This document shows, piece after piece, positions 1 through 64,000 of a stretch of 64,000 bases of DNA (its first letter is position 1; each line of letters opens with the position of its first letter). This stretch comes from Candidatus Gemmiger excrementigallinarum (GTDB taxonomy: Bacteria; Bacillota; Clostridia; Oscillospirales; Ruminococcaceae): positions 1 to 64,000 of the forward strand of contig DXBP01000050.1 of assembly GCA_019116445.1 (NCBI GenBank), written 5' to 3'. The notes beneath the pieces were generated by a model, which ran no database searches, was not told the origin of the DNA, and worked only from the letters and a program-made list of their open reading frames with translations. The position numbers and the translations under genes were made by a program.

Positions 1-103
1 GTACGAATTATGAACCCAATAAATGTGTATATTCTAGTTGTAAGGCAAGCGTGATGCTATAGGAAACGTAGTACTACCATGAACATAGGGAGAGAAACGT
101 CAC

Positions 104-283
104 ATGAAAAGCAGTGAGAAAAAAGTAGTGAAATTAAAATCTGGTGAGAAAATTTTGATCTGTGGCAGTTACGATGATCAAACAATATATCTCGTCCGAG
201 TGCTGGAAGATAAGCTATTCGACTATAAATTTCTCTTGGTTAAGAAAGATGAAATAGTTTTTTGCGAGGATGAAGATCAGTAA
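104..283 (+). CDS. Small hypothetical protein, 59 aa
   Basis: An open frame of 59 codons starts at ATG 104 and ends at TAA 281-283. A plausible ribosome binding site (GGGAGAG, 88-94) lies about 9 bases upstream. The product is charged and mostly hydrophilic, beginning MKSSEKKVVKLKSGEKILI and ending in the acidic run CEDEDQ. No signal peptide, membrane segment or known motif is visible. Base composition is far more AT-rich than the genes from 1577 onward, which fits the view that the first 1.1 kb is foreign to the rest of the window. Function unknown. It could be chance, but the ribosome binding site and full-length frame make a real gene more likely. Confidence 0.4.
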   Translation: MKSSEKKVVKLKSGEKILICGSYDDQTIYLVRVLEDKLFDYKFLLVKKDEIVFCEDEDQ

Positions 284-312
284 AACCAAAGCGACGCCAG
301 TTTACAAGTACG

Positions 313-837
313 CTAATCGTTTGAAATAGCATAGAAAACTGGCTCCAATGTTTCTAGGATGGACTTGCCAGCGAAAGTGGATTTGAAACAAGATTTCAGA
401 TTATTAAAGTGGCGTTCTTGCTTTTCGCGGGCCTTTGGATCATGTGCCTTTAGATCCATGGTTATAGATGGATCGAAGTTCCACACTATATCGATCTTTT
501 CAATTGAAAATGACTCTTCAGAGCCAAAAGGAAATTCAAATCCTCCAGTAGCTTTTCGGTGTGTTACTAGTCTTGGGTTATGCTTCAATGTGTTATTGGC
601 GTATCTACAAGCGGAGATGATATTCTTAGGCAGGTTGATTTTATTAAACCGCTCAATATAGTCCATAGCCGCATGGATACTGGCGGCGAGATACGCGTCT
701 ACGTAGATGAAATTGCCCGTGGTATGCCCAGAAGAAGTATACTCGTGTACTGCACATTCTAGCTGCTTGTATACAATTAAAAAATTGCTTTTCAGAATTT
801 GCTTAGAGGTATCGGTCATGCCATTACTGTTTTGCAT
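313..837 (-). CDS. Hypothetical protein with an RYANNTLKHN motif
   Basis: A 174-residue soluble protein with no signal peptide or membrane segment. It looks helical in its first half and has a conserved-looking block near residue 78 (RYANNTLKHN), followed by GGFEFPFG and an IVW segment. This combination recalls a family of uncharacterised accessory proteins of Firmicutes. The Arg/His spacing is loosely like a HEPN motif but does not match it strictly. The upstream side holds ATTATA at 876-881, a -10 box on the minus strand. The gene lies in the low-GC left edge, separated from the tRNA-Asn locus by a strong bidirectional terminator. Function unknown; the start could also be the internal ATG at residue 7. 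Confidence 0.55.
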   Translation of the reverse strand: MQNSNGMTDTSKQILKSNFLIVYKQLECAVHEYTSSGHTTGNFIYVDAYLAASIHAAMDYIERFNKINLPKNIISACRYANNTLKHNPRLVTHRKATGGFEFPFGSEESFSIEKIDIVWNFDPSITMDLKAHDPKAREKQERHFNNLKSCFKSTFAGKSILETLEPVFYAISND

Positions 838-950
838 AAGTGAGTACCTTGGAACTTCAAGTAAATGTTTTTACTATTATACGACATAGCTTGATTGTTT
901 TCTAGGTATATTTCCACTAAGAATAAAGCGAATGAATTTACTAAAGCATC

Positions 951-990
951 AAAAAGCGAACGACAAAGCTATCTTTGCCGTTCGCTTTTT
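951..990. terminator. Bidirectional intrinsic terminator
   Basis: AAAAAGCGAACG and CGTTCGCTTTTT flank a short stem CAAAG/CTTTG with a tetraloop. The A-run and T-run on the two sides let it act on both strands. Confidence 0.75.
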
Positions 991-1065
991 AGTTATCCCA
1001 AACATAATAGATGTGGAGAAACAGAGAAACCGAGGAAACTTTATACTCTCCCCAAACAATATAAT

Positions 1066-1084
1066 TGATTAACAGTCAAGTGCT
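1066..1084. repeat. Partial copy of the tRNA-Asn anticodon arm
   Basis: TGATTAACAGTCA (1066-1078) followed by GTGCT (1080-1084) repeats 1224-1242 of the intact tRNA-Asn with one mismatch. A further 9 shared bases (AACCGAGGA, 1028-1036) lie upstream. This could be an attachment-site remnant or a decayed tRNA copy. Confidence 0.45.
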
Positions 1085-1151
1085 TGACGATTTTCCGGAA
1101 ATTGGGCGATTTTTTTAGGACGAAATCCTGCTGACCAAAAGCAAGACAAAA

Positions 1152-1187
1152 TAAAAAAGCGATAGAACGTGAAAGTTCTATCGCTTA
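1152..1187 (-). terminator. Terminator of tRNA-Asn transcript
   Basis: Stem AAGCGATAGAAC/GTTCTATCGCTT immediately 3' of the tRNA on the minus strand, followed by a T-run (the A-run on the plus strand at 1152-1158). Confidence 0.8.
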
Positions 1188-1188
1188 G

Positions 1189-1265
1189 TGGCTGCCCCTC
1201 TCGGACTTGAACCGAGGACACCCTGATTAACAGTCAGGTGCTCTAACCGACTGAGCTAAGGGGCA
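1189..1265 (-). tRNA. tRNA-Asn (anticodon GTT), CCA encoded
   Basis: On the minus strand the sequence folds as a full cloverleaf. It has a 7-bp acceptor stem TGCCCCT/AGGGGCA, a D arm with AGCTCAGTCGGTTAGAGCA, the anticodon arm CCTGA-CTGTTAA-TCAGG with anticodon GTT, and a T arm containing GGTTCAAGTCC. The 3' CCA is encoded. It lies in a transcription unit that starts at a strong promoter (1414-1442), passes a decayed tRNA (1350-1372) and ends at the 1152-1187 terminator. Confidence 0.97.
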
Positions 1266-1349
1266 ATATTTTCGTAGCTATGTCAAAAACGACATCTCGC
1301 CAACGATGTTAAGGAACTGATCTGGAACATTAACCTCGCATCAGCGGGA

Positions 1350-1372
1350 CTAACCAACTGAGCTATGGGGCA
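1350..1372 (-). pseudogene. Decayed tRNA, 5' half only
   Basis: The minus strand reads TGCCCCATAGCTCAGTTGG followed by TTAG, a normal acceptor 5' strand and D arm, preceded by ATAT as in the intact tRNA-Asn. After the D arm no anticodon arm or T arm can be found. It is most likely a tandem duplicate of the neighbouring tRNA that has lost its 3' half. Confidence 0.6.
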
Positions 1373-1413
1373 ATATCTTTTGTTTTGCTTACTGACCTCG
1401 CGTCAGCTTTATT

Positions 1414-1442
1414 ATTATAGCAACCGTGTTGCACTTTGTCAA
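1414..1442 (-). promoter_or_regulatory. Strong promoter of the tRNA unit
   Basis: On the minus strand, a consensus TTGACA (1442-1437), a 17-base spacer and TATAAT (1419-1414). Both hexamers are perfect, as expected for a stable-RNA promoter. Confidence 0.85.
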
Positions 1443-1509
1443 CGCTTTTTTTGAAATTTTTTCAATTTTTTTGCGGGGGCCGGGACCGGGGGCTTTCGGC
1501 AAAATCCGC

Positions 1510-1538
1510 TTGCGTTCCCCAGGGGCATGATTTATAAT
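1510..1538 (+). promoter_or_regulatory. Promoter of the FHA/ABC operon
   Basis: TTGCGT (1510-1515), a 17-base spacer and TATAAT (1533-1538), 38 bases before the first start codon. Confidence 0.7.
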
Positions 1539-1576
1539 GAAATTACTTATAGAAATTTGTCGGGGGATTGCGGCGT

Positions 1577-2929
1577 ATGGCAAAAATTGACGTCAACCAA
1601 TATATGGAACAGTGCGGTGTGCGCAAGGCGCGCTTCGGCGGGTACGAACCGGAGGATGTGCGCCAGGCATTGCGGGCCTTGTGCAGTGATTATGAGCAAA
1701 GTCTGGCCACCGCCAATGCCGAGACCCGCGCGGCCCGGCAGGAAAGCGAGGCCCTGCGGCGTCGCTGCCAGACGCTGTTGGGGCAGAACCAGAACCTGGC
1801 GGCGCAGAATGCGACGCTGGCGGGGCAGGCGGACAAGATCTCCCGGCGGCAGGATGATCTGGAAACGCGGTATTCCAAAGTGCAGGAGCGCAACCATTCG
1901 CTGACCGACCAGGTGGCGGTATTGCGGCTGAAAAACGGTGACCTGACCCGGGAAAACAAGGAACTGACTGACCGGGCCGAGGAGGCGGAGGCAGCCCTGC
2001 GCATCAAGGGCCGCGCCCACGATGAAGCCCGCCAGCAGGTGCTGAAAGAAAAGGACCAGGTCCTGGCGGGCGCCCATGCCGAGGCAGAGAAGATCCGCCG
2101 CCAGGCGCGGGCGGAAGCCGACGCCCTGCTGGCCGAAACCAACCGCAAGGCGGAAGCCATCGACCAGCTGGCCCGGGAACAGGCCATCAGCCAGGCACGC
2201 AAGATGGTGCAGGCCGCCACCGATGAAGCGCGGGAAATTCAGAACGCCCACCGGCTGCGGCTGCAGGACCTCAAGAGCCGCATTGCGGCCATGGAACAGC
2301 AGCGGAACAAGCTGATGGACTTTTTCAGCCAGATGATCGGGGAACTGCAGGAAGCACAGGACTATGCCCGGCAGAATACGCCGGTGGTGGATGCGGAGTA
2401 TGATGAGGACGTGACCGAAGTTTCGCCGGAGCCGCGGCTGGATTTGTCGGACAAGACGGTGGAGGCCGCTGCAGCGGCGCTGCCGGTCAGCGAGGAAACG
2501 GCCGAGGAGGCCCCTCAGAAAGACGAGGCCGTGAACTGTGTGGTGGCGCCCGGCCTGGACGAGGAAGAACCGGCGCCCCCGCGCACGGTAGAACTGGTGC
2601 CGGAGGAGGAAACTACCCCCTCGGCAGAGTATTTTGACACCGAACCCAAACAGCAGCCCAGCGACCCGCCGGAAATCGAGGTGCCGGGGGCGATCTTCTC
2701 CTATCCCATTCTGCGGCAGGAGGGCGAGCCCATCCTGGACGAAGAACCGCCGGCCCGCGGGCCCCATCAGCCGGTCATGCCCGATCTGAGCGATACCGGC
2801 GAAGACGACGAGGATGCCGACAGCGGGGACATCCAGCTGATTCCGGAGCGCAAACCCGAAGAAAATCCGCGCCGCCAAAAGGCGGTGGCTGCGCTGCGCG
2901 GCCTGCGCAGAAAGATGGCTCGTACTTAA
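1577..2929 (+). CDS. DivIVA-like coiled-coil protein
   Basis: A 450-residue cytoplasmic protein. The N-terminus (VRKARFGGYEPEDVRQALRAL) has the short helix-turn pattern seen in DivIVA/GpsB-type membrane-curvature proteins. Residues about 40-265 form a long heptad-rich coiled coil full of Ala, Glu, Arg and Gln. The tail is acidic and proline-rich before a basic end. ATG 1577 was chosen because GGGGG at 1562-1566 is well spaced from it; a TTG at 1568 in the same frame is too close. It is the first gene of an operon whose other products are FHA-domain and ABC proteins, with a 24-base gap to the next. It may act as a polar or septal scaffold for that system, but this is inference. The DivIVA relation is pattern-based. 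Confidence 0.6.
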   Translation: MAKIDVNQYMEQCGVRKARFGGYEPEDVRQALRALCSDYEQSLATANAETRAARQESEALRRRCQTLLGQNQNLAAQNATLAGQADKISRRQDDLETRYSKVQERNHSLTDQVAVLRLKNGDLTRENKELTDRAEEAEAALRIKGRAHDEARQQVLKEKDQVLAGAHAEAEKIRRQARAEADALLAETNRKAEAIDQLAREQAISQARKMVQAATDEAREIQNAHRLRLQDLKSRIAAMEQQRNKLMDFFSQMIGELQEAQDYARQNTPVVDAEYDEDVTEVSPEPRLDLSDKTVEAAAAALPVSEETAEEAPQKDEAVNCVVAPGLDEEEPAPPRTVELVPEEETTPSAEYFDTEPKQQPSDPPEIEVPGAIFSYPILRQEGEPILDEEPPARGPHQPVMPDLSDTGEDDEDADSGDIQLIPERKPEENPRRQKAVAALRGLRRKMART

Positions 2930-2953
2930 CCCATACAAAACGGGAGACGTTGC

Positions 2954-4675
2954 GTGAAAACTCTCAAATACACCCTGTCTGCGATCTGGATGCTGGTGCT
3001 GTGCCTGGCGGCCTGTCTGGCCGTTTCGGCCGAAACCACCACCGCCACCAGCGGTGCGGGCAGTTTCCGGGTAGAGCAGATCTATGTCAATGTGCCGGAG
3101 ATGGACGTCTTTTTCTATGCCCTGGACGCCAACGGCGATTCCTATACGCCGATGGTGGTGCAGGCAGCCGGTCTGGAACTGACCGTGGGTGACCACAGTC
3201 TGGATACCAGTTCGGTGGGCCAGGCGGACAGTCCGATCTGCTATCTGGTGGCACTGGACAACAGCGCCGACATCGACCCGGCGGATTTCCGGCAGATGCG
3301 CGGCGCTATATGGCAGCTCATCCGCAATAAAAAGGAAAACGACCAGATCGCCCTCTACACACTGGCAGGCGGTGCGACCTGCGTGCAGCAGGCTACTTCG
3401 GATGCCAACGCGCTGTATACGGCGCTGGCCGGCATCACCCAGTCCGACGGGCAGATGGACCTGACCGGCGCAGCCGGCAAGGTGGCCGCCGATATTCAGC
3501 AGGAATATCAGGCCCTGGCGCCGCGCAAGGCGGTGTTTGTTTGTACCGACGGCAAGCGTATCATCACCAACCCGGCGCTGCTGGCGGGCCTGCTCACCGA
3601 TGTGAGCAGCAAACTCAATGTGGCGATGTATACTTTTGTGGGCAGTGGCTCACCGGACACACTGGCCGTGTTGAATACCATGTCCGACGGGCGGATCATT
3701 CCCTGCAAAATGCGGGATATGGGCAGTGAACTGCTGGCCAAACAGGAACTGTTTGCCTCGGCGCTGGAACTGCGCACCGAAGTGCCGGAAAGCCTGTACG
3801 GTGAACGGCAGGAGATCGTCACGCTGTCGATTCCCAGCCTTGGCAGTGCGGTGCAAAGCACCTCCACGGTGTACATGGGCTTTCAGATGGAAAAACCCCA
3901 GGTCACCAAGGTGGAGGTACTGAACCGCAACACCCTGCGCCTGACGATGAATCAGGCCATCAACGCCAACGCTACCCGGCCACAGTTCTATCATGTGGTG
4001 AGCAATGACATCTGGAACTGGCATGTGCCGGTTAAAAAGGTGGAAGTCAGCGAGGATGGCCGTACCGTTACCCTGACGACCGCCAATCTCTATAAAGGTA
4101 CCTACCATGTGGCCTTGAATAAGGTATCCAGCCGGATGACGCCCGCCAACGTCAGCACCCTGCGGGAGGAAACGGATTTTACCATTGTGGTATGGCCGCG
4201 GGACAATGCATTTTATCTGGCCCGGTTCCGGCTGCCGCTGCTTCTGGCCGTCACGGTGCTGGCGGTGCTGGCGTTCCGGTGGCAAAGGCTGCGCCGCCGG
4301 GACCGTACCGCCGAACAGGCGGCCGAAGCCGAGCACCTGCTGGCCGGCAACGAAGAATCCGCGTCGCTGCCGCGGCGCTGGGTCACTTTGTTCTGGGCAC
4401 AGCGGGGGTCCATTGCCGAAAGCCGCTGGGCCGGCATGGTGGAAAGCAGCCTGATGCTGGGCAGCGATGCCGCGCAATGCGACCTTTGCCTGCCGGACCC
4501 CAAGATCCGGCCGCAGCACTGCCTGCTGTGTGTGCGGGGGGAAGCACTGCTGGTGCAGACCCTGGCACCGGAAGCGGCGGTTTTCGTCAATGGGGAACGC
4601 ATCGACGGGGAACACCGCCTGCAAAACAACGATACCCTGCGCCTAGGGCGCACGACGATCCGTCTGGTGCTGTGA
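2954..4675 (+). CDS. Membrane-anchored VWA-like protein with C-terminal FHA domain
   Basis: 573 residues starting at GTG 2954. Residues 1-26 are a signal peptide. Residues about 95-230 look like a von Willebrand A fold, but the metal site reads DNSAD (102-106), not the usual DxSxS. The middle part resembles beta-sandwich repeats. One membrane segment follows at about 425-443, flanked by an arginine-rich stretch. The cytoplasmic C-terminus (about 490-573) looks like an FHA domain, with a beta-rich core ending in NGERIDGEHRLQNNDTLRLG. The layout suggests an outside sensor or binder coupled to phosphothreonine recognition inside. It sits between the coiled-coil protein and a second FHA protein with gaps of about 25 bases, so the genes are co-transcribed. 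No kinase lies in the window. Confidence 0.7.
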   Translation: MKTLKYTLSAIWMLVLCLAACLAVSAETTTATSGAGSFRVEQIYVNVPEMDVFFYALDANGDSYTPMVVQAAGLELTVGDHSLDTSSVGQADSPICYLVALDNSADIDPADFRQMRGAIWQLIRNKKENDQIALYTLAGGATCVQQATSDANALYTALAGITQSDGQMDLTGAAGKVAADIQQEYQALAPRKAVFVCTDGKRIITNPALLAGLLTDVSSKLNVAMYTFVGSGSPDTLAVLNTMSDGRIIPCKMRDMGSELLAKQELFASALELRTEVPESLYGERQEIVTLSIPSLGSAVQSTSTVYMGFQMEKPQVTKVEVLNRNTLRLTMNQAINANATRPQFYHVVSNDIWNWHVPVKKVEVSEDGRTVTLTTANLYKGTYHVALNKVSSRMTPANVSTLREETDFTIVVWPRDNAFYLARFRLPLLLAVTVLAVLAFRWQRLRRRDRTAEQAAEAEHLLAGNEESASLPRRWVTLFWAQRGSIAESRWAGMVESSLMLGSDAAQCDLCLPDPKIRPQHCLLCVRGEALLVQTLAPEAAVFVNGERIDGEHRLQNNDTLRLGRTTIRLVL

Positions 4676-4700
4676 CCCGGCGTGAAAAGAGGATGCAACG

Positions 4701-5180
4701 ATGAAACTGACCAAATGTGAACAGGGACATTTCTACGACGGGGACAAATTCCCCGCCTGCCCTTACTGCAATACCGATCTGCAGACCGAAACAGCCATTG
4801 TACACACCAGTGAGGCCCCGACTGCCGCGGAGGCTGCCGCCCCCGATGGGCCGGTGGCGGGCTGGCTGGTGGTGCTGGACGGTCCGGCCCGGGGCCGGGA
4901 CCTGCGCCTGGGCGTGGGCCGCAGCTTTCTGGGGCTGGACGCCGCCGGTACGCCGGTGACCCTGAGCCCCGACGCCCCGCTGGGCGCCCGGCAGGCCGTG
5001 GTGGTCTATGATCCCGAAACCGATGCCTTTACGCTGCAGCCCGGCTCCTCCCAGGAACTGTGCTATCTGGCGGGGCAGGCCGTGTTGGAAGCCCAGCCCC
5101 TCACCGGTGGCGAAGAACTCAGGCTGGGGCAGTCCGCGCTGCGGTTCGTGCCCTTCTGCGGCAGCGGATTCCGTTGGTAA
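4701..5180 (+). CDS. Zinc-ribbon FHA-like protein
   Basis: A 159-residue soluble protein. The N-terminus has C6, H10, C20 and C23 (CEQGH then CPYC), a short metal-binding knuckle. After a linker, residues 55-155 have the beta-strand pattern of an FHA domain (GWLVVLDGPARGRDLRLGVG, then LRLGQSALRFVPF), though the usual phosphothreonine-binding Arg and Ser/His pair are weak or missing. It lies 25 bases after the VWA-FHA gene and 12 bases before the FHA-ABC gene. It may be an adaptor in the same signalling complex. FHA assignment comes from pattern and context only. Confidence 0.6.
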   Translation: MKLTKCEQGHFYDGDKFPACPYCNTDLQTETAIVHTSEAPTAAEAAAPDGPVAGWLVVLDGPARGRDLRLGVGRSFLGLDAAGTPVTLSPDAPLGARQAVVVYDPETDAFTLQPGSSQELCYLAGQAVLEAQPLTGGEELRLGQSALRFVPFCGSGFRW

Positions 5181-5192
5181 GGAGGTGCGCCC

Positions 5193-6722
5193 GTGCCCAG
5201 TGAGATCGTATTTCTGATCACCGAACAGCGCAACAAACAGCGCATCACGCTGCCGTCGGGCCGTGGTGCCTACCGCTTCGGGCGCAGCGCCCAGTGCGAG
5301 TATGTGCTGCGCCGCAACAATGTGGGGGACCGCCAGTTCACCATCGCCTGTACCGGCGACCAGTGGACGGTGACCGACGATTCCAGCGATTGCAATACCT
5401 GGTACAACAACCGCTACCTGACGGCAGGGGAAACCTGTGCCCTGCAGCCGGGGGACGTTATCGGGCTGAACACCGATGGCGATGCCGCTACCCAGGAGAT
5501 CACCTTCCGGGTGGAGGAGATCCGCAGCGTGCAGGATGCAGCCGCCGGTCCCCGGCAGGAACAGCCCGAGGATGCCGTGCTGCGGGAGGTGGACCTCCGC
5601 CGCAAAAAACGGGTGCTGATCGGCCGTGGGGATGACTGTGACATCAAGCTGGTCAGTGACCGTGTGTCCCGCCATCACTGTGAGGTCCTGTATAAGGATG
5701 GCCAGTTTGAGGTGCGGGACCTGGGCTCCACCAATGGCACCTATGTGGATGGTGTGCGCATCAGCCGCATGGCGCTGCGCAATGGCGCCGTCATCAACGT
5801 GCCCACCCAGGTGTTTGCCTTCACCGGTGGATTGCTGCACTACCATGAACACAAAAGCGGCATCAGTGTGCAGCTTCTGAACGTCTACAAGACCGTGCAG
5901 GACCGCAATACCGACAAACCCCTGAACATCGTGGACGGTACCAGTCTGGAAATTGAACCCAACAGCTTTGTGGTACTGGTGGGCGGGTCTGGCACCGGCA
6001 AATCCAGCCTGCTGACCTGCATCACCGGCACGGCTCCCTGCACGGCGGGCAGTGTGCGTTTTGATGGACTGGAAACCCGGGGCAACCGCAACGCCTTTGA
6101 TGCGGCACTGGGCTATGTGCCCCAGCGGGACATCATGCACGACAACCTGACCGTGGAACAGAGCCTGACCTTTACGGCCAAGCTGCGCATCGCCCACGAC
6201 GCCAGCAAGGCCGAGATCGCCACGGCGGTGGCCCATGCCATCGAGGCCGTGGACCTGACGGGGCGGGAAAAAACGCTGATCTCCCAGCTTTCCGGTGGGC
6301 AGAAAAAGCGTGTGTCCATTGCCATGGAACTGCTGGCCAGCCCGCGCCTGCTGATTCTGGACGAACCCACCAGCGGGCTTTCCCCGGACCTGGACCGCAG
6401 CATGATGGAACTGTGCCGCAAACTCAGCCACCAGAACTGTACGGTGCTCATGGTCACCCACAATATGTCCAATATCAACCTCTGCGACAAAATCGCCTTT
6501 TTGGGTGTGGGCGGCGTGCTGTGCTACTACGGCCCGCCGGAAAACCTGAACACCTATTTTGATGTAGAACTTACCAGCGATATTTTTGAAAAACTTCGGG
6601 TACCGGAGCTGGTAGAACAGTACCGCTGCCAGTACTTTACCACACCGGAGTTCAACCGCCTGGCGGCAGCCTGGCCCGAGGCAGCAAAGGAGGCGGACAA
6701 GCGATGCAACCAAGCGAAGTGA
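5193..6722 (+). CDS. ABC transporter ATPase with two N-terminal FHA domains
   Basis: 509 residues starting at GTG 5193. Residues about 15-100 form a first, divergent FHA domain. Residues about 135-220 form a canonical one with IGRGDDCDI, SRHH and STNGTYVDG. The nucleotide-binding domain follows, with Walker A GGSGTGKSS (264-272), signature LSGGQKKR (366-373) and Walker B LLILDEP (386-392). The end (GVLCYYGPPENLNTYF) is typical of ABCG-type ATPases. It overlaps the permease gene by 19 bases, so the two are translationally coupled. FHA domains bind phosphothreonine, so transport is probably switched by Ser/Thr phosphorylation. The nearest known design is mycobacterial Rv1747, where FHA-FHA-NBD and membrane domain are one chain; here the membrane domain is separate. 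Confidence 0.9.
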   Translation: MPSEIVFLITEQRNKQRITLPSGRGAYRFGRSAQCEYVLRRNNVGDRQFTIACTGDQWTVTDDSSDCNTWYNNRYLTAGETCALQPGDVIGLNTDGDAATQEITFRVEEIRSVQDAAAGPRQEQPEDAVLREVDLRRKKRVLIGRGDDCDIKLVSDRVSRHHCEVLYKDGQFEVRDLGSTNGTYVDGVRISRMALRNGAVINVPTQVFAFTGGLLHYHEHKSGISVQLLNVYKTVQDRNTDKPLNIVDGTSLEIEPNSFVVLVGGSGTGKSSLLTCITGTAPCTAGSVRFDGLETRGNRNAFDAALGYVPQRDIMHDNLTVEQSLTFTAKLRIAHDASKAEIATAVAHAIEAVDLTGREKTLISQLSGGQKKRVSIAMELLASPRLLILDEPTSGLSPDLDRSMMELCRKLSHQNCTVLMVTHNMSNINLCDKIAFLGVGGVLCYYGPPENLNTYFDVELTSDIFEKLRVPELVEQYRCQYFTTPEFNRLAAAWPEAAKEADKRCNQAK

Positions 6723-7537
6723 TGAAATTCCTGCGTCAGTTCACGGTGCTGGTACAGCGCAATCTGCGCCTGATCTGGAACGATAAACTCCTGCTGGCCA
6801 GTCTGGTGCTGCAGGCGCCGTTTATGGTGTTTGTCATCAAACTGGTGGTGGACCCCAACTGCTTCACCTCCAACCTGGTGAACGTGGGCAGCCGCACAGC
6901 GCTGTTTATCCTCAGTGCCATGGCGGCCTTTATGGGAACGCTGAACTCCTACCGGGAAATCTGCAAGGAGCGGGACATCATCCTCCGGGAAGCCTCGGTG
7001 GGGGTGAACCTGCTGGCGGTGGTACTCAGCAAAGCCTTTGTGCTGCTGGTCGTCGAAATCGTGCAGGCGGCCATCCTTACGTTTGGCTTTGTCAATGTGG
7101 TGCACATCCCGCAGAACCATCTGCTGTTTGAAACCAACCTCGAAATTTTTGTCACCGTGCTGCTTATGCTCTTTGCCTCCAGCGCCACCGGACTGCTGGT
7201 GTCCGCAATCTTCAAAAGCGGCGAAACGGCGATTTTGGTGGTCCTGGTCATCATGATCGGCCAGGTGGTCTTCAGCGGCATCATGTTCAACCTCACCGGG
7301 GTGGCCAACTCCATTGCCACCATCATCGTCTGCCGCTGGGGCATGGGCGCGCTGGGCGCTTCCACCGATCTGAACAGCCGTCTGGCCTGGCTCAAGGCGG
7401 GCTTCGATGGCCCTATGTATGACGCGACCATCGCCAACCTGCTCCACTGCTGGCAGATGCTGGGGCTCATCTCGGTGGTTTGCATCGTCGCCGCCTGGCT
7501 GGTGCTGCAGATCTCCTTTGACCGTAAAAAAGCATAA
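6704..7537 (+). CDS. ABC-2 type permease, partner of the FHA-ABC ATPase
   Basis: A 277-residue integral membrane protein with about six membrane segments. It opens with QFTVLVQRNLRLIWNDKLLL, the amphipathic entry helix usual in ABCG/ABC-2 permeases. The long second half contains hydrophobic stretches near residues 105-160 and 185-275. The start ATG 6704 lies inside the end of the ATPase gene. It is the last gene of the operon and is followed at once by a strong hairpin terminator. Together with the FHA-ABC protein it forms a complete exporter. The substrate is unknown; the ABCG subtype suggests a lipid, glycolipid or cell-envelope component. Confidence 0.85.
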   Translation: MQPSEVMKFLRQFTVLVQRNLRLIWNDKLLLASLVLQAPFMVFVIKLVVDPNCFTSNLVNVGSRTALFILSAMAAFMGTLNSYREICKERDIILREASVGVNLLAVVLSKAFVLLVVEIVQAAILTFGFVNVVHIPQNHLLFETNLEIFVTVLLMLFASSATGLLVSAIFKSGETAILVVLVIMIGQVVFSGIMFNLTGVANSIATIIVCRWGMGALGASTDLNSRLAWLKAGFDGPMYDATIANLLHCWQMLGLISVVCIVAAWLVLQISFDRKKA

Positions 7538-7539
7538 AC

Positions 7540-7575
7540 AACGCCCCGTCCGGCAGGACGGGGCGTTGCTCGTTT
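7540..7575. terminator. Terminator between converging operons
   Basis: Stem ACGCCCCGTCC/GGACGGGGCGT with loop GGCA at 7540-7566, followed by a short T-rich tail. It lies between the converging genes at 7537 and 7581 and may serve both. Confidence 0.75.
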
Positions 7576-7580
7576 CTGTT

Positions 7581-8516
7581 TCAGGTATCGTTGCGGCGCA
7601 GTTTGTCGGCAGCCTCCTGGGCGGCTGCCTTGGCGTTGCGGGCCAGCTGGCGCAGATGTACCAGCGCCGTACGGGTGGAAGCCAGTGTTTCGGCGTAGCG
7701 GGCGCTCTGCATTTTGGGGAAAGCCCGCAGCAGGCGGCGGGCACCCAGTTTATCCAGATCCACATCCCGCAGTTTGGCGCGCAGGGCGTCGGCGCGGGCG
7801 GTCAGTTCAGCGCGCAGTTCGGCGGCGTTGTCCCGGCTTTCCAGTTTGGCCAGGGCCAGCTGCAGCTTTTGTTCATCCAGCAGGGTATCGGCGGTCATGG
7901 CGCCGGTGCCCAGCACCTCGGTGAGTTTATCGCTGGAAAGCCGCAGTTTGGCGCGCAGTTCGTCGATTTCTTTCAGGCGTTTGTTCAGGCCGATGGCTGC
8001 GGCGGTGGAAACACCCACGTCCGCCAGGAAGAACACCAGCAGCACACCGTCCAGGGGCAGCAGCACCCGCAGGGGCATGGGGTCCCCAACACGGGCCAGC
8101 AGCGGATGAACGGCCTTTACCATAATAACGCTGCCCAACCCCCACAGCAGGGAGAACTGCGGGCAGATGTACCCGCCCAGGTTGCCCTTCAGATGGGAAT
8201 AGTCCCACCACCGGATGTGGTACAGGCGGAACAGCACCCAGCCGCCAATCAGTTCAATGGCGGTGGTGAGCACCATGCCTACCACAAAGACCGTCACCAC
8301 ACCGGGCTCGCGGTCACCCGAAGGCATCCGGCGCATACAGTACAGCAGCCCTACCATGCCAAAACCGTAAATGGGGCAGATGGGCCCGCACAGGAACCCG
8401 CGGTTGACCAGGCGGTGTTCCCGGATGGCCGCATACACTACCTCCACACACCAGCCCAGCACGCCGTAGAGGAAAAACCAGTACAGGGTGCGGGCTGCGA
8501 TCTCAAGCGGGGTCAT
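7581..8516 (-). CDS. DUF1113-type membrane protein (putative ABC permease, CmpB-like)
   Basis: 311 residues. The N-terminal half has about five membrane segments with the family hallmarks YWFFLYGVLGWCVEVVY, NRGFLCGPICPIYGFG and a later PQFSLLWG. The C-terminal 140 residues are a soluble, Arg/Lys/Glu-rich helical region that probably forms a coiled coil. ATG 8516 starts the family-conserved N-terminus; the longer frame upstream is not supported. The start lies 14 bases inside the end of trmB, so translation is coupled. The family is widespread in Firmicutes and its role is not established. Confidence 0.8.
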   Translation of the reverse strand: MTPLEIAARTLYWFFLYGVLGWCVEVVYAAIREHRLVNRGFLCGPICPIYGFGMVGLLYCMRRMPSGDREPGVVTVFVVGMVLTTAIELIGGWVLFRLYHIRWWDYSHLKGNLGGYICPQFSLLWGLGSVIMVKAVHPLLARVGDPMPLRVLLPLDGVLLVFFLADVGVSTAAAIGLNKRLKEIDELRAKLRLSSDKLTEVLGTGAMTADTLLDEQKLQLALAKLESRDNAAELRAELTARADALRAKLRDVDLDKLGARRLLRAFPKMQSARYAETLASTRTALVHLRQLARNAKAAAQEAADKLRRNDT

Positions 8517-9237
8517 CGGGGTCCTCCTGCTGGCGGGCCAGCTCCTTGGGCTCCACCCAGTGCACCGTGCTGTCGGGGCCTTTGCGGGCAATCAGCGCTT
8601 TGATGGGAATGCCCTGTTCGCTGAACATTCCCTCGTGTTCGGTGCGCAGGTTCCAGTCCGGTTCGTCGGCGTGCAGATCAAAGGTCTGCCAGGTGATCTC
8701 GAACCCGGCGGCAGGGAAGTAGGAAAGGCTGTCCCGGAACAGATCGTCGTCGTCGGTCTTGAACCAGATCTCGGCGCCCTCATCCATCAGGTTGCGGTAC
8801 TGCAAAAGCTGGCGGGGATGGGTCAGCCGGTGCTTGTTGCTGCCGGCGTTTTTGCTCCAGGGATTGCAGAAATTGATGTAGATGCGCGCCACCCGGTCCT
8901 CGGGGGTGAAGGCGTTGCCCATCCGCTCAATGTCCAGGCTGGCGATCTTCACGTTGTCCGGGGGCAGCTGGCGGGCGGCGTAGGCCGCTTCCACCTTGCG
9001 CTTGGCAAGGATCAGCACCTTGTCGGTGATGTCGATGCCCAGATAGTTGATGTCGGGGTGGGCCGGGGCGATCTGGGCCAGGAACCCGCCCTTGCCGCAG
9101 CCCAGTTCCAGGTGCCAGGGCTGGTCGGGCCGGGCGTACAGTTCGTGCCAATGGCCCCCGTGGGTCAGCGGCTCGTGAACGTGGAAGTCGCAGGCCAGCA
9201 GTTCCGGCCGCGCATAGGGTTTGAATCGCATTCGCAT
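8503..9237 (-). CDS. trmB: tRNA (guanine-N7-)-methyltransferase
   Basis: 244 residues, a SAM-dependent methyltransferase that makes m7G46 in the tRNA variable loop. The SAM-binding motif LELGCGKGGFL lies near residue 43. The family motifs INFCNPWSKN (the usual form is FPDPWpKk), HRLTHP and the C-terminal TEHEGMFSEQG are present. The D of the PDPW motif reads N here, a noticeable variation. It lies between the AlaX-type editing gene (22-base gap) and the DUF1113 gene (14-base overlap), giving a three-gene minus-strand operon with a translation-quality theme. Full length for the family. Confidence 0.93.
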   Translation of the reverse strand: MRMRFKPYARPELLACDFHVHEPLTHGGHWHELYARPDQPWHLELGCGKGGFLAQIAPAHPDINYLGIDITDKVLILAKRKVEAAYAARQLPPDNVKIASLDIERMGNAFTPEDRVARIYINFCNPWSKNAGSNKHRLTHPRQLLQYRNLMDEGAEIWFKTDDDDLFRDSLSYFPAAGFEITWQTFDLHADEPDWNLRTEHEGMFSEQGIPIKALIARKGPDSTVHWVEPKELARQQEDPDDPA

Positions 9238-9259
9238 AGATGTGTCTACTCCTGATTTC

Positions 9260-10411
9260 TTATAGATTGTGGTTCATAAACGCGCGTACCTGCGCTTCGT
9301 CGGCATCCGCCAGACTGCCCTGGCAGAAAGCCGGCTTGCCGCCGCCGCGCCCCCCGAAGGCTTCGTTCAGCGCTTTGCACACCGGCCGGATATCACCGCC
9401 CGGAGCGGCTGCCAGGGCATAGGCCAGTCCCTGCCCGCCCGGTGCCAGGGCACAGCAGGCAGCCTGGGTCCGGGCGGCAATGGCCATGGCCACCCGCCGC
9501 AGTCCGTCACCGTCGGCCCCTTCGGCCCACACCGTACAGGGTCTGCCCGGCTCGGCGGCCGCCGCATAGGCGTCGGCCAGCACGTTCTGCAAAGCGGCCA
9601 GCCGCTGCTTCAGCTGGGTTTCACCGCTTTGCAGCCGGGCCACGGCGTCGGTCAGGCGGCCCACCGGGGCAGACAGCAGCCGCCCGGCGGATTCGGCATC
9701 AGCCCAACCCCCGGCAACTGCATCGAGAGCCCGCTGCCCGCAGGCTACGGCCAGCCGCATACCGCTTTTGTAATGCTGGGCAGAGATGATCTTGATAAGT
9801 CCTACCTCGCCGGTGCGGGCCAGATGGGTACCGCAGCAGGCGCAGCGGTCGCCGCCCGCTTCCACCAGACGCACGGGGCCTTCCAGCTCCTTTTTGCTGC
9901 GGTACTCGGTGGCGGCCAGTGTTGCGGCGTCGGGGACGTAGCAGTGTACCGGTGTGTCGGCCCGCACGGCAGCGTTGGCCTGTGCCTCGGCAGCTGCCAG
10001 CTGTTCGGCCGTCAGGGGAATGCTGGTGTCCATCCGTACAAAGAGGCTGCCGATGTGGAATCCCACGTTGTCGGCACCGTAGAGCCGGTGCAGGGTGCCG
10101 CTTAAAATATGTTCGCCGGTGTGCTGCTGCATGGCATCCAGCCGGGCAGGCCAGTCCAGCACACCTTCCACCACGGCGCCCACCGGCAGTGGGGTGTCGG
10201 TGGTGTGGGTGATGGTCTCGCCGTCGGTGCGCACCGCCAGCACCCGGGCATCACCCAGGCGGCCGGTGTCCCAGGGCTGGCCGCCGCCTTCGGGGAAGAA
10301 GGCTGTGCGGTCCAGGACCACCCCGCAGCCATCCGGGCCCTCGGTGCAGGCCAGAACCGTGGCGGTAAACCGCTGCAGGTAGGAATCGGTTTCGTATAGC
10401 TTCTCGGTCAC
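9260..10411 (-). CDS. Alanyl-tRNA editing protein (AlaX type with DHHA1-like domain)
   Basis: 383 residues. The N-terminal part matches the editing domain of alanyl-tRNA synthetase: TAFFPEGGGQPWDTG, then the zinc ligands HTGEH and CACCGTH. These hydrolyse Ser-tRNA(Ala) or Gly-tRNA(Ala). Residues about 225-383 resemble the DHHA1 domain found in longer AlaX proteins, with a coiled-coil stretch and a glycine-rich GGRGGGKP near the end. The start is a GTG at 10411 with AGGAGG about 13 bases upstream, which is rather long. It is the first gene of the operon with trmB. Confidence 0.88.
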   Translation of the reverse strand: MTEKLYETDSYLQRFTATVLACTEGPDGCGVVLDRTAFFPEGGGQPWDTGRLGDARVLAVRTDGETITHTTDTPLPVGAVVEGVLDWPARLDAMQQHTGEHILSGTLHRLYGADNVGFHIGSLFVRMDTSIPLTAEQLAAAEAQANAAVRADTPVHCYVPDAATLAATEYRSKKELEGPVRLVEAGGDRCACCGTHLARTGEVGLIKIISAQHYKSGMRLAVACGQRALDAVAGGWADAESAGRLLSAPVGRLTDAVARLQSGETQLKQRLAALQNVLADAYAAAAEPGRPCTVWAEGADGDGLRRVAMAIAARTQAACCALAPGGQGLAYALAAAPGGDIRPVCKALNEAFGGRGGGKPAFCQGSLADADEAQVRAFMNHNL

Positions 10412-10542
10412 AGGGGAACGGTGACCTCCTTTTTTGTGAATTTTTCCTATTATACCATAAAACAGGTGTGGAAAAAAACACCGAAATCTTATATAATAAA
10501 AGTCAATACCATTTTAATCACAGAATGTAAGGAAATTGCCCT

Positions 10543-11811
10543 ATGCAGAAAATGATTCGTTTTGCGGCGCTGGCCCTGCCGGCGCTGCTGCTGGCCGGTT
10601 GTGCCGCCAATCCGCTGGAGATGCTGCAGCCTGCCGAGAATACCGCCACCGTGGAAACCGCTGCGGCGCCTGCGCCCCAGACCCTCAACGTCTATGCCAC
10701 CGAGGCACTGCTGCCTGCGGTGCAGGCCTATGCCGCGGCACAGCAGGTCACCCTGAACGTGACTGATGACCCGGCCGGTGCCGACCTGGCTTTGCTGGAC
10801 AACACCCCCGGCGATCTTGTCCAGGGAATGGACGTAATGAGCGATACCCTGCTTTCGGCCGCAGCCGGCCGCGCGGGCATCACCGAGAGCGCCACCGCTC
10901 TGCCGCTGGGCCGCAGCCTGTACGGCTACTGGGCCAACGGCTCCATGATCACGGCGCTGTTGGGGGAGGACGGCCTGACCGCCCTGCAGAATGCCAGCTG
11001 GGATGAGTGGAGCGACTTTGTGGAAACCCTGCAGGCCTGGCTGGAAGAACCCGAAGCCGCCACCGTGACGCTGAACGGCAGCGACTACACCCTGCCGGAA
11101 ACCAAACCCGATACCCTGAACGCCACCGGCGTCTTCTCGGAACCGATGAACCGGACGGCGGGCTACACGGCGGCCATGCTGGCGGCAGGCAGCGAACGGA
11201 ACGAAGATACGCTGACCGGCCCTCTCAACGGTGTGTACAGCGCCGTGACGCTGGAGTGGGACAACCTGGCCGAAAGTGACGAAACCGCCCTCTTCCGCCG
11301 CGCCACCCTGACCGACCTTTTGTCGGCCTACGGTTCGGACGCCTGCCAGAGTCTGGTGCTGATCCCCTTCAAGTGCAACCTGACCGAGAGTGACCTCTCC
11401 ACCGAGGAGTACAACCTCACGGGCCTTCTCAACTATCCGGTGCTGGCCGATGCAGGGTACCTGACCATTTCTTCCGGCAGCGACGAAACCGCCCAAAAAG
11501 CGGCCAAGAGTGCGGCATTGTGGCTGTACAGCAGCGGGGAAGGGGAAACCGCCCTCACCGAAACACTGGGGGTCATCACGCCCTGGAATACCGCATCGGA
11601 TACCACGACCCTGGGCTCCATGCAGATCGAGCAGGCCGGTACCGGCATCCTGCCCGGCATTACGGTGACCCAGGCCCAGGCGGATGCCCTGGTGGCCAAC
11701 GAGGAAGCCCTGAAAGACAGCGAGAGCCACACCACAGCGGAGCGCAAAGCCTTCACCGAGGCGGCGCTGGAGATCCTGGGCGCGACGGAAGCTGCCGAAA
11801 CCGAGGAATAA
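10543..11811 (+). CDS. Lipoprotein, solute-binding-protein-like
   Basis: 422 residues with a lipoprotein signal (LLLAGC, lipidated Cys near residue 20), so it should sit on the outer face of the membrane. The rest is rich in Ala, Thr and Glu and follows the general order of a family 1 extracellular solute-binding protein: TLNVYATEALLPAV at the start, then alternating helix and strand. Sequence match to known binding proteins is weak. ATG 10543 has AAGGAAA 7 bases upstream; TATAAT at 10492-10497 is a likely -10. It lies 43 bases before malQ, but no permease genes are near. It could be an oligosaccharide binder served by a distant transporter. Confidence 0.6.
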   Translation: MQKMIRFAALALPALLLAGCAANPLEMLQPAENTATVETAAAPAPQTLNVYATEALLPAVQAYAAAQQVTLNVTDDPAGADLALLDNTPGDLVQGMDVMSDTLLSAAAGRAGITESATALPLGRSLYGYWANGSMITALLGEDGLTALQNASWDEWSDFVETLQAWLEEPEAATVTLNGSDYTLPETKPDTLNATGVFSEPMNRTAGYTAAMLAAGSERNEDTLTGPLNGVYSAVTLEWDNLAESDETALFRRATLTDLLSAYGSDACQSLVLIPFKCNLTESDLSTEEYNLTGLLNYPVLADAGYLTISSGSDETAQKAAKSAALWLYSSGEGETALTETLGVITPWNTASDTTTLGSMQIEQAGTGILPGITVTQAQADALVANEEALKDSESHTTAERKAFTEAALEILGATEAAETEE

Positions 11812-11854
11812 AGTCTGCCTGTACAGGCATTGTTTATGGAAAAGGGGAATGATG

Positions 11855-13396
11855 ATGGAACTGAAACGTTGCAGCGGAATCTTGATGCCGATTTCCAGCC
11901 TGCCCGGCGGGTACGGTATCGGCAGTCTGGGCGCGCCGGCGCGCCGGTTCGTGGACTTTCTGGTCCGGGCCGGGCAAAGCGTCTGGCAGATTTTGCCCGT
12001 GGGCCCCACCGGTTATGCGGACAGCCCTTACCAGAGCTGTTCGGCTTTTGCGGGCAACCCCTATTTCATCGATCTGGACCTGCTGGCCAAGGACGGCCTG
12101 CTCAAACGCAAGGATTACGCCTTCCTGCAGTGGGGCGGCGATGCCTCCCATGTGGATTACGGCACGCTGTATGAGCGCCGGTTCCCGGTGCTGCGCAAAG
12201 CCTACGAAAACTTCCTCAAAGGCCGCCCGGTGCCCGGGTACGAAACCCCCTACCCCGATGACTGGTACCGCTTCCAGTTCCTTTCGGCGGACTGGCTGCC
12301 GGACTACTGCCTGTACATGGCCATCAAGGAAGAAAACGGCATGACCGACTGGCAGCAGTGGCCCCGGGCCCTGCGCCGCCGCGATCCGGCCGCCCTGGCC
12401 CAGTTCCGGGCCGAGCACGCCAAGGAAATCGAGTTCTGGGCCTTTTTGCAGTATGAGTTCGACCGGCAGTGGCGTGCCTTGCATGAATATGCAGCCGCCA
12501 AGGGGGTTTCCATCATGGGCGATATCCCCATTTATGTGGCGCCGGACTCCGCCGATGCCTGGGCCGGCACCGACCTGTTTGAAACCGATCAGGAGGGCCG
12601 TCCCCGCCGTGTGGCAGGCTGCCCGCCGGATTATTTTGCCGCGGACGGCCAGCTGTGGGGCAATCCCATCTATGACTGGGACTACCACAAAAAGACCGGC
12701 TATGCCTGGTGGATCAGCCGGGTACGGCACGCGCTTTCCATCTATGACATTCTGCGCATTGATCATTTCCGCGGATTCGATACCTACTGGGCGATCCCCG
12801 CAGGGGAACCCACGGCACGCAACGGCCGGTGGGAACAGGGCCCCGGCATGGATCTTTTCCGGGCGCTGCGGGAAGCGATGGGGGATGTGCCCATCGTGGC
12901 GGAGGACCTGGGAGAGCTGTTCCCCTCGGTACGGCAGCTGCTCAAAGAGAGCGGCTTCCCCGGTATGAAGGTGCTGCAATTTGCCTTTACCGGGCAGGAT
13001 AGTGTCGATCTGCCGCACAATTATCCCCGCAACTGTGTGGCCTACCCCGGCACCCACGACAACAACACCCTCAAGGGCTGGTTTGAGGAGGAACTGGGAA
13101 CGGCAGGCCGCAAACAGGCGACCGCCTACTTTGCCCTCACCGAGCAGGAAGGGATACTGCGGGGACTTTTGCGCGGCGTGCTGGCCAGCCCGGCGGCACT
13201 GGCAGTCATTCCTATGGCGGACTGGCTGGAAGTGCCGGCCGAAGCCCGCATGAATGTTCCGGGCCGTGCCCAGGGCAACTGGCAGTGGCGCGCCGAGGAC
13301 AAGGCGCTGACCCCGGCCCTGGCCAGGGAGATCCGCACCATGACGGCGCGGTACTTCCGTACCGAGGCGACCCCGTCCGGCGGGAAAAAGGGATGA
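11855..13396 (+). CDS. malQ: 4-alpha-glucanotransferase (amylomaltase)
   Basis: 513 residues, GH77 family. The enzyme transfers maltosyl and longer alpha-1,4-glucan units between chains and releases glucose in maltodextrin or glycogen metabolism. Visible hallmarks are SLPGGYGIGSLG, the glycine- and proline-rich QILPVGPTGYADSPYQ, the nucleophile region LRIDHFRGFD (Asp about 303), the acid/base region VAEDLG (Glu about 350) and the GTHDNNT motif. Three ATG codons stand in a row at 11849, 11852 and 11855; the third is best spaced from AAGGGG. The gene follows the lipoprotein by 43 bases and is probably co-transcribed. Confidence 0.95.
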   Translation: MELKRCSGILMPISSLPGGYGIGSLGAPARRFVDFLVRAGQSVWQILPVGPTGYADSPYQSCSAFAGNPYFIDLDLLAKDGLLKRKDYAFLQWGGDASHVDYGTLYERRFPVLRKAYENFLKGRPVPGYETPYPDDWYRFQFLSADWLPDYCLYMAIKEENGMTDWQQWPRALRRRDPAALAQFRAEHAKEIEFWAFLQYEFDRQWRALHEYAAAKGVSIMGDIPIYVAPDSADAWAGTDLFETDQEGRPRRVAGCPPDYFAADGQLWGNPIYDWDYHKKTGYAWWISRVRHALSIYDILRIDHFRGFDTYWAIPAGEPTARNGRWEQGPGMDLFRALREAMGDVPIVAEDLGELFPSVRQLLKESGFPGMKVLQFAFTGQDSVDLPHNYPRNCVAYPGTHDNNTLKGWFEEELGTAGRKQATAYFALTEQEGILRGLLRGVLASPAALAVIPMADWLEVPAEARMNVPGRAQGNWQWRAEDKALTPALAREIRTMTARYFRTEATPSGGKKG

Positions 13397-13480
13397 TTGG
13401 TAAACATCGCCAGTATTGTGCCGTCGGCCGTCAGATTCTTTGTGCAACGCCCATCTAGGAAAAACGATGCATTTGTGGTA

Positions 13481-13494
13481 ATATACATGTATAT
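13481..13494. promoter_or_regulatory. Perfect 14-base palindrome upstream of GGDEF-like gene
   Basis: ATATACATGTATAT is a perfect inverted repeat and overlaps the TACAAT (13494-13499) that may serve as a -10 box. A repressor operator is a reasonable guess. The -35 is weak. Confidence 0.4.
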
Positions 13495-13547
13495 ACAATG
13501 CCCGTTTTGCGGGAGTAGACAGGCTTTTGCGCAAGTGAGGGAGCGAA

Positions 13548-14345
13548 ATGAAGCTGGAATACACGAAGGAAGAACTGGCGGTGCAGGTTGCAGCACTGGA
13601 ACAGCTGTTCGAAACGGTACAGATCGTAGACCCGTACCGGGGTGTGTTGCTGGACCCCGCCACGCTGGAAGCGGGAACGGAGAGCGGTCCGGTTCCCACG
13701 CTGGATGAGAGCGGCCGCGGTATGCAGCTGGTGCAGGCAGCCGACGGGGACGAGATGCGCATTTACCAGGGCATCCAGGTGGATGGCCGCCCCTGTGTGC
13801 TGCGGGTGCATTGCCGGATGCCCCACGACAGCAGTGCGTCGGCCGGGGCGCAGAATTCCTATGACCGTGCGCTGGCGCAGTATCAGGAAGATATGCGCCG
13901 CGACTATGTCACCGGCGTATACAACAGCCGCTACATTCAGGAAGAATACCGCCTGTATGCCGAAAAGCAGGCCATGCAGGGCAAACCGGTGGGCGCCGTG
14001 ATGCTGCGCGTCAACGAGTATTGGACGCTGCGGGATCAGGAGTCCCGTCAGGCGGCAGAATGCTGCCTGAACACCGCGGCAGGAATTTTGCAGCTGGCGG
14101 TGGGCACCGACCACGAGCATGCGGTGCTGGCCCGTCTGGAAGACGGCCTGTTTGTGGCCATCACGGTGGGTATGCCGGCAGCCCGGCTGGCCCAGACCAT
14201 CAACCAAGCGCTGGAATCCTCCCGCCGTGTGTTCAGCATCACGCTGGCACGGCGCGGCACCTTTACCGTCACTACGGCCAGCGCCGAATGGGGCGAAACT
14301 TCCTCCTGGGAAATGATGCTTTCCCTGGCTCAGCAGCGGCTGTAA
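13548..14345 (+). CDS. Degenerate GGDEF-domain protein
   Basis: 265 residues, cytoplasmic. Residues about 10-90 resemble a small sensory (PAS-like) region. From residue 116 the chain follows the GGDEF fold: MRRDYVTGVYNSRYIQEEY matches the usual D-LTGLYNRR opening. The signature GGDEF is replaced by EDGLF (198-202), and the metal-binding and catalytic residues are lost, so diguanylate cyclase activity is unlikely. It may bind nucleotide or act as a regulatory partner. It stands alone between malQ and a small protein, with GAGGGAG just upstream of ATG 13548. Confidence 0.65.
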   Translation: MKLEYTKEELAVQVAALEQLFETVQIVDPYRGVLLDPATLEAGTESGPVPTLDESGRGMQLVQAADGDEMRIYQGIQVDGRPCVLRVHCRMPHDSSASAGAQNSYDRALAQYQEDMRRDYVTGVYNSRYIQEEYRLYAEKQAMQGKPVGAVMLRVNEYWTLRDQESRQAAECCLNTAAGILQLAVGTDHEHAVLARLEDGLFVAITVGMPAARLAQTINQALESSRRVFSITLARRGTFTVTTASAEWGETSSWEMMLSLAQQRL

Positions 14346-14362
14346 CAGTTGCATAAACGCAC

Positions 14363-14406
14363 CCCCCTTGTGTACATACTATGCTTGACGCAAGTACACA
14401 AGGGGG
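14363..14406 (+). promoter_or_regulatory. 13-bp hairpin covering the next gene's ribosome binding site
   Basis: CCCCCTTGTGTAC (14363-14375) pairs perfectly with GTACACAAGGGGG (14394-14406) around an 18-base loop. The right arm contains AAGGGGG, the ribosome binding site of ATG 14414. TTTT follows the stem, so it may also terminate the upstream transcript. Confidence 0.6.
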
Positions 14407-14413
14407 TTTTACT

Positions 14414-14845
14414 ATGCAAAGCGATAACGAAAAGATGCTGCAGGAAATTGTCCAGAATACCGAGATGGGCAAAAATACCCTGGACGAACTGATGGGCCTG
14501 ACCCACGACCAGCGGCTGAAAGATGAGATGATGCGTCAGAAGCGGGAATACCGCCGCATCAACCAGGCCGCCCACACGGCGTTGGATGCCATCGGTGCCC
14601 AGGCTAAGGGGCAGAGTGCCGCCGCCCGCATGAGTGTGAGTATGGGCATCCGTACCCGCACCATGATGGACAAATCCACCCGCAACCTTGCCACCATGCT
14701 GGCAGAGGGCAGCGGCCAGGGGGTGTTGGACTGCAAGCGGGCCGAAAAGGACTATCCCACGGCCAGCCCCGGTGCCAAGCAGCTGTGCAGTGAATTGGGG
14801 GAACTGCAGGCCCGGGCCGAGAACACCTGGCGGGAATTTATCTGA
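14414..14845 (+). CDS. Small helical protein of unknown function
   Basis: A 143-residue soluble protein, strongly helical and rich in Met, Gln, Lys and Arg, with no signal or membrane segment. It begins MQSDNEKMLQEIVQNTEMG and has a run SVSMGIRTRTMMDKS near the middle. The shape is compatible with a four-helix bundle of ferritin-like or DUF2383-like type, but no metal ligands can be pointed to. ATG 14414 was chosen because AAGGGGG lies 7 bases upstream; the upstream TTG in the same frame falls within the hairpin loop. Expression is probably influenced by the hairpin at 14363-14406. Confidence 0.6.
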   Translation: MQSDNEKMLQEIVQNTEMGKNTLDELMGLTHDQRLKDEMMRQKREYRRINQAAHTALDAIGAQAKGQSAAARMSVSMGIRTRTMMDKSTRNLATMLAEGSGQGVLDCKRAEKDYPTASPGAKQLCSELGELQARAENTWREFI

Positions 14846-14855
14846 TGATGTACCC

Positions 14856-14884
14856 TTGCGGGGCAGGCGCCGGGCTGGTATAAT
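14856..14884 (+). promoter_or_regulatory. Promoter of DUF523 gene
   Basis: TTGCGG (14856-14861), a 17-base spacer and TATAAT (14879-14884), 38 bases before the start codon. Confidence 0.7.
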
Positions 14885-14921
14885 CAGGGCGGAACACTGC
14901 ACCGAAAGGAAGGAACCGCCC

Positions 14922-15356
14922 ATGAGAATTCTTGTCAGCGCCTGTCTGCTGGGGGAAAACTGCAAGTACAACGGCAAAAACAACCGCAACGAAACACTGC
15001 TGCGGCGGCTGCAGGGACACGAGGTGGTGCCCGTCTGCCCCGAAGTACTGGGCGGGCTGGGGGTGCCGCGCCCCTGCGTGGAACTGCGGGACGGTGTGGC
15101 CTATAACCAGTACGGCGAGAATGTGGACGCCGCCTTCCATGCCGGGGTGGACAAAGCCCTGGCACAGATCGCGGGACAGCAGATCGATTTGGTGATATTG
15201 CAATCCCGCAGTCCCACCTGCGGCGTCAAACAGATCTATGACGGCACCTTCTCCAAACAACTCATCGACGGCCAGGGGATGCTGGCCGCAGCCCTGCAGG
15301 CACGGGGCTATCGTCTTGCGGATGTGGAGGACATCGACGGGGTGCCGGAACTCTGA
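14922..15356 (+). CDS. DUF523 family protein
   Basis: 144 residues, full length for this small family. Hallmarks are the N-terminal VSACLLGENCKYNG, the CPEVLGGLGVPRP segment and QSRSPTCG. The conserved cysteines (CLLG..C, CPE, PTCG) suggest a metal or cluster site. The biochemical role is not established. It has its own promoter, AAAGGAAGG before ATG 14922, and a strong terminator right after the stop, so it is a single-gene unit. Confidence 0.88.
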   Translation: MRILVSACLLGENCKYNGKNNRNETLLRRLQGHEVVPVCPEVLGGLGVPRPCVELRDGVAYNQYGENVDAAFHAGVDKALAQIAGQQIDLVILQSRSPTCGVKQIYDGTFSKQLIDGQGMLAAALQARGYRLADVEDIDGVPEL

Positions 15357-15367
15357 ACAGAACAAAG

Positions 15368-15395
15368 GCGGGGCCTCCCGGAAGGGAGGCCCCGC
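15368..15395. terminator. Terminator between DUF523 gene and mtnN
   Basis: Stem GCGGGGCCTCCC/GGGAGGCCCCGC with loop GGAA between converging genes. It has no long T-run on the plus side. Confidence 0.7.
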
Positions 15396-15405
15396 TTGAT
15401 TGTAT

Positions 15406-16089
15406 TTACAGATGTTCGATCATGTTGGCCACGATCTCGGTGGCGGTCTTGACGTATTCCGCAATGCTGAACTGTTTGACCACCAGCACTTCGTAGCCGC
15501 TCTCGTCGGCGTTGTCGCTCATGGCGCGCAGTACCACGCAGGGCACACCGTTGCGGCCTGCCACCTGGCTGACCGCCGCGCCTTCCATCTCCACGCAGTC
15601 GGGATGGCACTTGTCTTCAATGATCTTCTTGGTGGCAGAGTCGCCCACAAAGGTGTCGCCGGTGGCAATTTTGCCGGCGATGGCCTTCACGCCGCAGGCT
15701 TCGCAGGCGTTCAGCGCCGCCTGCACCAGGGCGGGGTCCCCGTGGTACTCTTTCAGGAACGGGGCGCTCTGGGCCAGCATATCCAGTTCGGCGTCGTGGT
15801 AGACGACGGTTTCACCCACGCAGACATCGCCGATGCCGATTTTGCTGGTCATATTGCCGGCAATGCCGCTGAAGATCAGGCGGTCGATGCCGTATTTGGT
15901 GCACAGCACCTGCACGGTGCTGGCGGCGTTGGCCTTGCCCATGCCGGCGCAGCAGACGACCACCTGCTTGCCCTGCAGTGTGCCGCAGTGGTAGTCCACC
16001 CCGGCATAGGTTTCACAGGTCACATCCTGCAGCCGTGCGCACAGCTGATCTACTTCGTCGGGCATGGCGCCCATAATGCCGATAATCAT
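15406..16089 (-). CDS. mtnN: 5'-methylthioadenosine/S-adenosylhomocysteine nucleosidase
   Basis: 227 residues. It cleaves the N-glycosidic bond of MTA and SAH, recycling the by-products of SAM use. The N-terminus IGIMGAMPDEV carries the usual general-base Glu region. Family motifs include CCAGMGKANAA, IFSGIAGN, GDTFVGD, the VEMEGAAV substrate-binding stretch and the catalytic Asp in RAMSDNAD. It lies 13 bases downstream of ychF on the same strand and is probably transcribed with it. Confidence 0.95.
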   Translation of the reverse strand: MIIGIMGAMPDEVDQLCARLQDVTCETYAGVDYHCGTLQGKQVVVCCAGMGKANAASTVQVLCTKYGIDRLIFSGIAGNMTSKIGIGDVCVGETVVYHDAELDMLAQSAPFLKEYHGDPALVQAALNACEACGVKAIAGKIATGDTFVGDSATKKIIEDKCHPDCVEMEGAAVSQVAGRNGVPCVVLRAMSDNADESGYEVLVVKQFSIAEYVKTATEIVANMIEHL

Positions 16090-16102
16090 TGGCAGCCTCC
16101 TA

Positions 16103-17233
16103 TCAGACGTTGAACAGGAACTCGATCACGTCGCCGTCCTGCACCACATATTCCTTGCCTTCGGTATGCTGCAGGCCCTTGGACTTGACCGCCGCATAGT
16201 TGAAGTCGGCATCGGCCAGGTCCTGGTAATGGATGACCTGCGCACGGATGAAGCCACGCTCGAAGTCGGAGTGGATCTTGCCGGCCGCCTGGGGGGCCTT
16301 GGTGCCCTTCTTGATGGTCCAGGCGCGGCATTCCTTCTTGCCGTCGGTCAAAAAGCTGATCAGACCCAGCAGCTCGTAGCTGGCTTTGATGAGCTTGTCA
16401 AGACCCGTGGATTCAATGCCCATCTCCTGCAGGAAGGCCAGCTTTTCTTCCGGCGTGGAGTCGGCAATGTCCTCCTCAGTCTTGGCGCAGATGGGCAGTG
16501 CCTGGGCACCCTCGCTCTTGGCACGCTCCACCACCAGCGGGTAATACTGGTTTTCGTCCAGCCCACCCAGCAGGTCGTCCTCGCCCACATTGCAGGCGTA
16601 GATCACCGGCTTGGCCGAAAGCAGCCCCAGTTCCTTGCGGGCGGTTTTCTGGGCATCGTCCTCCTCGTCAAAGGCGAAGGTACGGGCGGGCTTTTCCGCT
16701 TCCAGATGGGCAGCCAGCTCGGCCAGCCAGGCAGCCTCGGCGGCTGCGGTCTTGTTGCCGGTCTTGGCGGCTTTCTGCTGGCGGCCCAGGCGGTTGTTGA
16801 CAACCTCCAGGTCGGCCAGGATCAGTTCCAGGTCGATGGCGTCAATGTCCCGGATGGGGTCCACGCCCTCGGGCTTGTTCACATCCTCCACCACGTGGAC
16901 GATGTTATCGTCGTCGAAGCAGCGCACCACGTGCACCAGGGCATCACATTCCCGGATGTGACCCAGGAACTTGTTGCCCAGACCTGCGCCGTGGGCGGCA
17001 CCCTTCACCAGACCGGCGATGTCCACGAATTCCACGATGGCGGGGGTCTTTTTATCGGTCTGCCACACGTCGGCCAGCCTGTCCAGGCGGGCATCCGGCA
17101 CCGCCACGATGCCGGAGTTCGGCTCGATGGTGCAGAAGGGATAGTTGGCAGCCTGGGCGTTGCGGGTGGAAGTGATGGCATTGAACAGGGTCGATTTGCC
17201 CACGTTGGGCAATCCGACGATACCTAATTTCAT
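16103..17233 (-). CDS. ychF: Ribosome-binding ATPase YchF (OLA1 family)
   Basis: 376 residues. This P-loop protein of the Obg group prefers ATP over GTP and binds ribosomes. The N-terminus [15 protein letters not shown] holds the G1 loop; [10 protein letters not shown] is G3; NVGEDD replaces the usual NKxD, which accounts for the ATP preference. A helical coiled-coil insertion lies in the middle and a C-terminal TGS-like domain ends in [17 protein letters not shown] 17233 starts the conserved N-terminus, so the longer frame upstream was rejected. Promoter at 17270-17298. Confidence 0.96.
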
Positions 17234-17269
17234 ATTGTTTCGCTCCTTTTGGCGGTTTTTCCATCCTTT

Positions 17270-17298
17270 ATTATACACACAAGCACGCCCACACGCAA
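17270..17298 (-). promoter_or_regulatory. Promoter of ychF-mtnN
   Basis: On the minus strand, TTGCGT (17298-17293), a 17-base spacer and TATAAT (17275-17270). Confidence 0.7.
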
Positions 17299-17351
17299 GA
17301 AAAATGCGGGAAAACCGCCGCTTCGTACTTTTTTTATCCACAATTATACAG

Positions 17352-17357
17352 TATAAT
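17352..17357 (+). promoter_or_regulatory. -10 box of the two-component operon
   Basis: TATAAT at 17352-17357 within an AT-rich stretch, 57 bases before the start codon. The matching -35 is only a T-run, so an activator may be needed. Confidence 0.5.
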
Positions 17358-17413
17358 AGAATCTATAGCGGGTACGCCGGAGAGGCGTGCCGCCAAAACG
17401 GAGGGACAATACA

Positions 17414-18100
17414 ATGGCGAATGAAAAAATTCTCGTAGTGGATGACGATAAAAATATCTGCGAACTGCTGCGTCTGTACCTGGTCAAAGAGGGCTACAAC
17501 GTCACGATGGCTCACGACGGCAGCGCCGCGCTGGCCGAGTTTGACAAACTGCACCCCGACCTGGTGCTGCTGGATGTCATGATGCCGGTGATGGACGGCT
17601 GGGAAGTCTGCCGCAAGATCCGTGCCAAGGACAACACCCCCATCATCATGCTGACGGCCAAGGGCGAAACCTACGATAAGGTGCTGGGCCTGGAACTGGG
17701 CGCCGACGACTATATCGTCAAGCCCTTTGACGCCAAGGAGGTCACGGCGCGCATCAAAGCGGTGCTGCGCCGCTCCACCAAGGAAGAGGACAATAAGGGC
17801 GTCTATGACTTCGACAACCTGCACCTGGATATGAACCGGTACGAGTTGAAAGTCAAAGGCAAGGTGGTGGAAGCGCCGCCCAAGGAACTGGAACTGCTGG
17901 CCTGCCTGGCGGGACATCCCAACCGGGTGTACACCCGTGACCAGCTGCTGGACGAGGTGTGGGGCTTCGAGTATTACGGTGACTCCCGCACCATCGACGT
18001 ACATGTCAAGCGCCTGCGGGAGAAGCTGGAGGGCGCATCGGACCAGTGGAATCTGAAAACCGTCTGGGGCGTGGGCTATAAGTTCGAGGTACGGGAATGA
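17414..18100 (+). CDS. OmpR-family response regulator
   Basis: 228 residues. The receiver domain (1-115) has the acidic pocket VVDDDKN, the phosphoacceptor Asp54 in LLDVMMPVMDG, and the switch residues in MLTAKGE and YIVKPFD. The winged-helix DNA-binding domain (about 130-228) ends in DVHVKRLREKL and TVWGVGYKFEV. ATG 17414 was chosen over the upstream frame because it begins the receiver fold. The stop overlaps the kinase start by 4 bases (ATGA). The cognate kinase is the next gene. The regulon cannot be told from the sequence. Confidence 0.95.
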   Translation: MANEKILVVDDDKNICELLRLYLVKEGYNVTMAHDGSAALAEFDKLHPDLVLLDVMMPVMDGWEVCRKIRAKDNTPIIMLTAKGETYDKVLGLELGADDYIVKPFDAKEVTARIKAVLRRSTKEEDNKGVYDFDNLHLDMNRYELKVKGKVVEAPPKELELLACLAGHPNRVYTRDQLLDEVWGFEYYGDSRTIDVHVKRLREKLEGASDQWNLKTVWGVGYKFEVRE

Positions 18101-19530
18101 GCCGCCGCAATACCATCAGCCGGGAATTCTTCTCCACCATTGCGGTGGTGCTGGTGCTGGGGCTCAGTGTTATGTGCGCCATCCAGACAGCCCTGTCGGC
18201 TGCCTACTTTGTCAACGAGCGGCGCACGGCCCTCACGGCGATTCTGGACGGTGCCAGTGCGTTGAGCCAGCGCTTTGCCGAAGGCGGTTCCATCGTCACC
18301 AAACCGCTGGGGGATGAGCGTGCCCAGGATGCCCGCAGTGGCTTTGAACTGTTCAATACCACGTCGGGGGCCCTGGTCTTTGTGGCCTCGGAGGATGGCC
18401 AGGTGCTCATTCACACCGACGGCGCCGAGTTTGCCCGGCAGTACATTCCCCAGGAACTGCTGGACGAGATGAACCAGGGCGGTGACGTTTTTGATACCGG
18501 CACCCTGGGCGGTGTCTACAAGGACAAATATTACACGGCCGGACGACGCATCGACGTGGACGGCGCGGTAGGCTACCTCTTTGCGGCCAGTCCCATGACG
18601 GCACTGGGGTCCTATATCATGGATATGCTCGTGATGTTCGGCATCTCGGCGGCAGCTATCCTGCTGTTGTGCAGCCTGCTGTGCTGGGTGCTGGCCCGGC
18701 GCATCACTGGCCCCATTGAGGACATCAGTGAAGCCGCCCGGCGGCTGGGCAGCGGCGATTTCACAGCCCGCGCCCCGGTGGACGGCTGCGTGGAGCTGGC
18801 AGATTTCGCCACCACCTTCAACAACATGGCCATGCGTCTGCAGACCATCGATAATTCCCGCGGCCAGTTCATGGGCAACATCGCCCACGAACTGCGCACC
18901 CCCATGACCACCATCAAGGGCTTCATCGACGGTATGCTGGACGGCACCATCCCGCCGGAGGAAAACCACCATTACCTGACCATCGTTTCGCAGGAAACCG
19001 GACGCCTGGCCCGGCTGGTGCAGAATATGCTGGATATTACCAAGCTGGAGGCCGGGGAAGTGCCGGTCCACGCCCAGAACTATGATTTGTGGAAAACCGT
19101 AACCGACGTGGTGCTCAGCGACGAGCAGCGTATCGAGGACGGAAAAATCGACATTCAAGGGCTGGGCGGCCCGCCGCTGGCCATCTACGCCGACCCGGAC
19201 TTTGTGCATCAGGTGGTCTACAACATTGTAGACAACGCCATCAAATTCACCCCGGAAGGGGGAACCATCTCCTTTGCGGCCCAGCGAAAGGGCAATATGG
19301 TGGAAGTCAGCATCGAAAATACCGGAGCCGGTATTGCCCCCGAAGCGCTGCCCTTTGTGTTTGAGCGCTTCTACAAAGAGGACCGCTCCCGCGGCATGAA
19401 TACCCGGGGCAGCGGTTTGGGGCTGCACATCTGCAAAATCCTCATCAATTTGTCCGGCGGTCAGATCCATGCCGAGAGCGAAGAGGGCAAGTGGTGCCGC
19501 TTCGTGTTCACCCTGCCGGCCGGAAACTGA
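18097..19530 (+). CDS. Sensor histidine kinase
   Basis: 477 residues. One membrane segment lies at about 10-33, then an extracytoplasmic domain of about 130 residues, then a second membrane segment at about 168-192. HAMP follows (RRITGPIEDISEAARRLG), then the dimerisation and phosphoacceptor domain with His264 in NIAHELRTPMTTIKG. The ATPase domain shows the N box (NAIKFTPEGG) and G boxes (GAGIAPEAL, GSGLGLHICK). Start ATG 18097 overlaps the response regulator stop, giving a tightly coupled pair. The sensor domain is unlike any I can name, so the signal is unknown. Confidence 0.93.
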   Translation: MSRRNTISREFFSTIAVVLVLGLSVMCAIQTALSAAYFVNERRTALTAILDGASALSQRFAEGGSIVTKPLGDERAQDARSGFELFNTTSGALVFVASEDGQVLIHTDGAEFARQYIPQELLDEMNQGGDVFDTGTLGGVYKDKYYTAGRRIDVDGAVGYLFAASPMTALGSYIMDMLVMFGISAAAILLLCSLLCWVLARRITGPIEDISEAARRLGSGDFTARAPVDGCVELADFATTFNNMAMRLQTIDNSRGQFMGNIAHELRTPMTTIKGFIDGMLDGTIPPEENHHYLTIVSQETGRLARLVQNMLDITKLEAGEVPVHAQNYDLWKTVTDVVLSDEQRIEDGKIDIQGLGGPPLAIYADPDFVHQVVYNIVDNAIKFTPEGGTISFAAQRKGNMVEVSIENTGAGIAPEALPFVFERFYKEDRSRGMNTRGSGLGLHICKILINLSGGQIHAESEEGKWCRFVFTLPAGN

Positions 19531-19534
19531 AAAA

Positions 19535-19569
19535 ATCGGCATCGGCGGACATGTGCCGACGATGCCGAT
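19535..19569 (+). terminator. Hairpin after the sensor kinase gene
   Basis: ATCGGCATCG pairs with CGATGCCGAT around a partly self-complementary loop. No T-run follows directly. It is paired with the hairpin at 19579-19631. Confidence 0.5.
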
Positions 19570-19578
19570 ACTTCTAGA

Positions 19579-19631
19579 GCAAAAAGCCACGTTCAAGTCG
19601 CCAGATATGGCATGCGAACGTGGCTTTTTGC
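19579..19631 (+). terminator. 16-bp hairpin with T-run
   Basis: GCAAAAAGCCACGTTC (19579-19594) pairs perfectly with GAACGTGGCTTTTTGC (19616-19631) around a 21-base loop. The A-run and T-run in the arms allow termination on either strand. Confidence 0.65.
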
Positions 19632-19817
19632 GATGGTGGGTGTCCAAGAGAGCTGCGTAGCCGCGCGCCGCCTGCGGCGGATACAGCAAGGCGGAGCAGG
19701 GGCCGCGGTCGCAGAGGGCAAGCTCCGACCAAGGAGCGCTGACCGATGCGGGTACCGCAGCCCGGCCGTGCAGGAAACGCGGCGCAGCCGCTGAATCCGA
19801 ACCTCCCTTTTGAGCTA
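19632..19817. other. GC-rich non-coding stretch
   Basis: About 185 bases of very GC-rich sequence between the kinase terminators and the helicase gene. It contains short palindromes such as CCGCCTGCGG and several GGAGC/GCTCC pairs. No coding frame with a ribosome binding site is seen. It has the look of an intergenic repeat element, but no second copy lies in the window. Confidence 0.35.
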
Positions 19818-21005
19818 TTAAAAATACGCTTTGATCTGGAACCGGTCCTGGGGTTTGGCTTCCTCCACGATGAGTTTTTCGTGGTTGAAGTCGAACTTCA
19901 CGGCTTTGCAGTCGTCCAGGTTGCGGGTCAGGCGCAGCAGCTGGTCCACCCGCTTCTGTTCCTCCTTGGTGTAGAACAGGTAGCTGGCACCCTCCTTGCG
20001 GGCGCGGCCGGTGCGGCCAATGCGGTGGGTGTAGTGCTCGTTTTCCTCGGGCACATCGTAGTTGATGACGGCGTCCACATCGGACACATCAATGCCGCGG
20101 GCCGCCACGTCGGTAGCCACCAGCACCGAGATCTCCCCGGCTTTGAACCGGGTCATGATGCGGTTGCGTTCCGCCTGGGAAAGATCGCCGTGCAGACAGT
20201 CCACGTTGAAGTTCAGCCGGGCCAGCTGGTTGGCCAGCATACCGGTGTTGTACTTGGTGTTGCAGAAGATCATCACCCGCTTGTACCCTTCGGAAATGAT
20301 GATCTGGGCGGCATCGGCCAGTTTGTCCCGGCCGGTGGTCAGCAGCTTGTACTGGGCGATTTTGGGGCTGGAATCCTCCACCGGCTGTACGCTGACTTCG
20401 GCAGCATTGTGCTGGTAGAGCCAGCCGATGTCCAGCACCTCCCGGCTGATGGTAGCCGAGAACATGGACAGGCTCTTGCGGTGTTTCATCAGGTCGATGA
20501 TATGCCGCACGTCCTTGTAGAAGCCCATATTCAGCATCTCGTCGGCCTCGTCCAGCACCACGGTTTCCACGTCGGAAACATCAATGGCGTGGTGGCGGTA
20601 GTGGTCCATCAGACGGCCCGGCGTGGCCACCACGATCTGGCAGCCGGCTTTCAGCTGGCGCTGCTGTTTGTCCAGCCCGGCGCCGCCGTACACGCAGACA
20701 ATTTTGATCTGCGGCATAAACTGGGCCAGATTCTGCAGGTCCTGGGCAATCTGCTGGGCCAATTCCCGGGTGGGACTGAGCACCACGGCCTGGGGCTTGA
20801 GGGATGCCGGGTCCACCTTGGAAAGAATCGGAATGCCGAAGGCTACGGTTTTTCCGGTGCCGGTGGGGGCTTTGGCGATCATATCGTGGCCGCCCATCAT
20901 CAGGGGGATGGCCTTTTCCTGAATCTCAGTCATCTCGGTAAAACCCATAGCCTGGGTGGCGCGGATGATCTCGGGCGCAACGTTGGTAAGCTGGGTGAAC
21001 TGCAT
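19818..21005 (-). CDS. DEAD-box ATP-dependent RNA helicase
   Basis: 395 residues, only the helicase core with a very short tail. It shows the Q motif (MGFTEMTEIQEKAIP), motif I (APTGTGKT), Ia (PTRELAQQ), II (VLDEADEM), III (SAT), the strand-specific motif V (ATDVAARGIDV) and VI (HRIGRTGRA). It unwinds short RNA duplexes in ribosome assembly or mRNA decay. The compact size resembles CshA/CshB cores lacking a C-terminal RNA-binding domain. It is a single-gene unit with a good promoter at 21048-21076. An AT-rich, lysine-poor C-terminus ends in FQIKAYF. Confidence 0.94.
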   Translation of the reverse strand: MQFTQLTNVAPEIIRATQAMGFTEMTEIQEKAIPLMMGGHDMIAKAPTGTGKTVAFGIPILSKVDPASLKPQAVVLSPTRELAQQIAQDLQNLAQFMPQIKIVCVYGGAGLDKQQRQLKAGCQIVVATPGRLMDHYRHHAIDVSDVETVVLDEADEMLNMGFYKDVRHIIDLMKHRKSLSMFSATISREVLDIGWLYQHNAAEVSVQPVEDSSPKIAQYKLLTTGRDKLADAAQIIISEGYKRVMIFCNTKYNTGMLANQLARLNFNVDCLHGDLSQAERNRIMTRFKAGEISVLVATDVAARGIDVSDVDAVINYDVPEENEHYTHRIGRTGRARKEGASYLFYTKEEQKRVDQLLRLTRNLDDCKAVKFDFNHEKLIVEEAKPQDRFQIKAYF

Positions 21006-21047
21006 AGCGTTTGTACTGCCTTTCGTAACATTTTACGGTTTCTTTTT

Positions 21048-21076
21048 ATTATAACAGGCTTTGTGGTCCCCTGCAA
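21048..21076 (-). promoter_or_regulatory. Promoter of the DEAD-box helicase gene
   Basis: On the minus strand, TTGCAG (21076-21071), a 17-base spacer and TATAAT (21053-21048). Confidence 0.75.
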
Positions 21077-21082
21077 GACAAA

Positions 21083-21109
21083 GCCGCCCTCGCGGAACGC
21101 GGGGGCGGC
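21083..21109 (-). terminator. Terminator of the ricin-type lectin gene
   Basis: On the minus strand, GCCGCCCCCGCG and CGCGAGGGCGGC pair around TTC, followed by TTTGTCTT. It lies just upstream of the helicase promoter. Confidence 0.7.
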
Positions 21110-21120
21110 CAGAGGTGGAT

Positions 21121-21714
21121 TTATTTGTTTTTGCTGGCCCGGCGGGCAGATTTGCCGCTGGACTTCTTGCCGGTCTGGGTACGGGTGGCCTTGGCTGCCT
21201 TGCCGCCCTTGGCCGGGGCCTTGACGGGCGGAGCTTCCAGCGGTTTTTCCATCAGGCGGTCAGGTACGGGTTCCAGCCGCCACAGCTGGTTCTCGCCCGA
21301 AACATCCTGCCAGATCTGGGCCTGGGTACCGTTTTCTACCCGCATACCCACCAGGTCGATGACTTTATCCGCCAGCACGTTGCGCAGCTTGACCTTGCCG
21401 CCGCCGGCTTCCACGATCTGCCAGCGCTGGCCCGCGCCGGAAGTCTGGCTCCACTGGTGGACCCAGGTGCCGTTGTTCACGCCGGACATGGCCAGATCCA
21501 TGACCTTGCCGGTAAAGCGGTTTTTGATGCGGTATTCGCCCTCGCCGGCTTCCTCAAAGCGCCACTGCTGCCAGGGCTGGCCTTCGTAGCTCCACAGACG
21601 CACCGAAGCGCCGTTCTCGGTATTGAAATCGGCCACCTCCAACACGCGGCCGTTTGCGGCGGCAATGGTATAGCAAGCGTCGGGACGAATGATCGTCTGG
21701 GCAGATTTCTTCAT
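21121..21714 (-). CDS. Ricin-type beta-trefoil lectin protein, no signal peptide
   Basis: 197 residues. Residues about 10-150 hold three repeats of a beta-trefoil carbohydrate-binding fold (RICIN/CBM13 type), each with a tryptophan or QxW element: GQPWQQWRFEE, GAGQRWQIVE and SGENQLWRLE. The last 50 residues are a lysine- and alanine-rich basic tail (KGGKAAKATRTQTGKKSSGK). ATG 21714 is preceded by GGAGGATC; the longer frame upstream adds a cysteine-rich stretch that is not coding-like. No signal peptide or membrane segment is seen, which is odd for a lectin. It may bind an intracellular glycan or polymer, or leave the cell by another route. Confidence 0.75.
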   Translation of the reverse strand: MKKSAQTIIRPDACYTIAAANGRVLEVADFNTENGASVRLWSYEGQPWQQWRFEEAGEGEYRIKNRFTGKVMDLAMSGVNNGTWVHQWSQTSGAGQRWQIVEAGGGKVKLRNVLADKVIDLVGMRVENGTQAQIWQDVSGENQLWRLEPVPDRLMEKPLEAPPVKAPAKGGKAAKATRTQTGKKSSGKSARRASKNK

Positions 21715-21884
21715 GACAGATCCTCCTTTAGCAGGGCTTTTGGAAAAAGCCCCCTTCTGATTTCCTTTATTATAACATGGACACCGCGCGCGGTTTTGCC
21801 AAACTTTACAGGTGGCTTTTGGGCAAAACGTCAAGATATAGCGCGAAAAAACCATTCTTTTTGGCGGTTTGTGTGCATCGGTAC

Positions 21885-21913
21885 TTGCATTTTGCGCCAA
21901 AGTGTCTTATCAT
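21885..21913 (+). promoter_or_regulatory. Promoter of the methylglyoxal-synthase-like gene
   Basis: TTGCAT (21885-21890), a 17-base spacer and TATCAT (21908-21913). Confidence 0.6.
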
Positions 21914-21973
21914 ATAAAAGATAGTATTGTTTTGGGGCCATGGTGGGCCCCCCAGAGGGAGAGAGTATTCGTC

Positions 21974-22378
21974 ATGAGAATCGCTTTGATCGCCCATGAT
22001 TCCCGCAAGGAATTGATGGCACAGTTCTGTACGGCCTATGTCCGTATCCTGTCGGAGAACGATCTGGTTGCCACCGGTGTTACCGGCAAGATCGTCCACG
22101 ACGCCACGGGTCTGCCGGTGCGGTGTCTGTATCCGGGCGGCCGCGGCGGCGCCGAACAGATCGCCGCGATGATCGGCTGCGGGGAAGTGGATATGCTGCT
22201 GTTTTTCCGCGACCCGGTGGGAGCCAAACCCGGCGAACCCAACGATGTGACGCTGCTGCGGCTGTGTGATATGCATACGATCCCGGTAGCCACCAACATT
22301 GCCACGGCCGAGGTGCTCATCCACGGCCTGGAGCGGGGCGATCTTGCCTGGATCGAACTGCAGCGGGGCAATAAATAA
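21974..22378 (+). CDS. mgsA: Methylglyoxal-synthase-fold protein with altered active site
   Basis: 134 residues, full length for methylglyoxal synthase, which turns dihydroxyacetone phosphate into methylglyoxal. The frame is clear: MRIALIAHDSRKELM, TGKIVHDATGLPV, FFRDP, RLCDMHTIPVATNIATAEVL. However, the block that reads SGPLGGDQQ in active enzymes reads YPGGRGGAEQ here, so the catalytic Asp (Asp71 in E. coli) is Ala60. The later PHDPD reads PGEPN, losing the positions of His98 and Asp101. Catalysis as known looks unlikely, so the family name may mislead about function. It is a single-gene unit with its own promoter and terminator. ATG 21974 was chosen for the conserved N-terminus. Confidence 0.8.
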   Translation: MRIALIAHDSRKELMAQFCTAYVRILSENDLVATGVTGKIVHDATGLPVRCLYPGGRGGAEQIAAMIGCGEVDMLLFFRDPVGAKPGEPNDVTLLRLCDMHTIPVATNIATAEVLIHGLERGDLAWIELQRGNK

Positions 22379-22384
22379 GACCAA

Positions 22385-22419
22385 AAAGAGCCTGTCTCCC
22401 GAAGGAGGCAGGCTCTTTT
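22385..22419. terminator. Terminator between converging genes
   Basis: Stem AGAGCCTGTCTCC/GGAGGCAGGCTCT with loop CGAA and A-run and T-run on the two sides. It can serve both 22378 (plus) and 22430 (minus). Confidence 0.8.
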
Positions 22420-22429
22420 GTATGGCGGT

Positions 22430-22984
22430 TTATTGGTAGACGATGGCCTTCTTGACGCGGTCGGATGCCTCGGCGCTGCCCAGCAGCCGGGCCAGGGCCA
22501 GGGCAAAGGGAATGGCGGCGCCCAGGGCCTCGCCGGTGACGATGTTGCCGTCAATGGTCAGCGGCAGGCCGGTGTATTCCGCACCGCCTTCGGTCAGCGG
22601 CGCATCCATACCGGGATACACGGTGGCCTTCTTGCCGTTCAGCACGCCGAAATCCGCCAGCACCGTGGGTCCGGCGCAGATGGCTGCCACATACTTGCCC
22701 GCTGCGGCAAAGTCCTGGCAGACCTTGCGCACGGTGGCGTCGGCTTTCAGGTTGTTCACGCCCGGAATACCGCCCGGCAGGATGCAGGCGTCATAGGCGC
22801 TGTAGTCCACTTTCTCGGCCAGGGCATCAGCCACAATGTTGACCTGGCGGGCGCTGGTCACGGTCTGGCTGCCGCCCACGGCGGCGATGGTCACCTCGAC
22901 CCCGGCGCGGCGCAGAATGTCCACGCAGAGCAGGCCCTCACATTCCTCCAGGCCCGGTGCAAAAAAGATAACGGCTTTCGACAT
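22430..22984 (-). CDS. DJ-1/PfpI family protein
   Basis: 184 residues. The N-terminus MSKAVIFFAPGLEECEGL carries the conserved Glu, and the nucleophile elbow AAICAGP carries the reactive Cys103. Both are hallmarks of the DJ-1/YajL group, linked to stress response, glyoxalase or deglycase-like activity. The order of strands fits the family from end to end. An AGGAGGT ribosome binding site precedes ATG 22984. The gene is 43 bases upstream of the esterase gene's stop on the same strand, so the two may be co-transcribed. Its exact substrate cannot be read from the sequence. Confidence 0.9.
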   Translation of the reverse strand: MSKAVIFFAPGLEECEGLLCVDILRRAGVEVTIAAVGGSQTVTSARQVNIVADALAEKVDYSAYDACILPGGIPGVNNLKADATVRKVCQDFAAAGKYVAAICAGPTVLADFGVLNGKKATVYPGMDAPLTEGGAEYTGLPLTIDGNIVTGEALGAAIPFALALARLLGSAEASDRVKKAIVYQ

Positions 22985-23027
22985 GGAAAATACCTCCTTT
23001 GATGTCGGTCAAATCATCCGGCCGGGG

Positions 23028-23780
23028 TCATTCCCAGCCGAACAGAAACCGGAAGCAGCGGTCCAGCTGGCTGCGCCAGTCGGCTTCGCAGTGCCTCCCG
23101 TTCATCTGAAAATAGGGGTGGACCGCAGCGCCCCCGGCCATGAGCAGCCGGGCTACGGTCAGGGCATTGTCGGTGTATTCGGCCAGCTGGTGCTGGTCAC
23201 GGGCCTCCAGTTCGCCCCAGCTTAGATAGACGCGGGTATCCCCGCGAAGGCGGGCCTTTTGCAGATCGGCGGTCAGCGGTGCCATGCACAGCCGCACCGA
23301 CGGCGACAGGCAGGCCGCTTTGCTGAACACGGTGTTGTGCATGGCCACGGCGTACAGACTCATCAGCCCGCCCATGCTGGACCCGCCGATGGCGGTGTGG
23401 GCGCGGTCGGGCAGGGTGGGGTAGTGGGCGTCGATATAGGGTTTGAACTCCCCCGTCAGCCAGTTCAGATAGGCCCGGCCGGTGCCATGGATGCCGCCGA
23501 ACCAGCCGGACTCGTAGGGGCAATACTCTTCCAGACGTTTGTTGCCCTCGTGGTTGCACTCCGGCGCCACGACGATGGCCTCCGGGTGGTCATCCAGGTA
23601 TTCCTTCAATCCCCAGCAGGTGCCGTAGGTGGCGGTGGAATCAAAAAACAGATTGTGACCGTCGAACATATACACCACCGGGTACCGGCGTCCGGAGGTT
23701 TTCCAGTCGTCCGGCAGGTAGAGAAACACGTTGCGGTCCAGGCCATACGGCGTGATCCAGGTGGTAAAAGTTTCAACCAT
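23028..23780 (-). CDS. Alpha/beta hydrolase, esterase (Fes/IroE-like or feruloyl-type)
   Basis: 250 residues, a cytosolic esterase-D type alpha/beta hydrolase. It has RNVFLYLPDDW and YPVVYMFDGHNLFFD at the start, typical of Fes/IroE-like and acetyl-xylan or feruloyl esterases. The nucleophile motif GGSSMGG holds Ser135, and a catalytic His is likely in NGRHCEADW near the end. ATG 23780 was chosen over GTG 23792, which is too close to the AAAGGAG ribosome binding site. It stands upstream of the DJ-1 gene on the minus strand. The substrate is unknown. Confidence 0.82.
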   Translation of the reverse strand: MVETFTTWITPYGLDRNVFLYLPDDWKTSGRRYPVVYMFDGHNLFFDSTATYGTCWGLKEYLDDHPEAIVVAPECNHEGNKRLEEYCPYESGWFGGIHGTGRAYLNWLTGEFKPYIDAHYPTLPDRAHTAIGGSSMGGLMSLYAVAMHNTVFSKAACLSPSVRLCMAPLTADLQKARLRGDTRVYLSWGELEARDQHQLAEYTDNALTVARLLMAGGAAVHPYFQMNGRHCEADWRSQLDRCFRFLFGWE

Positions 23781-23946
23781 AGCGGCCCGCACTCCTTTAA
23801 CAAAATCAGTTGCTTTGTTTTATTGTACCGCATCCGGACGGCTTTTTCAATCGTCAGTGCGTATTTTACAAATCCTTGCCCGCAGACTGGTGGAGGCGGG
23901 AACCGTTGCAGGGCGGCACAGGCGGGTAAATTGCCCGCCAAAAGCA

Positions 23947-23986
23947 AAGCGCCGGTCCTGCCTGGGAAGACGGACCGGCGCTTTTG
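23947..23986. terminator. GC-rich hairpin with A/T-runs
   Basis: AGCGCCGGTCC pairs with GGACCGGCGCT around a 13-base loop, with AAA before and TTTT after. It can terminate on both strands. Confidence 0.6.
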
Positions 23987-24001
23987 GCGGATGGAAAAGC
24001 A

Positions 24002-24031
24002 AAACGGGACGGCCACTGCCCCGTCCCGTTT
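24002..24031. terminator. Hairpin, possible end of the minus-strand RNA
   Basis: AAACGGGACGG pairs with CCGTCCCGTTT around 8 bases. On the minus strand it is followed by TGCTTTTCC. Confidence 0.6.
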
Positions 24032-24229
24032 CAAAAAGAAGGAGAAAAACAGAACGTCTTGCCGCTCGTCTATCGAACGGAACCCACCCCTCTACAAGTG
24101 GATGCCCTTCCTGGTTTGACCGGCAGGGCGCTCTGGTATTCTTCCTCTTGCTCCAAAAAGCCTTTCCACAAAAAAGCGCTTTGGTACGGCTGCGCGTACC
24201 AACCGTTCCAAAGCGTCATTGCTTTCTGT
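24032..24229 (-). ncRNA. Candidate structured RNA
   Basis: A minus-strand promoter at 24236-24264 points into about 200 bases without a credible coding frame. The predicted RNA opens with a strong hairpin (CGCTTTGG at 24215-24208 pairing with CCAAAGCG at 24184-24177, with an inner GGTACG/CGTACC stem), followed by a T-run. Further on, GTGGA/TCCAC encloses a stem GCCCT/AGGGC. It ends at the hairpin 24002-24031. The T-run after the first hairpin may instead end a much shorter RNA. I could not match it to 6S, SRP or tmRNA. Confidence 0.35.
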
Positions 24230-24235
24230 GCTTTT

Positions 24236-24264
24236 ATAGTACAACATTTCGACTTGGTTTGCAA
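24236..24264 (-). promoter_or_regulatory. Promoter of the candidate RNA
   Basis: On the minus strand, TTGCAA (24264-24259), a 17-base spacer and TACTAT (24241-24236). Confidence 0.6.
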
Positions 24265-24315
24265 GAGGAAGCGATGTACAATGTGCTGCAAACACATTGT
24301 TGAATTTTGTGTATA

Positions 24316-25314
24316 TTATACAATTCCGGCATTTTGGCTGACCCGCTCCTTGATTTCGGGCAGCTGATCGCGGTAACTCTGGGCATCGCTGTCCCAGGTA
24401 TCGTACCCGGGCTGGCCGCGGTGATCTTCCAGTGCATAATTCTGCAGCAGATAGGTCCCCAGCGCTTCAGTGACTTTCTGGGCCCCCAGCCAGTTCAGGT
24501 GGGTGCCGCCGTCGGAGGAATCCGTCATCCAGTCGATGCCGGGATTGTACTCAGCCATGTTGAAGTCAAGGTAGGGCACGCCGTTTTCCTCGGCAAAGGC
24601 GGCAATGCCGTTGTGGCGGGCCAGATTCCAGCCCACCGCCGCCGGAACCGTGACCAGCAGCACCTCGCTGCCGTGTTCATCGCACAGCTGCAGAATACGC
24701 TGCATATAAAACTGCACCAGAAGCGGGATGGATTCGCTGGCGCCGGTATCGTACATATAATCGGTGTTGGGGCGGGCGGCTACATCGGTGATGGGGGCAT
24801 ACCCCTTGTTGATGTCCCGCCAGCTGTAATCTTTTTCGGTAAACAGATTCTGCGGGGTCAGATACTTCCAGTTGTCGTGGAAGCGCAGCAGCGGCAGCAG
24901 TTCGTCGGCAATATCGCCCAGTGCGCTCTGCATATACGTTTCGCTGCTCTTTTTGGTGTAAGCGGGGGCCGTGCACAGTACCACGACCTTGGGGCTCTGT
25001 TCCTCATAAATCTGTTTGATCCGGTAGTAAATGTTGTACATCGACAGCCAGCCCGCCGCATAGGTGTAGCCGGTGATGCCGTGCTCGTCATACCATTTCA
25101 TGGGGGCGATGCCCTGGGCGGCGTTGGAGTCCCCCAGGACCAGCACGTCGATGGTATCGAAATCTTCGCCCAGGATGCCGCCCGCCGTGTACCCTTCCAG
25201 GTACCGGTTGGACTGGGGCATCAGGTAATGGCCGGCGGCCATCACCAGCATCAGCAATACCAGCAGAAAGGCAAGGATGCGCAGGGCATTTTTTTGCCAG
25301 GTTTGTAAAGACAT
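24316..25314 (-). CDS. SGNH-type protein of the acylation cassette (DltD/AlgX-like)
   Basis: 332 residues. One N-terminal membrane anchor (about 10-28) leaves the rest outside. The SGNH hydrolase fold shows VLVLGDSNA with Ser63, and DGGTHLNW with Asp268 and His272, matching the catalytic pattern of DltD, AlgJ and AlgX proteins, which pass acyl groups to cell-surface polymers. It lacks the clear signature of true DltD. It is the last gene of a four-gene operon (adenylation, carrier, MBOAT, this one), 30 bases after the MBOAT gene. Likely role: final transfer of an acyl or aminoacyl group onto an envelope glycopolymer. Confidence 0.75.
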   Translation of the reverse strand: MSLQTWQKNALRILAFLLVLLMLVMAAGHYLMPQSNRYLEGYTAGGILGEDFDTIDVLVLGDSNAAQGIAPMKWYDEHGITGYTYAAGWLSMYNIYYRIKQIYEEQSPKVVVLCTAPAYTKKSSETYMQSALGDIADELLPLLRFHDNWKYLTPQNLFTEKDYSWRDINKGYAPITDVAARPNTDYMYDTGASESIPLLVQFYMQRILQLCDEHGSEVLLVTVPAAVGWNLARHNGIAAFAEENGVPYLDFNMAEYNPGIDWMTDSSDGGTHLNWLGAQKVTEALGTYLLQNYALEDHRGQPGYDTWDSDAQSYRDQLPEIKERVSQNAGIV

Positions 25315-25344
25315 ACAGGATACTCCCGTTTGGTTGTGCCCCGC

Positions 25345-26913
25345 TCAGAACTGTGCGTAGATAAACGCGGCGGGGTCGTAGTTGTCGCCATAGGCGCCGA
25401 AGATCATCACTGCCAGCATACCGCCGCAATAGATGGCCCAGCGCAGGGGCAGGGGGCGGCGGGCGATGCTTTCGCGGATGGCAATGCCGCGCTCGTGGAG
25501 CAGGTCCACAGCCAGCAGGACCAGGGCACCGATGACAAGCACCCACAGGTCCTGGGCATCCAGTTTGATGAGCAGGCTGCCCTCATAGGGGCGGCGCAGG
25601 CTGGCCAGCATCTCCAGGGCTGCACGGGTACCGTTGGAGCGGAACAGCAGCATACCGAAGTTGACCAGCACAAAGGTGCGCAGTGCCTGCCACAGTTTGT
25701 ACCAGCGGCGGGTACGCCACCGGGGCAGCGACGGGCAAAGGCGCAGCAGGGTGGGTTCGGCCACCTCGCCCAGCCATTGCAGCAGGAAGTAATACAGGCC
25801 GTATACCACATACAGCCAGCCGGCTCCGTGCCACAGGCCGATGGCCAGCCAGGTCAGCAGCAAACCGGCCCAGACCGGCAGGCTGCGGCCCAGGGCCGCG
25901 CCGAAGCGGGTACGGCACCATTTGCCGAAGCGCATCATAGGTTTGCTGACGATGACAGGCTGGAACAGGTACTCCCGCAGCCAGGCGCCCAGGGTGATGT
26001 GCCAGCGGCGCCAGAATTCGCTGACGCTGCTGGCAAAGAAGGGTTGGCGGAAGTTTTCGGCCAGGGGCACGCCGAAACATTCAGCGGCGCCCAGCACCAT
26101 ATCCATGCAGCCGGAAAATTCCGCATACAGCTGCAGGGTGTACAACAGTGTGGCCACCACAACGGCGGAACCGGAGTAGCTGGGCCAGTTGTCAAAGACG
26201 GCTTTTACATACATATTGGCGCGGTCGGCGATGATGAGTTTTTTCATCATGCCCCACAGGATGCGCTGCACGCCGAAGGTGAAGGCCCGGTAATTGGGCT
26301 TGGGCGGGTTCAGCAGCGCGGGGGAGATCTGTGCCCAGCGATCAAAGGGACCTTCCACCACATGGGGCCAGAAACTCAGGTACAAAAGTACCTGCCAGTA
26401 ATGTTCGGCCGGCTGGGTGGTGCCCCGGCGCACGTCAAACAGATAGCTCAGCGCCATCAGGGTAAAGAAGCTCAGGCCCAGGGGCTGCACAAAGCTGGGG
26501 GCCGCTACCTGCCAGGCAAAGGGCAGCAAGGACAGCGCGCTGTTGAGGGTGCGTACCAGGAAGGGCAGATATTTCAGCCAGATCAGCAGCCCCAACAGTC
26601 CGATAACGCCCGCCGTCACCATACCCCGCTGCAAGGCGGCAAACTGGTGCTTGGCCTCCTTGCGGGCGGGCTTGTCCAGCCCGGGGAGGGCGGCTTCCTG
26701 CAGCTGCTGCAAACGGCCCAGCCCCAGACCCAAGGCCCAGGTCAGGGCAGCAGCCAGCAGCAGCCAGACGGTGTAAGTGCCGGCGGTGAGCCAGTAAAAC
26801 ACCAGGCTGCCGCCCAGCAGCGCCGCCGGCCGGTAGCGCTGGGGCAGTACGGCCCAGGCTACCCAGCACAGGGGCAGAAAAATACATAAGTAGGGAAATG
26901 AGTTATAGGCCAT
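25345..26913 (-). CDS. MBOAT-family O-acyltransferase (DltB/AlgI-like)
   Basis: 522 residues with about ten to twelve membrane segments. It begins MAYNSFPYLCIFLP, typical of the DltB/AlgI group. The catalytic His lies in the motif LWHGAGWLYVVYG, and the re-entrant region has FAEFSGCMDMVLGAAECFG-like order (YAEFSGCMDM). It should move an acyl group from the carrier protein across the membrane. ATG 26913 has AGGAG 7 bases upstream; a TTG two codons earlier is less well placed. It follows the carrier-protein gene by 26 bases. Confidence 0.92.
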   Translation of the reverse strand: MAYNSFPYLCIFLPLCWVAWAVLPQRYRPAALLGGSLVFYWLTAGTYTVWLLLAAALTWALGLGLGRLQQLQEAALPGLDKPARKEAKHQFAALQRGMVTAGVIGLLGLLIWLKYLPFLVRTLNSALSLLPFAWQVAAPSFVQPLGLSFFTLMALSYLFDVRRGTTQPAEHYWQVLLYLSFWPHVVEGPFDRWAQISPALLNPPKPNYRAFTFGVQRILWGMMKKLIIADRANMYVKAVFDNWPSYSGSAVVVATLLYTLQLYAEFSGCMDMVLGAAECFGVPLAENFRQPFFASSVSEFWRRWHITLGAWLREYLFQPVIVSKPMMRFGKWCRTRFGAALGRSLPVWAGLLLTWLAIGLWHGAGWLYVVYGLYYFLLQWLGEVAEPTLLRLCPSLPRWRTRRWYKLWQALRTFVLVNFGMLLFRSNGTRAALEMLASLRRPYEGSLLIKLDAQDLWVLVIGALVLLAVDLLHERGIAIRESIARRPLPLRWAIYCGGMLAVMIFGAYGDNYDPAAFIYAQF

Positions 26914-26939
26914 ACACAAACTCCTCTGCGGTCAGCGGC

Positions 26940-27173
26940 TCAGTCGTCCAGCCGGTTGACCAGGTCCAGAATGGCGTTGGGGGTGTGGAAGTTTTCTTCT
27001 TTCAGGTCCAGCGGGCTGATCTCCAGGTCAAATTCCTCGGCCAGCGCCATGACTACCGACATAATGTCCACCGAATCCAGTATACCGGTGCGCACCAGTT
27101 CGGTATCGGGCTCGGCTTCGATGCCGGGCTTCACTTCTGCCAGAATCTTCATGATTTCATCCAGGGTATGCAT
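26940..27173 (-). CDS. Acyl/D-alanyl carrier protein (DltC-like)
   Basis: 77 residues, an acyl carrier protein. Ser34 in GILDSVDIMSV is the site for the phosphopantetheine arm. The chain is acidic and helical (EIMKILAEVKPG, MALAEEFDLEISP), full length for DltC. It lies 3 bases after the adenylation gene, with its AGGAGG overlapping that gene's end, so the two are tightly coupled. It should receive the amino acid or acyl group activated by the upstream enzyme and hand it to the MBOAT protein. Confidence 0.88.
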   Translation of the reverse strand: MHTLDEIMKILAEVKPGIEAEPDTELVRTGILDSVDIMSVVMALAEEFDLEISPLDLKEENFHTPNAILDLVNRLDD

Positions 27174-27176
27174 AGT

Positions 27177-28688
27177 TCAGTCCTCCTTGCACAAGGCGCG
27201 CAATGCTGCGCGGTCGATTTTTCCGTTTTGGTTCTGGGGCATTGCCTGCAGGCGGCGGTAGGCCGTGGGCTGCATATAGGCGGGCAAACGTCCGGCCAAC
27301 CGGACGCGCAGTTCCTCCTCCAGCCCTTTGCGGCCGGTAAAGAAGAGCACCAGGCGGTCTTTGGGGGCGTCGTAGATACAGGCACAACTCTGCAGGCCCT
27401 CCTGCCCGAAAGCGGCTGTTTCGATCTCGCCCAGCTCGATGCGGTAGCCCATGTGTTTGATCTGGTTGTCCGCCCGGCCCATGTACTGCAAAAGTCCGTT
27501 TTCGTCGTAGCGCACCAGGTCACCGGTGCGGTAGATGATCTCAGGGTAGTGGGGCTGCAGCGGGTTGGGGCAGAACCGTTCGGCGGTTTTGTCGGGCATA
27601 TTGTAGTAACCCGCTGCCAGAAAACTGCCCCGGACGCAGAGCTCGCCCACCGCGCCGGGTTCCGCGGCCCGGCCGTCGTCGGTGAGCACCAGCAGCCCGC
27701 AGTTATCGCAGGCGCGGCCGATGGGCAGCGGTTCGTCGTCGGAGAAAGCCCGGTCCACGATGTAATAGGCGCAGATGTCGGTGGTTTCGGTGGGGCCGAA
27801 CAGGTTGGCGAACAGCGCCTCCGGATAATGGGCCTGCCAGTAGTTCAGGTAGGGGGTGGGCATCGTTTCGCCGGCAAACAGGATGGTGCGCAGCGGCGGC
27901 AAGGCCGTGTAGTCCAGGGCCTTCCAGCGCACCACGCCGCCCAGGGCCGAGGGGACCCAGTACAGGGTGTTGACCTCGTGTACAGTGAGATAATCCAGCA
28001 GCTGCACCGGGAAGGAAAACAGACGCCGGGGCAGTACCTGCACCTGGGCGCCGGTGCGCAGGGAGGTGTACAGGTCGGTCACCGACATGGAAAAGTAGAA
28101 CGGTGTCTGGTTGCCGAACACGGTGGTTTCGTCGATGCCAAAGGTGGCGGCTGCCCAGGCGCTGTAGGCCAGGACGGCCCGGTGCTGGATGGCTACCCCT
28201 TTGGGCGCCCCCGTGGAACCGGAGGTGAACAGTACATAGGCCAGGTCGGTGTCCAGGGATTCGTTGCGCAGCGTCTGCAGGGCGAAGGAATCCGGCACAG
28301 CGTTCAGGGCATCGGCCATCTCCACCACAGGGCAGGCAAGGCCCAGGGCGTCGGCGGCTTCCCGGTGGGCGGCGTCGGTCACCAGCAGGGCCGGTTCCAG
28401 CTGGCCGGTGATGCGCCGTACCCGTTCGGGGGGCTGGGCGGTGTCCAGCACGGTGTAAAATCCGCCGGCGGCCAGGGTGCCCAGCATCGCCAGCAGACAG
28501 GGCACTTCGTGATCTAAGTAGAGGGCTACCGGGCGGCGTTGAACGGAATACTGTGCCAGCGCCGTGCCCACACGCTGTACGGCGGTGTCCACCTCATCCC
28601 AGGTCAGGGTGATGTGTTCGTCGCCGAAGGCCGTGCGGCTGCCCCAGCGCCGGACCGTGCGGTCCAGCAGTTCCAATATATGTTTCAT
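27177..28688 (-). CDS. Amino acid adenylating enzyme (DltA-like)
   Basis: 503 residues, an ANL-superfamily adenylation enzyme. Core motifs are visible in order: A3 LFTSGSTGAPKGV, A5 FGPTETTDICAYY, A7 YRTGDLVRY, A8 GRADNQIKHMGYRIELGEIE and A10 NGKIDRAAL with the catalytic Lys. Size and layout match D-alanine-carrier ligase (DltA), but the pocket region (YFSMSVTDLYTSL, GPTETTDICAYY) is not clearly the D-Ala type, so another amino or small acid is possible. ATG 28688 has AAAGGA upstream and starts the conserved domain. First gene of the acylation operon. Confidence 0.85.
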   Translation of the reverse strand: MKHILELLDRTVRRWGSRTAFGDEHITLTWDEVDTAVQRVGTALAQYSVQRRPVALYLDHEVPCLLAMLGTLAAGGFYTVLDTAQPPERVRRITGQLEPALLVTDAAHREAADALGLACPVVEMADALNAVPDSFALQTLRNESLDTDLAYVLFTSGSTGAPKGVAIQHRAVLAYSAWAAATFGIDETTVFGNQTPFYFSMSVTDLYTSLRTGAQVQVLPRRLFSFPVQLLDYLTVHEVNTLYWVPSALGGVVRWKALDYTALPPLRTILFAGETMPTPYLNYWQAHYPEALFANLFGPTETTDICAYYIVDRAFSDDEPLPIGRACDNCGLLVLTDDGRAAEPGAVGELCVRGSFLAAGYYNMPDKTAERFCPNPLQPHYPEIIYRTGDLVRYDENGLLQYMGRADNQIKHMGYRIELGEIETAAFGQEGLQSCACIYDAPKDRLVLFFTGRKGLEEELRVRLAGRLPAYMQPTAYRRLQAMPQNQNGKIDRAALRALCKED

Positions 28689-28820
28689 GGATCGTTCCTT
28701 TGCATGGCATGGCGGTCCTGTACCGTGTGCTTTCCCGCGGGCGGCGGACCGCCGTAAATACGCCCGGGTACGTTCCAGTATACCATATTCTGCGTTAAAA
28801 AAATGTAAAGAAATCAAGAA

Positions 28821-28866
28821 AAAGCGCACAGAAAAGAATTTTTTTCTTCCCTGCGCGCTTTTTTAT
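28821..28866. terminator. Terminator downstream of ilvE
   Basis: AAAAAGCGCACAG pairs with CTGCGCGCTTTTT around an A/T-rich loop (one extra base). On the minus strand it ends the ilvE transcript, and it lies upstream of the acylation operon. Confidence 0.75.
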
Positions 28867-28889
28867 TGCATGATTTTACAAAATTCAGG

Positions 28890-29966
28890 TTACTGTTCTT
28901 CCACGGGAACGATCCAGCCCTTGGTGTCAGGCAGTTTGCCCCACTGGATGCCGGTCAGCGTGTCGTAGAGCTTCTGGGTCAGTTCGCCGATCTTGCCGCC
29001 GCTGATATGGGCCACTTTGCCCTCCCAGTCCAGCTCCTTCACGGGGGAAACCACCGCAGCGGTACCGGTGCCGAACACTTCTTCCAGCTTGCCTTCGTCG
29101 GCGGCTTTCATCACATCGGCGATGGCCAGGGGCCCCTCGATGACTTCGTAGCCCCAGTCCTTCAGCAGCTCGATGATGGAGCGGCGGGTCACGCCGGGCA
29201 GCACCGTGCCGGTGCAGGCGGCAGTGTAGATCTTGCCATCGATCTTGAACATGATGTTCATGGAACCGACTTCTTCCACGTACTTCTTTTCCACGCCGTC
29301 CAGCCACAGCACCTGGCTGAAGCCGCGTTCCTCGGCCAGCTCACCGGCCTTGATGGAAGCAGCGTAGTTGCCGCCGCACTTGGTGAAGCCGGTCAGGCCC
29401 GGGGCGGCGCGGATGTATTCATCTTCCACGTAGATGCGTACCGGGTCCAGACCCTCGGCGTAGTAGGCGCCGGAGGGGGAGCAGATGATGGCGAAGCGGT
29501 AGTGCTTGGCCGCGTGCACGCCCAGGCCCACATCGGTGGCCACACAGAAGGGGCGGATATACAGCGAAGCGCCGTCAGAGTGGGGGACCCAGTCGCGGTC
29601 CACGTTCACAAGGGCCTTGACAGCCTGGACGAAATCCTCCGGCGGGATGGGGGGCATACCCAGACGATCGGCGGAATCGTTGAAGCGATTGGCGTTGCAT
29701 TCGGGGCGGAACAGCTGGATCTTTCCCTCGGTGGTACGGTAGGCCTTCATGCCCTCAAAAATCTCCTGGGCATAATGGAACACCGTGGTGGCGGGGTCCA
29801 TCTCCCAGGGGCCATAAGGCACGATGCGGGCGTCATGCCAGCCTTCCCCGGCGGTGTAGTCCATCAGGAACATGTGATCGCTGAAGATTTTGCCGAAACC
29901 CAACTTGCTTTCGTCCTGCGGCTTCGCCTTGGGCGCAGTCGTTTTGGTGATTTTGATGTCCAACAT
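28890..29966 (-). CDS. ilvE: Branched-chain amino acid aminotransferase
   Basis: 358 residues, a class IV PLP enzyme that interconverts Leu, Ile and Val with their keto acids. Family motifs are visible: HYAQEIFEGMKAYR, SLYIRPF, TGFTKCGGNYAAS with the PLP Lys, QVLWLDGVEKKYVEEVGSMN, TVLPGVTRRS and EVFGTGTAAVV. ATG 29966 with GGGAGAG upstream starts the usual N-terminus; the longer frame was rejected. Single-gene unit, promoter at 30044-30072, terminator at 28821-28866. Confidence 0.96.
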   Translation of the reverse strand: MLDIKITKTTAPKAKPQDESKLGFGKIFSDHMFLMDYTAGEGWHDARIVPYGPWEMDPATTVFHYAQEIFEGMKAYRTTEGKIQLFRPECNANRFNDSADRLGMPPIPPEDFVQAVKALVNVDRDWVPHSDGASLYIRPFCVATDVGLGVHAAKHYRFAIICSPSGAYYAEGLDPVRIYVEDEYIRAAPGLTGFTKCGGNYAASIKAGELAEERGFSQVLWLDGVEKKYVEEVGSMNIMFKIDGKIYTAACTGTVLPGVTRRSIIELLKDWGYEVIEGPLAIADVMKAADEGKLEEVFGTGTAAVVSPVKELDWEGKVAHISGGKIGELTQKLYDTLTGIQWGKLPDTKGWIVPVEEQ

Positions 29967-30043
29967 GATTTTACACTCTCCCTGTTTCATCACAAATGCC
30001 GCCAGGCGGGTCGCCGCACAGCAACCCGGATGCAGTTTACCCA

Positions 30044-30072
30044 ATTATAGCGCTCTAAAGCGGTAAATACAA
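30044..30072 (-). promoter_or_regulatory. Promoter of ilvE
   Basis: On the minus strand, TTGTAT (30072-30067), a 17-base spacer and TATAAT (30049-30044). A leader of about 70 bases precedes the start codon. Confidence 0.75.
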
Positions 30073-30100
30073 GACCCAATTTTCATCGGGGAAAAATCAC

Positions 30101-30129
30101 TTGCCGGGCGGGGGAAAATGCGGTACAAT
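30101..30129 (+). promoter_or_regulatory. Promoter of the HAD phosphatase gene
   Basis: TTGCCG (30101-30106), a 17-base spacer and TACAAT (30124-30129). Confidence 0.65.
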
Positions 30130-30172
30130 GGGCGTGCACAACACTGGATAACAGCGAAAGGACGGCACCTGT

Positions 30173-30832
30173 ATGATTAAAGGTGTAATTTTTGATATGG
30201 ACGGCCTGATGTTCGACACCGAACGTCTGTGGGATACTTTCTGGGAACCCGCCTGTGAGGCGCTGCAGGTTCCCATGCCGGAGGATACGGCGGCCTTTTA
30301 CGCCAGCGGCCGCGGCCTGGCGGGGCAGTACCTTGTGGAGCACGTGCAGAAGTACTTCCCGGGGGTGGACCCCCAGCGGATGCTGGACAAAGTCTGGCAG
30401 ATCGGCAACGAGCGGTTCGCGCAGGGCGTGCCCTGCAAACCGGGCCTGAAGGAACTGCTGGCCTTGCTGGAAGAACGGGGCCTGCCGCGGATCGTGGCCA
30501 GTTCCAGCCCGCGCAACATGATCGAGCAGAATCTGCAGACCACCGGCACGGCACGGTATTTCCACGACATCGTCTGCGGAGCGGACGTCAAGCACAGCAA
30601 GCCGGCGCCGGATATCTTCCTGGAAGCCGCCCGCCGCCTGGGACTGGACTGCCGCGACTGCCTGGTGCTGGAGGACAGCTTCAACGGTGTGCGCGCCGGT
30701 CATGCGGCAGGTGCCGTGACGGTGATGGTACCCGATCTGGCCCAGCCCGATGAGGAAATCCGCCAGCTGTACACCTGCTGCTGCCATGACCTGTACGAAG
30801 TGCGGGACCTGCTGGTGCAGGGCAACCTGTAA
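30173..30832 (+). CDS. HAD-superfamily hydrolase, beta-phosphoglucomutase-like
   Basis: 219 residues. The catalytic motif FDMDGLMFDTE (Asp8 and Asp10) opens the chain, with motif II in VASSSP, the Lys in HSKPAPDIF and the motif III acidic pair in LVLEDSFNGV. The helical cap lies between residues 15 and 85. This is the phosphatase/phosphomutase subgroup IA that acts on small phosphorylated sugars or nucleotides. The extra Cys-rich end (YTCCCHD) is unusual. Single-gene unit between its own promoter and a terminator. Confidence 0.9.
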   Translation: MIKGVIFDMDGLMFDTERLWDTFWEPACEALQVPMPEDTAAFYASGRGLAGQYLVEHVQKYFPGVDPQRMLDKVWQIGNERFAQGVPCKPGLKELLALLEERGLPRIVASSSPRNMIEQNLQTTGTARYFHDIVCGADVKHSKPAPDIFLEAARRLGLDCRDCLVLEDSFNGVRAGHAAGAVTVMVPDLAQPDEEIRQLYTCCCHDLYEVRDLLVQGNL

Positions 30833-30848
30833 CCCAAAAGAATTTTTA

Positions 30849-30874
30849 CCGGCTGCTTGTAACGCAGCCGGTTT
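30849..30874 (+). terminator. Terminator after HAD gene, overlapping the next promoter
   Basis: CCGGCTGC pairs with GCAGCCGG around TTGTAAC, followed by TTTT. The loop forms the -35 box of the downstream promoter (30857-30885). Confidence 0.75.
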
Positions 30875-30885
30875 TGCGTTATACT
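30857..30885 (+). promoter_or_regulatory. Promoter of the ECF S-component gene
   Basis: TTGTAA (30857-30862), a 17-base spacer and TATACT (30880-30885). The -35 sits in the loop of the preceding terminator. An 80-base leader with GC-rich stems follows; no known riboswitch was recognised in it. Confidence 0.6.
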
Positions 30886-30965
30886 GGGGGTTGGCAGCCC
30901 GGCGGGCTGTACATTTGCGCTGTACTCCCGAGATGTAGGAGACGGCAGCAGGAGGAAAATTGAAT

Positions 30966-31577
30966 ATGAAAAACCGTACCAACGTCCGTTGGCTCACCCA
31001 GCTTGCGCTGCTGGTGGCCATTCTGCTTGTGATGAACTATACGCCGCTGGGCTACCTGCAGGTGGGGCCGCTGTCAGCGTCGCTGCTCTCGGTGCCGGTG
31101 GCCATCGGTGCCATGACCATGGGCCCCCTGGCCGGTACTATTTTGGGCGCAGCCTTCGGTATTACCAGTTTCCTGCAGGCGATGGAGGGCAAAAGCCTTC
31201 TCAGTGCCGCCATGTTCAACGCCAGCCCTGTGGGAACCTTTGTGGTGTGTGTGGTATCCCGTGTGCTGGTGGGCCTGTGCACGGCGCTGCTGTTCAAGGC
31301 GCTGTGCAAACTGTTGCCCAAGCAGGAAAAATTCTGCTGCTTTGCGGGTGGTCTGCTGACGGCGGTGCTGAACACCGTGTTCTTTATGGGGGTGCTGGTA
31401 CTGTTGTTTTACGATCTGCCCTATGTGCAGGAACTGGCACAGGGCATGGGTGCCACCAACGTCCTGATGTTCGTCGTGATGTTCGTGGGCGTGCAGGCCG
31501 TTATTGAATGGGTCATTTGCTGCCTGGTGTCCGGTGCCGTTACGGTTCCGGTGCGCAAATATCTCAAACTGAACTGA
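30966..31577 (+). CDS. ECF transporter S component (vitamin or nucleobase uptake)
   Basis: 203 residues with six membrane segments. The N-terminal LLVAILLVMNYTPLGYLQVG and the block PVAIGAMTMGPLAGTILGAAFGITS are the marks of a substrate-binding S component of energy-coupling factor transporters (PF12822-like). NASPVGTFVVCVVSRVLVGL is also typical. The ATPases and T component are not nearby, so it probably shares a common module. The substrate is not clear; pantothenate-type and other vitamin carriers share this look. ATG 30966 is 10 bases after GGAGG; TTG 30960 is closer and less likely. Terminator 31589-31619. Confidence 0.85.
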   Translation: MKNRTNVRWLTQLALLVAILLVMNYTPLGYLQVGPLSASLLSVPVAIGAMTMGPLAGTILGAAFGITSFLQAMEGKSLLSAAMFNASPVGTFVVCVVSRVLVGLCTALLFKALCKLLPKQEKFCCFAGGLLTAVLNTVFFMGVLVLLFYDLPYVQELAQGMGATNVLMFVVMFVGVQAVIEWVICCLVSGAVTVPVRKYLKLN

Positions 31578-31588
31578 TACCTTCCCGG

Positions 31589-31619
31589 GTTCCGGGCCGC
31601 AAGGCCCGGAACTTTTTTT
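31589..31619 (+). terminator. Terminator of the ECF S-component gene
   Basis: GTTCCGGGCC pairs with GGCCCGGAAC around GCAA, followed by seven Ts. Confidence 0.85.
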
Positions 31620-31672
31620 GTGGCTTTTCCGGAACCTGTGTGGTACCATACAGAAAAAGGAGGTACTGCCTT

Positions 31673-32326
31673 ATGAAAAATGAAGCCGTTGCCACTGCTG
31701 CCGAGATGAAGCGCATCGAGCAGGCCGCCAACGAGGCCGGACTGCTGTATATCCAGATGATGGAAAATGCCGGGCGTGCTGCCTGGGGTGAACTGACCGC
31801 CCGTTTTCCGGCACCGGGACGCCTGCTGGTGGTGACCGGTAAGGGGAACAACGGCGGCGACGGGTTTGTGATGGCCCGGGTGGCCGCCAAAGCGGGCTGG
31901 CAGGTCTGCGTCTGGCTGGCGGAGGGCGAACCCAAAACGCCCGACGCCATCGCCAACCGGGAACTGCTGCGGGCATTGCCTGTGACGGTGCTGGATGCCG
32001 AAACACGCCCCGATCCCCGGGGTTGGGACGCGGCGGTGGATGCCGTGTATGGAACCGGTTTTCATGGGGCGCTGCGTCCGGCGGGACGGGCGGCCTGTGA
32101 GCTGCTGAATCAAAGCCGGGCGGCCGGGGCATTTCTGTTGGCGGTGGACCTGCCCAGCGGCCTTTGCGCCGACACCGGTGAGGCGGCGGAAGGGGCCGTA
32201 CAGGCCGACCTGACCGTCTGTTTTGACAGCCGCAAACCCGTGCATACGGTCCCGCAGGCGGCGGCTTTCTGCGGCAAAGTCCGGCTGGCGGACATCGGCA
32301 TCCCGGATCTCTGCCATCGGCTGTAA
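31673..32326 (+). CDS. nnrE: NAD(P)H-hydrate epimerase (YjeF N-terminal domain)
   Basis: 217 residues, only the epimerase half of the bifunctional NNR protein. It repairs NADHX and NADPHX by converting the R to the S form. Family motifs include AAEMKRIEQAANEAG, QMMENAGRAAW, VVTGKGNNGGDG, DAVYGTGFHGALR, AVDLPSGLCADTG and the closing LADIGIP. The dehydratase half that completes the repair is not in the window, so it must be elsewhere. ATG 31673 was chosen because AAAAGGAGG lies 7 bases upstream. Confidence 0.9.
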   Translation: MKNEAVATAAEMKRIEQAANEAGLLYIQMMENAGRAAWGELTARFPAPGRLLVVTGKGNNGGDGFVMARVAAKAGWQVCVWLAEGEPKTPDAIANRELLRALPVTVLDAETRPDPRGWDAAVDAVYGTGFHGALRPAGRAACELLNQSRAAGAFLLAVDLPSGLCADTGEAAEGAVQADLTVCFDSRKPVHTVPQAAAFCGKVRLADIGIPDLCHRL

Positions 32327-32420
32327 AACGGAAAAAGACTTCTCCCGACGGCCGGTTTGTGGTACACTACTTTAAAACGCTGTATTGCGGAAGTCTGCAG
32401 AAATAGAGAGGAATCTTGTT

Positions 32421-33812
32421 ATGGCCGTGTTCAAAGCCATTTATAACTTGCTCTGGGGGGACCTTGTGGAGATCCCGCTGCCGGGCGGCAGTACCCTGGG
32501 ATTGTCGCTGTTGGTGATGATCCTGGTCCCGGCGGGGGTCTATTTTACGGTGCGTACACGGTTTTTGCCTTTCCGCCTGTTCCCCGAAATGGTCCGCGTC
32601 ACCCTGTCCAACAACAAAAAGACCGAGCACGGCCTTTCCGGTGTGCAGGCGCTCATCGTTTCCACAGCCTGCCGCGTGGGAATGGGCAATCTTGTGGGCG
32701 TGGTGGCGGCCATCTCCGCCGGCGGCGCAGGTGCCGTGTTCTGGATGTGGATCATGGCGCTGCTGGGGTCCTCCACTGCCTTCATTGAGGCGACCCTGGC
32801 TCAGCTTTATAAAGAAAAAGACCCCCTTTACGGCGGGTACCGGGGCGGCCCGGCCTACTATCTCCATGCGCTGTTTGTGCCCAAGGGCAGCCGCCGCAAA
32901 CATTCGGTGATCGCGGCGCTTTTTGCGCTGTCGGGGCTTATCTGCTGGTGCGGCATCAGCCAGGTCACCAGCAATTCCATTTCAGCTTCTTTTGAAAATG
33001 CTTTCCATATCCCGCCGCTGTATTCCACCATCGCGCTGGTCATCGTGGCGGCTGTCATCGTGCTGCGCAAGCACGCCACCGTCCGTGTGCTGGACATCAT
33101 GGTCCCGGTCATGGCGGCCTGCTATTTCTTCATCACGCTGTTTATCATTCTTAAGAATGCGCCGCTGCTGCCCGGCGTGTTCAGCCGCATTTTTGCCGAG
33201 GCCTTCGGCCTGCGCCAGGTGGTGGGCGGCGGTATCGGCGCCGTCATTATGAACGGTACCAAGCGCGGGCTGTTCTCCAATGAAGCGGGCTCCGGGTCCG
33301 CGCCCTGCGCGGCGGCTGCTTCCCACATCGACCACCCGGCCAAGGCCGGCCTTTTGCAGGCGTTGGGTGTCTTTATTGATACGCTGGTCATCTGCAGCTG
33401 CTCGGCCATGATCATGCTGCTGACCCCTGCGGAACTTACCAACGGTCTGGAAGGCATGGACCTGCTGCAAGCCGCCATGCGGTATCATCTGGGCGAGTTC
33501 GGTGTTATCTTTATTGCGGTGATCCTGTGGCTGTTCAGCCTGTCCACCTTCCTGGGCATCCTGTTCTATGCACGGTCCAATGTGGCGTACCTGTTCGGCG
33601 ACCGCTGGGGCGCCCAGCTGGCTTATAAGATTCTGGCGTTGGTCATGCTGTTTATCGGCGGGCTTGCGGCCTACCAGTTCGTGTGGGACCTGGGGGACGT
33701 GGGCGTGGGCCTGATGACGGTGTTCAACATGATCGCACTGTTCCCGTTGGCCCCCAAGGCACTGGCCTCCCTGCGGGACTACGAGAAAAACGTTATGCAC
33801 AAATCTTCCTGA
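32421..33812 (+). CDS. Alanine/glycine:cation symporter (AgcS family)
   Basis: 463 residues with about ten to eleven membrane segments, an importer of alanine or glycine with sodium or protons. Hallmarks are PFRLFPEMVRV, GLSGVQALIVSTACRVGMGNLVGVV (the typical form has GTGNI), the FWMWIMALLGSSTAFIEATLAQ block, and the NEAGSGSAPCAAAAS motif. Near the usual G[TA]GN the chain reads VGMGN, a common variant. ATG 32421 with AGAGG upstream starts the protein. It has a strong terminator at 33831-33862. Confidence 0.93.
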   Translation: MAVFKAIYNLLWGDLVEIPLPGGSTLGLSLLVMILVPAGVYFTVRTRFLPFRLFPEMVRVTLSNNKKTEHGLSGVQALIVSTACRVGMGNLVGVVAAISAGGAGAVFWMWIMALLGSSTAFIEATLAQLYKEKDPLYGGYRGGPAYYLHALFVPKGSRRKHSVIAALFALSGLICWCGISQVTSNSISASFENAFHIPPLYSTIALVIVAAVIVLRKHATVRVLDIMVPVMAACYFFITLFIILKNAPLLPGVFSRIFAEAFGLRQVVGGGIGAVIMNGTKRGLFSNEAGSGSAPCAAAASHIDHPAKAGLLQALGVFIDTLVICSCSAMIMLLTPAELTNGLEGMDLLQAAMRYHLGEFGVIFIAVILWLFSLSTFLGILFYARSNVAYLFGDRWGAQLAYKILALVMLFIGGLAAYQFVWDLGDVGVGLMTVFNMIALFPLAPKALASLRDYEKNVMHKSS

Positions 33813-33830
33813 ATCCGGAACGGCTAACCC

Positions 33831-33862
33831 GGGCAGCGCGGAAAACGCGCTGCCCGTTTTTT
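33831..33862 (+). terminator. Terminator of the symporter gene
   Basis: GGGCAGCGCG pairs with CGCGCTGCCC around GAAAA, followed by GTTTTTT. Confidence 0.85.
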
Positions 33863-34024
33863 ATTGAAGAAGGTGCAAGTTTTTTGCTGTAAAAGGATGG
33901 TCGGTATGTGATATAATCTGTTTTATATACAAATGGGAGGCAAAACACAAACAATAGGGATGGGCCGGCGAATCCTTTTGGCCGGTCGCGGAGGAGGTGT
34001 TCTACCGTATAAAAGGAGATAAGA

Positions 34025-34729
34025 GTGAGAACGGTGCGGCGGATGCTGCGCCTGAACTCGGAGAGCGGATACCCATTCAGTGAGGTGTATATGAAACATT
34101 TTTTAAGTGAAAACGGAAAACTGTATCGTTTGCTGGAGTTGATCATGGAATTGGGCGCCATGAACGTTCTGTTCCTGCTCTGCTCCATCCCGCTTTTTAC
34201 CATAGGGCCTGCCTATGTGGCGCTGTTGGCTTGCGCGGATGCCTTTTGGAAAGAGGAGGGAAGACCCACATTCAGCTACTTTTTTAAGAAGTTCCGGGCG
34301 GCGTTCCTGCCCTCGGTGTTGGTTGGCTGTGTTGCAAGCCTGGTGTTCATACTGCTGGCTTACAATATGCTCTTCACGCTGGTGGCTTTTGCCGGTGCTG
34401 TACGTATTGTACTGCTGGGCGTGTACTTTTTGCTTGTGATTGTAATGCTGGCGTTCGTCTATCATCTGGCACGGATAATCGGCTGTTTTCAGAATTTTCG
34501 CACAAAGTATCTGAAGGCGGCTTTGCTGGCGACGGTGGCTCATTTGCCCCGGGGATTGGGGATCGCTGCGGCTATGGTGTCCCCGCTGGTACTGCTGTTT
34601 TTCCCTATGGGCGTGATCCTCGCTTTGCTGCCGGTGATGCTGTTCTTCTGGTTTTCCACGGCGTCAGTTTTGTGTATAAAGCTGTCGGCCGATTACATGG
34701 ATGAGATTGAGGAATATTGTAAAAATTAA
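34025..34729 (+). CDS. DUF624 (YesL-like) membrane protein
   Basis: 234 residues with five to six membrane segments. The block LYRLLELIMELGAMNVLFLLCSIPLFTIGPA is the family signature (usual form: NllwllcslPvvTiGPs). DUF624 proteins are found beside sugar ABC transporters, as here, but their role is not known. GTG 34025 has an excellent AAGGAG 6 bases upstream. ATG 34091 would remove 22 residues and fit the family length better, so the start is uncertain. TATAAT at 33913-33918 is a likely -10. Confidence 0.8.
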   Translation: MRTVRRMLRLNSESGYPFSEVYMKHFLSENGKLYRLLELIMELGAMNVLFLLCSIPLFTIGPAYVALLACADAFWKEEGRPTFSYFFKKFRAAFLPSVLVGCVASLVFILLAYNMLFTLVAFAGAVRIVLLGVYFLLVIVMLAFVYHLARIIGCFQNFRTKYLKAALLATVAHLPRGLGIAAAMVSPLVLLFFPMGVILALLPVMLFFWFSTASVLCIKLSADYMDEIEEYCKN

Positions 34730-34730
34730 T

Positions 34731-34746
34731 GGGAAAACGCTTTCCC
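34731..34746. promoter_or_regulatory. LacI-type operator candidate
   Basis: GGGAAAACGCTTTCCC is a near-perfect inverted repeat with a central CG, the form bound by LacI-family regulators. It lies just after the DUF624 stop and about 100 bases before the lacI-type promoter. A second inverted repeat (GTTTTGA/TCAAAAC, 34759-34779) follows. Confidence 0.5.
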
Positions 34747-34844
34747 GCCCGGAAAAATGTTTTGACGAAATGTTCAAAACGGGAAGCTGCATTTGTGCAG
34801 CATATCAAAAAAATGGGAAAGAAATTGCAAAATTTTGGAATTGC

Positions 34845-34873
34845 TTGACATGGAAATAAAGGCTATGTACAAT
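34845..34873 (+). promoter_or_regulatory. Promoter of the LacI-family regulator gene
   Basis: A perfect TTGACA (34845-34850), a 17-base spacer and TACAAT (34868-34873). Confidence 0.8.
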
Positions 34874-34922
34874 AAGGGCACAGTAAGCCTTTTCCTGCAT
34901 TGAATGATTGAGGATTCATACT

Positions 34923-35942
34923 ATGGCTATCACAATTGATGACATTGCGAAAGAGGCAAACGTATCCATTGCCACGGTATCCCGTGTGATCAATGGTTCC
35001 AAGACGGTGAGTCCCGAGCTGCGCAACCGGGTCATGGAGGCGGTAAATCGCAATCATTTTCGCCCCAATACCTTTGCAAGGGCGCTCACCACCAACAAGT
35101 CCAATATCATTGGCATCATTGTAACGGATATCTCCAACCCGGTTATCTCCTCTTTGGTAAAAGGGATTCACCAGGTTTGCCAGGAACGGGGATTTACGGT
35201 GATGATCTGTGAATCCGGCGGCAACAAGGACAACGAGAAAGCGCTGCTGTACCGGATGGAGGAGCAGCACTCCACGGGAGTTTTGCTGGCGGGTGTGGAT
35301 ATTGACCAGGAAAGCGTGCGTACCATGCTGAACCTGAGCTATCCCGTGGTCCTGGTCACGCAGGAGGCCAACGATGGCAAACATGCGGTGACCACGGTGA
35401 TCCATGATAATGTATCCGCCATTGCGGATGCCGTTCGATTCCTGTATGCCAACGGACACCGGAGGATCGCTTTTATCGGCGGGCCCGAGCGGGACTATTC
35501 CAACGGCAGCAAGCGGCTGGAGGGGTTCCGCCAGGCGGCGGAGGAACTTTCGCTGGAGATTCCGGATTCTTACATTCTTCATGGGAATTTTACCTACGAA
35601 AGCGGTGCAGATTGTATGCGCCGTCTGTATGAGGAAAACACAGAACTGCCCACAGCGGTAATGGCGTGCTCTGACCTGATGGCCATTGGCGCCATCTCCT
35701 GCGCGGGGCGCCTGGGACTGCGTGTTCCCGACGATCTTTCCATCATGGGTGTGGACGATTCGGATCTGGCCCGTTATTTCAGCCCCGCATTGACCACCGT
35801 CAGGATCCCGTATTTCGACGAGGGAAAAACAGCAGCCAATGTGTTGTTTGACCTTGTGGAAAGCGGAATGAAAACGACCGGAAGCATAACACATATTCCG
35901 CACAAGGTGATCCGTCGTTTCACGGTGAAGGATATTCGGTAA
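34923..35942 (+). CDS. LacI-family transcriptional regulator
   Basis: 339 residues. The N-terminal helix-turn-helix ITIDDIAKEANVSIATVSRV, followed by the hinge region FRPNTFARALTTNKS, is standard. The periplasmic-binding-like effector domain (NIIGIIVTDISNPVISSLV, FIGGPERDYSNGSKRLEGF, DDLSIMGVDDSDLARYFSPALTTV) fills the rest. ATG 34923 with TTGAGGA upstream was chosen; a GTG five codons earlier adds nothing conserved. It precedes and probably controls the transport operon, and the GGGAAAACGCTTTCCC site suggests autoregulation. The effector is likely a sugar or sugar phosphate. Confidence 0.95.
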   Translation: MAITIDDIAKEANVSIATVSRVINGSKTVSPELRNRVMEAVNRNHFRPNTFARALTTNKSNIIGIIVTDISNPVISSLVKGIHQVCQERGFTVMICESGGNKDNEKALLYRMEEQHSTGVLLAGVDIDQESVRTMLNLSYPVVLVTQEANDGKHAVTTVIHDNVSAIADAVRFLYANGHRRIAFIGGPERDYSNGSKRLEGFRQAAEELSLEIPDSYILHGNFTYESGADCMRRLYEENTELPTAVMACSDLMAIGAISCAGRLGLRVPDDLSIMGVDDSDLARYFSPALTTVRIPYFDEGKTAANVLFDLVESGMKTTGSITHIPHKVIRRFTVKDIR

Positions 35943-36015
35943 CCGGCAAGACCCGTCTGCTTATCCGAAGAAAAGACAAAAAGGTAAAGGGACGTTTGAG
36001 GCTCCCTGCACTGTG

Positions 36016-36036
36016 CATGATAGGTACGGTATCATG
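36016..36036. promoter_or_regulatory. Inverted repeat 1 in transport-operon leader
   Basis: CATGATA and TATCATG separated by 7 bases: a 7+7 dyad and candidate operator. Confidence 0.4.
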
Positions 36037-36059
36037 TGTTTTGTGAGATTCTTCTGCTT

Positions 36060-36077
36060 CATAAAAGTGGTTTTATG
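36060..36077. promoter_or_regulatory. Inverted repeat 2 in transport-operon leader
   Basis: CATAAAA and TTTTATG separated by GTGG: a perfect 7+7 dyad. Confidence 0.4.
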
Positions 36078-36109
36078 CAATTTGCGTAAAGGCTTTCATG
36101 TGGTTTCGT

Positions 36110-36133
36110 CTTTATCCTTGTAAAAGGATAAAG
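36110..36133 (+). promoter_or_regulatory. 10-bp hairpin before the binding-protein gene
   Basis: CTTTATCCTT pairs perfectly with AAGGATAAAG around GTAA. It lies just 5' of the ribosome binding site (GAAGGGA near 36146) and could regulate translation or stabilise the mRNA. Confidence 0.45.
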
Positions 36134-36161
36134 TGAATTTTAATTGAAGGGAGCATATCAA

Positions 36162-37487
36162 ATGAACACAGGAAAGAAGATCATGTCGCTTACTCTTGCA
36201 TCGGCAATGGTGTTGTCCTTGGCCGCCTGCGGCAATACCGCCGCAAGCAGCACCGGCACCAGCAGCACAGGGGAAGCAGCCAGCAGCGGTGGGACGGAGG
36301 CCTCCGAACCCATTACCTTGACCTTTGCCTTTGACGAAGGCGTCGGGGAAGCGACCCAGGCCGCCATTGAGGATTTCAATGCCAGCCAGGACCAGATCGT
36401 GGTAGAGTCTTACCGTCTGCCGCAGGACGCCAACAACCTCCATGACGACTTTGTCAACAAGATGGTGGCAGAGGATACCAGCGTAGACGTGATGGCTCTG
36501 GACGTAACGTACGTTTCCGAGTTTGCCGCCGCGGGCTGGATCGAGCCGATGACCGATATGTTCACACAGGAAGAGCTGGATGCCCTCCTGAGTGGTACCG
36601 TGGAAGGCGCTACCTATGACGGTACGCTGTATGCGGCCCCCTGGTTCACCAACGCCTCCGCGCTGTTCTACCGCACGGACGTGCTGGAAGAACTGGGCAT
36701 CACCGAAGTTCCCACCACCTATGACGGCTGGATCGAAGTCTTTGAGCAGCTGCCCGAAGATTCCGGCATTGAGTACGCCTTCTCTTACCAGGGCGGCCAG
36801 AGCGAGTCCATGGTATGCAACTGGGTGGAGTTCCTGTGGAGCTTCGGCGGTGACGTGCTGGATGCCGAGGGCAACCCCGTGGCCAACAGTGCAGAGAACA
36901 TTGCCGCTACGCAGCTGATGAAGGACTACATCGGCACCTACGCTGCGGAAGGCACCACCACCTACAGCGAAACGGAGTCCCAGCAGATTTTCCAGGAAGG
37001 CAAGTCCCTGACCTGCCGCACCTGGTCCGGTACCTGGAACACCTTCAACGATGCGGAACAGTCCAATGTGGCCGGCAACGTGGGCATGACCGTTCTGCCT
37101 GTCCAGAACGAGGGCGACACGGCGCACAGCTGCCTGGGCGGCCTGGACCTGGTCATCAACACCTATATCAGCGATGAGCAGAAGGAAGCGGCCAAGACTT
37201 TCGTGAAGTGGCTGGTTTCTGAGGAGGCCGAAAAGACCTTTACCCTGCGTTCTGCGCAGCCGCCGACGGTGAAGGCTGTCTACTCTGATGCCGAAGTTCT
37301 GGAGCAGATTCCTTTCTACGCGGATTTCTTCAGCATCATCGAAAACGGCAAGAGCCGTCCGATCTCTCCCATGTATGCCGAGGTATCCGACGCGATCCAG
37401 CGCAATGTGCATAGCGCTCTGACCGGCGAAGTGGCCGTGGAGGAGGCGCTGAATACCCTGCAGGGCGAGTTGGAAGCCCTGAGCTAA
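36162..37487 (+). CDS. Sugar ABC transporter, extracellular solute-binding protein (family 1)
   Basis: 441 residues, a lipoprotein (LSLAACG, lipidated Cys near residue 22) with a Ser/Thr/Gly-rich linker. The mature part has the order of family 1 binding proteins: ITLTFAFDEGVGEATQAAIEDF, YVSEFAAAGWIEPMTDMFT, YAAPWFTNASALFYRTDVLEELG, FVKWLVSEEAEK. It captures a sugar for the two permeases that follow. ATG 36162 has GAAGGGA upstream. It is separated from the permease genes by a strong hairpin (37541-37583), which probably keeps the binding protein more abundant than the membrane parts. Confidence 0.95.
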   Translation: MNTGKKIMSLTLASAMVLSLAACGNTAASSTGTSSTGEAASSGGTEASEPITLTFAFDEGVGEATQAAIEDFNASQDQIVVESYRLPQDANNLHDDFVNKMVAEDTSVDVMALDVTYVSEFAAAGWIEPMTDMFTQEELDALLSGTVEGATYDGTLYAAPWFTNASALFYRTDVLEELGITEVPTTYDGWIEVFEQLPEDSGIEYAFSYQGGQSESMVCNWVEFLWSFGGDVLDAEGNPVANSAENIAATQLMKDYIGTYAAEGTTTYSETESQQIFQEGKSLTCRTWSGTWNTFNDAEQSNVAGNVGMTVLPVQNEGDTAHSCLGGLDLVINTYISDEQKEAAKTFVKWLVSEEAEKTFTLRSAQPPTVKAVYSDAEVLEQIPFYADFFSIIENGKSRPISPMYAEVSDAIQRNVHSALTGEVAVEEALNTLQGELEALS

Positions 37488-37540
37488 ATAGGAAACATAC
37501 TCCGGTGCAAACCGGAATGCCTGAGCCCTGAGCTGAAATG

Positions 37541-37583
37541 GCACACACATACGATGGCGGGACTCCTGTCATCGTATGTGTGC
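37541..37583 (+). terminator. Intercistronic hairpin between binding protein and permease genes
   Basis: CACACATACGATG pairs perfectly (13 bp) with CATCGTATGTGTG around a 13-base loop, followed by a short TTTC. It looks like a partial terminator or mRNA-stabilising structure. Confidence 0.65.
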
Positions 37584-37636
37584 TTTCAGAGCTGATTTCC
37601 GGGGCGATAGCAGACGGAATGGAGAGGAATGAGTAT

Positions 37637-38545
37637 ATGAAAAGTAAGAACCGGGGCAAGCTGACGTTCCGGCAGCAGGAGGCAAGAGCCGCCTGGATCA
37701 TGATGGCCCCTGCCCTTCTTCTGGTAGGCGTTATCGCGATCTACCCCATCCTGCGCACGTTTTGGATCAGCTTCCATGAGATGAATCTGAAGCGGCCCCA
37801 GTCCGGGTATCCCTTTGTCGGCCTGGAAAATTATGCCAAGATCTTTACGGATGCCCGAGCAGGTCAGGACATTCTTTTTACATTGAAATTTACCGTGGTA
37901 ACGGTTTTGCTGGAAATGATCATCGGCTTTGCAGCCGCACTGATCATGAACCGGACTTTTAAGGGACGGGGACTTGTGCGAGCCGCCATCCTGATTCCCT
38001 GGGCGATTCCCACATCCGTTTCTGCCATGATGTGGAAGTTTATCTATAACGATCAGTACGGTATGTTTAATGACGTGCTGTACCGGCTGGGGATTATCGA
38101 TGAGTACAAAGCCTGGCTGAGCACGTCGGACGGCAGTTTCCTGGCGCTTGTGATCACCGACGTGTGGAAAACCGCGCCCTATATGGCCTTGCTGATTCTG
38201 GCAGGCCTGCAGATGATCCCGGATGAACTGTATGAATCCGCCAAGCTGGATGGCGCCGGTGTGGTACAGCGCTTTGTGTACATCACACTGCCCATGACGC
38301 GCCGCTCGCTTCTGGTGGCGCTGCTGTTCCGTACGCTGGATGCTTTCCGCGTCTTCGACCTCATCAGCGTCATGACCGGCGGTGCCAACGGTACCGAGAG
38401 TATCGCGATCTACTCTTACACGCAGCTGATGACGTTCCTGGACTTCGGCTATGGTTCTGCGCTGTCGGTGCTGATCTTCGTTGTTGTATTCGCCATCAGT
38501 ATGGTTTATATGTTCTTCCTTCGGAAGGACCTGTCAGTGGACTAA
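37637..38545 (+). CDS. Sugar ABC transporter permease (MalF type)
   Basis: 302 residues with six membrane segments, binding-protein-dependent transport family. The EAA loop that contacts the ATPase reads ELYESAKLDGAGVVQRFVYITLP. The N-terminus ARAAWIMMAPALLLVGVIAIYPIL is typical of this subunit. ATG 37637 has GGAGAGG upstream; the longer frame through the hairpin is not likely. It is followed by the second permease after 12 bases. No ATPase gene is in the operon, so a shared MsmX-like ATPase is probably used. Confidence 0.94.
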   Translation: MKSKNRGKLTFRQQEARAAWIMMAPALLLVGVIAIYPILRTFWISFHEMNLKRPQSGYPFVGLENYAKIFTDARAGQDILFTLKFTVVTVLLEMIIGFAAALIMNRTFKGRGLVRAAILIPWAIPTSVSAMMWKFIYNDQYGMFNDVLYRLGIIDEYKAWLSTSDGSFLALVITDVWKTAPYMALLILAGLQMIPDELYESAKLDGAGVVQRFVYITLPMTRRSLLVALLFRTLDAFRVFDLISVMTGGANGTESIAIYSYTQLMTFLDFGYGSALSVLIFVVVFAISMVYMFFLRKDLSVD

Positions 38546-38557
38546 GGAGGCAACATC

Positions 38558-39397
38558 ATGACACAAAAAACAAAACAGCGTCTGGGCTGGGTTGCCTTCT
38601 ACCTCTTTGTTGTGGTCTTTTTGGTTATGTTGTTGCTGCCCTTCATCTGGCAGTTCCTGACGTCGATCAAACCGCTGAACGAGATCTCTGCCATGCCGGC
38701 CAAATGGATCCCCAGCTACATTCACTTTGATTTCTACGTGAATGTCTTTACCAAACATCCCTTTGCCCGGTATCTGTTCAACAGCGCCTTTGTGGCGATC
38801 TGCTCCACCTTGCTGAGCCTGGGTGTGGGTTCCACCGCCGCCTATGCCCTTTCCCGGCTGCGCTTTAAGGGCCGCAAGGTTTTGCTGATGTGTATTCTGA
38901 GCATCTCCATGTTCCCGACCATCGCGACCCTGTCGCCCCTGTATCTGATTCTGAAGAACCTGAAACTTCTGAATACCTATGCAGGTCTGATCATTCCCTA
39001 CATCACGTTCTCTCTGCCGATGGCCATCTGGCTTCTCTCCAGCTTCTTCGGTCAGCTTGACCGCGGCTACGAGGAGGCTGCCGCCATCGACGGCTGCAAC
39101 CGCAGACAGACCTTTGTCCGGATCATTCTTCCGCTGATCAAGCCGGCCATTTTCTCGGTAGGTCTGCTGGTGTTCATCAACTGCTGGAACGAGTATCTCT
39201 ACGCCCTTACGTTTATGCAGGCAGAAGAAATGCGGACGGTGCCTGTGGGTATCGCGCTGTTCCCCAGCAACTATCAGCTGCCCTGGGGCGATATGGCGGC
39301 TGCATCCATCGTGGTTACCGTACCGCTGATTCTGCTGGTGCTGATCTTCCAGAAGAACATTATCGCGGGCCTTACCACCGGCGGTATGAAGGGATAA
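38558..39397 (+). CDS. Sugar ABC transporter permease (MalG type)
   Basis: 279 residues with six membrane segments. The EAA loop reads GYEEAAAIDGCNRRQTFVRIILPLIKPA, and LPFIWQFLTSIKP and FINCWNEYLYALTF are family marks. It pairs with the MalF-type protein to form the channel. An AAGGAGG site precedes ATG 38558. Confidence 0.94.
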   Translation: MTQKTKQRLGWVAFYLFVVVFLVMLLLPFIWQFLTSIKPLNEISAMPAKWIPSYIHFDFYVNVFTKHPFARYLFNSAFVAICSTLLSLGVGSTAAYALSRLRFKGRKVLLMCILSISMFPTIATLSPLYLILKNLKLLNTYAGLIIPYITFSLPMAIWLLSSFFGQLDRGYEEAAAIDGCNRRQTFVRIILPLIKPAIFSVGLLVFINCWNEYLYALTFMQAEEMRTVPVGIALFPSNYQLPWGDMAAASIVVTVPLILLVLIFQKNIIAGLTTGGMKG

Positions 39398-39431
39398 AAC
39401 CATATAATTTCTATATATTGGAGGAATTTCC

Positions 39432-40328
39432 ATGCAGTACGTAACCTTATCCGATTCTCTCAGACTGAGCCGCGTTGTGGCCGGCTGTATGCGCACCGTG
39501 GGTGCCGGCATCTCCGGCGAAGAACTGCGCACGTTTGTGCACCGCTGCCTTGAACTGGGGATCGACAGCTTCGACCACGCGCCTGTTTACGGTGCCGGTG
39601 CCTGTGAGCAGATGTTCGGCGACGAGGTGCTGAAGGTCGAGCCTTCTCTTCGGGATCAGATCAAAATTGTTACGAAGGCAGGCATCATCCTGCCCGGACA
39701 GCGGGGAAACCGGCATATCTATTACGACTCCACCAAGGAGAATCTTCTCAAAGAGATGGACGCTTCCCTGAAGCGCCTGTCCACCGACCATGTGGACCTT
39801 CTGCTGATTCACCGGCCGGATGTGCTGGGCGACCCGGAGCAGACGGCGATGGCCCTTGAGCAGATCGTGCGGGAAGGCAAGGCGCTGCATGTGGGTGTTT
39901 CCAACTATGAGCCTTCTCAGTTTGAAACCCTGCAGAGCTATCTTTCCATCCCGCTGCTGGTGAATCAGATGGAGGTTTCCGTCAAAGCAACCTACAATTT
40001 CTTCAACGGCGTGGTGGATACCGCGATGAAGCACAAGACCGGCATCATGGCCTGGTCGCCGCTGGGCGGCGGCAGCGTGTTTGCCGGGCAGGATGAACAG
40101 TCCGTCCGCCTGCGCGAAACGCTCAGCGAGATCGCTGAGGCCAAAGGTGTGGCGATGGATACGGTCATGTATGCCTTTGTGCTGCGGCATCCCGCCAAGA
40201 TGATGGTGATTACCGGCACAATGAATCCCCAGCGCCTGCAGAATGCCGCAGCCGCACTGGATCTGGAACTCTCCTACGATGAGTGGTATGCGATCCTGGC
40301 GGCTTCCCGCGGCTTTGACGTTCCCTGA
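39432..40328 (+). CDS. Aldo/keto reductase
   Basis: 298 residues, a TIM-barrel NADPH-dependent oxidoreductase. The catalytic tetrad is visible: Asp and Tyr in DSFDHAPVYGAG, Lys in IVTKAGI and His in LLIHRPD. GVSNYEPSQFE and the NADPH-binding ITGTMNPQRLQ are family marks. It is close to YdhF-type reductases. It lies 34 bases after the MalG-type gene and 20 bases before the Gfo/Idh gene, so it probably acts on the imported sugar or its oxidised form. Confidence 0.92.
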   Translation: MQYVTLSDSLRLSRVVAGCMRTVGAGISGEELRTFVHRCLELGIDSFDHAPVYGAGACEQMFGDEVLKVEPSLRDQIKIVTKAGIILPGQRGNRHIYYDSTKENLLKEMDASLKRLSTDHVDLLLIHRPDVLGDPEQTAMALEQIVREGKALHVGVSNYEPSQFETLQSYLSIPLLVNQMEVSVKATYNFFNGVVDTAMKHKTGIMAWSPLGGGSVFAGQDEQSVRLRETLSEIAEAKGVAMDTVMYAFVLRHPAKMMVITGTMNPQRLQNAAAALDLELSYDEWYAILAASRGFDVP

Positions 40329-40348
40329 ACGAGGAGGGAAATTGCAGC

Positions 40349-41437
40349 ATGGATAAGATTCGATTTGGCCTGATTGGCTCCGGATGGCGTGGAGAATTTT
40401 ATATCCGCATCGCCAAGGCGCTTCCGGAACAGTTTGAGCTGACGGCGGTTATGATCCGTGATCCCGAAAAGGGAAAGGCATTTTCCCAAACTTTTGGGGT
40501 AAAGGTTGTCAATTCCCTGGAAGAACTCATGGCGGATGTACCCTCCTTTGTAGTGCTGGCTATCTGGCGTGGGTGTGTTGCTTCGACGTTGGAGGAACTG
40601 TTTGAGAAAAAGATCCCGGTCCTGACGGAAACCCCTCCGGGAGAAACCGAAGAAGACCTGCTGGCCCTCTGGGATGCCTGCCAGCGTCATGGTGCCAAGG
40701 TGCAGGTGGCGGAACAGTATTTCCTGCAGCCGCTTTATTCTGCCTGGTTGAAGGCGTTGTCCGATGGTATCCTGGGCGATGTGGAGAATGTGAATATCTC
40801 CGCTCTGCACGGGTACCACGGAATCAGCATGATCCGCAAACTGCTGGGCATCCGGGACGAAAAGTGCACGATCTATGCCAAACGGTATCACTTTACCGTG
40901 ACCGAAACCTATGGCCGTGAGGGCATGGTTTTTGATGGGGAAACCTTCCGTTGCCCCCGGGACCGTGCGACGCTGGAGTTTGAGAATGGCCAGGTGGCCT
41001 TCTTTGACTTCTCTGATCCGGCGCAGTATCATTCCTTCATCCGTACAAGACAGCTTGGCGTACAGGGGACCCGGGGCGAAATCGATGATCTTACGGTCCG
41101 GTATCTGACGCCGGAAAACATCCCGGTGACCCAGGACCTGCGCAGAATCGATCTGGGCGTATACGGCAACCAGGAATGGTCCCATTTCGGCCTTATGCTG
41201 GGGGAAAAATTCCTGTACCGTTCTCCGTTCCCGGGGGCGCGCTTCAATGATGATGAGATCGCGGTGGCATCACTTCTGCAAGGGATGGACCGGTATCTCA
41301 AGACCGGCGAGGAGGTTTATTCTCTTGCGCAGGGCCTGCAGGATATGTATATCACGCTGAAGATGGAAGAAGCTATGGCCACGCCTTATGTCCCGGTCAC
41401 GACAGAGCCGCAGCCCTGGAGTGGTGCCCTTGCCTGA
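40349..41437 (+). CDS. Gfo/Idh/MocA-family oxidoreductase
   Basis: 362 residues. The N-terminal Rossmann fold has FGLIGSGWRGEFYIR, with dinucleotide binding through GSGWRG. Next comes TETPPGETEEDLL, equivalent to the EKP motif region, and AEQYFLQPLYSAWL. The C-terminal part is the alpha/beta substrate domain. The family oxidises or reduces sugar hydroxyls (inositol, glucose, fructose derivatives) with NAD(P). With the aldo/keto reductase it suggests a two-step redox route for the imported sugar. Last gene of the operon; terminator at 41541-41585. Confidence 0.9.
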   Translation: MDKIRFGLIGSGWRGEFYIRIAKALPEQFELTAVMIRDPEKGKAFSQTFGVKVVNSLEELMADVPSFVVLAIWRGCVASTLEELFEKKIPVLTETPPGETEEDLLALWDACQRHGAKVQVAEQYFLQPLYSAWLKALSDGILGDVENVNISALHGYHGISMIRKLLGIRDEKCTIYAKRYHFTVTETYGREGMVFDGETFRCPRDRATLEFENGQVAFFDFSDPAQYHSFIRTRQLGVQGTRGEIDDLTVRYLTPENIPVTQDLRRIDLGVYGNQEWSHFGLMLGEKFLYRSPFPGARFNDDEIAVASLLQGMDRYLKTGEEVYSLAQGLQDMYITLKMEEAMATPYVPVTTEPQPWSGALA

Positions 41438-41540
41438 AAAATTTTAGACCCAAAGGTGCGCCGCTGCCTGCCGGGCAATATAAAACAGCCTTTTCAAAAT
41501 CGGGCGCGGATTGCCGGCCTTTTACGGTGATGCCATGCGC

Positions 41541-41585
41541 AGAGCCGGACTTGTGTTATGATTCAAGCACAAGTCCGGCTCTTTT
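41541..41585 (+). terminator. Terminator of the sugar operon
   Basis: AGAGCCGGACTTGTG pairs perfectly (15 bp) with CACAAGTCCGGCTCT around 12 bases, followed by a T-run. Confidence 0.85.
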
Positions 41586-41700
41586 TGGTATTTGCCGGGC
41601 GAAATTTACAACTTGTCGGCTATGCGTCCCCGGCGGGATGCGGTATAATACAGATAAGAATAAAAACAAGGTGAATTCTGCTGCAAGGAGGAATTGACAG

Positions 41701-42036
41701 ATGGTATACCCGAAAGAAACGACCGTCCGGACGTGGCTTGCGGCCCTGCAGGGACTGAACGTCCGAGTCAAAAAAATGTTTGGCTGTTATTGCCTGTACT
41801 GTGATGAGCAGCCGGTGGGCTGGCTCAGCGGAGAGGTTCTGTCGCTGCGGGAGGTGGGGCTTTCCTATCTGCCGCCGACCCTGAAACGCCCCGCGCCGGG
41901 GGATGCCGTACAGGAAATCGTCATTCCGCTGGAATACTGTGGCTGTGAATGGCTTCCGAGGGCGGTACAGGATACCGCACGCCTCCGCAAAGCAGCGGCA
42001 GCCTCCCCATCTCACCCCAAAAAGCAGAACCCATGA
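41701..42036 (+). CDS. TfoX/Sxy N-terminal-domain-like protein
   Basis: 111 residues, cytosolic. KKMFGCYCLYCDEQPVGWLSGEVLSLRE follows the pattern of the TfoX N-terminal domain (usual form: MFGg.giY.dG...g.i...L.lk). The end is basic. TfoX regulates competence in Gamma-proteobacteria; in Firmicutes these short relatives are of unknown role. ATG 41701 has AAGGAGG upstream and TATAAT at 41644-41649 is a likely -10. It stands 110 bases before the AraC regulator. Confidence 0.6.
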   Translation: MVYPKETTVRTWLAALQGLNVRVKKMFGCYCLYCDEQPVGWLSGEVLSLREVGLSYLPPTLKRPAPGDAVQEIVIPLEYCGCEWLPRAVQDTARLRKAAAASPSHPKKQNP

Positions 42037-42145
42037 TAAAAATTTTGTTTGTGGGCTGCGGCGGGATGTACCAAAGCTGAAAAAAATACCCGCAAAAGGC
42101 ATCCGGTGTTTTGAACGCCGTTTCCCTGAAAGAGAGAAGACTCTT

Positions 42146-43036
42146 GTGCCTGTTATTGTAGACCGATCCATGCGTGAGCAGATTCCCCGGGAAGGGGATG
42201 CTTTCCCAATCTCATTTTTTGAAAATGAACTTAGTGAGCTGCCCAACCGGGAAGGGCCGCTGCACTGGCACCCGGAGTTTGAAATCGCCAAAGCAGAGAC
42301 CGGTGTTTTGGAGTACCAGGTGGGGCAGACACATATCGTATTGAAGGCCGGGGACAGCCTGCTTGTGAATCGGAATCTGCTTCACAGTGTGCGGCAGGTT
42401 GCGGGGGACCTGCCGGACCCGATGCCCGTTGTGGTTTTTTCCGGGACGCTTATTGCCCCTGAAACCGGCACGATCTACCAAAAATACATCGAACCCATTG
42501 CGGACTGTGAATCTCTGCCGTTTGTTGTATTCAGGCAGCAAGAGGAATGGTGCCGCAACATACGCTGCCTTGTGGAGGATATGTTTGCCAATCTCAAACA
42601 GCGGAAGCCCTGTTATGAAATGGCGGTGCAGCGTGACCTGAGCGGCCTGTTTGAAGCGCTGTATCGTCATTGGGATGTGCTGCCGAAATCCCAAGCCACG
42701 GGTATACAACTTCGTTCACAGGTGCGTGTGCAAAAAATGCTGGCCTACATGTATGCCCATTATGCAGAACCCATTACCTTTGCAGATATTGCCGCGGCGG
42801 CAAGCATCAGCCGAAGCGAGGCGGCGCGCTGCTTTCATGAATATATGGATTGCTCCCCGGTACATGCGTTGATCCGGTACCGGCTGCAGACCGCGCACAG
42901 ACTGCTGCACGATACCGACCTGACGGTGCAGGAAATAAGCCTGGCCTGCGGATTCCGTTCCACCAATTACTTTGGCCGTCAGTTCCGGAAAATCTACGGC
43001 TATACACCTGGCCAGGTTCGCAATTTGGGAAAATAG
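42146..43036 (+). CDS. AraC-family transcriptional regulator with cupin sensor domain
   Basis: About 296 residues. The N-terminal cupin shows WHPEFEIAKAETGVLEYQVGQ and the LKAGDSLLVNRNLLHSV block, an effector pocket. The C-terminal double helix-turn-helix has MLAYMYAHYAEPITFADIAAAASIS and QEISLACGFRSTNYFGRQFRKIYGYTPGQVR. The start is uncertain: GTG 42146 after GAGAGAAG is chosen, ATG 42170 is also possible, and the frame remains open further upstream. The next gene is an MFS transporter, which it may control. Confidence 0.9.
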   Translation: MPVIVDRSMREQIPREGDAFPISFFENELSELPNREGPLHWHPEFEIAKAETGVLEYQVGQTHIVLKAGDSLLVNRNLLHSVRQVAGDLPDPMPVVVFSGTLIAPETGTIYQKYIEPIADCESLPFVVFRQQEEWCRNIRCLVEDMFANLKQRKPCYEMAVQRDLSGLFEALYRHWDVLPKSQATGIQLRSQVRVQKMLAYMYAHYAEPITFADIAAAASISRSEAARCFHEYMDCSPVHALIRYRLQTAHRLLHDTDLTVQEISLACGFRSTNYFGRQFRKIYGYTPGQVRNLGK

Positions 43037-43156
43037 TGCTATCATTTGGCGGGATTATCCCTTATCCTTCTCCGACGTTGCTGTTATAATGCCCTACAGC
43101 ACGGCCGTTACAAAAATGTGCTGAACGTGGGACCACACAGGAGAAAGGGAACCGTT

Positions 43157-44338
43157 ATGACCATTACACCCAACTATCAAAAAACCTTGTATGCCTGTTA
43201 TCTGGGATATGTTACACAGGCTATCTGTGCGAACTTTGCACCACTGCTCTTTTTGACGTTTCAAAAGAGCTACCACATTTCGTTGGGGGAACTTGCGCTG
43301 ATTCCCACCGTGTTTTTTTTGACACAGCTGATGATCGACCTGGCTGCCGCAAACTTTGTGGACAGGATCGGTTACCGCACCTGTGTAGTCGCCGCCCACG
43401 GTATGGCAGTGGTGGGGCTGGTGCTGCTGGCGTTTTTGCCGGATCTCTTGCCGTTTCCATTTCTGGGGATTTTGATTTCGGTTATGGTTTACGCAGTCAG
43501 CAGCGGTCTGATTGAAGTGCTGATCAGCCCTATTGTGGAAGCCTGCCCTTTTGAGAACAAAGTCAGCCGGATGAGTTTGCTCCATTCCTTTTACTGTTGG
43601 GGCATGGTGGCGGTGGTTTTGGGTTCCACTGTGTTTTTTGCCTTGTTTGGGCTGGAAAACTGGCGGATTCTCGCCCTGCTGTGGGCGCTGATTCCCCTTT
43701 GGAATGTGTTTAACTTTATTGCCTGCCCGATAGAAAGACTGGGGGAAAGCGGCGAGGGCATGGGGGTAGCAAGCTTGCTGCGCCTGCCCCTGTTTTGGCT
43801 TTTGGTGCTTTTGATGGTCTGTTCCGGCGCGGCGGAAAACGCAATGACCCAGTGGGCATCCGCTTTTGCGGAAGCGGCAATAGGGGTTCCCAAAACCCTT
43901 GGCGATCTTGCGGGGCCCTGCCTGTTTGCAGTTCTTATGGGGACGTCCCGCGTACTGTGTGCCAGGATGAGCCACAAAATGGATCTGGGAAAAATTATGC
44001 TGGCGTGCGGGGTACTGTGTATAGGCTGTTATTGGGTGGCGTCCCTGTCGGCATACCCGGTGGCAGGGCTGGCAGGCTGCGCGTTGTGCGGATTTTCCGT
44101 AGGTATCATGTGGCCGGGCACTCTCAGTCTTTCCTCCCGGGCCTGCCCCAAAGGCGGCACCGCGATGTTTGCTTTTTTGGCGCTGGCCGGTGATCTGGGC
44201 GGCACGGTCGGGCCAATGGCGGTGGGTTTTATATCCGGGGCAGCAGGCGGTGATCTGAAAAAAGGATTCCTTGTTGCGGCAGTTTTCCCCGTTGCTTTGG
44301 TACTGGGGCTGGTGGCGCTGCAAAAAAGACAAAAATAG
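43157..44338 (+). CDS. MFS transporter
   Basis: 393 residues with twelve membrane segments, a major facilitator. The N-terminal half has GELALIPTVFFLTQLMIDLAAANFVDRIGYR, which holds the loop 2-3 signature (D-R-G). A central loop near residue 190 separates the halves, and the C-terminal half contains GIMWPGTLSLSSRACPKGG and GDLGGTVGPMAVGFISG. This pattern recalls fucose/sugar or unknown-substrate MFS carriers. ATG 43157 has GAGAAAGGG upstream; TATAAT at 43085-43090 is a likely -10. The neighbouring AraC regulator suggests inducible expression. Confidence 0.9.
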   Translation: MTITPNYQKTLYACYLGYVTQAICANFAPLLFLTFQKSYHISLGELALIPTVFFLTQLMIDLAAANFVDRIGYRTCVVAAHGMAVVGLVLLAFLPDLLPFPFLGILISVMVYAVSSGLIEVLISPIVEACPFENKVSRMSLLHSFYCWGMVAVVLGSTVFFALFGLENWRILALLWALIPLWNVFNFIACPIERLGESGEGMGVASLLRLPLFWLLVLLMVCSGAAENAMTQWASAFAEAAIGVPKTLGDLAGPCLFAVLMGTSRVLCARMSHKMDLGKIMLACGVLCIGCYWVASLSAYPVAGLAGCALCGFSVGIMWPGTLSLSSRACPKGGTAMFAFLALAGDLGGTVGPMAVGFISGAAGGDLKKGFLVAAVFPVALVLGLVALQKRQK

Positions 44339-44374
44339 CCGTTCTTTCAGCGGGAAAATGGTGGATAAATCGTG

Positions 44375-44380
44375 TACAAT
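44375..44380 (+). promoter_or_regulatory. -10 box upstream of the phosphatase gene
   Basis: TACAAT, 62 bases before ATG 44442; -35 not clear. Confidence 0.4.
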
Positions 44381-44441
44381 ACAAGTAGGAAGCACAGGCA
44401 ATCGTTTTGATTGCCAGCTTTATGGAGGGATAGATAACAAG

Positions 44442-44894
44442 ATGACAAAAATCCTGTTTGTTTGCCACGGCAACATCTGCCGCAGTCCCATGGCGGAATT
44501 TGTGATGAAAGACCTGGTGGAAAAAGCCGGCCTTTCCGAACAGTTTGAAATCGCCTCTGCCGCTACCAGCACCGAGGAGATCGGCAACCCGGTCTATCCG
44601 CCGGCGCGGCGCAAACTGGCCGAACACGGCATCTCCTGCGCGGGCAAGACAGCGCGGCAGCTGACCCGGGCCGATTATGGGCACTACGATCTGCTCATCG
44701 GCATGGACCATGCCAACCTGCGCAACATGACGCGTTTGTGCGGCGGCGACCCGGCGGGCAAAATCCACGCCCTGCTGGATTATACTGCCCGCCCCGGTGA
44801 GGTGGCCGATCCCTGGTACACCGGCGATTTTGAGGCCACCTGGCGGGACGTGTACGAAGGCTGCACCGCACTGCTGGACAGCCTGACAGAATAA
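44442..44894 (+). CDS. Low-molecular-weight protein tyrosine phosphatase
   Basis: 150 residues. The P-loop VCHGNICRSP holds the nucleophile Cys8 and Arg14; the general acid Asp lies in VADPWYTGDF. Family order is complete, including STEEIGNPVYPPARRKLAEHGI. It removes phosphate from tyrosine or arginine residues. ATG 44442 starts the conserved N-terminus and follows TGGAGGGATAG. It is followed by the lipoprotein gene after 16 bases, so the two are probably co-transcribed. Confidence 0.94.
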   Translation: MTKILFVCHGNICRSPMAEFVMKDLVEKAGLSEQFEIASAATSTEEIGNPVYPPARRKLAEHGISCAGKTARQLTRADYGHYDLLIGMDHANLRNMTRLCGGDPAGKIHALLDYTARPGEVADPWYTGDFEATWRDVYEGCTALLDSLTE

Positions 44895-44910
44895 AAAGGA
44901 GGTCCCTGCC

Positions 44911-46104
44911 ATGAAATCCCTGTTCCTGACAATTCCCGCTGTGCTGCTGGCGGTGCTGACCGCCTGCGGGCCGCTCGCCCGTCCCGAAGCGACCCCGGCG
45001 CCGACGGCTACCCCGGCGGCAACGGTGGAACCCACGCCAACGCCCACAGCGGCACCTACCCCGACACCGGACCCCAGCGCCGGACTGGACTACGAGATGC
45101 TGACGCTGCCTACCACGCCCCAGCCGCCCCATGTGTATGACGGCCAGTTTATGCCCAATAACGCCGCCGGCCACGACAACGGCCTTGCCTTTGTGGAGGC
45201 TTTGTACACAAACGATACCGAAAAACTGCGGAGCGTTCTGTCCGATTCCTTGCTGGACAGCGGCCTGCCGCTGCCCGACCTGACAGGACTGGTCATCACC
45301 GATGTGTCTGTGGGCGGCGGCCTGTATGAAGTCCCCTATGCGACGCTGACCATCGCGGACCCGGGTGCTACCGGGCTGCCTGCGGGGAATCATGAGTTCC
45401 GATTCTCCTTTGATGCGGAAGGTAAGGTAGAGGAATTTTACCTGCAGGACGGTGACCTGGAGGACGCTGTGGCCCGGGGGATGGGGCTGGAACCCGGTGC
45501 CTGGATACAGCTGGGAAGCCTGGATGTGAAGGATACCTTGGAGGACGATGCCCATCTGACGGCCGCCACCCGGGTGGTGGGGCGCAAACAGGACGCTCTG
45601 GGCTGGACGGTGGGGGAGGTACGGGCCTTTGCCATCACCGAACGCAAAGTATACGATGGGCACAGCAATCTAACAGAATATGCCATGACCTCCTGCCAGG
45701 AACTGCCGGGAGACTGGCCAGTGCTGCGGAACCGGACCGACTGGTACACGCAGCCCCCGGAGGGCAACTGTCTGAGCGATGAACAGCTTCAGTCTGTCAG
45801 TGACCAGCTGAACGATTTGTTTGCTCGGCTGCTTGACGGCACCTATACCGGGGAATGGGTGGATGACCCTGTCCGGGCGGCACTGTCGGTCTGGGATGCG
45901 GCCCGCCCGGTGCCGGTGGCGGTGACGCCGGAAGTGCTGCGCAGCGACGTACTGCAATACCCCAATCCGGATATTGCGCCTCAAACGCGTGTCTGGATAC
46001 CGCTGCCCGACAGCTGCTGGGCGGTGTGTTCCCTTACAGAGGAGGGCTCTCTGAACCCGAATTTCAGTTTCAGCTTTGCCCTGGCGGAACCTGCTGCCGA
46101 TTGA
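44911..46104 (+). CDS. Lipoprotein of unknown function with Pro/Thr-rich linker
   Basis: 397 residues. The signal ends in VLTACG (lipidated Cys near residue 19). Residues 25-55 are a Pro/Thr/Ala-rich linker (TPAPTATPAATVEPTPTPT) that would span the cell wall. The folded part is acidic and has no motif I recognise; strands alternate with Gly/Asp turns. AAGGAGG precedes ATG 44911. It follows the phosphatase by 16 bases, but no functional link can be read. Confidence 0.65.
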   Translation: MKSLFLTIPAVLLAVLTACGPLARPEATPAPTATPAATVEPTPTPTAAPTPTPDPSAGLDYEMLTLPTTPQPPHVYDGQFMPNNAAGHDNGLAFVEALYTNDTEKLRSVLSDSLLDSGLPLPDLTGLVITDVSVGGGLYEVPYATLTIADPGATGLPAGNHEFRFSFDAEGKVEEFYLQDGDLEDAVARGMGLEPGAWIQLGSLDVKDTLEDDAHLTAATRVVGRKQDALGWTVGEVRAFAITERKVYDGHSNLTEYAMTSCQELPGDWPVLRNRTDWYTQPPEGNCLSDEQLQSVSDQLNDLFARLLDGTYTGEWVDDPVRAALSVWDAARPVPVAVTPEVLRSDVLQYPNPDIAPQTRVWIPLPDSCWAVCSLTEEGSLNPNFSFSFALAEPAAD

Positions 46105-46122
46105 AGAAAACGCTTGAAATCC

Positions 46123-46162
46123 AAAGCGACCGTGCGGCTTTTTGCCGTACGGTTGCTTTTTT
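46123..46162 (+). terminator. Terminator of the lipoprotein gene
   Basis: AAAGCGACCGTGCGGC and GCCGTACGGTTGCTTT pair with G-T wobbles around TTTTT, followed by TTTTTT. Confidence 0.75.
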
Positions 46163-46224
46163 ATGGGAATTCGTGGTACACTGAATGGTAAGCACTATCC
46201 CCACCAAAAAGGAGCGACCCCTAT

Positions 46225-47490
46225 ATGCAAACCACTTTTGCCGTGAAAGGCAATCTGATCCATACGCCTGTGTGCGGGGAGCTGGACCTGCACCCGCAGT
46301 CCTACCTTGTGTGTGAAAACGGCACCGTCGCGGGCATTTTTACGACCCTGCCCGAACGCTACCAGGGCATCCCGGTGGAGGACTACGGCGACAAGCTGAT
46401 TTTGCCGGGCCTGGTGGACCTGCACGTGCACGCGGGGCAGTACGCCTACCGCGGGCTTGGCATGGACATGGAACTGCTGGACTGGCTGGAGCAAAACGCT
46501 TTCCCGGAGGAAAGCCGTTTTGCCGACGAAGCCTATGCCGAAGCGGCCTACCGTATCTTTGTGGAAGCGCTGCTGCACAGCACCACCACCCGGGCCAGCA
46601 TCTTTGCCACGCTGCACCGCCCGGCGACCCTGCGGCTGATGCAGATGCTGGAAAAGGCCGGGCTGCCCTGCTATGTGGGCAAGGTCAACATGGACCGCAA
46701 CAGCCCCGACTACCTGCGGGAAACCACCACGGAATCCCTGGCTGAAACCCGCCGCTGGCTGGAGGAAAGCGCGGATTTCAAGCAGGTGCGCCCCATTCTG
46801 ACACCACGGTTTACCCCCAGCTGCACCGATGAATTGATGAACGGTTTAGGACAGCTGCACCGGGAGTTCGGTACACCCATGCAGTCCCACCTTTCGGAAA
46901 ATCTCTCCGAGATCGCCTGGGTGCAGGAACTCTGCCCCGGTACCCGGTTCTACGGTGAATCCTACGCCCGGGCGGGCCTGTTCGGTGGGAATTGTCCCAC
47001 CATCATGGCCCATTGTGTCTGGAGCGGCGAGGAAGAGCGCGCGCTGATGAAGGAAAAGGGCGTCTTTATTGCCCATTGCCCCCAGTCCAACATGAATGTG
47101 TCCTCCGGCATTGCCCCCGTCAAGCAGTATCTGCGGGATGGTCAGAAAGTGGGCCTTGGCAGCGATGTGGCCGGCGGTGCCCATCTGTCGATTTTCCGCG
47201 CCATGACCGATGCCATCCAGTGCTCCAAACTGCGGTGGCGGCTGGTGGATCAGGATACCCCGGCTCTGACGATGCCCGAGGCACTGTATGTGGCCACCAA
47301 GGGCGGCGGCGCGTTCTTCGGCAAGGTGGGCAGCTTTGAGCCGGGCTACGAGTTCGACGCCGTGGTGCTGGATGACAGCACCCTGCCCACCACCCGTGAC
47401 TGCACGCTGGCCGAACGGCTGGAGCGCACGGTTTACCTTTCAAACGGGCAGCCCTGCGCCAAGTATGCGGCAGGGCGCAAACTGTTCTGA
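46225..47490 (+). CDS. guaD: Guanine deaminase
   Basis: 421 residues, a metal-dependent amidohydrolase. The metal site motif LVDLHVHAGQYAYRGLGMDMELLDWL is the guanine-deaminase form. The substrate region PRFTPSCTDELM, the MQSHLSEN and MAHCVWSGEE histidine motifs, and HCPQSNMN and LGSDVAGGAHLSIFRAM are all in order. It converts guanine to xanthine in purine salvage or breakdown. AAAGGAGCG precedes ATG 46225, and a terminator follows (47506-47537). Single-gene unit. Confidence 0.92.
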   Translation: MQTTFAVKGNLIHTPVCGELDLHPQSYLVCENGTVAGIFTTLPERYQGIPVEDYGDKLILPGLVDLHVHAGQYAYRGLGMDMELLDWLEQNAFPEESRFADEAYAEAAYRIFVEALLHSTTTRASIFATLHRPATLRLMQMLEKAGLPCYVGKVNMDRNSPDYLRETTTESLAETRRWLEESADFKQVRPILTPRFTPSCTDELMNGLGQLHREFGTPMQSHLSENLSEIAWVQELCPGTRFYGESYARAGLFGGNCPTIMAHCVWSGEEERALMKEKGVFIAHCPQSNMNVSSGIAPVKQYLRDGQKVGLGSDVAGGAHLSIFRAMTDAIQCSKLRWRLVDQDTPALTMPEALYVATKGGGAFFGKVGSFEPGYEFDAVVLDDSTLPTTRDCTLAERLERTVYLSNGQPCAKYAAGRKLF

Positions 47491-47505
47491 TTTCCTGCAA
47501 CGAAA

Positions 47506-47537
47506 AATGCCCCCGGACCGCTGCGGTCCGGGGGCAT
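47506..47537. terminator. Terminator between guaD and the M20 peptidase gene
   Basis: AATGCCCCCGGACC pairs with GGTCCGGGGGCATT around GCTGC between converging genes. Confidence 0.8.
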
Positions 47538-47557
47538 TGCTGTTATGGCGGTAACAA

Positions 47558-48880
47558 TCAGTCGGCCAGCACCAGGTAGCTGAAGGCGCGGCGATATACT
47601 TCGGCGGCCTGCATCAGTTTGATGATGGAGATGCGCTCGTTTGGCTGATGTTCGCTGGTGGGGCTGTGGGGCATATTGGCGCCGAAGGCCACACAGTTGT
47701 CGAAGGCGCGGGCAAAGGTGGCGCCGGCCGAAATGTACGGTTCGGTCTTGACGTCGCCGGTCACTTCGCGGTAAGACTGCAGCAGTTTGGTCACCAGCGG
47801 GCTGTCCTGTGGTACGTGGATGGCTCTCAGCCAGTCGAATTCCTCCACCGTCATGTTGCATTCGGCGGCTTTTTTCTGCACAAGGGAGAGAATCTCTTCC
47901 TTTTCGCGGGTCACGGGCAGGCGCAGGTCCAGCCCCAGCACGGCACCGTGTTCGTCCAGCGTGAACTGTCCCAGATTGACGGTGACCGGCCCGGAAAAGT
48001 CCGAGAGGTCCTGGTCGGTGAAGCCCTCAAACCGGAACTTGCCGTCCAGAGCGTCGCAGGCAAAGGTGATGGCGTCATGCCCATAACCGGCCTTGCGCAG
48101 GGCACGCAGCAGGTTCAGGTTGGCATTCACGCCTTTCCAGGGGTTCTTGGCGTGGGCGGTCAGGCCCTCGGTGCAGACGGCATCCCCGGTCACGTGGAAG
48201 GGCAGCTCCAGCTCCCGCAGGGCGCGCTCCAGAGCGGCATCCCGCACACATTCGGCATGAGCCGATACCGCATTCATGCTGTCGCCGCCGCGGCAGGGCG
48301 GGGTAAAGGGCTTGTCCGACCGCACCTGTACCTGCAAAAGTCCCTTTTCGGCATAGGTCAGCGGGAAGGTGGAATCCGGCACAAAACCGCTGACGGGCAG
48401 TTCCTCCCGGTCGCAGTAAGCGTGGATGGACTTCCACATGGTTTCCTCGTCAATGCCAAAGATGAACCGTACCCGTTTGTTCAGTTTGAGTCCTTCGTCC
48501 AGCAGGGATTTCAGGGCATAGATGGCGGCAACACTGGGGCCTTTGTCGTCCTGGGTGCCGCGGCCGCAGAGCCAGTCCCCCTGCACCATCGGGCGGAACG
48601 GGTCATGCTCCCAGCCATCCTCCTGGCGGGCCGGAACCACGTCCAGGTGGCACAGCACACCGAACAGCTCTCCCTCACCGGTTTCGGCATAGCCGTACAT
48701 ACCGTCGGGGGCTTTGAAGGTGCGAAACCCCAGATTTTTCATCATGGCAAGGGTGACATCCAGGCAGTGGTCCACCTGGGGACCGAAGGGATAGTCGCTG
48801 CTTTCGGCAAAGACCGAGGGAATCTCCACCAGACGGCTGATGGCGGCGATTATCTCGGCCCGGTAATTGTTCATCATCAT
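47558..48880 (-). CDS. M20-family dipeptidase (PepV/Sapep-like)
   Basis: 440 residues, a zinc peptidase. Metal-site motifs: GVLCHLDVVPA (His and Asp), GRGTQDDKGPSVAA (bridging Asp) and FGIDEETMWKS (Glu pair). The lid domain lies in the middle, and the last zinc ligand is near SEHQPNERI. Family members cleave dipeptides with broad range. The start has three ATG codons in a row (48880, 48877, 48874); AGGAG lies 8 bases before the first. Promoter at 48931-48959, divergent from the YfcC gene. Confidence 0.93.
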   Translation of the reverse strand: MMMNNYRAEIIAAISRLVEIPSVFAESSDYPFGPQVDHCLDVTLAMMKNLGFRTFKAPDGMYGYAETGEGELFGVLCHLDVVPARQEDGWEHDPFRPMVQGDWLCGRGTQDDKGPSVAAIYALKSLLDEGLKLNKRVRFIFGIDEETMWKSIHAYCDREELPVSGFVPDSTFPLTYAEKGLLQVQVRSDKPFTPPCRGGDSMNAVSAHAECVRDAALERALRELELPFHVTGDAVCTEGLTAHAKNPWKGVNANLNLLRALRKAGYGHDAITFACDALDGKFRFEGFTDQDLSDFSGPVTVNLGQFTLDEHGAVLGLDLRLPVTREKEEILSLVQKKAAECNMTVEEFDWLRAIHVPQDSPLVTKLLQSYREVTGDVKTEPYISAGATFARAFDNCVAFGANMPHSPTSEHQPNERISIIKLMQAAEVYRRAFSYLVLAD

Positions 48881-48930
48881 GATACAGGCTCCTGTGGTTG
48901 AAACTTGTACGAAAACGCACATACAGTATA

Positions 48931-48959
48931 ATTATACCGAAAACCCTGCATATTTGCAA
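48931..48959 (-). promoter_or_regulatory. Promoter of the M20 peptidase gene
   Basis: On the minus strand, TTGCAA (48959-48954), a 17-base spacer and TATAAT (48936-48931). Confidence 0.8.
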
Positions 48960-48978
48960 ATAAATTTGGGATTTTGCA

Positions 48979-49007
48979 TTGCATTTTTTTACAGCATACG
49001 CTACTAT
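48979..49007 (+). promoter_or_regulatory. Promoter of the YfcC-type carrier gene
   Basis: TTGCAT (48979-48984), a 17-base spacer and TACTAT (49002-49007). It lies back to back with the M20 promoter. Confidence 0.7.
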
Positions 49008-49083
49008 AGGAAAGCGCGTGGCGCGGCGCAGCGTACAATTGATGTATGCGGCGCTGAATTATATGCAGGAAGTGATAGGAATC

Positions 49084-50601
49084 GTGGAAAAACAAAAGAA
49101 AAAGACCATTCAGATGCCGCATACCTACGTCATCATTTTTGCGGTGGTGGTCCTCTGCGCGGTGCTGACCTACCTGATCCCGGTGGGCAGCTTCCAGACG
49201 CAGGAAGTCAGCTACATGGTGGGCGATACCGAAAAGACCCGTACCGTCATTGTAGCGGACAGCTTCGCCTATGAGCTGGACGAAGCCGGCAACCGGGTAC
49301 GCAGCGGTGTGCCGATCTTCGGCACCGAGGATTTCGGCGGCCAGGGTATGCTCAACTATGTGTTCGAGGGTCTGACCTCCGGTGACAAGACCGGCAGTGC
49401 CGTGGGCATTGTGGCCTTCATCCTGGTCATCGGCGGTGCCTTTGGCATCGTTATGCGCACCGGCGCGGTGGATGCGGGCATCCACGCCATGATCCGCAAG
49501 ACCAAAGGGCGGGAAATCATCCTTATCCCGGTGCTGTTCACGCTGTTCTCTCTGGGTGGCGCGGTTTTTGGCATGGGCGAGGAGGCCATTCCTTTTGCCA
49601 TGGTCATTGTGCCGCTGACCATCGCCATGGGCTACGATGCGGTGGTGGCGGTCTGCGTTACCTACGTGGCGACCCAGATCGGCTTTGCCACCAGCTGGAT
49701 GAATCCCTTCGGCCTGGCTATTGCCCAGGGCATCGCGAGGGTGCCGGTGCTGTCGGGTGCCGGGTTCCGTATCGTTATGTGGATTGTCTTTACGGCGGCG
49801 GGCGTGATTTTTACCATGCTCTATGCCCGCAAGATCAAGCGGGACCCCACCTCCTCGGTGGCCTATGAGAGCGACGCTTACTACCGCGGCCAGATGGCCC
49901 AGAGCGACGCGGCCTCCGCGCCCTTTACGCTGGGCCAGGGCCTGGTGCTGCTGACCATTCTGGTCACCATCATCTGGACGGTCTGGGGCGTTGTGGTCGA
50001 AGGGTACTACATCCCTGAAATCGCCTCCCAGTTCTTCATCATGGGCCTGGCAGCCGGTATCATCGGCTGCATCTTCCACCTCAACGGTATGCGCGCTTCG
50101 GATATGGCTTCCTCCTTCCAGAGCGGTGCCGCCGACCTGGTGGGCGCAGCGCTGGTGGTGGGTATGGCCCAGGGCATCGTCATCGTGCTGGGCGGCACCG
50201 ACCCCACCACCCCCAGTGTCATGAACACCATCCTGTACACCCTGGGCAATCTGCTCAGCGGCGTGCCCGGTGTGCTGGCTGCCTGGCTCATGTATGTGTT
50301 CCAGAGCCTGTTCAACTTCGTGGTTGTTTCCGGCTCCGGTCAGGCGGCCCTCACCATGCCCATCATGGCGCCCCTGGCGGACCTGGCCGGTATCACCCGC
50401 CAGGTGGCCGTACTGGCTTACCAGCTGGGCGACGGTCTTACCAACCTCATTGTGCCCACCTCCGGCTGCCTGCTGGGCGTACTGGGCGTGGCTCGTCTGG
50501 AATGGGGCAAGTGGGCCAAGTTCCAGATCAAGATGCAGGGGATGCTCTTTGTGCTGTCCACGATTTTTGTGGTTGTGGCAGTCATGATCGGTTTTGCCTG
50601 A
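49084..50601 (+). CDS. YfcC-type carrier (C4-dicarboxylate/short peptide or amino acid family)
   Basis: 505 residues with about twelve membrane segments. MPHTYVIIFAVVVLCAVLTYLIPVGSF is the family opening, and FGMGEEAIPFAMVIVPL, TSWMNPFGLAIAQGIA and TNLIVPTSGCLLGVLGVARLEW are family blocks. Substrates of this group (YfcC/ArcD-like) are amino acids, peptides or dicarboxylates. The start is unsure: GTG 49084 fits the family best, ATG 49063 is an alternative, and frames further up begin before the likely RNA start. Its divergent neighbour is a dipeptidase, so uptake of peptide products is plausible. Confidence 0.88.
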   Translation: MEKQKKKTIQMPHTYVIIFAVVVLCAVLTYLIPVGSFQTQEVSYMVGDTEKTRTVIVADSFAYELDEAGNRVRSGVPIFGTEDFGGQGMLNYVFEGLTSGDKTGSAVGIVAFILVIGGAFGIVMRTGAVDAGIHAMIRKTKGREIILIPVLFTLFSLGGAVFGMGEEAIPFAMVIVPLTIAMGYDAVVAVCVTYVATQIGFATSWMNPFGLAIAQGIARVPVLSGAGFRIVMWIVFTAAGVIFTMLYARKIKRDPTSSVAYESDAYYRGQMAQSDAASAPFTLGQGLVLLTILVTIIWTVWGVVVEGYYIPEIASQFFIMGLAAGIIGCIFHLNGMRASDMASSFQSGAADLVGAALVVGMAQGIVIVLGGTDPTTPSVMNTILYTLGNLLSGVPGVLAAWLMYVFQSLFNFVVVSGSGQAALTMPIMAPLADLAGITRQVAVLAYQLGDGLTNLIVPTSGCLLGVLGVARLEWGKWAKFQIKMQGMLFVLSTIFVVVAVMIGFA

Positions 50602-50653
50602 TCTTACAGAAAATGATAGGTCCCCGCTGCTTCGGGAAGGCAGCAGGGAACGC

Positions 50654-50698
50654 AAAAGAGCGTGTTCCACCCACAGGGCGGAACACGCTCTTTTTTTT
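50654..50698 (+). terminator. Terminator of the YfcC-type gene
   Basis: AAAAGAGCGTGTTCC pairs with GGAACACGCTCTTTT around 11 bases, followed by a T-run. Confidence 0.85.
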
Positions 50699-50822
50699 GT
50701 TACATACCGCCAAAGTGAAAAGAATGTAAAAAAGATGAAATTTTAAAATGACGAAATAACGATATAAAATAAAAATAAGCCTATGTCAAAAAAATTATTT
50801 TATAACAAAATCTCAAAAAAGA

Positions 50823-50851
50823 TTGATTTCCTAGTTTTTTTATAGTAAAAT
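50823..50851 (+). promoter_or_regulatory. Promoter of the M60-like peptidase operon
   Basis: TTGATT (50823-50828), a 17-base spacer and TAAAAT (50846-50851) in an AT-rich stretch that stands out from the GC-rich surroundings. Confidence 0.65.
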
Positions 50852-50952
50852 GTGCGCTGGCCAAGAGAACTAAAACCCAAACACGGAGCCGGATATTTCT
50901 CCGCTTTCAGGGAAGATCACCCGGTCCAACCCAAAAGAAAGGATGTAATGAA

Positions 50953-53900
50953 GTGAAAAGAGCCATCGCCACCTTGCTGAGCACCTGCATGATGTTCAGC
51001 ATCCTGGCCCAGGGCACGGCCGCCTTTGCGGAAGAATACGCCGAATCTGCGGTGCAGGCCGCAGTGACGGAAACGGATGAAGCACAGCCCCTGGAAATTG
51101 CTTCCTCCGAAACGGCGTCCCCCGACGCCGAGGAAAGTCTGCCTGAAGTACCGGCAGCGGAAGAGGAACTTCCGCCCATTGAACTTATGGCAGAGGAATC
51201 CCACGAAGACGAAGCCGCGGCAGAGAGTGCCCCGCAGGATACGGCGGAGGTTTCTGTCACGCTGCTGGCGGGTCTGCCGCTGCAGGGGGATGTGGAGTTC
51301 ACCGTCAGCCTGACGGGCCCGTCCACCCGCTCCGGAGAGATCACGCTGCAGGCAGCCGGCGGTACGGTGCCTGCTCAGCAGGAGATCCGCTTCCGGGACC
51401 TGCCCCGGGGCAGCTACACGCTGACGGTCAGCGGCAGCGGCTTTGCGGATTACACCCAGACCATTGAGGTAGAAAACCTGCTGTATTCGGTACAGCTGTA
51501 CACCGGCTTCCTGGCCGGATATACCTACACCGCGGATGATCTCCATCCCGGTGCGCTGCGCATCGGTGACGTGGACGGCAACGGCTCCCTCAGCGAGGGG
51601 GATACCACCGCACTGATCGATGCCCTTGAAGGGGAAAGCACCGACGCCGGCTACACCGTGGACCTGGACGGCAGCGGTACCGTGGACCTGGTGGACCTGC
51701 AGATGCTGGCCGCCAGCCTGGAAGAAACCCGGGACGGCGCCGCCTCGGTGCTGATCCGTGTGCCCGAAAGCCTGATGGAACTGGAAACGGAAGAAACCAC
51801 CCAAGTCGTCAGCGGCAGCCTGGACGATCTGCTCAGCGGTGCGGCGGCGGTGGAACTGAAACCCACCTCGGAGGAAGCTATCTCGGAGGATAACCCCGTC
51901 ACCGTCAGCTTTGACTTTGAGAAAGCGGCCAAGGAACCCCTGCCCCTGGCGGGCCTGGTGCTGCAGACCCCGCCCGCCGGTGATACCGCTGTCAACGGCG
52001 CCACCGTCACGGTGGAATACGAGGAATACGGCGAGACCAAAACCATGGACATCCCCGTCAGCAACGGGATGCTGGCCCGCTTTATGGGTGCAGCCACGGT
52101 GCAGCCCGACGGCTCCATCGAGGTCAACTTCGGCGCACAGATCGCCGTCAAGAAGGTCACCATCAAGATCACTTCGGTGTCTGGCGGCGGCAACCTGGCG
52201 GAGATCTCCAAGGTGGAATTCCTCAACGATATGGAATCCCGTATCCCGCCCCCGACGATGGACATTCCCACCGGACTGAAGGCTGTGCCCGAAAGCCAGG
52301 CCTTCACCCTGACCTGGGACCCGGCGGTAAACGTCACCGGGTACGAAGTTTCCATCACCTTCGGCGATGAGACCGAAACCGTGCGCACCGCCTCCAACAC
52401 CCTGGCGGTGAGCAGCTTCCGCGGTGAAAAACTGCAGAACAGCAAGACCTACACCGTCAAGGTGCAGTCGGTCAACGGTGAATGGCGCAGCGGCTACGGC
52501 GAGGCCATCACGGTGATCCCCAAAGCCGACAAACTGCCCGCCGCCCCCGACGCCCTGACACTGACCGGGCGCTTCCAGCGCATTGAAGCGTCCTGGAAGG
52601 ACATGAAGGATACCGAAACCTATAACGTCTACTATCGCAAACAGGGCGAAGGGGACTTCATCAAGGTCGAAGGGATTGCCAAGAACAGCTACACCATTCA
52701 GGGCCTGGAAAACAACACCCGCTATGAGGTGTATGTCACCGGCGTCAACGAGCTGGGCGAAGGCCCCGCCTCGCTGACCTCCACGGCATCCACGGCCAAC
52801 GTGAACCCGGTCAAGATGCCGGCCTACAAGCTGCTGAACACGCCGGGTGCCGCCGGCGAGGTCACAGCCCATATCCTGTCCATCACCCATAAGAACGGTT
52901 ATATGAAGGACAGCCCGCTGGATTCCGGCAACACCGCCTGGGGCGCTGTGGATAACGATTTCGCCTCCTGGTACGGTGTGGATGACTGGGACGACGGTGC
53001 CAGCTACAACCTCAACGACGGTCTGCGCGTCACCTTTGACGCCCGCTACCATATCGGCAGCATCTCGCTGACCCAGGCCGAGGACCGCAGTGGTTACGGC
53101 AAGGTCCGCCTGTTTGCTCGCGATGAGCAGGGCCGTGAATACCAGGTGCCGGGTGTGACCATCGTCCGGCATAACGACGGCAGCCGCAACTACTTTACCA
53201 TCAAGATCCCCGGTGGTGTCACCACCGATTATCTGCGCGTCTGCGTGGGGTATACCTACTGGGACAGCCCGGTTTCCATCTCCGAGATGCGGTTCTACGA
53301 GTACGACAGCCTGGAAGATGACATTCTGGCGCTGTATGCCGACGACCTCCACGTAACGCTGCAGGAGGAAGTGGACGAGGGCACCCTCGACGACCTGCAG
53401 ACCCGGCTGGACACCCCCGATGAGGCCAGCGGCGAACTGCACCCCGAACGTGTGGCGCTCCAGCGCGAACTGGATAACGCCCGCGGTCTGCTGGAAACCA
53501 CCCTCAACGATGTGGTGGAGGTACATACCACCATCACGGCCAAGAAGGACGGCCACCTGGGCTTCACCGGCCTGAATGCCTGGCAGCCCCTGGGTGTGAC
53601 GGCCGCCGCCGGCGACGAGATCGTCGTCTACGTAGGCAGCAACAATGTGGCCACCGGTTCCAATGCCTGGCTGCAGCTGGTTGCCACCCAGTACAACTCC
53701 GAATCGGGACAGGTGGTTTCCAGACCGATCCAGCTCAAGGTCGGCCGCAACGAGATCAGCATTCCCGAACTGGTTACCTTTGATGCCGAGCACGGCGGCG
53801 CCCTGTACGTGCAGTTCACCGGTGACGGTGCCAATGACCGTTACTCGGTGCGCGTCAGCGGCGGCGAAAAGATCCCCGTGCTGGATCTCTACGGCATTGA

Positions 53901-56184
53901 CGATCCCGCCGAGCGCAAAGCCCGTGTCACGGCCTATGTGGAAGCGATGGAAGCCTACGCCGCGGAACTGGAATCCCGGCATGGCGAGTTCCACGGCGAC
54001 CACGGCGCCTACGACGCCCAGACCTGCATCCTCAACACCACCGATGTGATGCTGGACCAGATGATGTACTCGGTACCGGTCAGCCAGCTGCTGGCGGGCC
54101 TGGGCGGCGGGTCCACGGCTGACAAAGCCGAGCGCCTGCTCAACTCCGTGGACGCTATGGACCAGATGATGACGCTGTTCTACCAGCATAAGGGCCTGAC
54201 CAATCTGGCGGGCGCCGGGGATAAGAACCGTCTGCCTTCCCAGCACCTGAACATCCGCTATATGCGTATGTTTGCCGGCGCGTTCATGTACGCGGCGGGC
54301 AACCACATTGGTATCGGCTGGGGTTCTGTACCCGGCCTGGCTGAAGGCAACCCCGTCGTTGTGAAGGAGGACGGCAGCTACCAGAGCGGCAACTTCTTCG
54401 GCTGGGGCATCGCCCATGAGATCGGCCACAACATCAACCAGGGCAGCTATGCCGTGGCGGAAGTTACCAACAACTATTTCTCACAGATTTCCCAGGCCAG
54501 CGAGGGCGTGCGCTTCGGCTACAACGCCATCTACAGCAAGGTAACCAGCGGCACCACCGGTCATTCCGGCGATGTGTTCACGCAGCTGGGACTCTACTGG
54601 CAGCTGCACCTTGCCTATGACCAGGGATACGAATACGAAATCTACGATAACTATACCGACCTTTTTGCAAACCGTTTCTATGCGCGGGTGGATACCTACG
54701 CCCGCAATCCCTCCCAGGCGCCGGCCCCGCAGGGCATCAAGCTGACGCTAAACGGCGATGCCGACCAGAACTTCATGCGTCTGGCCTCGGCGGCGGCCCA
54801 GAAGGACCTGACGGACTTCTTTGTGCGCTGGGGCATGGTTCCCGACGGAACCACGGCGGCCTATCTGGCACAGTTTGAGCCCGAGACCCGTGCGCTGTAC
54901 TACGGCAACGATGCCGCGCGCAACTACCGGTTTACCCATGATGACGGCACGAGCTTTGCGGGGCAGGCAGTCCTCACCGACGGCAACACCGCCGTGGTGG
55001 ATGACCGCACCCCCAACCAGGTCAACCTGACGCTGGCCTCCAACGCCGACAGCGGCCTGCTGCTGGGCTACGAGATCGCCCGCGTGACCTACGAGAACGG
55101 CCGTGCCAACACCGAAGTTGTGGGCTTCACCACCAACAGCACCTACACCGACACGGTCACCACCGTCAACAACCGTACGGTGGCCTATCAGATCACGGCC
55201 ATCGACCAGTTCCTCAACCGTTCCGAAACGCTGCAGCTGCCTGCGGTCAAGATCAGCCATGATGGCAGCTATGACAAGAGCCAGTGGACGGTGACTACCA
55301 ACATGACCTCGGCGGAGGATACGACCCCCGGCGCCGACGACCACGACCCCTGCGAACCCGAACCGGTCTCGGCCATTACCAAGGTCATCGACAACAACAA
55401 GGGCACTACCTATACCGGCAAGACTGCCAGCGGCGATGCCGTCATTACGCTGGACTTCGGCAAATCTCTGGCAGCGACGGGCTTCAAGTACACCGTCACC
55501 TCCGGTACCCCCATCGAACAGTACGAGATCCAGATCGCCACGTCTGATGGCAGCTGGAAGACGCTGGAATCCGGCACCTTTGCCGGCGGCGAAGTCAGCA
55601 CCGTCTACTTCCGCAACGAGAACAACGACCCCTGGGTCTGCACCTATGACGCGACGCAGCTGCGCCTGATCGTCAAGGCCCCGGCGGGTGTGGAAATCTC
55701 CATCAGCGAACTGGATGTGCTGGGCCCCACCGGTGACAACGTGGAACTGATGGAAAACGGCATCGGCACGCTGACCAAAGACTTTGTCTATGAGGAAAGT
55801 TCCGACCAGGCCATTCCGGAAGGCTCGCTGGTGTTCACCGGCAGCTACAAGGGCAACCCCGCGTACAACGTGGTGCTGCTCTACGACCAGGATGGCAACA
55901 TTGTGGGCGGTGTGAACGCCGACGGCGACATTGTGGCCCACCAGATCATTCTGGCCCCCGATCCGGCCGAAGGCCAGCTGGGTGAAGTCAGCGAAGGCTA
56001 CTGGGTCTACTGGATCGAACCTGCCGACCTGGAAGGCATGACCATGCCCGAGAGCGTGCGGGTGGAGCTGTACCGTGTGGACAACGCCACTACCAACGAA
56101 GGCCAGCGCCTGACCGGCGATACGCTGGCGGTAACGCTGCCCGAATCGCTGCCCCCGATCACGCTGGGCAGCCAGGCAGACTGA
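50953..56184 (+). CDS. Secreted multidomain M60-like metallopeptidase with dockerin-like module
   Basis: 1743 residues starting at GTG 50953. Order: signal peptide (1-26); Glu/Ala-rich linker (30-95); beta domain (96-195); dockerin-like module (about 202-255) with two calcium loops, DVDGNGSLSEGD (206-217) and DLDGSGTVDLVD (237-248); beta domain (265-420); two fibronectin III-like domains (about 435-525 and 530-615); a discoidin/CBM32-like domain (about 625-790); the M60-like peptidase with HEIGHNINQ (His1155, Glu1156, His1159) and the third ligand region AEVTNN (Glu1170); another discoidin-like domain (about 1430-1590) and a final beta domain. M60/enhancin-type peptidases cut mucin-like glycoproteins. 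No C-terminal anchor is present, so retention may depend on the dockerin. The next gene encodes a membrane protein with a cohesin-like domain. Confidence 0.88.
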   Translation: MKRAIATLLSTCMMFSILAQGTAAFAEEYAESAVQAAVTETDEAQPLEIASSETASPDAEESLPEVPAAEEELPPIELMAEESHEDEAAAESAPQDTAEVSVTLLAGLPLQGDVEFTVSLTGPSTRSGEITLQAAGGTVPAQQEIRFRDLPRGSYTLTVSGSGFADYTQTIEVENLLYSVQLYTGFLAGYTYTADDLHPGALRIGDVDGNGSLSEGDTTALIDALEGESTDAGYTVDLDGSGTVDLVDLQMLAASLEETRDGAASVLIRVPESLMELETEETTQVVSGSLDDLLSGAAAVELKPTSEEAISEDNPVTVSFDFEKAAKEPLPLAGLVLQTPPAGDTAVNGATVTVEYEEYGETKTMDIPVSNGMLARFMGAATVQPDGSIEVNFGAQIAVKKVTIKITSVSGGGNLAEISKVEFLNDMESRIPPPTMDIPTGLKAVPESQAFTLTWDPAVNVTGYEVSITFGDETETVRTASNTLAVSSFRGEKLQNSKTYTVKVQSVNGEWRSGYGEAITVIPKADKLPAAPDALTLTGRFQRIEASWKDMKDTETYNVYYRKQGEGDFIKVEGIAKNSYTIQGLENNTRYEVYVTGVNELGEGPASLTSTASTANVNPVKMPAYKLLNTPGAAGEVTAHILSITHKNGYMKDSPLDSGNTAWGAVDNDFASWYGVDDWDDGASYNLNDGLRVTFDARYHIGSISLTQAEDRSGYGKVRLFARDEQGREYQVPGVTIVRHNDGSRNYFTIKIPGGVTTDYLRVCVGYTYWDSPVSISEMRFYEYDSLEDDILALYADDLHVTLQEEVDEGTLDDLQTRLDTPDEASGELHPERVALQRELDNARGLLETTLNDVVEVHTTITAKKDGHLGFTGLNAWQPLGVTAAAGDEIVVYVGSNNVATGSNAWLQLVATQYNSESGQVVSRPIQLKVGRNEISIPELVTFDAEHGGALYVQFTGDGANDRYSVRVSGGEKIPVLDLYGIDDPAERKARVTAYVEAMEAYAAELESRHGEFHGDHGAYDAQTCILNTTDVMLDQMMYSVPVSQLLAGLGGGSTADKAERLLNSVDAMDQMMTLFYQHKGLTNLAGAGDKNRLPSQHLNIRYMRMFAGAFMYAAGNHIGIGWGSVPGLAEGNPVVVKEDGSYQSGNFFGWGIAHEIGHNINQGSYAVAEVTNNYFSQISQASEGVRFGYNAIYSKVTSGTTGHSGDVFTQLGLYWQLHLAYDQGYEYEIYDNYTDLFANRFYARVDTYARNPSQAPAPQGIKLTLNGDADQNFMRLASAAAQKDLTDFFVRWGMVPDGTTAAYLAQFEPETRALYYGNDAARNYRFTHDDGTSFAGQAVLTDGNTAVVDDRTPNQVNLTLASNADSGLLLGYEIARVTYENGRANTEVVGFTTNSTYTDTVTTVNNRTVAYQITAIDQFLNRSETLQLPAVKISHDGSYDKSQWTVTTNMTSAEDTTPGADDHDPCEPEPVSAITKVIDNNKGTTYTGKTASGDAVITLDFGKSLAATGFKYTVTSGTPIEQYEIQIATSDGSWKTLESGTFAGGEVSTVYFRNENNDPWVCTYDATQLRLIVKAPAGVEISISELDVLGPTGDNVELMENGIGTLTKDFVYEESSDQAIPEGSLVFTGSYKGNPAYNVVLLYDQDGNIVGGVNADGDIVAHQIILAPDPAEGQLGEVSEGYWVYWIEPADLEGMTMPESVRVELYRVDNATTNEGQRLTGDTLAVTLPESLPPITLGSQAD

Positions 56185-56203
56185 GCAATACAAGGAGACT
56201 ACC

Positions 56204-57133
56204 ATGAAGAAACTACTGGCCACCCTGCTGCTGGGCATGGCCCTGGCCGTGGCGGCGCTGCCCGCTGCGGCCCAGGAGTCCGGCAACACGGTGACAATGA
56301 CGGCCAACGCCAACGGCGCGGCCGTAAGCCTGGCGCTGCCCAAAGAAACAGCCCAGGGAGTCAAGGCGCTGCGCCTGAGCTTTGCGGTGGAAAGCACCGA
56401 GCCCATTGATGCGCAGTTTGACTTTGACAGTGCGCTGCCCGGCAGCGTGCAGCAGTGCCGCTACAATCCGGCCACCGGGCAGATGAATGTCTATGTGGCG
56501 GGCGGTACCGACCTGTTCACGGATGGTACAGCCTCTTTGGGCAACATCCTTCTGGATGTCCCCGCGGGCAGCACGGCCACCGTGCGCCTGGTGGAGGACT
56601 CGTTGGAACTGGTCAACGGTGCCTTCGGCAAGACCCAGGCGCCCTCTACCGGTGCGGTATCGGTGGATGTGACGGTGGACGGCAATACGCCGGCCCCCAC
56701 TCCGGAAGCCACCCAGTCCCCGTCCGGAGGTTCCTCCGGTTCTCAGGATCAGAATTCTGCGGCGCAGAGCCATCAGAATACCCCCACGCCCACCCCGGCC
56801 GTGACTACCACGCCGGTGTCCACGGCTGCCCCGTCTGAAACGGTGCAGCAGACCACCGCGCAGGGCAGCACCGGCGGCAAAAAGCCTGCGGGCAGCAGCC
56901 AGTCGGGTGCTGCCTCCCAGGCAACTCCCGAGCCTTCGGAAGAACCCCAGGCCAGCGCGACGCCGGCCCCCACCGAAGCCCCCCAGGATCCGACCGCTAC
57001 TGCCACGCCCGAACAGGCACAGGCGGAATCCACCCCGGCGATGAACCCGCTGCTGGTGGTGCTGATCGTGGTGGCCTGCCTGGCGGCGGCCGTCCTCATC
57101 GGCGTTGCCGTGCTCCGCTTCCGCAGCCGGTAA
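56204..57133 (+). CDS. Membrane-anchored protein with cohesin-like domain
   Basis: 309 residues. Signal peptide 1-24. Residues about 28-145 form a beta-sandwich that follows the cohesin pattern: VTMTANANGAAVSLALP at the start and a late DGTASLGNILLDVPAGSTAT block, like the 'g.latl.f.v..g' ending of cohesins. Then comes a Pro/Thr/Ser/Gln-rich linker (150-278), long enough to cross the wall. One membrane segment (about 283-303) precedes the basic end RFRSR. It lies 19 bases after the dockerin-bearing peptidase, in the same operon. The likely role is to hold that peptidase on the cell. Cohesin assignment is by pattern; another Ig-like sandwich is possible. Confidence 0.7.
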   Translation: MKKLLATLLLGMALAVAALPAAAQESGNTVTMTANANGAAVSLALPKETAQGVKALRLSFAVESTEPIDAQFDFDSALPGSVQQCRYNPATGQMNVYVAGGTDLFTDGTASLGNILLDVPAGSTATVRLVEDSLELVNGAFGKTQAPSTGAVSVDVTVDGNTPAPTPEATQSPSGGSSGSQDQNSAAQSHQNTPTPTPAVTTTPVSTAAPSETVQQTTAQGSTGGKKPAGSSQSGAASQATPEPSEEPQASATPAPTEAPQDPTATATPEQAQAESTPAMNPLLVVLIVVACLAAAVLIGVAVLRFRSR

Positions 57134-57181
57134 TTTCCTGAGCGCTGTCGCTCCCCACGGCAGCATCCCCCTATAACAAAA

Positions 57182-57225
57182 CACACCGCCCTCCCGTTGC
57201 AAGCCGGGAGGGCGGTGTGCTTTTT
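57182..57225. terminator. Bidirectional terminator after the peptidase operon
   Basis: CACACCGCCCTCCCG pairs with CGGGAGGGCGGTGTG around 7 bases, followed by CTTTTTG. It also serves the converging gene at 57238. Confidence 0.85.
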
Positions 57226-57237
57226 GTTGGGAAGGGC

Positions 57238-58083
57238 TCAAAGCAGATCGGTCAGGCCATAGTCCGCCACGCAGCGGCGGATGCCTTCCCGTGTTGGGTC
57301 AAAGGCCAGCCCGCCGGCCTGCGCTTTGCGGGTGTCCATCCGCAGGCTGCGGGACCAGTCCGCTTGTTCCAGCGGCGGGTCGATACCCAGCACGGTGCAG
57401 AATTGCCGGGCGGTGGTGTACATATCGGTATCGTTTTCACTGCCAAAGTTGTACACGCCGCCGGGCAGTTCCAGGGCGGGCAGCAGATTTTCCACGGCCT
57501 GGCGCACATAGGTCACGCCACGGTAATCCCGGCAGGAAAACCGCATCGCCTGGCCGGTGCGGGCCGCCCGCCACAGGTTCAGCGGCAGATTGCCCCGGAT
57601 GGGCAGCCCGTACCCCGGCAGATCGTACAGCCAGGTGGCGCGCAGCAGCACGGCGTCGGGCAACCGGTCCAGCACCCGCAGTTCGGCTTCCCGCTTGTGG
57701 CGGCCATAGACATTGGCGGGGGAGAGCAGTACGTTTTCATCAAAGGACCCATCTCCGGGCAGTCCGGCATAGACCTGGTCGGAACTGAAGGCTACCAGTC
57801 TGGCACCGGTATTCCGGGCGGCTTCCGCCAGCCAGAGGGGCACTTCCACGTTGGCCCGGTAGGACTCCTCGGGGTGCGCCTCACAGTACCCGGTGTCGGA
57901 AAGCGCCGCGGTGTGCAGAATGGCATCGGGATGCAGCTGCTGTACCGCTGTCTGCAATTCCTCCTGCTCGGCGCGGGCCATCAGACCCCGGGGCAGCGCC
58001 AGCAATTCCAGCCGCCCGCTCAGCTGCTGCATCACCCGGGCCCCCACAAAGCCCCCGGCACCGGTAACCAGAACGCGTTTCAT
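57238..58083 (-). CDS. RmlD-like NAD(P)-dependent sugar-nucleotide reductase
   Basis: 281 residues, an extended short-chain dehydrogenase. The Rossmann motif VLVTGAGGFVG opens it. Further marks are the HTAALSDTGYCEAHPEESYRAN block, SSDQVYAG, and the active-site Tyr and Lys in NVYGRHKREAE (YxxxK). It resembles dTDP-4-dehydrorhamnose reductase and related reductases. It overlaps the MerR regulator gene by 4 bases (57238-58083 against 58080-58490), so the two form an operon. Confidence 0.88.
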   Translation of the reverse strand: MKRVLVTGAGGFVGARVMQQLSGRLELLALPRGLMARAEQEELQTAVQQLHPDAILHTAALSDTGYCEAHPEESYRANVEVPLWLAEAARNTGARLVAFSSDQVYAGLPGDGSFDENVLLSPANVYGRHKREAELRVLDRLPDAVLLRATWLYDLPGYGLPIRGNLPLNLWRAARTGQAMRFSCRDYRGVTYVRQAVENLLPALELPGGVYNFGSENDTDMYTTARQFCTVLGIDPPLEQADWSRSLRMDTRKAQAGGLAFDPTREGIRRCVADYGLTDLL

Positions 58084-58490
58084 GGTGTATCCTCCTTTTG
58101 GGGTAAAATGTTGCTGACATAGGGCTGCTCGCCCGCCAGCACCGCATCGTAAAAGGTTTGTTTGCGGTCCACATAAGCCACCGCCTCTTCCAGCTGGCCG
58201 ATCCGCTCCAGAAGTTCCACCCGTTTTTGGGCCAGAATGATCTTGCGCTGGGGAATGGATGCTTCACCCTGCAGGCAGAGCTGTACGTAATGCCGCATTT
58301 CCTGGATGCTCAGCCCGCAGCGCTTCAGGCAGCCAAGACTTTCGATCCAGGCGATGTCCCGCTCGTCAAACACCCGCCGGTTGGCGCCATCCCGTTTGAC
58401 GTTGGGTACAAGCCCCTGGTTGCAGTAAAATTTCAGTGCCTCATAGGTCATGCCGGTCTTTTCGCAGACCGTTTTCATGGAATAGAGCAT
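58080..58490 (-). CDS. MerR-family transcriptional regulator
   Basis: 136 residues. The N-terminal winged helix reads MKTVCEKTGMTYEALKFYCNQGLVPNVKRDGANRRVFDERD, followed by the coiled-coil dimer helix (KRVELLERIGQLEEAVAYVD). No metal-binding cysteine pair is clear at the C-terminus, so the sensed signal is probably not a simple metal. ATG 58490 has GGGAGG 7 bases upstream. It lies divergent from the aldo/keto reductase gene, whose promoter has a 19-base spacer and a dyad, the classic MerR target. Confidence 0.92.
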   Translation of the reverse strand: MLYSMKTVCEKTGMTYEALKFYCNQGLVPNVKRDGANRRVFDERDIAWIESLGCLKRCGLSIQEMRHYVQLCLQGEASIPQRKIILAQKRVELLERIGQLEEAVAYVDRKQTFYDAVLAGEQPYVSNILPQKEDTP

Positions 58491-58535
58491 GGTATCGCCT
58501 CCCGGATCGTTCACGCAAAATTCACAAAACAGGGC

Positions 58536-58566
58536 TTGACCGGTAGTAACAACCGGATGCTACACT
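58536..58566 (+). promoter_or_regulatory. MerR-type promoter with 19-base spacer
   Basis: TTGACC (58536-58541) and TACACT (58561-58566) are 19 bases apart instead of 17. The spacer region holds the inverted repeat CCGGT-AGTAACA-ACCGG. This is the hallmark of promoters remodelled by MerR regulators. Confidence 0.75.
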
Positions 58567-58634
58567 GAGCATACCACAGACGCCGGCTTGCTGCAAGGGG
58601 CGCCTGCCCAAATTACCGATTGGAGGAAAGAAAA

Positions 58635-59516
58635 ATGAAGTATGCAACACTTTCCAACGGGGTGCAGATGCCGATGTTGGGATACGGTGTTTACCAGGTG
58701 ACGCCGCAGGAATGTGAACGCTGTGTGCTGGACGCTTTGGCGGTGGGATACCGCTCACTGGACACAGCCCAGAGTTACTTTAACGAGGAACAGGTGGGCA
58801 GTGCCATCCGGAAATCCGGCGTGCCCCGGCAGGAAATTTTCCTGACGACCAAAGTCTGGGTGGAACATTACGGTTACGAAGCGGCCAGGGCGTCGGTGCT
58901 GGCATCCATGGATAAATTGCAGACCGACTACCTCGACCTGGTGCTGCTGCATCAGCCTTTTGGCGATTACTACGGGGCCTACCGCGCGCTGGAGGATCTC
59001 TATGATGCGGGAAAACTCCGGGCTATCGGGGTGTCCAACTTCTATCCCGACCGGCTGGTGGACCTGGCCTCCTTTGCCCGGATTGCGCCCATGGTGAACC
59101 AGGTGGAGATCCACCCCTATCACCAGCAGACCGAGGCCCTGAGCTGGATGGAAAAATACCATGCCCAGCCCGAAGCCTGGGCGCCTTTTGGAGAGGGCCG
59201 GGGCGGCTTGTTCCAGGACCCGACGCTGGCTGCCATCGGCCGGAAGTACGGCAAGACCGTGGCCCAGGTCGTCTTGCGCTGGCATCTGCAGCGGGGTGTT
59301 GTGGTCATTCCCAAGTCTACCCACAAAGAACGGATGCAGGAAAACCTGAACGTGTTTGACTTTGCCCTGACCGATGAGGAAATGGCGGTCATTGCCGGCC
59401 TGGATAAAAAACAAAGCGCATTTTTCTCCCATCAGGACCCAAATATGGTAGAATGGTTTGTGAAGATGGTGGATGCGCGCAGACAGTCCCACGGCAGCGC
59501 GGAAACCCAAAACTGA
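58635..59516 (+). CDS. Aldo/keto reductase (prokaryotic 2,5-diketo-D-gluconate-reductase-like)
   Basis: 293 residues, a TIM-barrel reductase. The tetrad is Asp and Tyr in SLDTAQSYFNEEQVG, Lys in LTTKVW and His in LLHQPFG. QVEIHPYHQQ and the NADPH site IPKSTHKERMQENL are standard. It reduces aldehydes or ketones, often in stress detoxification. It lies divergent from the MerR gene, 20 bases ahead of the flavin-reductase-like gene, and its promoter carries the MerR site. Confidence 0.94.
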   Translation: MKYATLSNGVQMPMLGYGVYQVTPQECERCVLDALAVGYRSLDTAQSYFNEEQVGSAIRKSGVPRQEIFLTTKVWVEHYGYEAARASVLASMDKLQTDYLDLVLLHQPFGDYYGAYRALEDLYDAGKLRAIGVSNFYPDRLVDLASFARIAPMVNQVEIHPYHQQTEALSWMEKYHAQPEAWAPFGEGRGGLFQDPTLAAIGRKYGKTVAQVVLRWHLQRGVVVIPKSTHKERMQENLNVFDFALTDEEMAVIAGLDKKQSAFFSHQDPNMVEWFVKMVDARRQSHGSAETQN

Positions 59517-59536
59517 ACAACAGGAGGTTTTTCCCT

Positions 59537-60097
59537 ATGCGTAAAAATTTTGGTGCAAAACCCTGGACCTACCCGCAGCCGGTGTTCATTCTGGCTACCT
59601 ACGGCGAGGACGGCACACCCGACGCCATGAACGCCGCCTGGGGCGGCATCAGTGACGACACCCAGCTGTCCCTGTGCATCAGCGCGGGGCACAAGACCAC
59701 GGCGAACATTTTGGCCCGCAAGGCTTTTACCGTCAGCATGGCCACGGCAGACCAAGTCGTAGCCTGCGACTATGTGGGGATCGCCTCGGGCAACACGGTG
59801 GCCGACAAACTGCAAAAGGCGGGCTGGCATACCACACCCTCGGCCTTTGTGGATGCCCCGGTCATTGAGGAACTGCCCATGACGGTGGAATGTCGCCTGG
59901 TCAGCTATGACCCCGAGAGCTGCCGCCTGGTGGGGGAGATCGTCAATGTCAGCGCCGACGAAGCGGTGCTGGACGCCGATGGCAAGATCGACCCCGACAA
60001 GCTGCAGCCCATCACCTTTGACCCTATCCACAATACCTACCGCAAACTGGGCGACAAGGTGGGCAATGCCTTCCGCGATGGTACTGCGCTGAAATAA
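59537..60097 (+). CDS. Flavin reductase-like (flavoredoxin) protein
   Basis: 186 residues, FMN-binding split-barrel. It shows YPQPVFILATYGEDGTPDAMNAAWGGIS near the start, the typical FMN-binding stretch, and KAFTVSMATADQVVACDYVG. Members reduce FMN or accept electrons from it. ATG 59537 has AGGAGG upstream. It shares a transcript with the aldo/keto reductase, under MerR control by inference, and is followed by a terminator. Confidence 0.9.
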   Translation: MRKNFGAKPWTYPQPVFILATYGEDGTPDAMNAAWGGISDDTQLSLCISAGHKTTANILARKAFTVSMATADQVVACDYVGIASGNTVADKLQKAGWHTTPSAFVDAPVIEELPMTVECRLVSYDPESCRLVGEIVNVSADEAVLDADGKIDPDKLQPITFDPIHNTYRKLGDKVGNAFRDGTALK

Positions 60098-60128
60098 CGG
60101 TACGGTTCCGGACGACCAGAACCAAAGA

Positions 60129-60158
60129 AACACCCGGACTGCGGTCCGGGTGTTTTTT
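60129..60158 (+). terminator. Terminator of the MerR-controlled operon
   Basis: ACACCCGGACT... pairs as ACACCCGGAC/GTCCGGGTGT around a 2-4 base loop, followed by TTTTTT. Confidence 0.85.
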
Positions 60159-60170
60159 CCTGAATGGGCG

Positions 60171-60902
60171 TCATGCCTGCCGGTACAGTCCGATGGTGTA
60201 GCGGCTTTTGGTTTCGGTTCCCTTACCGTACTGGATGGCCTGCTGCGGGCACTCGTGCAGGCAGCGCAGGCACTGGTAACAGGCAGTGCCCCACACCGGT
60301 TTCCCGGCATGCAGTCGAATGGTATGGGCGGGACAGTTTCGGGCACAGCGGCCGCAGCTGTTGCAGGCACCGGTGGCATAAAACGCTTTGGTACTGCGGG
60401 CAAACTTGTTAAACCCGAAATTCACAATACCGGATTTGAGCACCGGTATGCTGCCCTCGGCAACCCGGTACACCGGGCGGCGGGCGGCCACTTCCTGCGC
60501 GATGACGGCCAGTTCCTTCTCGGCGGCATCAATCTTGGCACGGGCAGTGGCTTCGTCATCCACGTCGGCACCGAGAATATAGTTGTTGGGCATGATCAGA
60601 CTGTAGCTGCTTTGCAGCGGAAAGACTCTGGACAGCTTTTTCAGCGAGTGCCCGGCCTCTGAACCACAGGTTGCCACGGCAAAGGAGAAAACATCCGCAG
60701 CGGGCAGAGCTTTTGCAAACGTCAGCACCGGTTCCGGTGCGCCCCAGGCATACACGGGAAACACCAGCCCGATCTGCCCCTCGGCGGTATAGTCGGGAAC
60801 AGTGCTAAGCCGGGCAATGTCCTGCGCCCGGTCGCCGGTTTGTGCGGCTAGCTGCTGCGCCGCCCATCGGGAATTGCCGGTGCCGGAAAAATAAAAGATC
60901 AT
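60171..60902 (-). CDS. EFR1-family ferrodoxin (flavodoxin domain plus two 4Fe-4S clusters)
   Basis: 243 residues. The flavodoxin-like part opens with MIFYFSGTGNSRW, the FMN phosphate loop. The C-terminus has two cluster motifs, CNSCGRCARNCP and CYQCLRCLHECP. It is an electron carrier of anaerobes. ATG 60902 has AGGA upstream; the longer frame upstream crosses the promoter (60988-61016) and was rejected. It lies divergent from sigK. Confidence 0.93.
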   Translation of the reverse strand: MIFYFSGTGNSRWAAQQLAAQTGDRAQDIARLSTVPDYTAEGQIGLVFPVYAWGAPEPVLTFAKALPAADVFSFAVATCGSEAGHSLKKLSRVFPLQSSYSLIMPNNYILGADVDDEATARAKIDAAEKELAVIAQEVAARRPVYRVAEGSIPVLKSGIVNFGFNKFARSTKAFYATGACNSCGRCARNCPAHTIRLHAGKPVWGTACYQCLRCLHECPQQAIQYGKGTETKSRYTIGLYRQA

Positions 60903-60987
60903 ACGATGTCCTGCCTTTCCCGACGCACTCCTGCAGTTGGAATATACACTGCAGAGAGCACCCGAGGATTTTTCTCTGTTTACTATC

Positions 60988-61016
60988 AGTATAGCGAAAA
61001 AAATGTACAAGTGCAA
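60988..61016 (-). promoter_or_regulatory. Promoter of the EFR1 gene
   Basis: On the minus strand, TTGCAC (61016-61011), a 17-base spacer and TATACT (60993-60988). Confidence 0.7.
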
Positions 61017-61060
61017 ACGAGGCGACGTTCTGCCGGCACAAAAAAGCGCGCCTTGCCCGG

Positions 61061-61111
61061 ATGTGCAGGTCCCGCAATCGCAAGATGCCGGAAAGCGGAA
61101 TGTGCAGGTCC
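61061..61111. repeat. 12-base direct repeat upstream of sigK
   Basis: ATGTGCAGGTCC occurs at 61061-61072 and 61100-61111, 39 bases apart, close to four helical turns. It could mark a regulator site or a small duplication. Confidence 0.45.
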
Positions 61112-61172
61112 TGTCCTTTTTTGGCGCATAAGCGCGGTGCCCTCTGCATACCTTGGGGCAGGGGGTGGGGGT

Positions 61173-61880
61173 ATGTTCGAGATTCTGAGCCTGTTCCTGC
61201 AGGCTGCGGCCGGGCATGTGCTGTATCTGATGCTGCATCTCGAAAGCGGTTCCTTTCCGCGGCCGCTTTCGCCTGTGCGGGAGAAGGAAGCCTTTGCGGC
61301 GTTACGGGCGGGGGGCGAGGACGCCGCCCGGGCGCGGGATCGGCTGATCCGGCACAATCTGCGCCTGGTAGCCCATGTGACCAAAAAGTACTACGCAGCC
61401 ACCGCCGCGCAGGATGATCTGATCTCCATTGGAACCATCGGCCTCATCAAAGCGGTGGATACCTTTGATCCGGCGCGTGCCAGTAAGTTTTCCAGTTACG
61501 CCAGCCGGTGTATTGAAAATGAACTGCGGATGGAACTGCGCCGCACACGCCGGGAAGGAACGCTGCTTTCCCTGCAGGAACCGCTGGAAGGCAGCGAAGG
61601 GCAGCTGACGCTGGCCGATACACTGCCCGACCCGGCTGTCATGGAGGATGACTGCGAGCGGCGCGCCGACGCAGCGCGGCTGCGTCAGCTGGTGGAAACG
61701 CTGCCCCGGCGGGAACAGGAGGTGCTGACCCGGCGCTACGGACTGGACGGCCGGGCACCGCAGACCCAGCAGGAGATTGCCGCCCGGCTGGGCATCAGCA
61801 GAAGCTATGTTTCCCGGTTGGAAAAACGGGCGCTGGAAACACTTTCCCAGCGGTGGAAAAACAAAACTTGTACCGAATAA
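61173..61880 (+). CDS. sigK: RNA polymerase sigma factor SigK-like (sporulation)
   Basis: 235 residues, a sigma-70 group protein. It opens with the hydrophobic stretch MFEILSLFLQAAAGHVLYLML, then FPRPLSPVREKEAFAAL, typical of pro-SigK. Region 2 is complete: LIRHNLRLVAHVTKKYY, DDLISIGTIGLIKAVDTFDP and FSSYASRCIENELRMELRR. Region 4 is LPRREQEVLTRRYGLDGRAPQTQQEIAARLGISRSYVSRLEKRAL. It acts in the mother cell late in spore formation. The gene is intact, with no interrupting element. ATG 61173 lies after a G-rich stretch. No strong promoter is visible. Confidence 0.88.
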   Translation: MFEILSLFLQAAAGHVLYLMLHLESGSFPRPLSPVREKEAFAALRAGGEDAARARDRLIRHNLRLVAHVTKKYYAATAAQDDLISIGTIGLIKAVDTFDPARASKFSSYASRCIENELRMELRRTRREGTLLSLQEPLEGSEGQLTLADTLPDPAVMEDDCERRADAARLRQLVETLPRREQEVLTRRYGLDGRAPQTQQEIAARLGISRSYVSRLEKRALETLSQRWKNKTCTE

Positions 61881-62121
61881 GGTATGAGCAAAAAGTCCAT
61901 GCGAAAGGGTGTGCAAAAATGGATTCATATAGGGGTGCTTTGATGAAAAAATGGTGAAAATCCGTGGGGAAAACAAAAAAGAATATTATACAGAAATACG
62001 GAATAAACATTCGGTATATCGACGAAATACAGCAATGTTATATGCGTGTGACGGAAATGTGAAGGAATATGAAAAAATTATTAAATAACAATAATGGGAG
62101 ATAAAATTTGTTCAAAATGCA

Positions 62122-62150
62122 TTGACATTTCAATCAAAAGCAGATACTAT
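62122..62150 (+). promoter_or_regulatory. Promoter of the BlaI-type gene
   Basis: A perfect TTGACA (62122-62127), a 17-base spacer and TACTAT (62145-62150). Confidence 0.8.
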
Positions 62151-62155
62151 CTTAA

Positions 62156-62170
62156 TATCATATAGTGATA
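62156..62170. promoter_or_regulatory. Dyad overlapping the start of the BlaI-type transcript
   Basis: TATCA-TATAG-TGATA is a perfect 5+5 inverted repeat just after the -10; TATAGTGA recurs at about 62177. Placement fits an autorepressor operator. Confidence 0.45.
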
Positions 62171-62200
62171 ATATTATATAGTGAGGGAGAGTAGACTGTC

Positions 62201-62575
62201 GTGCATCTGACGAAAAGTGAACAGCAGATCATGGAAATTTTTTGGCAGGCAGACCACCCGATGGCCCAGACCGAGGTGGTTTCCACCTGTGTGGATCGGA
62301 AATGGAAGGAACGCTCCATTTTTTCTATGCTGAACAGCCTGATGGAAAAAGGCGTACTGAAAGAGGTAGGCTTTGTGCGCAGCGGCAAGACCTATGCGCG
62401 TACCTTTGAACCGGCCATGTCGCATGCGGAATATCTTGCGGAGGTCGTTTCGCAGCAGCTGCCGTCCAGCCAGTACCCGGAACTGCTGGCAGCTATGCTG
62501 AAAAAGGTAGAGATGACCCCTGCCCTGCAGAAGGAACTCCGCGCTGCCGTGCGAGAAAACGGCCAGCTCAACTGA
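62201..62575 (+). CDS. BlaI/MecI/CopY-family repressor
   Basis: 124 residues starting at GTG 62201. The winged helix reads LTKSEQQIMEIFWQADHPMAQTEVV and KERSIFSMLNSLMEKGVLKEVG, followed by a helical dimer region. Relatives repress beta-lactamase, copper or other envelope-stress genes until cleaved by a BlaR-type protease. No blaR-like gene is next to it here; it stands alone between its promoter and a terminator. The dyad at 62156-62170 suggests autorepression. Confidence 0.9.
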   Translation: MHLTKSEQQIMEIFWQADHPMAQTEVVSTCVDRKWKERSIFSMLNSLMEKGVLKEVGFVRSGKTYARTFEPAMSHAEYLAEVVSQQLPSSQYPELLAAMLKKVEMTPALQKELRAAVRENGQLN

Positions 62576-62583
62576 AAACACAG

Positions 62584-62625
62584 AAATTCCCCGCCGTTGA
62601 ATGGTAACGGCGGGGAATTTTTGTA
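62584..62625. terminator. Bidirectional terminator
   Basis: AAATTCCCCGCCGTT pairs with AACGGCGGGGAATTT around 7 bases, followed by TTGT. It lies between converging genes. Confidence 0.8.
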
Positions 62626-62644
62626 TATTTGTGCAAAATTTGGA

Positions 62645-63811
62645 TCAGCGGATCATGCCGCTGGCGGCGATGGCTGCCACAGCCTGCTGGATTTTTTCCA
62701 CCGGCATCGTCAGGGCAAAACGTACATAGCCCTCACCGCTGGGACCAAAGCTGGAACCGGGGGTGCAGATGACGTTGGCTTTCTCGATCAGTTCCAGGCA
62801 GAATGCCATGCTGCTCTCATACCCGGCGGGAATGGGAGCCCACACAAACATACTGCCGTGGCTGTCGGGCACGTTCCAGCCGATGCTGCGCAGACCGCCA
62901 CACAGGGCGTCCCGACGGCGCTGGTACTCGGCACACTGGCGCTGCACACCGTCCAGCGGTCCGGTCATGGCGGCGATGGCGGCTTTCTGCACAGGCAGGA
63001 ACATACCGAAGTCGATCTGGGTGCGCAGTTTCTTGCAGGCGGCTACCACGTCGGGGCGGCCCACCAGGAAGCTGATACGGGCGCCCGTTACGTTGAAGCT
63101 CTTGCTCAGGCTGAAGAATTCCACCGCACATTCCTCGGCGCCCGGGGTATTGAAGATGCTGCCGCCGTGGGCGCCGTCAAAAATAATGTCGCTGTAGGCG
63201 TTGTCGTGTACCAGCAGAATGTCGTATTTGCGGCAGAAATCCACGATTTCGGCATAGAGTTCCGGTGTGCCGATGCTGCCCACCGGGTTGGCGGGCAGGC
63301 TCACCAGCATCAGCTTGGCCGCGCGGGCAACATCCTCGGGAATGGAGGAAACATCCGGCAGGAAATGGTTTTCTTTGGTCAGGCGATAGTACCAGGGCTT
63401 GGCGCCGCCCAGCATACAGCCGGTCATGAAGACAGGGTAGCAGGGGTCGGGCAGCAGCACCACGTCGCCGTCGTTGCAAAGCGCCAGCCCCAGATGGCCG
63501 ATGCCATCCTGGCTGCCGGAAAAACTCATCACCTGGTCGGGGGTGATGGTATCCACGCCGAAGCGGCGCTTGTAGTAGGCGCAGACGGTGTCCAGCAGTT
63601 CCGGCAGATCGCGCAGACTGTATTTCCAGTTTTCGTCCTCCCCGGCGGCTTCGATGAGCGCCTGCTTGATATGGGGTGCCGGGGCAAAATCCGGCGTGCC
63701 CACGCTCAGGTTATACAAATGACGGCCCTCGGCCTCCAGCGCAACCTTTTTGTCGTTGAGTGCGGCAAAGATCTCGGGACCGAATAAATCCAAACGACGG
63801 GAAAATTCCAT
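62645..63811 (-). CDS. Class I/II pyridoxal-phosphate aminotransferase
   Basis: 388 residues. Visible marks: YNLSVGTPDFAPAPHIKQAL, SFSGSQDGIGHLGLALCNDGD, LPANPVGSIG (usually NPTG), LVHDNAYSDIIFDG, and SLSKSFNVTGAR with the PLP Lys. It is close to LL-diaminopimelate and alanine/aspartate aminotransferases. The G-S-Q-D stretch and lack of a clear pathway neighbour leave the substrate open. ATG 63811 has GAGG upstream. Confidence 0.9.
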   Translation of the reverse strand: MEFSRRLDLFGPEIFAALNDKKVALEAEGRHLYNLSVGTPDFAPAPHIKQALIEAAGEDENWKYSLRDLPELLDTVCAYYKRRFGVDTITPDQVMSFSGSQDGIGHLGLALCNDGDVVLLPDPCYPVFMTGCMLGGAKPWYYRLTKENHFLPDVSSIPEDVARAAKLMLVSLPANPVGSIGTPELYAEIVDFCRKYDILLVHDNAYSDIIFDGAHGGSIFNTPGAEECAVEFFSLSKSFNVTGARISFLVGRPDVVAACKKLRTQIDFGMFLPVQKAAIAAMTGPLDGVQRQCAEYQRRRDALCGGLRSIGWNVPDSHGSMFVWAPIPAGYESSMAFCLELIEKANVICTPGSSFGPSGEGYVRFALTMPVEKIQQAVAAIAASGMIR

Positions 63812-63871
63812 GCCAAAAACCTCGTTTCCAAAATGGGAATAGAACTTATTATACGCCGGCAGCGGCTGCCT

Positions 63872-63900
63872 TGCAAGCCCTGTCGGTTCGTGCTATGATT
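63872..63900 (+). promoter_or_regulatory. Promoter of the last gene
   Basis: TTGCAA (63872-63877), a 17-base spacer and TATGAT (63895-63900). Confidence 0.7.
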
Positions 63901-63934
63901 AGGAAAATCAACAAAATTTGCACAGGAGAATACG

Positions 63935-64000
63935 ATGGATAAGCGCAATCGTTTGGCGTTGGCCTACCTTTTGATCGGAATTTCGGCGGCGGGGCGGGCC
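63935..64000 (+). CDS. Start of a gene cut by the window end
   Basis: ATG 63935 follows AGGAG by 8 bases and its own promoter at 63872-63900. The 22 visible residues (MDKRNRLALAYLLIGISAAG and on) look like an N-terminal membrane or signal segment after a short positive start. The rest lies beyond the window, so no function can be given. Confidence 0.6.
   Translation, partial: MDKRNRLALAYLLIGISAAGRA

Follow-up and report, generated by a model that had tools for sequence, protein, structure and literature searches.

Can a cohesin-dockerin pair, commonly regarded as what holds large multi-enzyme complexes together, be reduced to one enzyme and one anchor? The question is raised by two neighbouring genes in the 64,000-nt stretch of Candidatus Gemmiger excrementigallinarum DNA that we analysed (contig DXBP01000050.1, hereafter the window). 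An earlier note had read them as a minimal, cell-attached device for degrading glycoproteins, in which an M60 peptidase with a dockerin is paired with a small anchored protein that has a cohesin-like domain.

The gene pair and its domains

The features of the pair are as follows.

50953-56184 (+): M60 metallopeptidase gene, GTG start, 1743 aa, secreted, no anchor of its own found
51247-51540 (+): X-module-like domain of Ig/transthyretin type, residues 99-196; CarboxypepD_reg matches in relatives, Foldseek, and an AlphaFold2 model together with the dockerin (pTM 0.87 over both domains)
51565-51720 (+): dockerin, residues 205-256; PF00404 and Foldseek, calcium loops at 51568-51603 and 51661-51696
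52258-52806 (+): two fibronectin type III domains, approximate limits; PF00041, two stretches, 4.2e-16
54352-54834 (+): M60 catalytic core; PF13402, zinc motif HExxHx10E at 54415-54462
55381-55611 (+): F5/8 type C-like (CBM32-like) domain; PF00754/PF22633 at E of about 1e-4, below cut-off
56185-56203 (+): intergenic gap of 19 nt; ribosome-binding site AAGGAG at 56192-56197
56204-57133 (+): partner gene, ATG start, 309 aa; secreted, membrane-anchored protein, judged from its sequence
56273-56680 (+): predicted cohesin-fold domain, residues 24-159; AlphaFold2 model and Foldseek
56681-57043 (+): Pro/Thr/Ser-rich linker; sequence
57044-57130 (+): C-terminal transmembrane segment and basic tail; sequence and hydropathy
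57182-57219 (+): terminator-like hairpin of 15 pairs downstream of the gene pair; such sites occur at chance number in the region

Both open reading frames are as the earlier note described them, a secreted 1743-residue peptidase followed 19 bases on by the next gene. The gap with its AAGGAG is consistent with both genes lying on one transcript. Promoter-like sites in the region (4 versus 1.5 ± 1.3 in shuffles) and terminator-like sites (6 versus 6.3) are near chance in number.

The peptidase scores 44.5 bits with PF13402 (cut-off 25.8), and the sequence string HEIGHNINQ reported in the note is present, starting at residue 1155. The zinc motif with its downstream glutamate reads HEIGHNINQGSYAVAE, the spacing from HExxH to this glutamate being the rule for M60 peptidases, and H1155, E1156, H1159 and E1170 are invariant in an alignment of seven sequences. 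Among the solved relatives found by sequence are entries named ZmpC and ZmpA glycopeptidase. The two EF loops are likewise present, DVDGNGSLSEGD at residues 206-217 and DLDGSGTVDLVD at residues 237-248. In line with the missing C-terminal anchor reported in the note, a simple hydropathy cut over the last 150 residues found no C-terminal transmembrane anchor in any of 94 M60 frames longer than 1200 aa, one of which has an LPxTG-like string within those 150 residues. The partner protein, inspected by eye, has the layout given in the note: it opens with what looks like a signal peptide, includes a linker of low complexity and closes with a hydrophobic C-terminal stretch that precedes RFRSR.

Predicted folds of the two modules

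We scanned a GTDB-based genome collection with M60 peptides and examined the best 80 of the 357 relatives found. Alignments of the two modules combine the window with those of the 80 loci that remained after contig-cut, long and near-duplicate rows were removed by hand (55 loci and 56 rows for the peptidase module; 54 loci and 55 rows for the partner domain).

The dockerin lies close to the limit of Pfam detection. Dockerin_1 (PF00404) matches residues 205-256 with 22.1 bits in the whole-protein scan, just below the cut-off of 22.9, but with 26.1 bits when the region is scanned alone and 28.3 bits in the genome scan, so that the Pfam search suggested in the earlier note succeeded in two of these settings and narrowly failed in the other. 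Because both calcium loops are canonical at the four tested positions in 49 of the 56 aligned sequences, the window among them, we regard the dockerin as more than a chance match. The remaining seven depart in loop 1, and loop 2 is canonical in all 56. At E ≤ 0.01, Pfam finds the dockerin in 44 of these sequences and CarboxypepD_reg in 51, the window falling under the cut-off of the latter profile.

The AlphaFold2 model of peptidase residues 99-262, built from the 56 sequences, has a pLDDT of 93.1 and a pTM of 0.87. All nine Foldseek matches of this model in the PDB at E ≤ 1e-3 are type II cohesin-X-dockerin chains, with alignments that span both modules (TMq 0.51-0.57). The sequence profile of the module also reaches solved X-dockerins, cellulase dockerins and the hyaluronidase module 2jnk. 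Judged by its predicted structure, the N-terminal module of the peptidase belongs to the X-dockerin type by which cellulosomes are anchored. The dockerin proposed in the note is thus present, but it is not bare, and its N-terminal place, which had seemed unusual, is real and conserved.

For the partner, an AlphaFold2 model of the N-terminal domain (55 sequences) gave one beta-sandwich with a pLDDT of 93.7 and a pTM of 0.87. Cohesins (TMq 0.52-0.63) account for 16 of its 18 Foldseek matches in the PDB at E ≤ 1e-3, and the Clostridium perfringens modules 2jh2 and 2vo8 are among them; we therefore assign the domain to the cohesin fold, with clear divergence, and the cohesin-like sandwich expected in the note is borne out at the level of predicted structure. 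The other two matches are adhesin domains, the collagen-binding 1amx and 4tsh, and more adhesins rank lower. Fold comparison with a viral library yielded nothing below 1e-3.

Kinship with cohesins could not be recovered by sequence methods alone, the Pfam, PDB-profile and hhalign searches giving no convincing link. Neither Pfam nor NCBIfam gives a noteworthy match for the 309-aa protein, and PF00963, which the note had named as a check, recognises neither the partner nor any other protein of its genome; across the partner alignment it matches 1 of 55 sequences at E 0.013. The partner sequence profile matched none of the PDB cohesins, and against true cohesins its hhalign probability is at most 18%, with controls from other domains below 6%. 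The true-cohesin reference comprised 30 loci, six of which were dropped for stops in the excised stretch; one comparison used 24 loci, some badly cut and one empty, and the others only the 12 longer than 110 aa. Because a Pfam cohesin match is absent, we call the domain cohesin-fold and not a member of PF00963.

Linkage across relatives and exclusivity within genomes

The partner domain is present at all 99 readable loci of this M60 clade, as an adjacent gene at 96 and fused to the peptidase at three; the count includes the window and three family loci outside the 80 (L018, L021 and L023). The best 80 of the 357 relatives include Gemmiger, Faecalibacterium, Fournierella, Anaerofilum, Ruminococcus, many Lachnospiraceae, Erysipelotrichaceae and, in the Actinomycetota, Gordonibacter and Eggerthella. 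These 80 loci were picked by the M60 alone, and a profile finds exactly one copy of the partner domain in each. The partner is a separate gene after the M60 gene on the same strand in 78, and is fused to the M60 C-terminus in two. The gap between the genes ranges from -20 to 276 nt with a median of 33 (79 measured, window included). An N-terminal dockerin is found at i-E < 1e-5 in 77 of the 80 M60 frames. Two of the exceptions, L066 and L118, are truncated where their contigs begin, and the third, L096, has lost only the first EF loop and keeps both loop 2 and the partner. In a homologue search, six of the 14 matches covered nothing but the low-complexity linker and were disregarded.

The M60 query found matches in 22 genomes of a 197-genome family sample and none in the other 175. 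Fifteen of the matches are real M60 peptidases, the other seven being fibronectin regions only, and all 15 genomes with a real M60 have the pair (8 close and 7 distant). The seven distant M60s, at 31-34% identity, have a weaker dockerin, with i-E values of 0.04-0.05 in L053 and L056, and each is accompanied by a larger anchored partner.

At the level of the class, PF13402 matched 25 of 291 genomes, and 18 M60 regions were examined, leaving out weak matches and one place from the same genus (G437). Nine M60 genes of this set (L200-L208) have an N-terminal dockerin by pattern, L202 with one loop only; in L208, the one of these nine scanned with Pfam, the profile agrees with the pattern. All eight dockerin-bearing M60s with a readable downstream region have a partner, which is the next gene in seven and is fused in L208, while no partner was seen near nine M60 genes that lack the dockerin pair, the neighbours being judged by pattern and eye. 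L199, which has no HExGH motif, and L205, which ends inside the M60, were not counted. The partner-domain profile matched only the own genome among the 291, because the partners at class level have diverged beyond its reach; they were recognised by position, by group-level profile comparison and by eye, and L207 and the fused domain of L208 by eye within the class-level group. The three partner groups are mutually alike, with profile probabilities of 55-97% versus below 6% for other-domain controls.

In a quick, midpoint-rooted tree with some long branches, which omits five loci of the family, four of which duplicate named ones, the dockerin-bearing M60s form one clade with a support of 93. 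The pairing is therefore best read as one old event that has been retained, and the fusions of M60 and partner domain need at least two events. A Fisher test of dockerin against partner was set aside, as its rows share one clade and its ten no-dockerin genes include the unchecked second M60 of L210.

The anchors of the partners vary. In the partners of the best 80 of 357 and the window (81 in all), a simple script found a C-terminal transmembrane segment in 37, xTG[DN] plus a transmembrane segment in 20 and LPxTG plus a transmembrane segment in five; nine have no obvious C-terminal transmembrane segment, eight are contig-cut and two are fused. Among the class-level partners, four of seven have S-layer homology domains well above the cut-off. 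A receptor-like domain that is kept while its anchor is exchanged is as expected of a tether, and the S-layer and sortase-type anchors of the relatives place the partner on the outer surface.

The pair is also exclusive within genomes. In the own genome, which is 83% complete, PF00404 has a single match at E ≤ 10, PF00963 has none and the partner domain occurs once. By these profiles, the genome shows neither a multi-cohesin scaffoldin nor many dockerin enzymes, the marks of a cellulosome or mucinolysome, in agreement with the earlier note, which had not expected a large cellulosome. Its description of the pair as self-contained is also supported, since the searches found a single dockerin but no Pfam cohesin in the own genome, and neither a second dockerin nor a Pfam cohesin in 13 of 14 relatives. 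Scanned with PF00404 at E ≤ 1e-3, 12 of the 15 pair-bearing family genomes show exactly one dockerin, which by position is the M60's own, and two show none; G126 has 82 dockerins and six Pfam cohesin matches. In the other 14 we found no second dockerin and no Pfam cohesin match, and hence no receptor of another known kind for the dockerin.

Probable surface display and alternative readings

Taken together, these results make it very probable that the two genes form a surface-display unit of one enzyme and one receptor, which resembles the type II anchoring step of cellulosomes. The peptidase would be exported with no anchor of its own, and its N-terminal X-dockerin would bind, presumably in the presence of calcium, to the partner's cohesin-fold domain; we infer this binding from the predicted folds and the gene linkage. 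The C-terminal segment of the partner would in turn fix it in the membrane; relatives also use anchors of the sortase or S-layer type. In this way, the M60 core with its galactose-binding-like and fibronectin domains would be displayed at the surface, at the end of a flexible linker, where it most likely cuts O-glycosylated host proteins. Mucin or other O-glycoproteins are the likely substrate because of the membership in the M60 family (PMC3267712).

The partner could also be a surface adhesin, whose beta-sandwich binds host matrix or glycoprotein and which, though expressed together with the peptidase, plays no part in holding it. The two adhesins among the 18 fold matches, those that rank lower, and the long linker all fit such a role. 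We nevertheless consider it quite unlikely, given that the other 16 matches are cohesins and that the dockerin would be left with no known kind of receptor in 14 of the 15 genomes; the partner is also absent beside the checked M60s without a dockerin, and the fusions place its domain on the enzyme itself. Slightly less probable still is an arrangement in which the partner anchors the enzyme through another M60 domain, for example the C-terminal one, and the X-dockerin is a calcium-stabilised structural spacer. Here the coevolution tests are relevant, as they do not favour the dockerin: a mirror-tree analysis of 76 of the 81 pairs did not single it out (partial r of 0.08, the highest being 0.24 for FN1), and in a mutual information analysis (Neff 63) 10 of the top 200 couplings fall in the dockerin versus 7.5 expected. 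The C-terminal domain is well conserved (mean distance 0.43), and L096 keeps its partner despite the lost first EF loop. Against this, an X-dockerin and a cohesin fold are a known interacting combination, and loop 2, which is canonical throughout the alignment, is kept in L096 as well.

The adjacency of a small secreted gene downstream of a protease would also suit a chaperone or inhibitor in the membrane that protects the peptidase while it is being secreted. The surface location implied by the S-layer and sortase-type anchors in relatives and the cohesin-like predicted fold both speak against this, and we regard it as extremely improbable. Display of the peptidase by an X-dockerin and a cohesin-fold receptor remains our preferred reading.

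The fused forms L136, L139 and L208 carry the X-dockerin and the cohesin-fold domain near opposite ends of the peptidase, and L136 and L139 have an added C-terminal dockerin. A wider proposal, which we put forward as a rather doubtful one, is that a hidden cohesin family, which the Pfam profile overlooks, serves widespread one-enzyme display in gut bacteria, and that the fused forms could link head-to-tail into surface chains or close on themselves, L136 and L139 perhaps hanging on a scaffold via the C-terminal dockerin.

The anchoring of the Clostridium thermocellum cellulosome, in which the dockerin II of CipA and SdbA attach it to the cell through SLH anchoring, is described in PMC5817068. 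As in that description, the pair has an X-dockerin fold on the secreted component and a cohesin fold on the surface-anchored one, with SLH anchors in some relatives. In contrast to it, the X-dockerin is N-terminal and on the enzyme, not on a scaffoldin, so that the scaffold is left out, and there is one cohesin-fold domain only, unrecognised by Pfam. The nearest published system is the Limousia mucinolysome, for which PMC12997984 describes several scaffoldins, some multi-cohesin and one sortase-anchored, and many dockerin enzymes, several of them peptidases. Both occur in gut Clostridia, with dockerin-bearing peptidases, a mucin setting that is likely here and sortase-type anchoring (in relatives of the present pair), whereas here one dockerin and one cohesin-fold domain were found in the own genome. 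The same source describes Clostridium perfringens cohesins on proteins with a glycoside hydrolase domain; these too are single cohesin modules outside cellulosomes, and their structures 2jh2 and 2vo8 are among the fold matches, but the cohesin-fold domain here sits on a non-catalytic anchor. In the 2012 survey of M60-like (PF13402) proteins, Dockerin type 1 was listed in 2 of 415 and the word cohesin is absent from the main text (PMC3267712); the surveyed peptidases resemble ours in having CBM32- and fn3-type neighbours of the catalytic domain. We found no account of this M60 X-dockerin/cohesin-fold pair in the open-access literature, which most subscription papers and preprints lie outside.

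Here the cohesin-dockerin pair appears pared down to a single enzyme with a single anchor. It occurs in gut Bacillota and Eggerthellaceae, and its receptor half is invisible to the Pfam cohesin profile. The pair would be a small, naturally matched system for binding studies and a route to asking how the type II anchoring step arose. If our reading is true, the surface of many gut species would carry a mucin-family peptidase fixed there in a way that annotation overlooks, with a bearing on which organisms cut mucus and which of them keep the products.

Fused M60 forms and partner protein variants

In three loci, the cohesin-fold domain is fused onto the C-terminal side of the M60 protein rather than encoded by an adjacent partner gene:

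L136, 9869-16150, fused M60 and cohesin-fold domain
L139, 9875-16168, fused M60 and cohesin-fold domain
L208 (class-level locus), 4373-10651, fused M60 and cohesin-fold domain

The fused proteins of L136 and L139 carry an extra canonical C-terminal dockerin (PF00404, E 1.7e-9), and the genomes of these two loci each contain 2 Pfam cohesin matches (E<=1e-3).

The separate partner proteins also vary. Several Lachnospiraceae-type partners (L071, L073, L074, L081, L083, L084 and L124) have a long Lys/Arg-rich tail past the transmembrane segment. In the partner of locus L020 (10385-11503), an additional helical-looking stretch, putatively similar to a FIVAR module, is placed between the linker and the cohesin-fold domain.

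Last domain and open frames of the M60 gene

The last domain of the window M60 protein ranks third in conservation among 12 segments, with a mean distance of 0.43, while that of the catalytic core is 0.37 in the same comparison. The Pfam scan of the protein gave no name for this domain. Two long antisense frames opposite the gene are probably a by-product of its G+C-rich codons.

55723-56172, last M60 protein domain (residues about 1591-1740)
50917-54429, minus strand, antisense open frame of 1170 aa
54748-56406, minus strand, antisense open frame of 552 aa

In genome G031, the M60 gene (L018:4631-9918) is interrupted near 7490, by either a mutation or an assembly error, and reads as two open frames that overlap; the frame of its partner is open.

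Dockerin variants and neighbouring genes

A few genes downstream of the M60 pair in the dockerin-rich genome G126 (L023:11594-13188) lies a radical SAM-like gene, so labelled by eye; the gene behind it encodes a small, secreted protein with a dockerin at its C-terminal end (43.9 bits). In the M60 protein of Amedibacillus dolichus (L096:9773-14968), EF loop 1 of the dockerin is lost while loop 2 and the partner gene are retained, and this module is a natural half-dockerin.
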